Positions 1 through 38,249 of a stretch of DNA of 38,249 nucleotides are shown one piece after another (the stretch's first letter is position 1; each line of letters starts with the position of its first letter). Source of the stretch: Thermodesulfovibrionales bacterium (lineage in GTDB: Bacteria; Nitrospirota; Thermodesulfovibrionia; Thermodesulfovibrionales; SM23-35); assembly GCA_030019415.1 (NCBI GenBank), contig JASEEX010000018.1, positions 1-38,249 on the forward strand. Reading direction: 5' to 3'. The position numbers and the translations under genes were made by a program. Below the pieces are notes generated by a model. The model made no database searches. It had not been told where the DNA came from and worked only from the letters and a program-made list of their open reading frames with translations.

Positions 1-57
1 ATGGTGGTCTCCGTTACCTGGGAATGAAGTGGTATCGGTTACCTGGGACGTGACAAT
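1..57. repeat. Two copies of a GTTACCTGGGA motif at the window edge
   Basis: The motif GTTACCTGGGA occurs at about 13-23 and 38-48, each followed by a short A/G-rich tail. Closely spaced terminal repeats of this sort are seen at ends of IS21-type elements. The adjacent nucleotidyltransferase frame lacks its 5' part, so this may be the end of an element that interrupted it. No transposase is visible; the identification is inference. Confidence 0.35.
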
Positions 58-60
58 GAT

Positions 61-288
61 GAGTTCAAAAATAGAGCTTTGCAAAGGAAGGAAACTGTGA
101 AAGTAAACGATTTTTCGGTAAATATCTCATCTCCGGAAGACCTGATAATACTGAAATTATTAAGCGGAAGAGAGCAGGACAGGCTTGATGCAGAGAAGAT
201 AATCAAGATTCAAAAAGAACATCTTGATAAGGAATATATACAGAAGTGGTCAAAAAAACTTAGTATCGAATTAGAAAAGGAGTTCTAA
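61..288 (+). pseudogene. C-terminal fragment of a nucleotidyltransferase-like protein
   Basis: The open frame encodes about 75 residues that resemble the C-terminal part of minimal nucleotidyltransferase proteins (DUF6036/AbiEii-like). The sign is a SPEDLIILKL segment followed by a basic helix with DAEKI and a final amphipathic helix. The catalytic GS-x-DxD part is absent: an in-frame stop lies at 25-27 and repeated sequence lies upstream. The fragment is therefore 5'-truncated, by an element or simply by the window edge. Its stop codon is 2 nt before the next gene, whose Shine-Dalgarno (AAGGAG, 278-283) lies inside this frame, so the two were an operon. Family assignment rests on pattern only. 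Confidence 0.45.
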
Positions 289-290
289 AA

Positions 291-536
291 GTGGCAGAGA
301 TTACAATTGACCTTTCGACTTTTTACAATTCAAATGCCAAGCTCTCTGAACTTGACTCATACATCCAGAAAGCAAAAGCCCTTGCAGGGGACGGCAACGA
401 CGTTGTTCTTACAGGCCAGGCTCCTGTCTGGCTCTATCTGAAAATAGCCCATGCACTTCATGGAAAAACAAGGAAGTTGATATACAGAAGTCCGGTGACA
501 GGAGATGTGGTGATATTCGACCATTCACCGGAATAA
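291..536 (+). CDS. Csx3-like small CRISPR accessory protein
   Basis: This 81-residue protein starts at GTG with an AAGGAG site 7 nt upstream. The central block (residues about 38-76) has the layout of Csx3/Crn3: a GNDVVLTG strand, the APVWLYL motif, an AHALHG helix, and a VTGDVVIFDHS strand. In the family this matches G-P-I-W-L, the A-H helix and the final V-V strand before S-H. Csx3 is a ring nuclease that degrades the cyclic tetra-adenylate messenger of type III CRISPR systems. The His of the helix is present, but the Asp/Arg pair of the family's Y-D-P-R segment is not obvious here (YRSPV instead), so activity is uncertain. It sits 640 nt from cas2, which supports a CRISPR role. The protein is shorter than most Csx3 proteins. 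Confidence 0.55.
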   Translation: MAEITIDLSTFYNSNAKLSELDSYIQKAKALAGDGNDVVLTGQAPVWLYLKIAHALHGKTRKLIYRSPVTGDVVIFDHSPE

Positions 537-568
537 TGAGCAATGAACAATGAGTAATGAATAATTGA
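534..568 (+). repeat. Five in-phase 7-bp units (CAATGAG type), left of the 4HB gene
   Basis: Five consecutive heptamers run without a break: TAATGAG, CAATGAA, CAATGAG, TAATGAA, TAATTGA. The first contains the stop codon of the Csx3-like gene. A matching array in reverse orientation lies at 933-967 on the other side of the four-helix-bundle gene. Confidence 0.85.
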
Positions 569-577
569 AAACCAAAA

Positions 578-928
578 ATGAAAAGTAATATTATTGTCGG
601 ACGAAGTTATGAATTTGCTTTAAGAATTATAGATTTGGTGAATTCTCTTCCGAAGAACAGGATATGTGATATAGTTGGCAGACAACTTCTAAAATCTGGA
701 ATATCGATAGGTGCAAATGTTGAAGAAGCACAATCGGGTTACAGTAAAAATGATTTCACTAACAAAATGAGTATTGCTCAAAAGGAAGCAAGAGAATCCA
801 ATTATTGGTTAAGGCTATTAAGGGATAGTAATCAGATACGAGAAGATTTAATTGCCGATATTTTAATAGAATCTGAAGAGTTATCAAAAATGCTTTATTC
901 AATAGTCAAGACTTCAAAGCAGAAATAG
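578..928 (+). CDS. Four-helix-bundle protein (S23/IVP family)
   Basis: This 116-residue, all-helical protein belongs to the four-helix-bundle family first found in the intervening sequences of 23S rRNA. Recognisable parts are the N-terminal SYEFALRIIDLV helix, QLLKSGISIGANVEEAQSG in the middle (family pattern: R-R-A-x-S-I-x-x-N-I-x-E-G), and a KMSIAQKEARESNYWLRLL helix. Members form small basic bundles that may bind nucleic acid; the Avd protein of diversity-generating retroelements is a relative. No function is established for stand-alone copies. No clear ribosome binding site precedes the ATG. The gene is bracketed by inverted arrays of 7-bp repeats, 9 nt upstream and 4 nt downstream, suggesting that gene and arrays moved as one unit. 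It lies between CRISPR-linked genes but need not share their function. Confidence 0.8.
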   Translation: MKSNIIVGRSYEFALRIIDLVNSLPKNRICDIVGRQLLKSGISIGANVEEAQSGYSKNDFTNKMSIAQKEARESNYWLRLLRDSNQIREDLIADILIESEELSKMLYSIVKTSKQK

Positions 929-932
929 CTCT

Positions 933-967
933 TTAATTGCTCATTGTTAATTGATAATTCCTCATTG
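933..967 (-). repeat. Five in-phase 7-bp units, inverted partner of 534-568
   Basis: The plus strand reads TTAATTG, CTCATTG, TTAATTG, ATAATTC, CTCATTG. These are reverse complements of CAATTAA/CAATGAG-type heptamers. There are five units, as on the left side, so the 4HB gene lies between two inverted 35-bp arrays. Confidence 0.85.
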
Positions 968-1072
968 ATTCTTTGTTCTTTGACAACTGAATAAAAAATA
1001 TTGTCGCAATATTTCTTTTGCTGACAGCGGCCTGTAACCCCTTTTATTCTTATTGGTAGGGGAATGATTTTT

Positions 1073-1165
1073 CTGTCATTGCGATGCATGAAAATGCTGA
1101 AGCAATCTCTGAGATATGTGATGAGATTCTTCGTCCAGACTTTCTGTCGGGACTCAGAATGACAG
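1073..1165. repeat. Dispersed palindromic repeat (CTGTCATT...AATGACAG)
   Basis: Outer arms CTGTCATT (1073-1080) and AATGACAG (1158-1165) are exact inverted repeats about 93 bp apart, with partly paired interior (GAAGCAATCTC / GAGATTCTTC). This is the widespread intergenic type containing TCATTGCGA and CAGAATGACA; a half copy lies at 15401-15426. It ends directly before the cas2 ribosome binding site, so its transcript could fold next to the cas2 start. Confidence 0.65.
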
Positions 1166-1177
1166 GAGAGGGTTGTT

Positions 1178-1459
1178 ATGGAGAGGACGCTTTACCTGAT
1201 AGCTTATGACATATCGAATGACAGAAGGCTCAACCGCGTGCGCAACTTTCTCAAAGGCTACAGCACAGGAGGACAGAAATCGGTTTATGAGTGCTTCTTG
1301 ACCGATAGAGAACTCCGGTATGTAAAAAAGAAACTCGAAAGACTTATAAGAGAAGATGAGGACAGAGTGCACATATTCACAATGGATGGAAGAAGCAGAA
1401 CTCACACTCTCGGAATCGCTGTTCAGCCAAAGGACCCGGAATATTTCTATATAGGATGA
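1178..1459 (+). CDS. cas2: CRISPR-associated endoribonuclease/integrase subunit Cas2
   Basis: Cas2 is the small structural partner of the Cas1 integrase that inserts new spacers. This 93-residue protein has the standard N-terminal strand ending in the conserved Asp (LIAYDISNDRR, Asp at 11), the SVYECFLT strand at about 35-42 and the RVHIFTM strand at about 63-69. The length is typical. The start is ATG with GGAGAGGG 5-12 nt upstream. Its last codons overlap cas1 by 4 nt, so the two are translationally coupled. The order cas2 then cas1 is the reverse of the common arrangement. The Cas2 type cannot be assigned from sequence alone. Confidence 0.93.
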   Translation: MERTLYLIAYDISNDRRLNRVRNFLKGYSTGGQKSVYECFLTDRELRYVKKKLERLIREDEDRVHIFTMDGRSRTHTLGIAVQPKDPEYFYIG

Positions 1460-2424
1460 CGACAATGGGAACACTCTATATTGACAGGAAGGACCTTCAT
1501 ATCAGGCTCGATGGCAATGCCCTTGCATTTTACTCCAATGAAAAAAGGGAGGGAATTGTTCCGATTAGTCCTTTGAAGAGGGTTATCGTGATTGGAAATA
1601 TTTCGGTTGAAACACCAGTGCTTCACAGGCTTTCGAATGAAGGAATAAGCGTCCTCTTTCTGTCTGGCAAGAGGCTGAGGTTTTCCGGAATGCTGCATGG
1701 AAGGCTGCACAATAATGGCATCCTGAGGGTAAGACAATACGAAAAATCCCTTTCTGACTTCAGTAAAGAGATTTCGGTAGATGTCGTAAAAAGAAAGGTT
1801 GCAAGCCAGAAGGAGTTTTTAATGCAGGTGAGGGAGAGCAGACCTGATTTACGGTTTACCATGACAAAGGCTTTCAGGGTCTTGGAAAATATACTCGAAT
1901 CATTAAACTCGCAGGTTCTGCAGATGGAAACACTCAGAGGACTCGAAGGCGGTGCATCAGCAACATACTTTTTAGCGTACACAAAACTGTTTCCTGAATC
2001 CCTTGAGTTCAAGAAAAGGAACAGAAGACCTCCTGAAGATCCGGTTAATGCCATGTTGTCTCTATGTTATACACTCCTCCACTATGAGACCGTTAGGGAA
2101 ATCGAGGTTATCGGTCTTGACCCTACAATCGGCTTTTATCATCAGTTTGACTATGGCAGAGAATCCCTTGCATGTGACCTTGTTGAGCTATACAGGACAG
2201 ATGTTGACAGGTTTGTATGGCAACTTTTCAGGGAGAGAGCTTTTACTGTAAGAGATTTTGCCCAAGAAGATGAGAGGCCAGGCTGTTATCTAAAAAAAGA
2301 AAGCAGAAAAAGGTTTTATCCCCTTTACGAGGAATGGGCAAAGGGAATCAGACAGCAGCTCGTAAATGAAGTAAGAACACTTGCCACGAGGATCATGGAT
2401 GGACAGGACATTATATCTGAGTGA
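1456..2424 (+). CDS. cas1: CRISPR-associated integrase Cas1
   Basis: Cas1 catalyses spacer integration into the array leader end as a Cas1-Cas2 complex. The protein has 322 residues, a normal length. The N-terminal beta domain (1-75, with RVIVIGNISVET) is followed by the helical catalytic domain. All metal-ligand residues are visible: Glu164 in RGLEGGASATYF, His229 in GLDPTIGFYHQ, and Asp241 in ACDLVELYR. The DPVNAMLS helix precedes the His motif, as expected. It overlaps cas2 at its 5' end by 4 nt and the second cas1-like gene at its 3' end by 26 nt. It appears fully functional and probably serves the array at 3348-3749. Confidence 0.95.
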   Translation: MTTMGTLYIDRKDLHIRLDGNALAFYSNEKREGIVPISPLKRVIVIGNISVETPVLHRLSNEGISVLFLSGKRLRFSGMLHGRLHNNGILRVRQYEKSLSDFSKEISVDVVKRKVASQKEFLMQVRESRPDLRFTMTKAFRVLENILESLNSQVLQMETLRGLEGGASATYFLAYTKLFPESLEFKKRNRRPPEDPVNAMLSLCYTLLHYETVREIEVIGLDPTIGFYHQFDYGRESLACDLVELYRTDVDRFVWQLFRERAFTVRDFAQEDERPGCYLKKESRKRFYPLYEEWAKGIRQQLVNEVRTLATRIMDGQDIISE

Positions 2425-3001
2425 AAATAAGGGGCTGAGAGTGTTTAGAGACGGGCCATCCATCTGGATAAAGGAAGATGGAAAGGCAGGAAGAAGAATA
2501 CCTGCAAGGCTCGTTGGAAGGGTCATCATCATAGGCAACCTGTCTTTTGAGGCTGGAGTTATTACACTTTTCACAGAAAATGATATACCCGTCACGTTCA
2601 TCAATCACAGGGGAGATGTGGTTGCCGTTGTTATGCGATACAACAATCATTTACCCAGGCACTATGAAGAACAAAAGGTATTCCTTGAGACAGAGGAAAA
2701 CATAGATAGATTCAAAAGCTGGTTATATGCAAAAAGAAAAGAAATACAAATCAATGTTGTAAAGCGACTTTCAAAAAGGGTTGCAGGGATGTTTTTAGCA
2801 AAGGGTTTCAGGGAAAAGGACTATCGCAGGATTGTCGAAGGATTTAAACCAGTCGTAGATGAACAGTGGAAAGTCGTATCCAGAATGATAAACAATTTAT
2901 TCAGAGAGATGATCATCGGTTGTATAGCTAAGGCTGATCTTGATCCACATCTTGGAGTCCTGCACAGGAGGCACAATTTTGGTCTTGCCCTTGACATATA
3001 A
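2399..3001 (+). pseudogene. Second cas1-like gene, lacking the Glu motif and the C-terminus
   Basis: This frame encodes 200 residues from the ATG at 2399, inside the end of cas1. The N-terminal beta domain is clear (MDRTLYLS, GRVIIIGNLSFEAGV, DIPVTFINHRGD), as is the segment carrying the catalytic His (KADLDPHLGVLHRRHNFGLALD). Compared with the upstream Cas1, roughly 45-50 residues carrying the Glu motif (R-G-x-E-G) and the PPEDPVN turn are absent. About 80 residues after the Asp are also missing, because a stop follows at once. Only His189 and Asp199 of the catalytic triad remain. It cannot be a conventional Cas1 integrase. It may be a decaying copy or, less likely, a shortened structural paralogue. 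The stop lies exactly where the sequence becomes Cas2-like in another frame. Confidence 0.75.
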
Positions 3002-3246
3002 GTGAACCTCGTCGCCTGGTAAGGATTTTTAAACTTATGAAGGGTAGGGGGGTCCATCTTCAGTATTCTGTATTCCATTGTTCTCTGACATGGTCGAAAC
3101 TGTCAGAGCTTAAGGAAAAGTTAAACTGGATTATTGATGAAAAGGAAGATGATGTGAGGATTTATCCTTTGCCTTCAGAGGAAAAGGTAATTATAATGGG
3201 TTGTGGAGACAGGGTACCGGATGGGGTTGAGGTCTTTCTTGAATGA
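2995..3246 (+). pseudogene. Second cas2-like gene, 5'-truncated and fused to the cas1-like remnant
   Basis: From the ATG at 3037 this frame gives 69 residues that match Cas2 from the second helix onward: HLQYSVFHCSLT, then a KLSELKEKLNWII helix and the DDVRIYPLP strand. In the same frame upstream of the ATG, SEPRRLVRIFKL is the missing Cas2 helix 1. The conserved strand and Asp (LALDI) lie in the preceding cas1-like frame, offset by two nucleotides at the ATATA of 2996-3000. The cas1-like and cas2-like genes thus meet inside a shared L-A-x-D-I coding segment, as if a deletion removed the cas1 3' end and the cas2 5' end. Start choice for any surviving product is uncertain. Confidence 0.7.
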
Positions 3247-3347
3247 AAATATTCGAGGAGGTGATTAGGTTGATTGTTAAAACAGACAAAATCTGCATAA
3301 CCTGTACAGAAAGTCCTAAATTTTACAGGCTATTTTCTAGAGGTGCC
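3247..3347 (+). promoter_or_regulatory. Probable CRISPR leader
   Basis: About 100 bp of AT-rich sequence separates the last cas-like stop from the first repeat. The array's terminal repeat at the far end carries the only repeat variant, and repeats end in ATTGCGAC on this strand, the form of a type I/III crRNA 5' tag. Both place the leader here, with transcription rightward. No strong promoter boxes were recognised. Confidence 0.6.
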
Positions 3348-3749
3348 GAGAGAAATAAGACCTGATTAAAAAGGGATTGCGACTGCAATCCTCTTCCCAA
3401 GTGTAGGGAACCGTAAGGCGAGAGAAATAAGACCTGATTAAAAAGGGATTGCGACTTTGAGGTTTTTCAACACGTTGAACACTGAGCCTTCGAGAGAAAT
3501 AAGACCTGATTAAAAAGGGATTGCGACCCTAACAATGCCTAACAACTATTGTAGAGGGTATAGGAGAGAAATAAGACCTGATTAAAAAGGGATTGCGACT
3601 CAGCCTTTACAATCGTCCAAATAACACCAGCGATTTTGTAGAGAGAAATAAGACCTGATTAAAAAGGGATTGCGACCAAACCAGAAGGAAAAAGCTATAC
3701 CTGCGCCGAGCAAGAGAGAAATAAGACCTGATTAAAAAGGGATTGCGAG
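3348..3749 (+). CRISPR. CRISPR array, six 36-bp repeats and five spacers
   Basis: Repeats begin at 3348, 3420, 3492, 3564, 3641 and 3714. Each is 36 bp, starting GAGAGAAATAAGACC and ending GGGATTGCGAC. The first five are identical; the last has G instead of C at its final base (3749), the usual sign of the leader-distal end. Spacers are 36, 36, 36, 41 and 37 bp. The final eight bases, ATTGCGAC, match the size and style of crRNA 5' tags in type I and III systems. The short array next to an intact cas1-cas2 pair, but without interference genes in view, implies that effectors lie outside the window or elsewhere. Confidence 0.98.
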
Positions 3750-3788
3750 AGTGGCAAAACTGTTATAATACCTTAAAAATCCGATAAG

Positions 3789-4340
3789 ATGCTAAAAAAT
3801 GACCGCTGGATAAGGGAGATGGCAGCAAAGGGTATGATAGAACCCTTCAGTGACAAACATGTAAAGGAAGGTGTCATATCTTTTGGGGTGAGCTCATACG
3901 GTTACGACGTGAGGATTGCTGATGAATTCAAGATATTTACGAATATAAATAATATTATTGTTGACCCAAAGGCACTTGATCCGAAAAGCTTTGTTGATTT
4001 CAAGGGAGATATATGCATAATCCAACCGAACTCATTTGTCCTTGGCCGCTCAATTGAATATTTTAAGATTCCAAGAGAGATCATTGCGATATGTCTTGGA
4101 AAATCAACTTATGCGAGATGCGGCATTATCATAAATGTAACACCCCTTGAACCCGAATGGGAGGGCTATGTGACAATAGAGATATCCAATACAGCTCCGC
4201 TCCCAGCAAAGATATATGCAAACGAAGGAATTGCCCAGCTCCTTTTCTTAGAGGCTTCAGAGATATGCGAGATATCCTATGCTGACAGAGCAGGGAAGTA
4301 CCAGGCTCAGAAGGGAATTACATTGGCTAAGACGGAGTGA
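3789..4340 (+). CDS. dcd: dCTP deaminase
   Basis: This enzyme converts dCTP to dUTP and ammonia, feeding dTMP synthesis. It has 183 residues, a normal length, in the dUTPase-like beta fold. Visible motifs are SSYGYD (35-40), the GKSTYAR signature (104-110), the substrate loop PLEPEWEG (119-126) and the catalytic Glu131 in YVTIEISN. The C-terminal lid is YQAQKGIT. It starts 40 bp after the last CRISPR repeat, with no recognisable terminator between, so some array read-through into it is possible. It begins a rightward pyrimidine/tryptophan cluster with pyrF (16 nt later) and trpE. Whether it also has dUTPase activity cannot be told from sequence. Confidence 0.93.
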
Positions 4341-4356
4341 TAAAAGAGAGGGATAT

Positions 4357-5076
4357 ATGTCAGCAGGCGAGAAACTAATACTTGCTCTCGATGTATCTGA
4401 ACGTAATCATGCAATTGAACTTGTTAAAAGATTTAAGGATTATGTGAGAATCTTCAAGGTAGGTTCCGAGCTCTTCATATCCTCGGGCTCGAAGATAGTT
4501 GAGGACATAAATAAAAAAGGTAGAAAGGTCTTTCTCGATCTGAAATTCCATGACATACCGAATACCGTTTCGAAGGCAGCCATTGCCGCAACAAGGCTCG
4601 GAGTATATATGTTTAACGTACACGCCTCGGGTGGATTAGAGATGATGAGAAGGTGTAGGGACAGCGTTGTCGAGGTATGTCTTAAAGAAAATCTGGATAG
4701 ACCAAAGATTCTCGGTGTCACAGTGCTTACAAGTATCTCGAAGGAGGTTCTCCTGAGTGAACTCGGAATTCAGCATAGCCTGAGGACTCATGTAAGGCAT
4801 CTATCAGGGCTTGCCCTCAAGGCTGGTCTTGATGGTGTTATAGCATCTGCAAGAGAGTCCTCAATGATAAGAAACCATTGTGGAAGGGGGTTTCTTATAG
4901 TAACTCCTGGTATCAGACCCTCCTGGACACCCCCTGATGACCAGAAGAGGACGATGACACCGAAAGAGGCTATTAGGGAGGGTGCTGATTATCTTGTCAT
5001 AGGGAGAGGAATACTCCAACACCCGGATCCTCTGAAGGCTATAGAGCTGATAAACCTTGAAATACTCACTGCCTGA
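4357..5076 (+). CDS. pyrF: Orotidine 5'-phosphate decarboxylase
   Basis: PyrF catalyses the last step of UMP synthesis. The protein is a 239-residue TIM barrel. The signature DLKFHDIPNT spans 61-70, with catalytic Lys63 and Asp66; ALDVSE is at 10-15 and KVGSELF at 34-40. The phosphate-binding strands TPGIRP and GADYLVIGRGI are near the C-terminus. I chose the ATG at 4357, because it has AGAGGG 4-9 nt upstream and gives the family's usual N-terminus; the frame is open further upstream into dcd. It follows dcd by 16 nt, and trpE starts 45 nt after it. Confidence 0.95.
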   Translation: MSAGEKLILALDVSERNHAIELVKRFKDYVRIFKVGSELFISSGSKIVEDINKKGRKVFLDLKFHDIPNTVSKAAIAATRLGVYMFNVHASGGLEMMRRCRDSVVEVCLKENLDRPKILGVTVLTSISKEVLLSELGIQHSLRTHVRHLSGLALKAGLDGVIASARESSMIRNHCGRGFLIVTPGIRPSWTPPDDQKRTMTPKEAIREGADYLVIGRGILQHPDPLKAIELINLEILTA

Positions 5077-5121
5077 TCTCAGAAGACAGAGCAAAAATGT
5101 CAGAAAAAAGTAGAAAGATAG

Positions 5122-6693
5122 ATGGTTATACCTCCGAAAAAAGATTTTATGCGGCTTATAAAGACCAGAAGAATTCCGCCACTTTATGAGGAGATACCAT
5201 ACTTCCACCCATATTTAATATATGAATCCTTAGCATCTCCAAACAGCTTTCTCCTCGAAAGCATAAAGGGTCCGATAAAGATTGCGAGATATTCATTTAT
5301 AGGTTTTGATCCCTATTTAATATTCAAAGTAAAAAATGGGCTTATAGAAATCGAGACTTCGGGTGAGGCGCCTATAAGCCATCGGCTCACAAATAAACAC
5401 AAAAATAATCCCCCAAATGGGGGTAAGGGGGGATTTGAAAGATCAATTTCGAAGCAAGAGAATAAATATTTAAGTAAGCCGCTTAATGTACTAAAAGAAC
5501 TTGTTAACTCTTGCAGACAGAGGCCTTTTGAATATCTCCCACCCTTTCAAGGAGGTGCTGTGGGAGTTCTGAGTTACGATTTTGTCCAGTATCTCGAGAG
5601 ACTGCCGAAGTTTGCTATAGATGACATTAACTTACCTGATGCGCATCTCCTGATGATAGATAAGCTCGTTGCCATTGATCACCTATACAAAAAATGCTGG
5701 ATAATAGTCTGCCCTGGCGCAAGAGATACGGAGAAAGACTGGATGGACTGGTCAGAGAAATACGATAAGGCAGAATATGAGATAAAGAAAATACTAAAGA
5801 AAGTTACAAGTAGAAATCCAAAATCCGATCCGCCTCAGGCGGACCGAAATCCAAAATCCGAACGAAACATAGAGATTATTTACGAGATGAAGAAAGAAGA
5901 TTATATGGATATTGTTAGAATGGCTAAGGAATACATAGCAGCAGGGGATATCTTTCAGGCAAATCTATCACAGAGGGTTTCAGCACATATCGGAGATATA
6001 AGCCCATGGAGCCTCTACAGGATACTGAGCCTTATAAATCCATCCCCCTTTGCAGCATTTATGGATTTTGGAGATTACCAGATAGTAAGTTCTTCACCTG
6101 AAAGACTTCTAAGGGTTAAAGATGGAATTGTCGAGACGAGGCCTATCGCAGGAACAAGGCCGAGAGGGAAAGACAGTAAGGAAGATGAACTGATGCGATC
6201 AGAGCTACTTTTAAATGAGAAGGAGAGGGCGGAACATATTATGCTGATAGACCTTGAGAGAAATGACCTTGGAAGAGTCTCAGACTATGGGACGGTTCGA
6301 GTTGATGAATTTATGATTACCGAAGACTATTCACATGTAATACATATAGTTTCGAATGTGAGAGGAAATCTTGCAGATGGGAAAGACTGTTTTGATGCAA
6401 TAAAGGCTGCATTCCCTGGAGGCACTATAACAGGAGTTCCGAAGGTAAGGTGCATGGAGATTATAGACGAACTCGAACCAGTAAGGCGTGGGCCATATAC
6501 CGGTTCAGCAGGTTATATTAGTTTTTCGGGGAATATGGATTTAAATATAGTAATCAGGACGTTTGTTATAAAAGGTGGAATGGCCTATGTTCAGGTAGGT
6601 GCTGGCATTGTTGCTGATTCAGACCCGGAGAGGGAATATTACGAGACGCTTAAGAAAGCAGAGGCCCTGATAAAGACATTAGAAGGGGTGTAA
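5122..6693 (+). CDS. trpE: Anthranilate synthase component I
   Basis: TrpE makes anthranilate from chorismate using ammonia from TrpG. The protein has 523 residues. The N-terminal domain has the LLES feedback-binding motif (SFLLES) expected of TrpE rather than PabB. The chorismate-binding domain shows ERLLRV with ETRPIAGTRPRG, LLNEKERAEHIMLIDLERND, FPGGTITGVPK, and the C-terminal GAGIVADSDPEREY. Two segments look foreign: residues about 90-116, from a G/C-run palindrome, and 231-246, from AAATCC-type heptamers with a small palindrome. Both keep the frame and lie in loops between conserved blocks. No trpG is adjacent; the gene is followed after 12 bp by the convergent secA end. Confidence 0.93.
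   Translation: MVIPPKKDFMRLIKTRRIPPLYEEIPYFHPYLIYESLASPNSFLLESIKGPIKIARYSFIGFDPYLIFKVKNGLIEIETSGEAPISHRLTNKHKNNPPNGGKGGFERSISKQENKYLSKPLNVLKELVNSCRQRPFEYLPPFQGGAVGVLSYDFVQYLERLPKFAIDDINLPDAHLLMIDKLVAIDHLYKKCWIIVCPGARDTEKDWMDWSEKYDKAEYEIKKILKKVTSRNPKSDPPQADRNPKSERNIEIIYEMKKEDYMDIVRMAKEYIAAGDIFQANLSQRVSAHIGDISPWSLYRILSLINPSPFAAFMDFGDYQIVSSSPERLLRVKDGIVETRPIAGTRPRGKDSKEDELMRSELLLNEKERAEHIMLIDLERNDLGRVSDYGTVRVDEFMITEDYSHVIHIVSNVRGNLADGKDCFDAIKAAFPGGTITGVPKVRCMEIIDELEPVRRGPYTGSAGYISFSGNMDLNIVIRTFVIKGGMAYVQVGAGIVADSDPEREYYETLKKAEALIKTLEGV
5407..5436. repeat. C-run/G-run palindromic repeat inside trpE
   Basis: ATCCCCCAAATGGGGGTA followed by a second G-run forms a small palindromic repeat. The same family appears, reversed and longer, inside ispA at about 32955-33002. 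It is translated in frame within trpE as NNPPNGGKGGFE. Confidence 0.7.
5813..5859. repeat. AAATCC-type heptamers flanking a small palindrome, inside trpE
   Basis: Two heptamers (GAAATCC, AAAATCC) at 5813-5826 and the same two at 5846-5859 flank a 19-bp core containing the palindrome TCCGCCTCAGGCGGA. The element is read in frame and adds about 16 residues (RNPKSDPP...) that no conserved TrpE block requires. Confidence 0.8.
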
Positions 6694-6705
6694 GATCAGA
6701 ATATT

Positions 6706-9378
6706 TCAGGCATTTACACCGCAACACTTTTTGAATTTTTTTCCACTTCCACATGGACATGGTTCATTTCTGCCTACTTTTTTGCTGCGTCTAACTATTT
6801 GAACTGGAGAGGAACCTTCGCCTCTGTTATAGTTTAACCTTGTCTGCCTTACAGGCTCTCTTCTGGGGGTTTCTTGTTTTTGTATCTGTATTTTAAAGAG
6901 CCTGCTGAGAACCTCAGTAGATATCCTGGATGTCATATCTGCGAACATATCAAATGCCTCTTTCTTATATTCCACAAGGGGATCCCTCTGACCATAACCC
7001 CTGAGCCCGATGCCTTCCTTCAGATGATCCATTGCGAGCAAATGGTCCTTCCACTGGGTGTCAACAACCTGAAGCAGAATTATCCTTTCAAGATACCTCA
7101 TCATTTCACTACCGATTTCTAATTCTTTCTTTTCGTAGGCATTCCTGATCCCTGAAGTCAGCGCCTCCCTCAGCGAATTCAAATCCATGGATTTAATATT
7201 GGGCATAATAGAGAATATGCCATAAACCGCATCATTGAGCCCTTTCATGTCCCATTCCTCTACGTGTTTTTCTTCAGGGCAATAAATACTGAGCAATTCA
7301 TCAACAATCTCATCCATCATACTGAAGATGCGATCCTTGAGGTTTTCACCCTGAAGTACTTCCTTCCTGAAAGAATATATTTCCGTTCTCTGTTTGTTCA
7401 TGACGTCATCATACTCGAGGAGGTGTTTTCTAATATCGAAGTTATGTGCCTCGACACGTTTCTGTGCGTTCTCTATAGCCTTTGTCACCATCTTATTCTC
7501 GATAGGCATGTCTTCATCCATACCGAGTTTGCCCATAAGTCCTGATATCCTGTCAGAGCCAAAGATCCTCATAAGGTCATCTTCGAGTGACAGATAAAAT
7601 CTCGAGGAGCCAGGGTCCCCCTGTCTTCCGGAACGACCTCTTAACTGATTGTCTATCCTCCTTGCCTCATGTCTCTCTGTGCCAAGAATATGAAGGCCTC
7701 CCAGAGATACAACCTTCTCCCTGTCTTTCCTACAGATATCTTCTGCTTTTGAAAGGGTCTGTCTGAAATCATTCTCAGTATAATCTTTCTTTTCCTTCAA
7801 GAATTCTCTTGCGAGTCCTTCTGGATTACCTCCAAGGATTATATCCGTTCCTCTACCAGCCATATTTGTAGCTATCGTAATGGCACCACCTCTTCCAGCC
7901 TGGGCGATAATCTCTGCTTCTCGTTCATGGTATTTTGCATTAAGTACAGAGTGGGGGATACCTTTTTTCTTTAAAAGATTGCTCAATACCTCTGACTTTT
8001 CTATCGAGATAGTACCGACAAGAACAGGTTGACCTCTTTTGTGTAGTTCTTCGATCTCTCTCATGACAGCATTGAATTTTCCCTTTTCTGTCTTATAAAC
8101 CACATCAGGATAGTCACCACGTATCATTGGCTCATTCGTAGGTATAACAACCACTTCGAGGTTATAGATCTTTGCAAATTCTTCTGCCTCTGTATCAGCT
8201 GTTCCTGTCATGCCTGCAAGTTTTTTGTACATCCTGAAGTAGTTCTGAAAAGTGATTGTTGCAAGGGTCTGATTTTCACTTTCAATTTTTACACCCTCCT
8301 TTGCCTCTACTGCCTGATGAAGTCCATCTGACCAGCGCCTACCAGGCATGAGCCTACCTGTGAATTCATCTACGATAATTACACCACCGTCTTTGACAAC
8401 ATAATCAACATCCTTTTTAAAAAGTGTGTGTGCCTTGAGTGCTTGTAGAACATGGTGTACAAGCTCGATGTTTGATGAATCATAAAGGTTGCCTGCACCA
8501 AGCAATCTTTCTACCTTTATATTGCCCTCTTCTGTAAGAATAGCAGTCCTTGCCTTTTCATCAATCGTGTAATCAATATCTTTTTGAAGCCTTGGAATAA
8601 TCTTGTCTATCTTGTAATACTTATCCGTGGACTCTTCTGATGGGCCTGATATAATGAGTGGTGTCCTTGCCTCATCTATAAGGATACTGTCAACCTCGTC
8701 CACTATCGCATAATTTAATTCCCTCTGACAGTAATCAGGTATCTCATATTTCATATTATCCCTGAGATAATCGAAACCAAATTCATTGTTGGTTCCGTAA
8801 ATTATGTCTGCTAAATAGGCATCTTTTCTTGAACACTGCCTGAGAAAGTCGAACCTCTTGTCTGCAGAAAAATAAGATGGATCGTATATAAAAGAGCTAT
8901 CATGCTGTATAACCCCCACAGTGAGGCCAAGGAAGCTATATATTGGCCCCATCCACTGGGTATCCCTCTTTGCAAGGTAGTCATTAACAGTAACAATATG
9001 AACACCTTTACCTTCAAGTGCATTCAAATAGACAGGTAGGGTAGCAACGAGGGTCTTTCCCTCACCTGTCTTCATCTCTGCGATTTTGCCCTCATGGAGT
9101 ACAATGCCACCGAGTATCTGTACGTCAAAATGTCTCATCTTGACTCTTCGCCTGGATACCTCACGCACTACTGCAAATGCCTCTGGAAGTATATCTTCGA
9201 TGGTTTCACCTGCCTCAAACCTTCTCTTAAATTCTTCGGTCTTATCTTTAAGCTGCGTGTCCGAAAGACTGGCTATATGTGCCTCTAAAGAGTTGACATG
9301 TTCGACAAGAGGCCACAGCCTTTTTAGCTCACGCTCGTTTTTGGTACCGAAAACCTTACTAAGTATTGTCCCAATCAT
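6706..9378 (-). CDS. secA: Preprotein translocase ATPase SecA
   Basis: SecA drives post-translational export through SecYEG. The protein has 890 residues, full length. The Walker A motif GEGKT is at 105-109, and [26 protein letters not shown] and [10 protein letters not shown] mark the two helicase-like halves and the preprotein-binding region. The C-terminus has the zinc-binding SecB/ribosome-docking tail [13 protein letters not shown]. The gene stands alone on the minus strand, convergent with trpE (12 bp between stops). The ATG has no Shine-Dalgarno sequence, but a promoter-like element ends 5 nt before it, so a leaderless transcript is possible. Confidence 0.97.
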
Positions 9379-9383
9379 AATTT

Positions 9384-9413
9384 ATAATACAATTAAGGGG
9401 TTTAATATTTCAA
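9384..9413 (-). promoter_or_regulatory. Putative secA promoter (TTGAAA, 18 bp, TATTAT)
   Basis: On the minus strand, TTGAAA (9413-9408) is followed after 18 bp by TATTAT (9389-9384). The -10 box ends 5 nt before the secA ATG, which would place +1 at or next to the start codon. Confidence 0.4.
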
Positions 9414-9472
9414 GGGAGTAAGCTCTTTTGTGAATAAGGGAGAAAAAAGAGAAGGGCTGAATGTTAGGGTTT

Positions 9473-9835
9473 TTATACCCTTCCTGATTCGATAGCGTTT
9501 TTCCTGACTCCCCATACCTTATCATCATCAGCTAACTTCATAACGGTCTCCATTTTAGCACTTGGGTTTTTGCCCAGATTAGTTCTCACCAGCGTATTTT
9601 CATCATCAGATAATTCATGGAGGGTCTCTACCGGAGTATTAGGATTTATTGCAACATTGTTCCTAACTGACCATTCCTTATCTTTAGATAGTTTCTTCAG
9701 AGTTTCTTTAGGGGTGTTACGATTTTTAGCGACGGCACTCCTGATCAGCCAATCTTGATCATTAGATAGTTCATCCAAAGTCTCTGGTAGGGTATCAGGG
9801 TCATTTGCAATGTTCCATTTTTCACTCCTATCCAT
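9473..9835 (-). CDS. Small LRV/HEAT-like repeat protein
   Basis: The 120-residue protein consists almost entirely of four repeats of about 24-26 residues, with pattern N-P-x-T-P-x-E-T-L-x-x-L-S-x-D-x-x-x-x-V-R-x-x-V-A-x-N. This is the leucine-rich-repeat-variant (LRV) pattern, which forms a right-handed helical solenoid related to HEAT/Armadillo repeats. No signal peptide, membrane segment or catalytic motif is seen. It is probably a cytoplasmic protein-interaction module of unknown partner. A perfect AAGGAGGT lies 7 nt before the ATG, so expression is likely efficient, unlike the neighbouring genes with no Shine-Dalgarno. It sits alone between secA and the divergent pheT. Confidence 0.75.
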   Translation of the reverse strand: MDRSEKWNIANDPDTLPETLDELSNDQDWLIRSAVAKNRNTPKETLKKLSKDKEWSVRNNVAINPNTPVETLHELSDDENTLVRTNLGKNPSAKMETVMKLADDDKVWGVRKNAIESGRV

Positions 9836-10146
9836 AGTATATACCTCCTTATATTCTTTTTTGGTTTATGTTTCACTCATTATTTCAGATTGCTACAAAT
9901 CAAATACCAAACTGGAAGCCATTTTAATCTTTTCTCCCCTTCTCTATTTGTTTTTTCTTCCCTTCTTTTTTAAAGAAATTTAAAGCCCTTCTCTTTCTCT
10001 GAGTTTCATGATCCTTCCTCCTTTTTAAGGTTTTTTGTGAGTGTCACTCGGCTAACGGTTAAGCTTCTCTCTTTAATAAAACTATACACTAAAAAAGGTT
10101 TTTAGGCAATATTGTAGGGTGAACCCGAAGGCAATTACCATGTTGC
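9836..10146. other. Intergenic region between the LRV gene and pheT
   Basis: No gene was recognised. The plus strand is strongly pyrimidine-rich from about 9930 to 10020 (runs of CTTCT and TTTCT). A short GAGTG-T-CACTC hairpin lies at about 10039-10049. The region should hold the divergent promoters: the LRV gene's was not identified, and pheT's is annotated separately. Confidence 0.5.
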
Positions 10147-10176
10147 TTGTCAATCCTTGTTTAACAGGGATATAAT
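10147..10176 (+). promoter_or_regulatory. Probable pheT promoter (TTGTCA, 18 bp, TATAAT)
   Basis: TTGTCA (10147-10152) is followed after 18 bp by a perfect TATAAT (10171-10176). Only 10 nt separate the -10 box from the pheT ATG, leaving room for at most a few leader bases. Confidence 0.65.
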
Positions 10177-10186
10177 AACTGCTATC

Positions 10187-12241
10187 ATGCGTGTACCTTT
10201 TGAATGGCTGAAAGAGTTTGTTGATGTTACCGCCACTGCTAAAGATGTGGCTGACAGGCTTACTATGGTTGGGCTTGAGGTTGAGGCAACAGAGACTATG
10301 GAGGATGATACCGTTCTCGAAATCAATGTCACACCAAACAGGCCTGACTGTCTAAGTATCATTGGTATCGCAAGAGAGGTCTCCGCAATCTTCAGGCTTC
10401 CCCTGAAAATACCTTCAGAGGAGATTAAAGGTGTTTTACCTCTTTCCGACTTTTCTGTAGAGATTTTGAACCCCGAACTCTGCAATAGGTACGCAGGGAG
10501 AGTAATAATAGGTGTGACAATTGCTGATTCTCCAGAGTGGATCAAAAAAAGGCTTGTGAAGTGTGGAATAAGGGCCATAAATAATATTGTTGATATTACG
10601 AACTATGTGCTTTTAGAGTATGGCCATCCACTCCATGCCTTTGATGCCGGCACACTCAAAGGCAAAAAGATAAGGGTTGCTGTTGCAGGCCCTCAGAACA
10701 GAATCGTAACTCTCGATGGTGTTGAAAGAGATCTCCCTGAAGATGCGTTGCTCATATGGGATATAGAAAGACCGATTGCTATTGCTGGAGTTATGGGTGG
10801 TTTGGAAACAGAGGTTTCGCATAAGACAAAAAATATCTTTCTTGAGAGTGCATATTTTGAGCCTTTCTCTATCAGGAGGACATCAAAAAGCCTCAATCTT
10901 AGCAGCGAATCCTCTTACAGGTTTGAAAGGGGAACTGATATTGAGTTTCTCGAGAACGCCCTCAACAGGGCAGCCCTCATGATAAAAGAGATTACCGGAG
11001 GAACGATTCATGAAATAATAGATGCCTATCCAGTGAAATACGTACCTGATCATGTGAAGGTAAGGTATGAGAGGCTAAATACACTTTTAGGAACAGATCT
11101 CTCGAGAGAAGAAATCCTTAAAATCTTGGGCAGGCTTGAAATACCCGCAGAGGATAATGGAGAGGTTTTTGTTGTCTATCCTCCAGCGTTCAGACGTGAT
11201 ATAAAAAGAGATTATGATATAGCTGAAGAGATAGCACGCTCCTATGGTTACGAAAGAATACCCGTGAGAATACCAAGAAGTCCACTTTCTACAAGCCGTC
11301 CTAACAAAAAAATAGGAAATATGCTACGGGTCAGGGAAGGGATGAAAAAAGCTGGTTTTACAGAGGTTATTAATTATAGTTTTATGAGTCCCTTAAGTCT
11401 CGATATGATTGCTATCCCTGAAGAAGATAGAAGGCGTAACACCATTGCGCTTAGAAATCCTCTGAGGCAAGAAGAGTCTTTACTGAGAACAACATTGATA
11501 CCGTCATTGATTGAAAACCTTAAATACAATCTGGATAGAGGAATAAAAGATATAAAGTTCTTCGAGATAGCAACAGTCTTTCAGGACATAGGCAAGCCCC
11601 TTCCATTAGAGGAATTAAGGCTCGGGGGAATACTTTATAGAGAGAAAGTCCCTTCTTTGTGGGGGGAAGATGCACAGGGGTTTTATATTGCAAAAGGAGC
11701 CCTGGAATCACTGTTCGAAGAATTGAAGATAAAAGGATATTCCTTTATCACTTCTTTGGAACCCTTTCTCCATAAAGGTCAGTCCTCTTATATATATGTT
11801 TCAGGTTCTTATCTGGGATACCTCGGAGTTCTTGCGCCTGATATTGTTGAAAGACTTGACCTGAAGAAAAAGAGGCCAGAAATCGTTCTCATTGAACTCA
11901 ACCTCGACCTCTTGTTAATGCTCATCCCTGAATCAATAACATATACTCCGATTCCAATATACCCTTATGTTGAGCGTGATATTGCCATCGTTGTTAATGA
12001 AGATATTACAGCTTCAGAGATTAAGGAAATGATAAGGGCTTTTCCATTAGAACTTATAGAAGAGGTTTCGATATTTGATTGCTATAAAGGAGGTAACATC
12101 CCTGAAGGAAATAAAAGCCTGGCCTTCAGAATCATATACAGGTCAAAGGAAAGAACTCTCAAGGATGAAGAGGTCGAAGAACTCCATGCCTCTCTCGTAA
12201 AGCACATACTCAAGAAGACAGGTGGAGAGTTGAGAAAGTAG
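10187..12241 (+). CDS. pheT: Phenylalanyl-tRNA synthetase beta chain, short form
   Basis: PheT pairs with PheS to charge tRNA-Phe and supplies editing and anticodon-binding domains. The protein has 684 residues from the ATG at 10187, chosen because WLKEFVDV then falls at its usual position; an upstream in-frame ATG would lie in the promoter. The B1 part (LEINVTPNRPDCLS) runs directly from GLEVEATE, so the usual EMAP-like tRNA-binding domain (about 110 residues) is absent, which explains the length against the common 790-800. The B3/4 editing domain (NNIVDITNYVLLEYGHPLHAFD region, SESSYRFERG), the B5 domain and the C-terminal FDX-ACB domain (PYVERDIAIVV onward) are present. No pheS lies beside it. 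Confidence 0.95.
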   Translation: MRVPFEWLKEFVDVTATAKDVADRLTMVGLEVEATETMEDDTVLEINVTPNRPDCLSIIGIAREVSAIFRLPLKIPSEEIKGVLPLSDFSVEILNPELCNRYAGRVIIGVTIADSPEWIKKRLVKCGIRAINNIVDITNYVLLEYGHPLHAFDAGTLKGKKIRVAVAGPQNRIVTLDGVERDLPEDALLIWDIERPIAIAGVMGGLETEVSHKTKNIFLESAYFEPFSIRRTSKSLNLSSESSYRFERGTDIEFLENALNRAALMIKEITGGTIHEIIDAYPVKYVPDHVKVRYERLNTLLGTDLSREEILKILGRLEIPAEDNGEVFVVYPPAFRRDIKRDYDIAEEIARSYGYERIPVRIPRSPLSTSRPNKKIGNMLRVREGMKKAGFTEVINYSFMSPLSLDMIAIPEEDRRRNTIALRNPLRQEESLLRTTLIPSLIENLKYNLDRGIKDIKFFEIATVFQDIGKPLPLEELRLGGILYREKVPSLWGEDAQGFYIAKGALESLFEELKIKGYSFITSLEPFLHKGQSSYIYVSGSYLGYLGVLAPDIVERLDLKKKRPEIVLIELNLDLLLMLIPESITYTPIPIYPYVERDIAIVVNEDITASEIKEMIRAFPLELIEEVSIFDCYKGGNIPEGNKSLAFRIIYRSKERTLKDEEVEELHASLVKHILKKTGGELRK

Positions 12242-12283
12242 AGCAATTATTCAAAAATGAGTATTCTTCATATTAAAGAATTA

Positions 12284-12422
12284 CCCAAATCCAGCGATAA
12301 ATTTGTCGTAATGAAGCGATAATGTCATGGTGAGCCAGTCGAACCATGACATCAGTGTCACCCTTCGACACGCTCAGGGTGACACAATAGCAATGGTTTG
12401 CACGTTTATCGCTGGATTTGGG
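12284..12422. repeat. Nested palindromic element between pheT and hsdM
   Basis: Outer arms of 18 bp are exact inverted repeats: CCCAAATCCAGCGATAAA at 12284-12301 and its complement at 12405-12422. Inside lie two further perfect 10-bp hairpins, ATGTCATGGT/ACCATGACAT (12322-12331, 12343-12352) and GTGTCACCCT/AGGGTGACAC (12355-12364, 12376-12385). The size and nested arms suggest a MITE-like element with two REP-type hairpins, possibly one element inserted in another. It marks the left edge of the defence island. Confidence 0.75.
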
Positions 12423-12457
12423 AATTACTATATTTTTCAATAAGTTATCTTACCTCT

Positions 12458-12466
12458 TGATATAAT
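12458..12466 (+). promoter_or_regulatory. Possible extended -10 promoter for the RM operon
   Basis: TGATATAAT (12458-12466) fits an extended -10 element, 71 nt before hsdM. A second TATAAT lies at 12511-12516, closer to the gene. Neither has a good -35 box, so which one is used is open. Confidence 0.35.
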
Positions 12467-12537
12467 CCTATTACTTCATTTATTTTATAAGTTAATAATT
12501 TAATAGCTTATATAATAAATTAATATGGAGTAAGCTT

Positions 12538-14301
12538 ATGATACCAAAATGGCTTGAAAAGAGACACGAGATTTTGAGTAAGGCCTACCGAAATTCTCCC
12601 TTCCGTTTCGAAGATGCTTCAAAAATTCTAAAAGAGAAAATGAAAGACAGAGAAGAACAGGTTAATGTGTTCCTCTCTGAATTGAGAAAAAGGGGCTGGC
12701 TTGAAGTGGAATTTGATCCTGAAGATGCAAGGAAAAGGATTTACAAGTTGAAGAGCAGGGAAGAGATAATCTCTGAGACATTATCGGTAAATAAAAGTCA
12801 ATTAACAAGGGGTGATCTTGAGAACCTTCTTAAAAGGGCTGCAGACCTCATCAGGACGAGAGTTGATTATGCATTTATTCTCGTTCTTCTTTTTTACAAA
12901 AGAATCAGTGATAAGTGGGAGACGGAGTTTGAGAAGGCATATAAGGAAGCCCTTGAGGATGGTTTGAATGAAAAAGAAGCCAAGGTAGAAGCTAAGAACT
13001 CCATATACCATGACTTTGATATCCCCGAAGGACTCCTATGGGAGGAAATAAGAAAGGATCCAGCAAAATTACCAGAGAATTTCTCTAAAGCTATGAAAAC
13101 CTTGGCAGAGAGAAATCCAGAATTAAAGGATGTTTTCGAAAATGTGGATTTTGTTCAGTTTACTGCCAATAGAGAGAATGTGGAGATATTGAGGCAGCTC
13201 GTCGAACTCTTTAGTGCAAGATCTCTTCATCATGTATCTCCAGATGTTCTTGGAGATGCCTATGAATGGATTTTAAGGTATTTTGCTCCACAGAAGGCTA
13301 AAGAAGGGGAGGTTTATACACCACGAGAAGTTATCAAGCTTATTGTTGAAATATTGAATCCTGAACCTGGAGTCAGCGTTTATGACCCGGCCAGTGGTTC
13401 TGGGGGGATGCTTATAACTTCATATCAGCGTGTCGAAAACGAATATGGAAAGAATGAAGCAGAAAGGCTTTTCCTCTTTGGTCAGGAAGCAAATCATAAG
13501 ACCCTTGCTTTAGCCAAAGTGAACCTATACATCCATGACATCAGAAATGCACAGCTCGCCCTTGGAGACACATTACTTTATCCAAAGTTTAAGGAAGGTG
13601 AAGGTATCAAGTCATTCGATGTGGTAATAGCCAATCCTCCCTGGAATCAAGATGGATATGATGAGGAAGTATTGAAAAAAGGTGAGTTCTGGAGAGAAAG
13701 GTTCAGTCAAGGCTTTACTCCGAGGCAATCGGCTGATTGGGCATGGATACAACATATGCTTGCCTCAGCAAGTAACGAAAAGGGTAGGGTAGGTATTGTT
13801 ATTGATAATGGTTGTCTGTTCAGAGGAGGAAAGGAAAAGGCGGTAAGAACAGGTATCGTTAACGATGATTTGATAGAAGCAGTTGTTCTCCTTCCTGAAA
13901 AACTCTTCTATAACACAGGTGCACCTGGAGCTATTATCATTCTGAATAAGAATAAACCAAAGAAGAGGAAAGAGAAGGTCTTATTCATAAACGCAAGCGG
14001 AGATTACCAGCAGCATCCAGAAGTCAGGAAACTTAATCGTCTAGGTGATGAGCATATAAAGAAGATAGCCAAAGCTTACAGAGAGTTTAAAGATGAGGAT
14101 GGTTTCTCCAAGACTGTAGAGATTGAGAAGATAAAAGAGAACGATTACAACCTCAATGTGACCCTTTATGTATTTCCGGAGGAAGAGACTGAAGAGATAG
14201 ATGTGACAAAAGAGTGGGAAGAACTCCAGAAACTCGAAAAGGAGGTTTTTGGGATTGAAAGGAAGATCGAGGGGTATCTCAAGGAGTTAAGGGGAGAATA
14301 A
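12538..14301 (+). CDS. hsdM: Type I restriction-modification methyltransferase subunit HsdM
   Basis: HsdM is the adenine-N6 methyltransferase of type I systems and works with HsdS, which chooses the site. The protein has 587 residues. The AdoMet-binding motif DPASGSGGM starts at residue 283 and the catalytic NPPW is at 366-369. The HsdM N-terminal helical domain begins near residue 95 (LENLLKRAADLIR). Before it, residues 1-85 look like an extra winged-helix module (FRFEDASKILKEK, VNVFLSELRKRGWLEV), unusual for HsdM. GGAG lies 7 nt before the ATG. The fic gene follows after 2 nt, so they are co-translated. Confidence 0.95.
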   Translation: MIPKWLEKRHEILSKAYRNSPFRFEDASKILKEKMKDREEQVNVFLSELRKRGWLEVEFDPEDARKRIYKLKSREEIISETLSVNKSQLTRGDLENLLKRAADLIRTRVDYAFILVLLFYKRISDKWETEFEKAYKEALEDGLNEKEAKVEAKNSIYHDFDIPEGLLWEEIRKDPAKLPENFSKAMKTLAERNPELKDVFENVDFVQFTANRENVEILRQLVELFSARSLHHVSPDVLGDAYEWILRYFAPQKAKEGEVYTPREVIKLIVEILNPEPGVSVYDPASGSGGMLITSYQRVENEYGKNEAERLFLFGQEANHKTLALAKVNLYIHDIRNAQLALGDTLLYPKFKEGEGIKSFDVVIANPPWNQDGYDEEVLKKGEFWRERFSQGFTPRQSADWAWIQHMLASASNEKGRVGIVIDNGCLFRGGKEKAVRTGIVNDDLIEAVVLLPEKLFYNTGAPGAIIILNKNKPKKRKEKVLFINASGDYQQHPEVRKLNRLGDEHIKKIAKAYREFKDEDGFSKTVEIEKIKENDYNLNVTLYVFPEEETEEIDVTKEWEELQKLEKEVFGIERKIEGYLKELRGE

Positions 14302-14303
14302 TT

Positions 14304-15347
14304 ATGTTCAAACCAAATTTTCACTACACAGATAGGATAGTAAATAATCTAACTCAAATTGCTGTCGCAAGAGAGCTAATTCTAAATTCACCGTTAGTTC
14401 CAAAATGGGAAGTGTCTCTTCGTCGAGATGCAATTATCCGTAGTGCGCATTCCTCTACTGCCATTGAAGGAAACAGGTTATCTTTGGAACAGGTCAGTGA
14501 TTTAGCCCATGGACGAGAAGTAATGGCAGCCCGTAAGGATAAACAGGAAGTCCTAAATTATCTTAAGGTCTTGGAGGACATTGACAGATTAACCGATGGC
14601 GAGAAGATAGCTGAGAATGACATTCTGAAGATTCATAAACTGCTGACTAAAGAAACCTTGGAAAATCCTTCCGATTGTGGTGCCTATCGTAATCGGTATG
14701 TAGTTGTTGGTAACAGATTAACAGGTGAGGTTATCTTCAGACCCCCTCCAAATGAGGATGTTCCAAGTTTGACGAGGTCTTTGATAGAGTGGATAAACTC
14801 ATCTGAGGCAAAAGCACTTGATGCTGTCATTGAAGCAGGGATTGCCCATTATGAGTTTGTCAGAATCCATCCTTTTGTAGATGGCAATGGTAGAACAGCT
14901 CGAGCCATAGCAACCTTGATACTTTATCTGCGTGGCTTTGATGCCAAACAATTCTTCTGTCTTGACGACTATTACGATTCAGATAGACCAGCTTATTACA
15001 AAACTCTACAGGGTGTTGACCAGAAGAATCTCGACTTGACCAATTGGCTTGATTATTTTGTTGAAGGAGTCAAAGTCAACATATTGGCTGTTAAGGAGAA
15101 AGTTATACGACTTAGTAGTGAAAGATTAAGAAGGACAAAGAGGGGGCAGATTGCTCTGACAGAAAGGCAGATGAAAATCATTGAATTCATCAATCAGAAT
15201 GGGCAGATAACAAATAGAGATATACGGAGGATGTTAAAGATTTCCGCTCAAGCTGCTCACAAGGAGATTCTCAAGTTAGTTGAATCAGAGGTAATTGAGC
15301 CGGTTGGAAAGGGCAGGAGCCTCGTTTATCGGCTTAAAGTAGGTTGA
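14304..15347 (+). CDS. Fic family AMP-transferase with C-terminal winged helix
   Basis: Fic proteins usually transfer AMP to target hydroxyls. This 347-residue protein has the complete active-site motif HPFVDGNGR (189-197) followed by TAR. An N-terminal inhibitory helix motif SSTAIEGN (50-57) carries the Glu55 that blocks ATP in class II Fic proteins, so basal activity should be self-restrained. The C-terminal 70 residues form a winged-helix domain (ALTERQMKIIEFI, NRDIRRMLKIS), typical of Fic proteins that regulate genes. It starts 2 nt after hsdM. Fic genes are recurrent passengers in type I RM operons; the target is unknown. Confidence 0.93.
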   Translation: MFKPNFHYTDRIVNNLTQIAVARELILNSPLVPKWEVSLRRDAIIRSAHSSTAIEGNRLSLEQVSDLAHGREVMAARKDKQEVLNYLKVLEDIDRLTDGEKIAENDILKIHKLLTKETLENPSDCGAYRNRYVVVGNRLTGEVIFRPPPNEDVPSLTRSLIEWINSSEAKALDAVIEAGIAHYEFVRIHPFVDGNGRTARAIATLILYLRGFDAKQFFCLDDYYDSDRPAYYKTLQGVDQKNLDLTNWLDYFVEGVKVNILAVKEKVIRLSSERLRRTKRGQIALTERQMKIIEFINQNGQITNRDIRRMLKISAQAAHKEILKLVESEVIEPVGKGRSLVYRLKVG

Positions 15348-15400
15348 CGATTAAGATGATGAATAGGTTGATGATTAGAAAGGCTAATTATTCACTGGAT

Positions 15401-15426
15401 GTCATTCTGAGCGAAGCGAAGAATCT
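15401..15426. repeat. Half copy of the TCATTCTGAG dispersed repeat
   Basis: GTCATTCTGAGCGAAGCGAA followed by GAATCT is one arm of the same intergenic repeat family as 1073-1165. No opposite arm was found nearby. Confidence 0.5.
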
Positions 15427-15454
15427 AAAAATAATTTCTTATAGCGCGTTAATA

Positions 15455-15502
15455 GTTGGCGATTACGTTGGCAATTAGGTTGGCAATTATGTTGTCAAGT
15501 TA
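15455..15502 (+). repeat. Four tandem 12-bp units after fic
   Basis: Units GTTGGCGATTAC, GTTGGCAATTAG, GTTGGCAATTAT and GTTGTCAAGTTA are contiguous. Related units (GGTTGACGATTA, GGTTGATGATTA) occur just after the fic stop. The 290-bp gap between fic and the Argonaute frame otherwise holds the repeat arm at 15401 and a CAAATTGTG motif present twice (near 15535 and 15573) that could be an operator; no gene is seen. Confidence 0.7.
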
Positions 15503-15638
15503 ATAAAAGAAGAGCAAAAAAAAAGAGGTGGTCGCAAATTGTGGCTGCCTTTTGTAATAAATTTGAGGTGCCAAATTGTGACCTCAAGTTTTATAAATTT
15601 TTATATTTTGGTGCAAGAAAATTACCTGACAGGTAACT

Positions 15639-16499
15639 ATGGTGACACAAAACATAAGAAAAGATAAAAATTTATATAAAATTTTAGGGCCAGTAAGTTA
15701 TTTCCAAGAAGAAGAAGAAACTTATCTATTTTCCTTCCTTTTGGGTCGTATACGAGAATTATCCAAAGAAAAAGACGTCGGTCTTACGACAAAGGAAGGC
15801 CAGAGAGATGCAGTCTCAGTGCTTTCTGAAAGGATAAAGGATCTTGGCGAAATAAAAGAAGATAAAATGAGGTTTTCAGAGCTGGATAAGACTGTGAAGG
15901 AAAAACTTCTTATAGAGCTTTTCAGGCATGCCGCTTCAAAAGCCAACTATTTTGGAATATACGACAGGATTTTCTTCAGGTCAGATGAAAACATAGACTC
16001 ATATTTTGCGTTTGCTTTCGAGCTTACAGTCAGAGAATTTGATGACTCATACGGTTATTTCATAAATCCCACCCATCTCGCGATGGCAAGCTGTATAAGG
16101 TTATCAAGTAGACTTCAGGAAGGTGATAGGCTGATAAGACTATGCTCTAAAAGGTCCGAATGCAGTGTGTTTCTTGAAGAAGGGAGGTGTAAGTATTCAT
16201 ATCCGTCCTATATCGGGTTTCTCTCAGAACATATTAGACGTGACTCAAAAGACTTTGATAGTAAATTGGAGAACCTAAGGGAACTCTACGACATTTGTCC
16301 ATGCTTTGAGGATAAGGATTTTGGGATTGTATATGTCAAAAGAACTAAGGATACGAAAACAGAGCATGCATACCCTAGCTTTTTGGCTTTAGGGAGCTTA
16401 CAAGGAAAGAGAGACATTTGTTCGGCATTGAAAATGAGTTTAGGAGCAAGCTACTACCCCCTTCTCATGTCCGTTATCTTCATACAAGAATTATCGTAG
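15639..16499 (+). pseudogene. Long prokaryotic Argonaute, N-terminal part (frameshifted)
   Basis: This 286-residue frame is the N-terminal half of the Argonaute gene that continues at 16385 in the -1 frame. It should hold the N, L1 and PAZ-like regions; the segment with FINPTHLAMASCIRLSS and SYPSYIGFLSEHI is the most family-like. I base the call mainly on continuity: homologous reading passes from YPSF in this frame to FGFRELTRKERHL in the other at the T5 run 16380-16384. Residues after about 249 (LALGSLQ onward) are out of frame. Joined, the two parts give about 815 residues, a usual size for long Argonautes. The ATG has a weak AGGT site. A split two-protein arrangement, or programmed frameshifting, is possible but less likely. 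Confidence 0.6.
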
Positions 16500-18085
16500 A
16501 TAATGTGTTCAAAAATGATTCCATAAATGTCAATGACCTTAATTTGCTAATAAGTGTTGAGCTAAGAAATTTTCACGAGATGGCGGGTGAAGGTGTTGTG
16601 ACTGGATTGGAAGAGCCTCTACTTCAGTTTGATCCAATTAACGAAGACCTTTGTTCAATAGAACCATCTTCATTGTTTTTCAAGGGCGTGTATGATGCCT
16701 CCTCGGCTTATAGGCTTTTTAGTGCAATAAAACCTTATGCGATCATTCCAAGTGATACAAAAGCTGATGTGGATCAACTCTTTGACTGGCTGGCTAATGG
16801 AAAAAGTTATATTGATCGAGATGGCAGGCAAAGGTTTGAATTCGTAGGCCTTAATCACAGATTTTCAAGATTTAATTGTAGGTTCGTCTTTCCTGAAGAA
16901 AACGAATACTTTTATGCTGACACAGAAGAAAAGTTTATTGAATCAGCTGAAGCTATTGTACACCAGTGGAACAATGATAATGAAAGAGTTGTGCTCATTG
17001 TCCTTCCGGAGAGCTTGTATGAGGAAGAAGAAGAAGGCAGATATGATGAATATGCAAGGCCATTTTCGCTTTATTATAAGCTGAAAAAAATATTTGTGGA
17101 AAATGGCATCCCCTGTCAGATGATAGACAAGAGCACCTTGTCGAAAGTGGATAGGTATGTACTTCAGACTTTACTTGTAAATATTTACTCGAAATTAGGA
17201 GGCAGGCCTTGGTCTATGCATTCTCCATTAAGTGATGTAAATGTTTTTATTGGGATAGGATTTGGATTGAACCCTAAAGGAGCTGATAGGCACGTCTACA
17301 TTGGGGTGGCGAACGTTTTTGATAGTCATGGAGAATGGATGGATATATATTCTGACCATAAGGAAATCACGGAGGAGGAGAGACAATCTTTCTATGGCTA
17401 TGAGGCGTTTACTGAAAGGGCGGTAAGTTATAAGATTGCAGAAGAGTTGGCTCAAAAAATTACTGAGGAGTCACTCAAAAGATTTAAAGATGCTAATCCT
17501 CAAATTGGATATCCGAGAAATGTGGTTATCCACAAAAATGGCAGACTTCATGATTGCGAGATTAAAGGGATAACCGAAGCGCTCAAGAAACTTGAACAAA
17601 GCGGGGCTGCGTTTGAAAAGATAGGATTTGTATCAATCATTCAAGATCACAACTACAAGCTCTTCGGGAACGAGGATTCCTTTGAACGTGGAAACAAGGT
17701 TATAAAGGATAGGCCTCCCAAGAGAGGCGCTGTATACTTTCTTAATGAAAGCGAGGCTCTTTTATGCACGACGGGTAAATTCTATGGTGAAAGGCTGGGT
17801 GGGAAGAAACTGATTTACAGCGGCCTCGGGACCCCGAGACCTCTCTTGCTGAGAAACTATGATGTTAATCCCAGAGACTATGAACTGCCTGAGCTTCAAC
17901 TCTATCCTTTCATCGATTTAATTAAGCAAATTTTCGATTTGAGCAAGATACACTGGGGTTCTTTAAGAACCGATATTCATCTTCCGGTTACATCACTTTA
18001 TTCGAGCAGAGTCGCAAGAATCATCTCAAAAAGCGGAATAGAAAGAATCCATAGACCAGCGGCTAAAAGGCCCTGGTTTCTATAG
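16418..18085 (+). pseudogene. Argonaute MID-PIWI part with catalytic residues replaced
   Basis: The frame is open from 16379; TTG at 16418 is the first start-like codon. The MID domain has the 5'-phosphate-binding set Y-K-Q-K (YYKLKK at 219-224, Gln234, Lys259 in the family signature YSKLGGRPW). In the PIWI domain the first catalytic Asp is replaced: IGIGFG has Gly281 where active proteins have Asp. The second site reads HKNGR, with Asn374 for the usual Asp, and the last position (LYSSRVA) also lacks an acidic or His ligand. It is therefore of the nuclease-dead long-B kind, which bind guide and target and act through a partner effector. It sits inside a type I RM operon; hsdS follows after 33 nt. 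Confidence 0.82.
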
Positions 18086-18118
18086 ACTTTCTAGAAAAGT
18101 TATCTGCAGGAGCGAAAA

Positions 18119-19399
18119 TTGAAGAGTCAGCATGAAATTAAACAGACAAAGGTTGAGAAAATCCCGAAGGATTGGGAAGTGATGAAGCTGGGGGACTCTA
18201 AAGTAACTGAGGCCATTTACTATGGAATAACTGCAAAGGCAAGTAATCAAAACACTGGGCTTAAAATGCTAAGAACAACAGATATAAATGATTACAAGTT
18301 TGACTATGCAAAATTGCCTTTTTGTGAAATAACAGATAGCAGGAATCAATTAAATCAATATAACTTAGGTAAAGGCGACATCGTTATAGCTAGGGCAGGA
18401 ACAGTTGGTGTCTCTGTACTGGTTAGTGAAGATTATAAAGATACAGTATTTGGTTCTTACTTAATCAAGGTCAAACTTAAAAGCGGAATTTATCCAAAAT
18501 TTATACATTATTTTCTCCAATCCAATCTGTACTGGAACCACATACAGAAAGCACAAGGGAGTACTCTAAAAAATATAAATTTACCATTGCTAAGAAGCCT
18601 ATCACTCCCCCTTCCCCCTCTCCCCGAACAGCAAAAAATCGCTGAGATTCTGTCTACGGCAGATGAAGCAATCCAGAAAGTTGATGAGGCGATAGAGAAA
18701 ACACAAAAGCTGAAAAAAGGTTTGATGCAGGAACTGTTTACTAAGGGAGTAGTAGACAGTAGACAGCATACAGGGAAAAGGGAATTTAAAGACACGGAGA
18801 TTGGGCGGATACCGAAGGAGTGGGAAGTAATTGAAATCAAAAAACTTGGAAAAGTAATTACAGGTAAAACACCGCCAACAGCAAATAAAGAATATTGGAA
18901 TGGAGATGTTCCCTTTATTACCCCATTTGATATTGGCGAAGAAAAGCATGTCTATAATACTGAAAGATATATAAGTGCAAAGGGTGCGCAGAAAGTCGGT
19001 AATATTTTGCCCAAAGATGCTGTATTAGTCGTATGTATAGGCTCAACAATAGGTAAAATTGCTTTAACATTTAAAGAGAGTATCTTTAATCAACAAATCA
19101 ATGCCCTTATATGTAAAGACAATATCAATCCTCATTACGTTTATTATGCAATCTCATCAAAGGCTAATTTTTTAAAATCATTCTCAGGAACTGCCGCAGT
19201 TCCGATTATAAAGAAATCGCTTTTTGAAACGTTCAAGCTTCCCCTTCCTTCCCTCCTCGAACAGCAAAAAATCGCTGAAATCTTAAGCACGGTAGATAAG
19301 CGTTTGGAATTGTTAAGAGAAAGAAAAGCGAAGTTTGAAAGGGTAAAGAAGGGGTTAATGGGAGATCTCCTGACAGGGAGAAAAAGAGTGAACTTATAA
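18119..19399 (+). CDS. hsdS: Type I restriction-modification specificity subunit HsdS
   Basis: HsdS recognises the split DNA target. The 426-residue protein has two target-recognition halves, each opening with an IPKDWEV/IPKEWEV segment (about 15 and 232) and ending in a conserved coiled-coil helix preceded by LPEQQKIAEILS (about 168) and LLEQQKIAEILS (about 379). The start is TTG with AGGAG 7 nt upstream. At the junction between the halves, residues 211-219 (VVDSRQHTG) come from three GTAGACA-type 7-bp repeats. In EcoR124I-type enzymes, repeat number in the equivalent central region sets the spacing between half-sites. Heptad arrays continue directly after the stop. Confidence 0.95.
   Translation: MKSQHEIKQTKVEKIPKDWEVMKLGDSKVTEAIYYGITAKASNQNTGLKMLRTTDINDYKFDYAKLPFCEITDSRNQLNQYNLGKGDIVIARAGTVGVSVLVSEDYKDTVFGSYLIKVKLKSGIYPKFIHYFLQSNLYWNHIQKAQGSTLKNINLPLLRSLSLPLPPLPEQQKIAEILSTADEAIQKVDEAIEKTQKLKKGLMQELFTKGVVDSRQHTGKREFKDTEIGRIPKEWEVIEIKKLGKVITGKTPPTANKEYWNGDVPFITPFDIGEEKHVYNTERYISAKGAQKVGNILPKDAVLVVCIGSTIGKIALTFKESIFNQQINALICKDNINPHYVYYAISSKANFLKSFSGTAAVPIIKKSLFETFKLPLPSLLEQQKIAEILSTVDKRLELLRERKAKFERVKKGLMGDLLTGRKRVNL
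18752..18772 (+). repeat. Three GTAGACA-type heptamers inside hsdS
   Basis: GTAGACA, GTAGACA, GCATACA are contiguous and read in frame (21 bp, seven codons) in the linker between the two recognition halves of HsdS. Loss or gain of one unit would shift the frame. Confidence 0.85.
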
Positions 19400-19490
19400 G
19401 TAGACTGCAGACGGTAGACTGTAAACAGGGAGAGAGCAGAAATCGTAAGTAGACAGCATACAGTAGACAGTAAACGGCACACAGTAGACA
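19400..19490 (+). repeat. GTAGACA-type heptamer arrays between hsdS and the second 4HB gene
   Basis: Four units follow the hsdS stop directly (19400-19427). After a 21-bp break, six perfect in-phase units follow (19449-19490): GTAGACA, GCATACA, GTAGACA, GTAAACG, GCACACA, GTAGACA. Related sequence continues past the next start codon to about 19551. Confidence 0.9.
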
Positions 19491-19505
19491 GGAGGAGTCA
19501 AAGAG

Positions 19506-19889
19506 ATGAGTACACAGCATATATCAAACAGCAGACGGGAAACAGCAAAGAAATTTGAAGACTTAGAAGTCTGGAAAAAGGCTCATGAACTGGTATTGAA
19601 CATTTATAACATTACGAAGGATTATCCATCGGAAGAAAAGTTTGGATTGGTGTCTCAAATGCGACGAGCTGCGATTTCTATTCCCGCAAATATTGCTGAA
19701 GGATTTAAGAAACGTGGTATTAAAGATAAGACAAACTTTTACAACATAGCCCAAGGTTCACTTGAAGAATTGAGATACTATTTAATTTTATCAAGGGACC
19801 TCGGATATTACGAAGATACAAATAAATTACACGATTTAATAGAAGTAATTGGTAGGATGCTCTATGGACTCATTAAAAGCATACAGTAG
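19506..19889 (+). CDS. Four-helix-bundle protein (S23/IVP family), second copy
   Basis: The protein has 127 residues. From residue 17 it is a canonical member: FEDLEVWKKAHELVL, then MRRAAISIPANIAEGFKKR, then a helix with YNIAQGSLEELRYYL. Residues 1-16 (HISNSRRETAK) derive from heptad-repeat DNA and are not part of the family domain; the last codons and the stop (SIQ) are likewise in a heptad array. GGAGG lies 9-13 nt before the ATG. It separates hsdS from hsdR within the RM operon. It is only distantly like the copy at 578-928, so they are not a recent duplication, yet both sit in heptad arrays. Function is unknown. Confidence 0.9.
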   Translation: MSTQHISNSRRETAKKFEDLEVWKKAHELVLNIYNITKDYPSEEKFGLVSQMRRAAISIPANIAEGFKKRGIKDKTNFYNIAQGSLEELRYYLILSRDLGYYEDTNKLHDLIEVIGRMLYGLIKSIQ

Positions 19890-19960
19890 AAAGCAAACAG
19901 TAGACAAGGGAACAAGTGTAGCTCTTAATCCCTATATGCTGTCTACAGCCTACTGTCTAC
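19879..19960. repeat. Heptamer arrays after the second 4HB gene, direct then inverted
   Basis: Four direct units cross the stop codon (19879-19906): GCATACA, GTAGAAA, GCAAACA, GTAGACA. After a 26-bp spacer, four inverted units follow at 19933-19960 (TATATGC, TGTCTAC, AGCCTAC, TGTCTAC). The inverted block pairs with the direct arrays on the left of the gene. Confidence 0.88.
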
Positions 19961-19978
19961 TAACATCGGTGAAATAAC

Positions 19979-22900
19979 ATGTCAACCCAAGTTGAAAAAA
20001 TAGCGGTTGAAGATTATTTCCTGAAAAGACTTCAGGAAAAGGGATGGAGATTTGTTCCTTCTGATGACCTTGAGAGGGACAGCTATGACGAACCTCTTCT
20101 TATCCCTAATCTTGTGAGAGCCATTGAAAGAATCAATAAGGCAAACAGTAGACAGCAAACGGTAGACAGGGAGAGTAAAACAGTTCCCAGTTTGCAGTCT
20201 ACTGTCTACAGTCTACCTCCTGGTGATGAAGAGATCAATAAAGTTGTTAATGAGTTAAAACTGACAGGTACAGGGATAGAAGGAGCAAAGAAGATTCTGA
20301 ATTTCTACAAATTCGGTGTTCCTGTTAAGTTTGAGAAAGAGAAAGTTATCAAGTATGTGCAGCTTTTTGACTTTGAGGAGATTGAGAATAACGAATTTAT
20401 AATCACAAGGCAGGTCTATTATCATGGAAGGGACAGAATAAGAACAGATATAGTCCTCTACATTAATGGTATCCCTCTGGTCAATATTGAGTGCAAAAGC
20501 CCTGTCAGCATATCAGAAAGCTGGTATACGGCTTTCAAGCAGATCAAGGATTACGAAAAGCTTGCCCCTGAGCTTTATAAATATGTTCAAATCGGGATTG
20601 CTGCTGAAAGTAAGGCGAAATATTTCCCCATCGTTCCCTGGCAGGAAGAGATAAAAATACACGAGTGGAGAGAGGAGGGGAAGGATTCCATTGATGCTAC
20701 AGTAGAGATGCTCTCAAGAGACATCCTCCTCGATATCATCAGAAACTTTCTCTTTTTCAGAGTCGAATTCGGAAATGCTACCAAAGTAATCACAAGATAC
20801 ATGCAATACTGGTCAACTAATAAAATGGTTAATAGAGTCATAAAAAATTTAAAAGGTGAAGAAGAGAAGAATAAAGGACTTATATGGCATTGGCAGGGTA
20901 GTGGGAAAACCCTGACTATGATATTTGCTGCGAATAAACTCTACTACGAGAGGAAACTTGAAAATCCCACGATATTCTTTATTGTTGACAGGGTTGAACT
21001 CGAAGACCAGCTTTACAAAGAGTTTTACTCTTTAGACCTTGTAAAACCAGAAATAATTGATTCTATATGGGGGCTTAAGGAACTTCTGAAATTTGATGAC
21101 TACCGGAGTAAGAGGGGGGTATTCATTATTCTTATTCATAAATTCAGATCTGAGGAACTCAAGGAGCTCCAGGGAGAACTCGAAAAGGTATCAAAACTTA
21201 AAGAAACAATTATGAACAGAAGAAATATTGTAGCCTTCATTGACGAGGGGCACAGGACACAATACGGAACTCTTGCTGCTCAAATGAAGGCGCTCCTTAA
21301 AAATGCATTTTTCTTTGCCCTCACAGGAACCCCTATCTCAAAGCGAGGAAGGGATACCTATCTTGAGTTCAGCTATCCTCCGGAAGAATCATACCTCGAT
21401 AGATATTTCATAACGGATTCTATAAAGGATGGGTTCACTTTAAAAATCGTTTATCAGCCAAGACTCGAAAAAGAAGTTCACTTAAAAAAGGATTTGCTGG
21501 AAGCCTTTTTAGAAACAGAGTTTGAGGAATTGCCAGAAGAGGTAAAGGAGGATGTAGAAGAAAAGATAAAGAAAAGGCTGAATGCTATAAAAGTCGTGCT
21601 TGAAAATCCGTTCAGGATAAAGGTTATTGCTGAGGATATAGCCCGCCAATTTAAAGAAAACATTGATGGTAAATTTAAGGCAATGGTAGTAGCAGGAAGC
21701 AGAAAAGCCTGCGCCCTTTACAAGGGAGAATTAGATAAATACCTGCCCAGGGAATACTCTGAGGTGGTGATGACCTATGAGAGAGATGACAAACCTGTCG
21801 TTCGTGAATTAGCTGCAGAATCGATAGCGAAATATGGAGGAAGGGATGTTGATGATGTTAGGAAACTTGTTATCGAGAAGTTTAAGGAAGAAGAATTTCC
21901 AAAGATATTGATAGTTACGGATATGCTTCTGACAGGCTTCGATGCCCCTATCTTACAGGTCATGTATCTTGACAAGCTTCTCAAAGAACATAGACTCCTT
22001 CAGGCTGTAGCGAGGACAAATAGACCTTTTAGAGATTTGAAGGAAGCAGGTGTTGTTATTGATTATGTAGGGATCTTAAAGGAATTTAAGAAAGCCCTTG
22101 AGATGTATAGTGAAGAAGACATTAAGGGAGTGCTCTTTAGTTATGAGAGTATTAGAGAGGAGTTTGTTACTCTCATAAACGAGACCCTTGCGATATTTAA
22201 GGATGTGCCGAGAGATTACGAAAGAGAAACCTTATTGAAGGCGATCGAGGTACTCACCTCTGATGAGGAAAAAGAAAAAGAGTTTGTTGAGAAATATAGA
22301 AATCTGAGGAAGGTCTTCGAACTTCTCGGGCCAGATGAGATTAAGCTTGAGTATTTTGAGAATTACAAATGGCTCTCCACTATCTACACCTATTACATGA
22401 AGGTAGTAATACAAAAGCCTCCCTACGAGGAATATGTTCAGAGATATTATGATAAGACCATACGATTTATTCACAAGTCAACAGAAATAGATAGGCTGGA
22501 TAGAGAACTCCCTGCAATAGCCTTCGACCAAAAATACCTTGAGGAATTAGAAGAAAAAGTAAAGGACAGAAAAGAGAAAGCTGCCAATATCCTCTTTACA
22601 CTCAATAAATTAGTTCTCGTTGAAAAACACCGCAATCCTGTTTACGAATCTCTGGTTGAAAAAGTTGAGAGATTGCTTGAAATATGGAAGGAGAAAACAA
22701 GGGATTTCAAGAGGGTATATAGTGAAGGCGTAAAAATAATAGAACAGATAAATGAGCTTTCAAAAAGGCAGAAGTCCCTTGGTTTTTCAGATCTTGAGTA
22801 TTCGATGTTGCTTGAACTTGAAAAAAAATTGGACAAAGGTGTCGAATTTGTAAAGGATATAAAAGAGCTTTCAGGAAGGCTTGAAAAATTTATGTTCTTT

Positions 22901-23056
22901 GGGTGGTTTCATCAAACTACCATCAAAAAAGAAGTGGAAAGGGAAGTGAGAAGATTTGTGAGGGGTCTAAAAGGGAAGTTCAACCTCACCATGGACGAAG
23001 TGAATGATTTACATGAAAAGCTCATAGAAAGCGTGAAGAATTATGGCACCTCATAA
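19979..23056 (+). CDS. hsdR: Type I restriction endonuclease subunit HsdR
   Basis: HsdR is the translocating nuclease of the type I complex. The protein has 1025 residues. The nuclease domain shows the PD-(D/E)xK residues Asp157, Glu171 and Lys173 (RTDIVLYINGIPLVNIECK). The motor has Walker A GSGKT (307-311), DEGH (422-425) and ALTGTPI. A helical C-terminal region that binds the methylase core follows. Residues about 55-80 are encoded by an in-frame 78-bp palindromic heptad element in the N-terminal region. The gene follows the 4HB gene by 89 bp and overlaps the metalloprotease gene by 14 nt. All essential motifs are intact, so the RM system appears functional despite the insertions. Confidence 0.96.
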   Translation: MSTQVEKIAVEDYFLKRLQEKGWRFVPSDDLERDSYDEPLLIPNLVRAIERINKANSRQQTVDRESKTVPSLQSTVYSLPPGDEEINKVVNELKLTGTGIEGAKKILNFYKFGVPVKFEKEKVIKYVQLFDFEEIENNEFIITRQVYYHGRDRIRTDIVLYINGIPLVNIECKSPVSISESWYTAFKQIKDYEKLAPELYKYVQIGIAAESKAKYFPIVPWQEEIKIHEWREEGKDSIDATVEMLSRDILLDIIRNFLFFRVEFGNATKVITRYMQYWSTNKMVNRVIKNLKGEEEKNKGLIWHWQGSGKTLTMIFAANKLYYERKLENPTIFFIVDRVELEDQLYKEFYSLDLVKPEIIDSIWGLKELLKFDDYRSKRGVFIILIHKFRSEELKELQGELEKVSKLKETIMNRRNIVAFIDEGHRTQYGTLAAQMKALLKNAFFFALTGTPISKRGRDTYLEFSYPPEESYLDRYFITDSIKDGFTLKIVYQPRLEKEVHLKKDLLEAFLETEFEELPEEVKEDVEEKIKKRLNAIKVVLENPFRIKVIAEDIARQFKENIDGKFKAMVVAGSRKACALYKGELDKYLPREYSEVVMTYERDDKPVVRELAAESIAKYGGRDVDDVRKLVIEKFKEEEFPKILIVTDMLLTGFDAPILQVMYLDKLLKEHRLLQAVARTNRPFRDLKEAGVVIDYVGILKEFKKALEMYSEEDIKGVLFSYESIREEFVTLINETLAIFKDVPRDYERETLLKAIEVLTSDEEKEKEFVEKYRNLRKVFELLGPDEIKLEYFENYKWLSTIYTYYMKVVIQKPPYEEYVQRYYDKTIRFIHKSTEIDRLDRELPAIAFDQKYLEELEEKVKDRKEKAANILFTLNKLVLVEKHRNPVYESLVEKVERLLEIWKEKTRDFKRVYSEGVKIIEQINELSKRQKSLGFSDLEYSMLLELEKKLDKGVEFVKDIKELSGRLEKFMFFGWFHQTTIKKEVEREVRRFVRGLKGKFNLTMDEVNDLHEKLIESVKNYGTS
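20141..20218. repeat. In-frame palindromic heptad element inside hsdR
   Basis: Four direct units (20141-20168: GCAAACA, GTAGACA, GCAAACG, GTAGACA) and four inverted units (20191-20218: TTTGCAG, TCTACTG, TCTACAG, TCTACCT) flank a 22-bp centre. The total is 78 bp, exactly 26 codons. Confidence 0.88.
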
Positions 23057-23579
23057 AATCCTGTATAGTGTCTCCTACAGGAATATAAAATACCCTCGTT
23101 TAGAGTTTAAAACTGGTAAACTCCTTTTTATTCTCCCCCATGGCTATAAACCAGATTACCTTTTAGACAAACACAAGAAATGGATAGCTCAGAAATCTGA
23201 ATTTATAAAGAGGTGTTTAAAGGCTTCTTCAGGCAAAAAATTAGTTAAGAGAACAGATAAGCAATTTAAAAAACTCGTATATTCTTTTATTGATAGAGCT
23301 TCCCGAGAAATGGGCGTTGAATTACATAACGTGCTTTACAAGAAAATGAAAACAAAGTGGGCAAGCTGTAGCCCTAAAAGAAATCTAACTATGAATATGC
23401 TGATGAAGCATTTACCTGATAAATTAATAGAGTATGTGATCTTTCATGAAATGGTACATATGCTAGAAAAAAGGCATAATGATAATTTCTGGAAGATAAT
23501 AACAAGAAAGTTTAAAAACTATCAGAAACTGGAAAAAGATTTGTTTATATATTGGTTTCAAGTTGCGAAGAAACTTTAA
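23043..23579 (+). CDS. YgjP-like zinc metallopeptidase (DUF45)
   Basis: The 178-residue protein has the zincin motif HEMVHMLEKRHN: HExxH at about 138-142 and a third ligand His six residues later, followed by NDNFW as in the YgjP/DUF45 family. The motif KWASCS upstream is also family-specific (W-G-S-C in most members). These are probable cytoplasmic zinc peptidases of uncertain substrate, commonly encoded next to hsdR. The start overlaps the hsdR end by 14 nt and the stop overlaps the next start (TAATG), so it is translated as part of the RM operon. Confidence 0.88.
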   Translation: MAPHKILYSVSYRNIKYPRLEFKTGKLLFILPHGYKPDYLLDKHKKWIAQKSEFIKRCLKASSGKKLVKRTDKQFKKLVYSFIDRASREMGVELHNVLYKKMKTKWASCSPKRNLTMNMLMKHLPDKLIEYVIFHEMVHMLEKRHNDNFWKIITRKFKNYQKLEKDLFIYWFQVAKKL

Positions 23580-23956
23580 TGCCCTATCACGTAAGCAGAA
23601 CTGATTTTGACAGCCTTGTTGAAAAGGCTGTCGCAGTACTGCCTGAGGAGTTCAAAAAATACTTTACAAATATAACTATTATGGTTGAGGACTACCCATC
23701 AAAAGAGGACAGGAGGCTTACTGGTTCAAAGGGATTGCTTTTAGGCCTCTTCAAAGGGGTACCCTACACAAGGAAGGGTGGGTTCTTTGATATCCCTTAT
23801 CCATTGCCGGATACTATTATACTCTTTCAGAAGAATATCGAAGACCTCTGTTCATCAGAAAAAGAACTCATTGAACAGATTACCAAAACACTAATACATG
23901 AGGTAGGGCACTATTTTGGGCTTTCTGAAAAAGATCTAACAAAGCACGGGATATAA
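23579..23956 (+). CDS. Small zincin-type metallopeptidase (Zincin_1 family)
   Basis: The 125-residue protein is a minimal zincin. The metal site is IHEVGHYFG near residues 107-115 (HExxHxxG), followed by SEKDL, as in the Zincin_1 (DUF1025) family. The N-terminal part (DSLVEKAVAVLPEEF, TITIMVEDYP-like segment) matches the family layout, as does the loop GLFKGVPYTRKG. I chose the ATG at 23579, which overlaps the preceding stop by one base; the frame is open slightly upstream. Substrate and role are unknown. Two tandem metallopeptidase genes at the end of an RM operon suggest a linked function, but nothing in the sequence proves it. Confidence 0.85.
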   Translation: MPYHVSRTDFDSLVEKAVAVLPEEFKKYFTNITIMVEDYPSKEDRRLTGSKGLLLGLFKGVPYTRKGGFFDIPYPLPDTIILFQKNIEDLCSSEKELIEQITKTLIHEVGHYFGLSEKDLTKHGI

Positions 23957-23962
23957 TTTTTT

Positions 23963-24073
23963 ATGCTCCTCAGGCTCATCATATTTGACCTTGACGGAAC
24001 GCTCGTCGATAATGAGGTATTCAAAAAGGAAGTTCTAATGACATTACCCTGTGAAAACTTTTCCTGTGAATAG
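23963..24073 (+). pseudogene. N-terminal fragment of a HAD-family phosphatase
   Basis: The 36-codon frame begins with LIIFDLDGTLVDNE, the nucleophile motif of haloacid-dehalogenase phosphatases (DxDGTLxD), directly after the zincin gene. After about 19 codons the frame runs into the antisense strand of the rnhB 3' end and stops. All later HAD motifs are missing. This is a truncated gene at the junction between the defence island and the ribosomal-protein cluster. Confidence 0.75.
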
Positions 24074-24632
24074 GGCAGGGGCCGTATAGCCTTAACATGC
24101 CGAAATGTTCTTTCGTAGAATAGCCTTTATTTTTTTCAAAGTTGTAGTTTGGATATTGCCGATGGTATTCCATCATGATTTTATCCCTTACAAACTTTGC
24201 AACTATTGAGGCAGCAGCAACAGAGGCACTTATATCCTCTCCTTTTATGATTGATAGCTGCTTTATTGGAATTGATGGGAGAGATAGGGCATCAATAACG
24301 AGTATATCGGGGGGTTTAGAAAGGTCTTCTACTGCATACCGCATCGCAAGTCTCGTAGCCCTGAGGATATTAAATCTATCTATCTCTTCAGGGCCAACAA
24401 TTCCTACACCGATATCTTCAGATAAACTAAAGATTTCGGAGAAAAGGGTCTCCCTTTCCTTCTCAGGTACTTTTTTAGAATCTCTGAGCCCTCTAATCCT
24501 TGTACCTTTTGAAAGGACAACCGCTGCAGCAACAACGGGGCCGGCAAGGGGTCCCCTTCCGGCCTCATCAATACCAGCTATCCTTAAGAATCCCTTTTTC
24601 CTTAAGAATTCGTCATGCTGGTAGATGTCCAT
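24021..24632 (-). CDS. rnhB: Ribonuclease HII
   Basis: RNase HII nicks RNA-DNA hybrids and removes misincorporated ribonucleotides. The protein has 203 residues. The signature [15 protein letters not shown] spans 20-34, with metal ligands Asp22 and Glu23; VIDAL and [10 protein letters not shown] follow at expected distances, and GYSTKEHF is near the C-terminus. It is last in the rpsP-khpA-trmD-rplS-rnhB operon. Its start overlaps the rplS end by 31 nt, and its 3' end overlaps a truncated HAD gene on the other strand. Confidence 0.95.
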
Positions 24633-24979
24633 CTTGGTTCTCTTTCCTTTTCCTTGATCTTTGCTGCCTTACCTTTTTTGCCTCTTAAATAATATAGCTT
24701 AGCTCTCCTTACACGAGCCCTTTTTAAAACCTCTATCTTATCGATAGTAGGAGAACAGAGGGGAAAGATTCTCTCTACCCCGATGCCAAAGGACACCTTT
24801 CTCACCATAAAGGTCTCTCTCGTACCGCCTCCGCGTCTGGCGATTACGGCACCTTCAAATGGCTGGATTCTTTCCTTGTCACCTTCTACAACTTTTACTG
24901 AGACCCTTACAGTGTCTCCGACATTGAAGTCTGTAACATATTTCTTGAAGCCTTCTTCAACAGCTCCGAGCAGGTTCAT
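24602..24979 (-). CDS. rplS: 50S ribosomal protein L19
   Basis: L19 lies at the interface of the ribosomal subunits. The 125-residue protein shows the family core: [39 protein letters not shown] and [20 protein letters not shown]. The C-terminus extends slightly past the usual end ([10 protein letters not shown]...), into the rnhB start. The ATG overlaps the trmD stop by 4 nt. Confidence 0.97.
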
Positions 24980-25713
24980 TGTAATTTCCTCCTTAACTCA
25001 CTAATTAATTTATAGTCTTCATCGCTGAGCCTGATTTTTTCAAGAAGCCCAGGCCTTCTTTTCAGTGTACGCCGTAGGGCCTCTTTTCTCCTCCATCGCC
25101 AGATCTCTCTGTGATTTCCAGATAGTAAGACCTCAGGTACTGCCATATCCCTGAAGACCGGAGGCCTTGTGTAATGAGGATAATCAAGTATGCCACTCGA
25201 AAATGAGTCCTCCTCTGCAGAACGTTCATCTCCTAAAACACCCGGGATTAATCTTGCAACAGCATCTATTATAACTAAGGCAGCCAATTCTCCGCCAGTT
25301 AAAATATAATCTCCTATAGATATTTCATCATCAGCAAGGGCTATTCTCACCCTTTCGTCTATTGCCTCATATCTTCCACATAAAAATAAAAGTCTCCTCT
25401 TTTCTCCTGAAAGTTCCTCTGCCATCTTTTGGTCAAATTTTTTACCCACAGGGCTGAGCATAATAACCCTTCTTTCTGTCCTTTTAGGACACAATGTCTC
25501 GACAGCAGCAAAAAAAGGTTCGGGCTTCATAACCATGCCTGCGCCTCCTCCATAAGGGTAATCATCAACGGTTCTGTGTCTGTCTTTTGCATAATCGCGA
25601 AGGTTATGGACCCTTACCTCGATGAGCTTCTTCTGGAGTGCCCTTTTAAGGATGCCTGTATCAAGATAGGCATAGAAGATTTCAGGGAAGATAGTGATAA
25701 TGTCGAATTTCAT
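24976..25713 (-). CDS. trmD: tRNA (guanine37-N1)-methyltransferase
   Basis: TrmD methylates G37 of tRNAs reading CNN codons, preventing frameshifts. The 245-residue protein has the SPOUT trefoil-knot motifs [15 protein letters not shown] and [14 protein letters not shown], plus the N-terminal [13 protein letters not shown] and [16 protein letters not shown]. It overlaps rplS by 4 nt. In most bacteria rimM sits directly upstream; here only 167 bp of repeat-bearing DNA separate it from khpA. Confidence 0.97.
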
Positions 25714-25772
25714 ATTTTATTTTTTATCATGGTGGTTCAAAAGCTCCAGGATTATACACCTCTTGAAAGTGA

Positions 25773-25835
25773 CCCGTTAGAAAAATTTTCTAATGGGGTA
25801 AAAGCGGGAAGCAAGGAATCTCACTTCCCACTTCC
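25773..25835. repeat. Two small palindromic repeats in the khpA-trmD gap
   Basis: A perfect palindrome TTAGAAAAATTTTCTAA (25777-25793) lies within a CCGTTAG...CTAATGGGG element. Next is a GGGAAG/CTTCCC hairpin (25806-25811, 25824-25829) that ends in two CACTTCC heptamers (25822-25835). The gap holds no gene; rimM would normally be here. Confidence 0.6.
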
Positions 25836-25880
25836 TGATTCTTATCTGGGGTAAGGGACAAAGCCCTTTAAGACTGTTTT

Positions 25881-26111
25881 TTATTCGATGATTTCGAGCA
25901 CGCAGCGCTTGCCAATTTTTGTACCTGATGCGCTGAGTATTGTCCTCATTGCGCGTGCCGTCTTGCCCTGTTTGCCTATAACTTTTCCAAGGTCGCTCGG
26001 TGCGACCCTGAGCTCAAAAACAGTTGTCTTTTCGCCGTCAATCTCTGCAACACTAACCTCTTCAGGTCTGTCTACCAGAGCCTTTGCCATCTTTTCTAAT
26101 AAGTCTTTCAT
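25881..26111 (-). CDS. khpA: KH-domain RNA-binding protein KhpA
   Basis: The 76-residue protein is a single KH domain with the RNA-binding GKQG loop in [19 protein letters not shown]. KhpA pairs with KhpB in other bacteria and binds many RNAs, with effects on cell division and translation. It lies in its usual place after rpsP, 32 nt downstream. Length is typical. Confidence 0.93.
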
Positions 26112-26143
26112 CGTTCTCTACCTCCATACGAGTTTTGGACTGC

Positions 26144-26380
26144 CTATAGGTCAGCCCTTTGTATAAGCTTTTTAACTCTAGCGGTAGGTTGTGCTCCTCG
26201 CTGCAACCATAGTCTAATCTTTTCAGTATTTAGTTTCACCTCAGACGGATCCTTCAGGGGATCGTATGTCCCAAGAATCTCTATAAAAGGTCCGTCTCTC
26301 CTTGCCCTGGAATCGGTTACTACTACTCTGTAAAAAGGTCTCTTATGCGCTCCCAATCTTGTAAGTCTGATTTTGACCAA
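26144..26380 (-). CDS. rpsP: 30S ribosomal protein S16
   Basis: S16 is a 16S rRNA-binding assembly protein. The 78-residue product has the family start [39 protein letters not shown], and [12 protein letters not shown]. The start codon is TTG, with GGAGGGGAG 4-12 nt upstream. It is first in this minus-strand operon. No ffh gene precedes it, although ffh is a frequent neighbour elsewhere. Confidence 0.97.
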
Positions 26381-26459
26381 GGTCTCCCCTCCTTCTCGGA
26401 GATTTTAGAATATTTTGTGGATAAAGTAAAGACCCTGTAAATCAGAGATGATAGAGGCA

Positions 26460-27329
26460 CTAACCAGGTGCGAGGAGTTTTCTGATACATATGGGGAGAT
26501 GGAAGAGCCTGCCATGTGTTTTCTGGTCGTAGTAGGAAAGGTTACCGAGCCTCCTTTTCTTTAGCCTGGAGCTTATGGTTTGAGGAGACATATCGCTCGG
26601 GCGGTATTTCAATGAGCCAACAGCGTATGCCCATAGAGAACTGAAACTCGGTATGTATTCGTAGTAGAAGTCGACTTTTGGAAAAATCTCAATGAATGTT
26701 CTGAAGATATCGGGAAAGATGCTTTTATGAGGGATATAGTGGATGTCTGTTGCATGAGTCACAAAGATCCCTTCCGGGGCCAAGGTCTTCTTGATAGAGG
26801 AATAAAACTCTCTTGTGTAGAGGAGCTTGCCGGGACCTTCTTCAACAGGATCACTGATGTCTGCTATTATGACATCAAACTGATGTTCTGTTTCCTTGAC
26901 ATATTCCCTGGCATCGGTAAAGATTAACTCAGCCCTTCTGTCATTGAATGAACCCCCATGCCATTTTTTGAGATGTTTCTCACAGATCCTTACAAATTCC
27001 TCGTCAATATCGACCATAACGACCTTTTTGACCGTTGGGTGCTTGAGAACCTCCCGCAATGTTGCGCCCTCGCCCCCACCGAGTATCAAAACGGTTTTAG
27101 GGTCTGGATGTGTAACCATGGCAGGATGCACGATGGCTTCATGATAGATAAATTCATCTGCTTCTGCAGACTGGATCTTGTTATCGAGGATGATAACAAG
27201 CCCAAAATTATAGGTATCAATAAGCTCCACCTGCTGAAATTTTGTCTTTTTAGATAGCACACGTCTTTTTACCCTGTGATATATCCATCTATATTCACTC
27301 TCCTTATCGATGAACCAGTTATTGTGCAT
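26460..27329 (-). CDS. speE: Aminopropyltransferase, thermospermine/agmatine-type SpeE paralogue
   Basis: This enzyme transfers aminopropyl groups from decarboxylated AdoMet to an amine. The 289-residue protein has the GGGEGATLREVLKH motif (GGGEG at 84-88), the acidic VDIDEEF strand end, and DISDPVEEGPGKLLYT at about 157-172. In canonical spermidine synthases the last motif is DSTDPIGPA. The form here, with WH and LLYT, is closer to the Thermus triamine/agmatine synthases and plant ACL5-type thermospermine synthases. It overlaps speB by 11 nt and is last in the polyamine operon. Substrate choice (agmatine, spermidine or both) is inference. Confidence 0.88.
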   Translation of the reverse strand: MHNNWFIDKESEYRWIYHRVKRRVLSKKTKFQQVELIDTYNFGLVIILDNKIQSAEADEFIYHEAIVHPAMVTHPDPKTVLILGGGEGATLREVLKHPTVKKVVMVDIDEEFVRICEKHLKKWHGGSFNDRRAELIFTDAREYVKETEHQFDVIIADISDPVEEGPGKLLYTREFYSSIKKTLAPEGIFVTHATDIHYIPHKSIFPDIFRTFIEIFPKVDFYYEYIPSFSSLWAYAVGSLKYRPSDMSPQTISSRLKKRRLGNLSYYDQKTHGRLFHLPICIRKLLAPG

Positions 27330-28182
27330 TCTTAAGTAACCTATTCAGTAAGAACATTATTTCCCTCACAACTTTTGCTCCAATTAGTGTAGTTATTTCT
27401 GCTGGGTCATAAGGAGGGCATATTTCGGTTATATCGAAACCCACTATCTTCTTGAATCCTTTGAACCTCTTTATTGTTTTGTATAATTCATCATATCTCC
27501 ATCCCATAAGCTCCGGAGCAGTAACCCCGGGCGCGATGCTCGGATCTAAGACATCGACATCTATACTCAGATATATAGGCTTATTTTTTAACTTCTTTAA
27601 AAGTTCATCAGGTGGTGGTTTAAAAGAAGAAAAAATCCTGCCTTTCAAAAATTCTTTGTCCTCTCCTGGACCTGTTCTTGTTCCAAACATGAATATTCTG
27701 TTATCCCCTACGATGTCATAAACAAGTTTCATGACATTAGCATGAGATAGATGCATTTCTCTATGGTTGTCGCTTAAATCAGTATGGGCATCAAATACAA
27801 GCACATGCAAATCAGGATAACGCTCAATTATAGCCTGAACTATTGGAAAGGTGATAAGGTGTTCGCCACCAATGGAGAGAGGTATTTTTCTGTCATCGAG
27901 GATTCTTTTTATAGCAGATCCTATCTCGGTAAGATTGTTATCTAAATTTCCTGTTAGGCGTAGGTCGCCCATATCAAAAAAGGGGACATCGAGGATGTTT
28001 TCATCCGTTAAATAATTATAGTCCTCTAAGTGCCATGATATCTCTCTAATTGCAGATGGTGCAAATCTGGTTCCGGGGCGGAAAGATACGGTGACATCGA
28101 GAGGAATACCTAACAGGATAATATCAGCGGTCTCATAAGTTTTCGTGCTCTCGCTAAATGGCTTTGTTGGTTCTAATAGCAT
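27319..28182 (-). CDS. speB: Agmatinase-family ureohydrolase
   Basis: SpeB removes urea from agmatine or from aminopropylagmatine. The 287-residue protein carries the binuclear manganese ligands in GGEH (105-108), DAHTD (131-135) and SIDVDVLDP (206-214), with PGVTAPE after it. Gene context, beside arginine decarboxylase and two aminopropyltransferases, favours agmatinase or aminopropylagmatinase over arginase. It overlaps speE2 upstream by 29 nt and speE1 downstream by 11 nt. Confidence 0.93.
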   Translation of the reverse strand: MLLEPTKPFSESTKTYETADIILLGIPLDVTVSFRPGTRFAPSAIREISWHLEDYNYLTDENILDVPFFDMGDLRLTGNLDNNLTEIGSAIKRILDDRKIPLSIGGEHLITFPIVQAIIERYPDLHVLVFDAHTDLSDNHREMHLSHANVMKLVYDIVGDNRIFMFGTRTGPGEDKEFLKGRIFSSFKPPPDELLKKLKNKPIYLSIDVDVLDPSIAPGVTAPELMGWRYDELYKTIKRFKGFKKIVGFDITEICPPYDPAEITTLIGAKVVREIMFLLNRLLKNAQ

Positions 28183-28990
28183 CTTCTAAGAATCTCGGCA
28201 GGACAAAACTAGCCTTGTGTATCTCAGGGGTGTAGTACTTCGTTGCTATTGCTCCCTTCCTTGACGGAACTGAAGGGTCGTACTTTTTTGAACCGACCGT
28301 GAAGCTCCAGAGACCGCTTGGATATGTTGGAATGGGTGCAAGATATAAACGGACTATAGGAAAAATAGCTGAAAGGGTTCTATTTGTCTTCACAATAAAA
28401 TCCGTGTGGAGAAAGGGAGATTCAGTCTGGGAAACGAGAATTCCATTTGCCCTTAGTGATGCGTAAGCTGCGGTATAAAAATCTTCTGTAAACAGATTTG
28501 CTGCTGGGCCAATAGGATCCGTAGAATCCACGATAATGATATCATATGAACCAGCCATATTTTTTATATATGTAACACCATCTGCAATGATAATCTTACA
28601 CCGATGGTCTGAGAATCCTGAACTGAGATGCGGGAAATATTTCTTTGATGCCTCCACAACATCCCTATCAATTTCAGCTAATTCTACAAGGTCCACTGAT
28701 TGGTGCTTCAATACCTCCCTAACTGTTCCACCATCACCCCCACCGATAACAAGCACTTTTGATGGGGCTGGGTGTGAATACAATGGCACATGAGCAATCA
28801 TCTCGTGGTAGATGAATTCATCCATATCTGTCGTCTGAAACTTATTATCAAGCAGGAGCACCTTTCCATACTGTGGAGTATCTACAATGAGAATGTTTTG
28901 ATGATTACTACTCTTGCGAAACAGTGTCGCTGTTGTCCTTATTAAAAGGGAAAGATCCGGGGTTTGCTTTTCTGTTACCCAGAGTTTCAC
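28154..28990 (-). CDS. speE: Spermidine synthase (canonical SpeE)
   Basis: Canonical aminopropyltransferase of 278 residues, with GGGDGGTVREVLKH (83-96), the AEIDRDVVE strand end, and the VDSTDPIGPA motif at about 154-163. The N-terminal beta domain with YHEMIAHVPL is typical. The start is GTG, 3 nt after the pdaD stop. It differs clearly from the second aminopropyltransferase at 26460-27329, so the two are old paralogues with probably different acceptors. Confidence 0.95.
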   Translation of the reverse strand: MKLWVTEKQTPDLSLLIRTTATLFRKSSNHQNILIVDTPQYGKVLLLDNKFQTTDMDEFIYHEMIAHVPLYSHPAPSKVLVIGGGDGGTVREVLKHQSVDLVELAEIDRDVVEASKKYFPHLSSGFSDHRCKIIIADGVTYIKNMAGSYDIIIVDSTDPIGPAANLFTEDFYTAAYASLRANGILVSQTESPFLHTDFIVKTNRTLSAIFPIVRLYLAPIPTYPSGLWSFTVGSKKYDPSVPSRKGAIATKYYTPEIHKASFVLPRFLEDAIRTNKAI

Positions 28991-28993
28991 TTG

Positions 28994-29497
28994 TCAATAC
29001 CACAGAGGAACTGCAGCAAAAACGCAACCTATATTTTTAACCTTGTGCTCAACACCTTTAACAAAAAGTTGATTAAGGGGTAATCCCCTCACCTCAAAGG
29101 CCTCCTTAACCATCTCAGATACGGTTTCTTCGGCATCCTTTTTTGAGCAGAACCCAGAGAATTCCATTATTACACCATAGTGCCCTCTTGAGGATATTCC
29201 GACTCCAACAGAGGCCGATATTAATTTACCTGGTTGGCTGCATGTCAGAGAGCTATATGCAATTGGCAAGAAAGAACCTGGCTTTATCGACAATTCAGAC
29301 ACGTAATCTGCATCCGGAGGCAAAATACTACTTACCTTGAGGAGGTTCGTATTGCCAACACCTGCGAGTAGAAGTGCTTTGTCAAAAGCTGTTAATTCTG
29401 TCTTGCCTTCTGCAGATGCTGCTACAAGTGTAAATTTTCTGGGTCTTGGAAGTCTAATTACCATCTCATTTGTTGATGGATAAGTAATCGCCTTCAA
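28994..29497 (-). CDS. pdaD: Pyruvoyl-dependent arginine decarboxylase
   Basis: This enzyme converts arginine to agmatine with a self-made pyruvoyl group. The 167-residue proenzyme has the cleavage site VSSILPP at 55-61: the chain should split between Ser56 and Ser57, the latter becoming pyruvoyl. Further motifs are GVGNTNL before the site and GVGISSRGHYG later. The start is TTG with AAAGGAG 6 nt upstream. It is first in the pdaD-speE2-speB-speE1 operon, defining the arginine-to-agmatine route to polyamines. No AdoMet decarboxylase (speD) lies nearby. Confidence 0.93.
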   Translation of the reverse strand: MKAITYPSTNEMVIRLPRPRKFTLVAASAEGKTELTAFDKALLLAGVGNTNLLKVSSILPPDADYVSELSIKPGSFLPIAYSSLTCSQPGKLISASVGVGISSRGHYGVIMEFSGFCSKKDAEETVSEMVKEAFEVRGLPLNQLFVKGVEHKVKNIGCVFAAVPLWY

Positions 29498-29585
29498 TTT
29501 ATGCTCCTTTCAGGAAAATAAAATCTGATATGTTAAAACATATTTTTAATCTTAATGCAACTATTTTTTACGGAGCAGACATTTC

Positions 29586-29675
29586 TCAGTGTCCTTTTCT
29601 CCATTGGAGAAGCTTTTTTGTAGTAGCACGGATTGCCTCTGCAACATCTTTGTTCTCCTCACGCACTGCAAGGCT
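29586..29675 (-). other. Short open frame in phase after the tlyA stop
   Basis: Directly after the tlyA TAA, the same frame continues for 29 sense codons with a protein-like composition (VREENKDVAEAIRATTKKLL, then QWRKGH and a stop). It contains a GTG but no clear ribosome binding site. It may be a gene remnant or a chance frame. I do not recognise it. Confidence 0.2.
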
Positions 29676-30464
29676 TTAGCGCAAGGTGTATTCTCTCTTC
29701 ATGTATAAAAAATATTCTATATTGCCTCTGCGCCCGGGGAGGGGGGACCGAAAAATTCCGATGGTTCTGAGGCCGATCTCCTCTAAATCTCTCTTAACAC
29801 CTTCGACAGCCCTTAACCTTTTTCCCTCTTCCCTCACAATTCCCCCTTTCCCCACCTCTCCCTTCCCAACCTCAAACTGTGGCTTGACGAGGGAAAGGAC
29901 CTCGCCTTCTTCCTTAATAAATCCTACAATCGCAGGAACCACCTTCGTCAGAGAGATAAAAGAGACGTCCACCGTTGCCATGTCTATATTACCTTTCATA
30001 AGGTCTTCAAACTCCTGACTCCTGAATCTTTTCTCCTGACTCCTGAGTACTTTATTGAGATATCTTATATTTGTCCTCTCCATCAATATGACCCTCGGGT
30101 CTTCTCTGAGGGGCCATGCAAGTTGCCCATAACCTACATCTATGCAGTATACCTTTTTTGCCCCCTTCTTCAGTAAACAGTCTGTAAAGCCGCCTGCCCC
30201 AGAACCAACATCCATGATAATCTTACCATTGACACCGATATCGAAAAATTCTATTGCCGCCTCAAGCTTGAGACCTCCTCTGCTGACATAAGGCAGGCCT
30301 TCTTCTATGAGAGATATGTCTGAAGTCTCACTGATGGAGGTGCCTGCCTTTGTTATTTTTTTACCATTTACGAAGACCTTTCCCTCTATAATGAGGGCCC
30401 TTGCCAGCTCTCTGCTCTTTACAAGCCCTCTCGAAACAAGGATTTTATCCAATCTCTCCTTCAA
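29676..30464 (-). CDS. tlyA: TlyA-family rRNA 2'-O-methyltransferase
   Basis: TlyA-type proteins methylate ribose 2'-OH groups of rRNA; they were once called hemolysins. The 262-residue protein has an N-terminal S4 RNA-binding domain (ERLDKILVSRGLVKSRELAR to about 60) and an RrmJ-like methyltransferase domain with DVGSGAGGFTDCLL. Later motifs are VDVSFISLTKV and VKPQFEVGKGEVGKGGIV. The start is TTG, overlapping the dxs stop. Residues about 140-151 (RSQEKRFRSQEF) come from in-frame heptad repeats. Confidence 0.92.
   Translation of the reverse strand: MKERLDKILVSRGLVKSRELARALIIEGKVFVNGKKITKAGTSISETSDISLIEEGLPYVSRGGLKLEAAIEFFDIGVNGKIIMDVGSGAGGFTDCLLKKGAKKVYCIDVGYGQLAWPLREDPRVILMERTNIRYLNKVLRSQEKRFRSQEFEDLMKGNIDMATVDVSFISLTKVVPAIVGFIKEEGEVLSLVKPQFEVGKGEVGKGGIVREEGKRLRAVEGVKRDLEEIGLRTIGIFRSPLPGRRGNIEYFLYMKREYTLR
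30011..30045 (-). repeat. CAGGAGT-type heptamers inside tlyA
   Basis: On the plus strand ACTCCTG, ACTCCTG, AATCTTT, TCTCCTG, ACTCCTG stand in one 7-bp phase. Four of the five units match closely. They are translated in frame within tlyA. Confidence 0.75.
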
Positions 30465-32395
30465 TGGCTATATGTTGGTTCTTTGAGAATGGAGAGCGCA
30501 GTATGATATATTCCCTCTTCATCGAGCCCATACTTTTTTCTCAATTCATCTTGGTTGCCCTGGTCAATAAATTCATCCGGTATACCGAGCCGCCTGACTC
30601 TTACATCATAGACTTCCATCTTATTCAGGAATTCAAGCACAGCGCTGCCAAAGCCACCAGCGAGGGCATTCTCTTCTACCGTGATTATCCTCTTAACTCT
30701 TGATACTATAGAGAGTAGAAGATTACGGTCTAAGGGTTTTATAAACCTTGCGTTTACAACCATTGCACTGATTCCTTCCTTTCCAAGTTGTTCTGCTGCT
30801 GACAGTGCTGGGTAAACAGTACTGCCTATGGCTATTATTGCTATATCATTGCCTTCCTTTAAGATTTCTGCCCTTCCTATGTCTAATAGTGACGAGTGAC
30901 GAGTGACGAGTGACGAGTCTTTGGAATTATTTTTTTCTGTTAACTTGCAACTTGTAACTTGCAACTTGTCACTAACCTTCCCCCTCGGATACCTTATTGC
31001 TGATGGCCCATTGTGTTTTAGGGCAAGCTCGAGCATGGCCCTGAGTTCAAAATCATCCTTAGGTGCCATGACAACGAGATTTGGGATGTGCCTTAGATAG
31101 GATAGGTCAAACAGTCCGCTATGTGTAGGACCATCCTCTCCGACTATCCCTGCCCTGTCAATAGCAAAAATAACATGGAGGTTCTGGAGACAGACATCAT
31201 GGACTATCTCGTCATAGGCCCTCTGAAGAAAGGTGGAGTAGATTGCAACGACAGGTTTTAACCCCTGCGTTGCAAGCCCTGCAGCAAATGCTACAGCATG
31301 GGGCTCTGCAATGCCGACATCATAAAATCTATCAGAATATCTTTCTGAAAAATGTTCGAGGCCCGTGCCTTCTTTCATCGCTGCTGAGATAGCAATTATC
31401 CTCTCATCTTTGGCTGCAAGTTCTGTCAGGGTATCACCAAATACCTCACTGTAAGTCAATCCACCTTCACTCACAGGTGCCCCTGTTTCTGGTTCGAAGG
31501 GTCCAACTCCGTGAAAGAAGGAAGGGTTATTTTCTGAAAACTCATACCCCTTCCCCTTTTTCGTTATAACGTGTATAAGGGTAGGGGATGACGCTGTTTT
31601 TATCCTCTTCAGTGTTTCGATGAGTAATTCAATATTATGGCCATCGATTGGGCCGATATAATTAAATCCGAGTTCCTCAAAGATGATTCCTGGCAGGAAA
31701 AGCCCTTTGAGTATCTCCTCTGTCCTCTGGGCTATCTTTGCTGCTCTCTTTCCTAATTTCGGAATTCCCTCGAGAAGTGATTTAGTCTGCTTTCTGAACT
31801 TCCGATATAACTCTCCCGTAAGTATCCTGCTTAGATATGCAGAAAGGGCACCGACACTCGGTGATATGGACATTTCATTGTCATTCAGAATGACAATGAG
31901 GTCTTTTCGGAGGTGGCCAGCATTGTTTAACCCCTCAAATGCGAGCCCTGCTGTCATTGCTCCATCACCGATAACAGCTATGACCTTAAAATTCTCTTTA
32001 TTCTTATCTCTTCCTTCGATTATGCCGAGGGCCGCTGATATTGAGGTAGAGCTATGTCCTGTGCCGAAGGCGTCGTGCTCACTTTCCTCTCTTTTGGGGA
32101 AGCCAGAAATACCTTCATATTTTCTGAGGGTTGAAAACCTTTCGTATCTTCCCGTGAGGAGTTTATGGGAATAGCACTGATGACCAACATCCCATATTAT
32201 TTTATCCACCGGTGAATTGAATACATAATGGAGGGCAATTGTCAATTCTACAACTCCGAGATTTGAGGATAGATGACCTCCATTTATCGATACCTTTTCG
32301 ATTATTGTCCCCCTCAGTTCTCTTGCAAGCTCCTTGAGTTCTGAAATAGAGAGTTTTTTTAAATCTGACGGTAATTTGATCGATTCCAGATACAT
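30461..32395 (-). CDS. dxs: 1-deoxy-D-xylulose-5-phosphate synthase
   Basis: Dxs makes DXP from pyruvate and glyceraldehyde 3-phosphate, the first step of the MEP isoprenoid pathway. The protein has 644 residues from the ATG at 32395, chosen because AGGAGG lies 5-10 nt upstream; a TTG one codon earlier is possible. TPP-binding GDGAMTAGLAFEGLNNAG, DVGHQCYSHK near the N-terminus and EDGPTHSGLFDL are present. Residues about 474-504 derive from two heptad arrays. It shares one base with the ispA stop and overlaps tlyA. Confidence 0.96.
   Translation of the reverse strand: MYLESIKLPSDLKKLSISELKELARELRGTIIEKVSINGGHLSSNLGVVELTIALHYVFNSPVDKIIWDVGHQCYSHKLLTGRYERFSTLRKYEGISGFPKREESEHDAFGTGHSSTSISAALGIIEGRDKNKENFKVIAVIGDGAMTAGLAFEGLNNAGHLRKDLIVILNDNEMSISPSVGALSAYLSRILTGELYRKFRKQTKSLLEGIPKLGKRAAKIAQRTEEILKGLFLPGIIFEELGFNYIGPIDGHNIELLIETLKRIKTASSPTLIHVITKKGKGYEFSENNPSFFHGVGPFEPETGAPVSEGGLTYSEVFGDTLTELAAKDERIIAISAAMKEGTGLEHFSERYSDRFYDVGIAEPHAVAFAAGLATQGLKPVVAIYSTFLQRAYDEIVHDVCLQNLHVIFAIDRAGIVGEDGPTHSGLFDLSYLRHIPNLVVMAPKDDFELRAMLELALKHNGPSAIRYPRGKVSDKLQVTSCKLTEKNNSKDSSLVTRHSSLLDIGRAEILKEGNDIAIIAIGSTVYPALSAAEQLGKEGISAMVVNARFIKPLDRNLLLSIVSRVKRIITVEENALAGGFGSAVLEFLNKMEVYDVRVRRLGIPDEFIDQGNQDELRKKYGLDEEGIYHTALSILKEPTYSH
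30889..30968 (-). repeat. Two heptamer arrays inside dxs (CTCGTCA and CAAGTTG types)
   Basis: Four perfect GTGACGA units occupy 30889-30916. Four units alternating TAACTTG and CAACTTG occupy 30941-30968. Both are in frame in dxs, encoding KLQVTSCKL and SLVTRHSSLL, at a point between conserved blocks. Confidence 0.9.
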
Positions 32396-33399
32396 CAAAC
32401 CCTCCTTTTTAAGAGATAACAGGCGATCCCCCTTAATTGATCTGCCTCAGAGGAGAATATCTTAAGGGCATCTATCGCCCCTGAGATTAAATCCTCTGCC
32501 TTTTGTCGTGACTTCTCTATTCCATATAGCGCTGGATAGGTCATCTTTTTCACATCTGAACCTGCTGTTTTGCCGAGTTCCTTTGTGTTGCCTTCTATAT
32601 CAAGGATATCGTCAATGATCTGGAAGGCAAGTCCTATGTTTTCTCCATATTTTGTTAAGGCCTTCAATTTATCCCCCTCACTGTCAGCGAGTATTGGCCC
32701 CATTCTTACAGATGCTGTTATAAGGGCTGCTGTTTTGTGAAGGTGGATGAAAGTAAGGGTATCTCTGTCAGGTTCTGAGTTCTCTGAGAATATGTCCAGG
32801 GCCTGGCCTCCAACCATGCCGTGGGCACCTGCTGCCAAGGCGACCTCTCTTATTACTTTTATTAGGGTGGATGGATTCATTTCTTTATGTAAGTATACCC
32901 CCTCCCTAACCCTCCCCCCTGAAGGGGGAGGGAAGGGAGGGGGTGAAGTTTCACTTGATAATCCCCCCATCCCCCATTTAGTAAAAGGGGGTAAGGGGGA
33001 ATTTGTGTTCGTCATCATAAAGAATGCCTCTGTAAGAAGGGCATCACCTGCAAGGATTGCCATTGCTTCACCAAAGACCTTATGGCTTGTAGGTTTACCA
33101 CGCCTGAGGTTGTCATTGTCCATGGCAGGCAGGTCATCGTGGATAAGGGAATAGGTATGTATAAGTTCCAGTGCCGAGGCATAGGGAATGATATTTTTTG
33201 GATCTTTTCCACATGCTTCATATGATGAAAGGGCAAGGATAGGGCGGATTCTCTTGCCTCCTGCAAAGAGGGAATATCTCATCGCCTCATGGAGAACAGA
33301 GGGTTCAGAAGGGATGCTGAAATATGATTTTAGGTATGAGTCAATTAATTCACGTTTTTCTCTGAGATATGTCTTTATATCAAACTTGGCCATTTTCAT
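32395..33399 (-). CDS. ispA: Polyprenyl (farnesyl/geranylgeranyl) diphosphate synthase
   Basis: This prenyltransferase condenses isopentenyl diphosphate with allylic diphosphates. The protein has 334 residues, about 40 longer than usual. The first Asp-rich motif DDLPAMD is at 88-94 and the second, QIIDDILD, near residue 265. The excess is residues about 131-172 (SPLPPFTKWGMGG, then PPPFPPPSGGRVREG), produced by two palindromic G/C-run repeats inserted in frame in a loop. Product length (C15 or C20) cannot be decided. It lies between guaA and dxs; the start has no strong ribosome binding site. Confidence 0.93.
   Translation of the reverse strand: MKMAKFDIKTYLREKRELIDSYLKSYFSIPSEPSVLHEAMRYSLFAGGKRIRPILALSSYEACGKDPKNIIPYASALELIHTYSLIHDDLPAMDNDNLRRGKPTSHKVFGEAMAILAGDALLTEAFFMMTNTNSPLPPFTKWGMGGLSSETSPPPFPPPSGGRVREGVYLHKEMNPSTLIKVIREVALAAGAHGMVGGQALDIFSENSEPDRDTLTFIHLHKTAALITASVRMGPILADSEGDKLKALTKYGENIGLAFQIIDDILDIEGNTKELGKTAGSDVKKMTYPALYGIEKSRQKAEDLISGAIDALKIFSSEADQLRGIACYLLKRRV
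32896..33002. repeat. Two palindromic G/C-run repeats inside ispA
   Basis: The unit at about 32899-32943 pairs CCCCCTCCCTAACCCTCCCC with its G-rich complement. The unit at about 32961-32997 pairs CCCCCCATCCCCC with GGGGGTAAGGGGG. The second is the same family as the repeat in trpE at 5407-5436. Together they add about 40 codons without breaking the frame. Confidence 0.8.
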
Positions 33400-33417
33400 A
33401 AATCACAGCTCTTACAT

Positions 33418-33542
33418 TAAAGGCAGGAGATCACCCTTTCGCTCATTCTCGCCCCGCATCATTATGTTATAGTGCGGAGCTCCGAGGTGAATTCCAATTT
33501 CATTGGAATTCAAAACCGCTCAAGGGCAATCTCCTGCCTTTA
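33418..33542. repeat. 125-bp palindromic element between guaA and ispA
   Basis: Exact 14-bp terminal inverted repeats TAAAGGCAGGAGAT (33418-33431) and its complement (33529-33542) enclose a perfect inner hairpin TGAATTCCAAT-TTC-ATTGGAATTCA (33488-33512) and a CCGCA/TGCGG pair. It has MITE form. It lies in the ispA leader on the minus strand and could terminate guaA transcripts or affect ispA. Confidence 0.65.
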
Positions 33543-33554
33543 TCATGACTATTT

Positions 33555-35117
33555 CTATTCCCACTCTATCGTGCTTGGTGGTTTTGAGCTTATATCATAG
33601 ACCACCCTGTTAACCCCTTTCACCTCGTTTATTATCCTGTTTGATATCTTTTCCAGAACATCATATGGTATCCTTGCCCAGTCAGCAGTCATGCCATCCA
33701 GGCTCTTTACTGCTCTGACAGCTATGACATTCTCGTATGTCCTCTCATCACCCATAACGCCAACGCTTTTAACAGGCAGAAGCACAGCAAAGGTCTGCCA
33801 GAGATTCGTGTAAAGCGCTGCATCCTTTATCTCCTCTAAGACTATAGCATCTGCCTTTCTCAATATATTACACCTTTCACCCGTCACCTCCCCAATAACC
33901 CTTATAGCAAGGCCAGGCCCTGGAAATGGATGACGGTTTATTATCTCATCGGGTATACCGAGTTCTTTTCCTAAAAGCCGAACCTCATCCTTGAATAGTT
34001 CCCTAAGGGGTTCTATGAGTTTTAAATTCATCTTTTTTAGAAGCCCTCCGACATTATGATGGCTTTTTATGGTAGCTGATGGGCCCCTGAAAGATACGCT
34101 CTCTATAACATCAGGGTATAGTGTTCCCTGTGCAAGGAACCTGACCCCTTTAATTTTTTCTGCCTCTTCCTCAAAGACTTTTATGAATTCATTGCCGATA
34201 GTCTTTCTCTTTACCTCGGGATCGGTAATACCTTTCAGTTTATTGAGAAACCTCTCAGAGGCATCAACACAATTTATATTCATATAGAAATGCCTTCTCA
34301 GGGTTTCCTCAACCTTTTTTGCCTCTCCTGCCCTTAAGACCCCATTATCCACAAAGATGCAGGTAAGCTGTTCCCCAATAGCCCTATGCACCATTACTGC
34401 TGTAACAGTAGAATCTACCCCACCGCTTATACCGCATACAACCTTTTTATTTCCAACCTTCTCCTGTATCTCTTTTGTGGCCGTCTCTATAAAAGACTTC
34501 ATAGTCCATGTGGGCTTGCATCTGCATATCTTAAATAAAAAATTTTTAAAAATATCAAATCCCATTGGAGTATGTACAACCTCGGGATGAAACTGTAGGG
34601 CATAAAATCTCCTCCTTTTGTTTGCCATTGCTGCAATAGGTGAATTAGCCGTATGTGCTATTGGTTTAAAGTCAGGTGGACAATACTCAATTCTGTCGCC
34701 GTGGCTCATCCATACAACAGTTTTGAGTTTTGAGTTTTGAGTTTTGAGTTTTTCTCCTATACCTTTCAGCAAATCCGAATCGTCATCAATTATAAGTTCA
34801 GCCCTGCCGTATTCCCTTTTCACTGCCTTTGCAACCTTTCCACCAAAAAGATGTGCCATGAGCTGCATGCCATAACAGATACCTAACGCGGGTATACCGA
34901 GTTCAAATATCTTTATGCTCGGGATTGGCGCATTCGCATCATAAACACTTGAAGGCCCACCTGAAAGAATTATCCCTTTTGGATTGAAATTCTCTATCTT
35001 TTCGATTGAGGCATTAAAAGGAAATATCTCTGAGTAAACCTTACATTCTCTCACCCGCCTCGCAATTAGCTGGGTATACTGAGAGCCAAAATCAAGGACT
35101 AAAATCTTTTCTTGCAT
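33555..35117 (-). CDS. guaA: GMP synthase (glutamine-hydrolysing)
   Basis: GuaA converts XMP to GMP. The 520-residue protein has the class I glutaminase domain with nucleophile Cys81 (GICYGMQL) and QFHPEV. The PP-loop ATP pyrophosphatase domain has [10 protein letters not shown], followed by the dimerisation domain ending IEWE. Residues 121-134 ([13 protein letters not shown]) come from four TTTTGAG heptamers inserted in frame in the glutaminase domain, before WMSHGD. The ATG follows the guaB stop without a gap. Confidence 0.97.
34721..34748 (-). repeat. Four perfect CTCAAAA heptamers inside guaA
   Basis: On the plus strand TTTTGAG is repeated four times without change. It is read in frame in guaA as [10 protein letters not shown]. 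Confidence 0.92.
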
Positions 35118-36596
<1,479 letters not shown>

Positions 36597-36602
36597 TCAA
36601 TA

Positions 36603-36632
36603 ATTTTAACATTTTAGTATCTTCTAAGGCAA
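36603..36632 (-). promoter_or_regulatory. Possible guaB promoter (TTGCCT, 18 bp, TAAAAT)
   Basis: On the minus strand, TTGCCT (36632-36627) and TAAAAT (36608-36603) are 18 bp apart. This leaves a leader of about 20 nt with an AGAGGA ribosome binding site before guaB. Confidence 0.35.
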
Positions 36633-36750
36633 TTAAGCCAGACATTTTTCCCTTGACTATATTATCGTTTTTGATTATATTTTTCTCCGAGTTCTTCTTT
36701 CCCTTAAAAAAGGGAAGGGTTCCTTATTTAGGGAATATTTCTTATGACAA

Positions 36751-36808
36751 TGTGCTTTATAAAGGCACAGAGCTTAGTGGCATATTATTTGATTCCTGAT
36801 TGTCAGGA
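36751..36808. promoter_or_regulatory. Palindromes upstream of the cytochrome gene
   Basis: TGTGCTTTATAAAGGCACA (36751-36769) is a nearly perfect palindrome of the size used by CRP/FNR-family regulators. TCCTGA-TTG-TCAGGA (36794-36808) is a perfect hairpin. A further hairpin, TTCCCTT/AAGGGAA, lies at 36699-36716. These are candidate operator or leader structures only. Confidence 0.3.
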
Positions 36809-36843
36809 TGTTGGGATTATCTTATGAAAGGGGGTGAAGGAGA

Positions 36844-37194
36844 GTGAGATTTACCATTCCTGTATTAATCCTGGTATTAACAATTGCTCTTGTTGGTAGC
36901 GCTATAGCAACTCCTCCTGGGAAAAATGTGGAGTATGAAGGAGGGTGGGCTGGAAAGGTCATATATGACGGGACGATTCATGGTCCTGATAAAGGTATGA
37001 AGTGTCCTGACTGCCATCCAGCACTTTTCCCGATGAAGAAGTCACCAGCCGGGACATATAAGAAGGCTGACATGATTGCCGGCAAGAACTGTGGAGCATG
37101 TCATAATGGCACAAAGTCATTTGCAATATTTACAGGAGATTTTACAACCTGTACAAAATGCCATAAACCAGTAGCTCCAGCACCAGCTCCATAG
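36844..37194 (+). CDS. Periplasmic triheme cytochrome c (c7-type)
   Basis: The 116-residue precursor starts at GTG with an N-terminal signal peptide (MRFTIPVLILVLTIALVGSA, cleaved near AIA). Three CxxCH haem-binding motifs follow: CPDCH, CGACH and CTKCH. The arrangement ADMIAGKNCGACHNGTKSF and the final CTKCHKP match c7-type triheme cytochromes of metal-respiring and sulfate-reducing bacteria. It should be an exported electron carrier. It ends in a proline/alanine tail. A GGGGGTG stretch 8 nt before GTG can serve as ribosome binding site. It stands alone; a terminator follows and is shared with ilvE. Confidence 0.87.
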   Translation: MRFTIPVLILVLTIALVGSAIATPPGKNVEYEGGWAGKVIYDGTIHGPDKGMKCPDCHPALFPMKKSPAGTYKKADMIAGKNCGACHNGTKSFAIFTGDFTTCTKCHKPVAPAPAP

Positions 37195-37213
37195 ACAAGC
37201 CGGTATACAAGAG

Positions 37214-37239
37214 GGGCGTGGTATTACCACGCCCTTTTT
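37214..37239. terminator. Rho-independent terminator between the cytochrome gene and ilvE
   Basis: GGGCGTGG, loop TATTA, CCACGCCC, then TTTTT. The stem is perfect. The T-run favours termination of the cytochrome transcript; the hairpin overlaps the ilvE stop codon at its 3' side. Confidence 0.9.
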
Positions 37240-38152
37240 AAATCCTTGTAAGCCAGGATTCGTATTTCTTATTCTTTCCTCTGACAATGTCAAAAAAGAG
37301 TGACTGAAGCCTTTTCGTTATTTTACCAGGCTTGCCATTGCCGATCCTTCTCCCATCAGCCTCTCTAACAGGTGTAACCTCAGCAGCTGTACCCGTGAAG
37401 AAGGCCTCATCAGCGATATAAAGTTCGTCCCTTGTGAACCTTTCCTCTGTAACCTGGATACCCTCGTTATGCGCCATTTCAATAATGCTGTTCCTTGTTA
37501 TGCCTTCAAGTATTGAGGTAAGAGGAGTTGTCTTTAACATCCCTTTTCTTACTATAAAGATATTCTCACCACTTCCTTCGGCTACATACCCTTCTGTATC
37601 AAGCAAGAGGGCCTCATCATATCCATATGCTATCGCCTCCTTTTTTGCGAGCTGTGAATTTACATAATATCCACAGACCTTAGCCCTCGACATGCTTGCA
37701 TTTACATGGTTTCTTATGAAAGATGAGGTCTTGATCCTTATGCCCTCCTTAAGCCCTTTGTCTCCAAGATAGGCCCCCCATGGCCAAACGGCGATAGCGA
37801 CTTTAATAGGATTATCTTTTGGATAGAGGCCTATGCTACCGTAGCCGATATAAACAAGTGGCCTGATGTAACATTCCTTAACCTCATTCATCCTTACTGT
37901 TTTGATTATTGCACCTTTGATCTCTTCTTTTGAATAAGGTATATCTAGCAGAAATATATGGGCTGAATTGAAGAGCCTTTCTATATGCTCGTCGAGCTGG
38001 AATATTGCAGGGCCTTTATCAGTTTCGTAGCATCTTATTCCTTCAAAAACTCCGAGTCCGTACTGGAGGGTGTGAGTAAGGATATGCACTGTGGCCTTGT
38101 CCCAGTCCACAAACTTACCGTCCATCCATATCTTCTCTGTCTTAGCTATCAT
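37238..38152 (-). CDS. ilvE: Branched-chain amino acid aminotransferase
   Basis: IlvE interconverts branched-chain 2-oxo acids and Leu/Ile/Val using PLP. The 304-residue class IV aminotransferase has the PLP Lys158 in [12 protein letters not shown], and EGSGENIF with EGITR as the class signature. The N-terminal [13 protein letters not shown] is typical. It stands alone on the minus strand. There is no Shine-Dalgarno site, and a TATAAT lies 8 nt before the ATG, so the mRNA may be leaderless. Confidence 0.95.
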
Positions 38153-38160
38153 GGGTGATT

Positions 38161-38190
38161 ATTATACCAATACAGCACACACATTGCCAG
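38161..38190 (-). promoter_or_regulatory. Probable ilvE promoter (CTGGCA, 18 bp, TATAAT)
   Basis: On the minus strand, TATAAT (38166-38161) lies 18 bp after CTGGCA (38190-38185). The -10 box ends 8 nt before the ilvE ATG, so +1 should fall within a few bases of the start codon. Confidence 0.5.
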
Positions 38191-38249
38191 TTACCGAATT
38201 GCCTCATCAAAAATCTATATAAAACTGAATCGTTGCCTCATTTAAAAAT

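Follow-up and report, generated by a model that had tools for sequence, protein, structure and literature searches.

A four-helix-bundle (4HB) gene and the two repeat arrays that enclose it, at positions 534-967 of the 38,249-nucleotide stretch of a Thermodesulfovibrionales genome analysed here (the window; contig JASEEX010000018.1), are probably a mobile cassette of the type known from the intervening sequences (IVS) of 23S rRNA, here residing outside rRNA, with a protein that we infer to recognise the hairpin of the repeats and to aid its spread. The ends of this cassette are set not by one fixed sequence but by two mutually complementary arrays of ~7-nt repeats (heptads).

A 4HB gene between complementary heptad arrays

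The gene (578-928, plus strand) encodes a 116-aa protein of the S23p/23S_rRNA_IVP family, matching PF05635 with 78.9 bits (cut-off, 33.8) and TIGR02436 with 92.9 bits (cut-off, 24). Its AF2 model (pLDDT, 94.3) shows four helices and superposes on the solved members 2rld (TM, 0.89) and 2gsc (TM, 0.84) and, more distantly, on Avd (4dwl; TM, 0.76). Both solved members have five chains per entry, and the protein is probably a pentamer like these relatives. We know of no role for PF05635, a family with solved structures. According to the ORF list and a profile search, the unit is without a transposase gene, the PF05635 gene being its only one, and the protein itself matched only PF05635- and TIGR02436-type models, with no HUH tyrosine transposase among them.

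The left arm (534-568, plus strand) comprises five imperfect heptads, TAATGAG, CAATGAA, CAATGAG, TAATGAA and TAATTGA, with a unit of approximately AATGARY (AATGAGC, AATGAAC, AATGAGT, AATGAAT). The right arm (933-967, minus strand) is the inverted complement of the left one and reads, as reverse complement, CAATGAG, GAATTAT, CAATTAA, CAATGAG and CAATTAA. TRF detected period 7 at 531-565 and 933-959, and the arms pair in inverted orientation over ~40 bp (score, 18.5). A first-pass annotation of this DNA had described exactly five heptads per side, the right set being inverted; number and inversion stand, but the copies are imperfect, the right array is the weaker one, and the number five has no special meaning because array length varies between loci. 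As the same annotation correctly noted, the csx3-like ORF in front of the gene ends within the left array (stop codon TAA, 534-536). The unit has the tandem 7-bp repeat that is the criterion for an STRR-type SSR, and its S23p ORF sits in the loop of complementary termini, as the criterion for an IVS asks.

Among dinucleotide shuffles of the 57-nt flanks of the gene, the left array was matched in 2 of 20,000, the right array in 20 of 20,000 and the complementarity of the arms in 12 of 20,000, while all three jointly were matched in none of 20,000. Together with the behaviour of other periods, these shuffles lead us to reject a chance origin of the arms. The RNA fold of the whole unit is not unusually stable (z, -0.98), though the two arms do pair in the centroid fold.

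Filled and empty sites between csx3 and cas2

Comparison with relatives shows that, at the csx3/cas2 site, the 4HB gene and its two arms are jointly present or jointly absent. The host side of the insertion site is marked upstream by the csx3-like ORF (291-536, plus strand; PF09620, 31.9 bits; TIGR02579 below cut-off), which is kept in relatives with an empty site, and just right of the unit by a conserved block (972-1054, plus strand), with cas2 and cas1 (1178-2424, plus strand; PF09827 and PF01867) as the downstream neighbours. In three relatives (G001, G012 and G005), the entire unit is missing, and csx3 is followed within 10-20 bp by the conserved block starting near 972; an empty site lacking all of 534-967 does exist. 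The proposal of the first-pass annotation that gene and inverted arrays are one mobile unit gains support from this presence or absence as a block and from the control frequencies reported below. Another relative (G003) carries arms as in the window around an internally deleted 4HB gene, and in G007 the same spot holds a truncated 4HB gene with another unit. We regard the slot (window 536-972, and L032, L033 and L035) as a hotspot, given that three relatives leave it empty, others have 4HB cassettes of differing units in it, and G014 has an apparent toxin-antitoxin pair there. Toxin-antitoxin-like genes are probably also present in the slot of G015 and G016.

Comparing filled with empty sites revealed no clear target-site duplication, the relatives being too diverged, and no sharp conserved terminus was found at the unit ends. 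Note that mobility is inferred here from presence and absence between species rather than strains, and that no movement has been observed.

Heptad arrays beside 4HB genes in many phyla

In the loci surveyed, the arms-gene-arms design recurs around PF05635 genes of many phyla. Focusing on 80 4HB loci from many phyla, we found period-7 arrays at 2.19 per kb beside the 4HB gene versus 0.165 per kb far off on shared contigs, and no other period was enriched except, more weakly, period 8 (about 20-fold). With the home family added (123 4HB genes), an adjacent period-7 array was present at 84 genes (68%) versus 81 of 533 size-matched control ORFs (15%; Fisher p=2e-30), and arrays on both sides at 43% versus 1.3%, which confirms the expectation that heptad arrays are commoner at 4HB flanks than elsewhere. 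Median left-right complementarity was 21 at 4HB loci, compared with 9.5 at controls and likewise 9.5 when arms of different 4HB loci were combined. The enrichment persisted at every threshold, in the home family and outside it, and a further set reached via whole genomes, which partly overlaps the first, yielded arrays in 17 of 25 cases. PF05635 was present in 86 of the 148 Nitrospirota genomes searched. It should be kept in mind that these comparisons take each gene or genome as a data point, irrespective of shared lineage.

About 20% of 4HB genes, those of Capnocytophaga for example, are without clear arms. An armless PF05635 subgroup of ~57 bits (L093, L094 and similar) is seen in several genomes of the family and is perhaps a domesticated copy, apparently inherited vertically. 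Some 4HB loci (L003/L114) use an 8-bp unit, such as GGTTAAAT, and heptad arrays beside 4HB genes can be up to ~650 bp long (L139, L152, L181 and L310; Chitinophaga, Natroniella and Vreelandella records).

The heptad unit follows the protein

Across the loci compared, the heptad unit is seen to travel with the 4HB gene, which is carried in sense orientation within operons. Of the 78 loci with two-sided arrays, 86% had own arms that were inverted-complementary (score of at least 13) and 13% had own arms that matched directly; against the arms of other loci, the match fell to 3.5%. In 77% of loci, the unit was purine-rich on the gene strand. Among pairs of similar proteins that came from different phyla, 36 of 89 shared their unit, the maximum in 5000 permutations being 16, or 23 when permuting within phyla. 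Illustrative examples are a TCAGCNN unit common to loci of Proteobacteria, Armatimonadota, Nitrospirota and Acidobacteriota, and an AGRAGAC unit common to loci of Cyanobacteria, Acidobacteriota, Bacteroidota and Nitrospirota. Many of these loci come from metagenome bins, and misbinning could fake some of the cross-phylum pairs. Host composition as the source of shared units is rejected by the within-phylum permutation and by dissimilar proteins of the same phylum (5.6%). Over the whole set, the Mantel correlation of protein with unit was not significant (rho, 0.058; permutation maximum, 0.128), distant proteins being dominant; only similar proteins (similarity of at least 0.5) carry the signal, which is strong among them. 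A strict rule of five fixed plus two variable bases per heptad had to be discarded, as the variable positions tended only weakly to be neighbours (25:19:10).

Where armed 4HB genes had parallel neighbours, 65 of 67 pointed in the neighbours' direction, as expected of inserts that are tolerated in, or act from, a transcript.

Gene-less heptads in the window and beyond

A second 4HB locus in the window (19400-19961) has its gene (19506-19889, plus strand; PF05635, 131.4 bits; TIGR02436, 125.9 bits) between hsdS and hsdR, with the unit AGTAGAC on both sides; neither this locus nor the gene-less arrays of the window figured in the first-pass annotation of 534-967. Left arrays occupy 19400-19494 (plus strand); on the right (19876-19961), direct heptads overlap the gene end and are followed by an inverted array of GTCTACT (19939-19961). 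AGTAGAC is also found without a gene, as heptads within hsdS (18751-18774, plus strand) and as an inverted pair in frame within hsdR (20141-20216), the latter being absent from the hsdR of G019 and diverged in that of G018. The ORF just upstream of hsdS (16418-18085) shows a weak match, below cut-off, to a prokaryotic Argonaute model.

Further heptads lie within three minus-strand genes, tlyA (29679-30464), dxs (30464-32398) and guaA (33558-35117). The ACTCCTG heptads of tlyA (30011-30046) are replaced in orthologues by other heptads or by non-repetitive sequence, usually of equal length, such that the stretch keeps its 36 nt with repeats or without; in dxs, AGTGACG is followed by AACTTGY (30888-30973), and the unit differs among relatives; and guaA contains five AGTTTTG heptads (34719-34752), with AGTTCGG at this spot in G006 and no insert in others. 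Differing heptads at the matching spot of sister genomes, usually in frame, indicate that units turn over in place. The window also contains dispersed repeats of ~50-120 bp (32897-33005 and 33417-33542) with many copies in related genomes. The former lies within the ORF of a polyprenyl synthase, and as the family match of that ORF falls into two parts, it may be an in-frame insert. The first 50-60 bases of the window (1-59) are near-identical on several contigs of the source genome and of relatives, some of them at contig ends, and are probably the end of an insertion sequence.

The source genome has nine PF05635 matches. In all six complete loci that were read by eye, the arms were inverted and the unit was particular to the locus, with period 8 in one case. 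Excluding 4HB loci, 42 heptad arrays were found in 202 kb of this genome.

As far as such comparisons reach, gene-less hairpins share the arm units of the resident 4HB genes, and same-order genomes that lack the gene have hardly any of them. For gene-less arrays at a distance of over 2 kb from the nearest 4HB gene (45 genomes), a match was seen in 0.263 of pairs with the 4HB arms of their own genome versus 0.038 with those of other genomes (permutation maximum, 0.138; 10,000 permutations), and the match was stronger within one locus (32-49%) than between contigs (16%). An inverted partner within 400 bp was present for 128 of 383 gene-less arrays versus 30 in the control. Regions of same-order genomes without PF05635 contained 4 weak arrays in 578 kb; gene-bearing Nitrospirota genomes, sampled in regions mostly picked by contig number, contained 35 in 518 kb, with other periods similar in the two groups.

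Copies can also be followed in the complete genome G030, which has three of one 4HB element, two at 95% identity and a truncated third whose left-hand neighbouring sequence is different all the way to the array. Near one of the copies lies a hairpin of identical unit that has no gene. Two of the three share CRISPR flanks and may stem from segmental duplication. In one region of this genome (L046, 15700-16400), a palindromic element is repeated inside a CRISPR array next to a 4HB cassette.

Published heptad families

The heptameric repeats described for Xanthomonas (GGGAATC), Nostoc (GGGGAYT) and Beggiatoaceae/cyanobacteria (TAACTGA) have a 7-bp unit as here and, again as here, often form inverted pairs and are intergenic or in frame within genes. 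The Xanthomonas heptads were described as inverted pairs at ~70 sites in each genome, without an associated gene (Rehm and colleagues, PMC4692102). In a word search, the reports on these families drew no link to a gene and did not mention the four-helix protein. We found both GGGAATC and TAACTGA as arms of 4HB genes.

As a forward test, 369 gammaproteobacterial genomes were searched for three tandem GGGAATC, which occurred in a single one. The only PF05635 gene of that genome, frameshifted and apparently between accB and accC, sits between GGGAATCGGCAATGGGGAATCGGGAATCG and CGATTCCCTACTCCCCATTCCCGATTCCCG, that is, between inverted GGGAATC arms. The corresponding prediction for TAACTGA had a mixed outcome across three genomes. 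G172 has 62 TAACTGA sites and a 4HB gene with TAACTGA arms; this genome was first chosen for its gene, so the result is not blind. G688 has a PF05635 gene with unreadable arms. The cyanobacterium G678, with 18 exact sites of three TAACTGA and no PF05635 match, is one counterexample.

Relation to rRNA IVS, RAYT-REP and Avd

The 23S IVS of Coxiella is closed by a 28-bp terminal stem in which RNase III cleaves; its loop holds an S23p ORF, regarded as not expressed, and just before this ORF are tandem GACAGAT heptamers in numbers that vary by strain (Warrier and colleagues, PMC4990558). It is because of this precedent, combining S23p in a stem loop with heptamers and RNase III, that 534-967 is best read as an IVS-type cassette. 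The family link with IVS had been drawn from the protein; heptameric repeats before the same ORF in Coxiella make it closer than claimed (PMC4990558). Cassettes and the 23S rRNA IVS of Leptospira and Coxiella also have in common the sense orientation of a gene of this family within the loop of complementary termini, and a patchy horizontal distribution. They differ in that the cassettes lie between protein genes (csx3/cas2, hsdS/hsdR, accB/accC), and in that their arms are two-sided heptad arrays with a locus-specific unit and gene-less derivatives genome-wide. IVS interrupt 23S rRNA at helix 9, 25 or 45; the 534-967 unit, between csx3 and cas2, is outside all three. No 23S rRNA copies of the cassette were seen in the 4HB loci fetched, and rRNA motifs were present only in L209 and L252, which had not been fetched for a 4HB gene; the rRNA link therefore rests on the literature.

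A RAYT (TnpA-REP) gene is flanked by its matching repeat, gene-less inverted pairs (REPINs) lie elsewhere, and protein and repeat covary (PMC3116915). The 4HB cassette resembles this system in all three respects: a flanking repeat with gene-less copies in the same genome meets the RAYT-type criterion, gene-less hairpins share units with resident arms, and the unit tracks the protein, so that the analogy proposed in the first-pass annotation fits. Unlike RAYT, an HUH tyrosine transposase, the 4HB protein is an all-helical bundle without such a domain, and while REPs are fixed palindromes, the 4HB arms are period-7 arrays.

That Avd of diversity-generating retroelements is homologous to PF05635 has been acknowledged (PMC10053308), and the fold is indeed shared with 578-928. 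This relation, also raised earlier, extends to the fold only, heptads being missing at four true Avd loci. The Avd model NF033474 gave no match for 578-928, and 19506-19889 scored 35.9 bits against a cut-off of 80. An Avd gene is expected beside a reverse transcriptase with template and variable repeats; the neighbours of the 534-967 unit are csx3, cas2 and cas1. On the score and the absence of heptads at Avd loci, we reject an Avd-type element.

Competing explanations

The heptads might be ordinary slippage microsatellites, lying next to 4HB genes by chance or through a shared tolerance of intergenic space. Polymerase slippage has been proposed for the over-representation of heptameric repeats in some bacteria (PMC4692102), and arrays within ORFs do switch unit in place among relatives. 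We strongly disfavour this explanation and give it very little chance, given that 4HB genes are enriched for arrays over control ORFs of the same contigs, that arms are inverted copies of each other, that similar proteins have common units across phyla, and that same-order genomes in which the gene is missing have almost no arrays while showing no such lack of other periods. We also think it unlikely that the hairpins are independent small mobile repeats into which 4HB genes repeatedly inserted as passengers. Gene-less hairpins, often with a close inverted partner, are common enough for this, and G678 has heptads with no PF05635 match; yet the unit correlates with protein similarity across phyla, the arms are biased in polarity and the gene in orientation, and there are almost no arrays where the 4HB gene is lacking.

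Improbable, too, is a purely regulatory role, in which the 4HB protein would bind the heptads of its own ORF and control the mRNA while the gene moves by ordinary horizontal transfer. Such a role could account for arms that lie directly at the start and stop codons and base-pair with the gene between them, for the covariation of protein and unit, and for the sense orientation. It fits poorly with empty sites that lack exactly gene plus arms and with several copies in one genome, and gene-less hairpins, some inside conserved housekeeping genes, would need another explanation.

Proposed mechanism and implications

On our best reading, the IVS-type cassette works in the manner of a RAYT-REP pair, although no transposase can be recognised in it; binding and catalysis are inferred, as is an RNA stage. 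The 4HB protein would recognise the heptad hairpin, as DNA or RNA, for which there are no binding data, and would help to copy or spread its own cassette and the gene-less hairpins. A unit that follows the protein, and gene-less copies that follow the resident unit, are what a recognition factor predicts, which is not the same as a binding assay. Catalysis may be borrowed from the host or from another element, as we propose because the 4HB protein has no known catalytic domain; by analogy, Avd works with a reverse transcriptase. In a transcript, the arms would form a stem and leave the 4HB gene looped out, similar to IVS RNA that RNase III cleaves, and it may be through this structure that sense orientation is kept. 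Slippage combined with arm-to-arm templating could allow drift of the unit without loss of complementarity between the arms.

The protein family, rRNA IVS and heptameric repeats are each already known. No paper joining the three was found among the open-licence papers searched, though an earlier report elsewhere is possible; the closest published link is the remark on the Coxiella heptamers (PMC4990558). Clean presence and absence along with recurrence in many phyla make the cassette look like a widespread, largely unrecognised mobile element. A wider claim, in which our confidence falls short of even, is that most bacterial heptameric repeats, GGGAATC and TAACTGA among them, are made and spread by the 4HB/S23p protein as their trans-acting factor. 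This would define a class of elements whose ends are set by period and self-complementarity, not by sequence, the 23S rRNA IVS being the special case of an element that inserted into rRNA. Tying PF05635, rRNA IVS and heptameric repeats together provides a protein, a nucleic-acid target for each locus and a prediction about heptad-bearing genomes, each of which is testable, and the cassette may also account for the 7-base repeats scattered through many bacterial genomes. If this is true, many genomes would hold hundreds of small elements, some of which rewrite, in frame, parts of conserved genes like dxs, guaA and tlyA.
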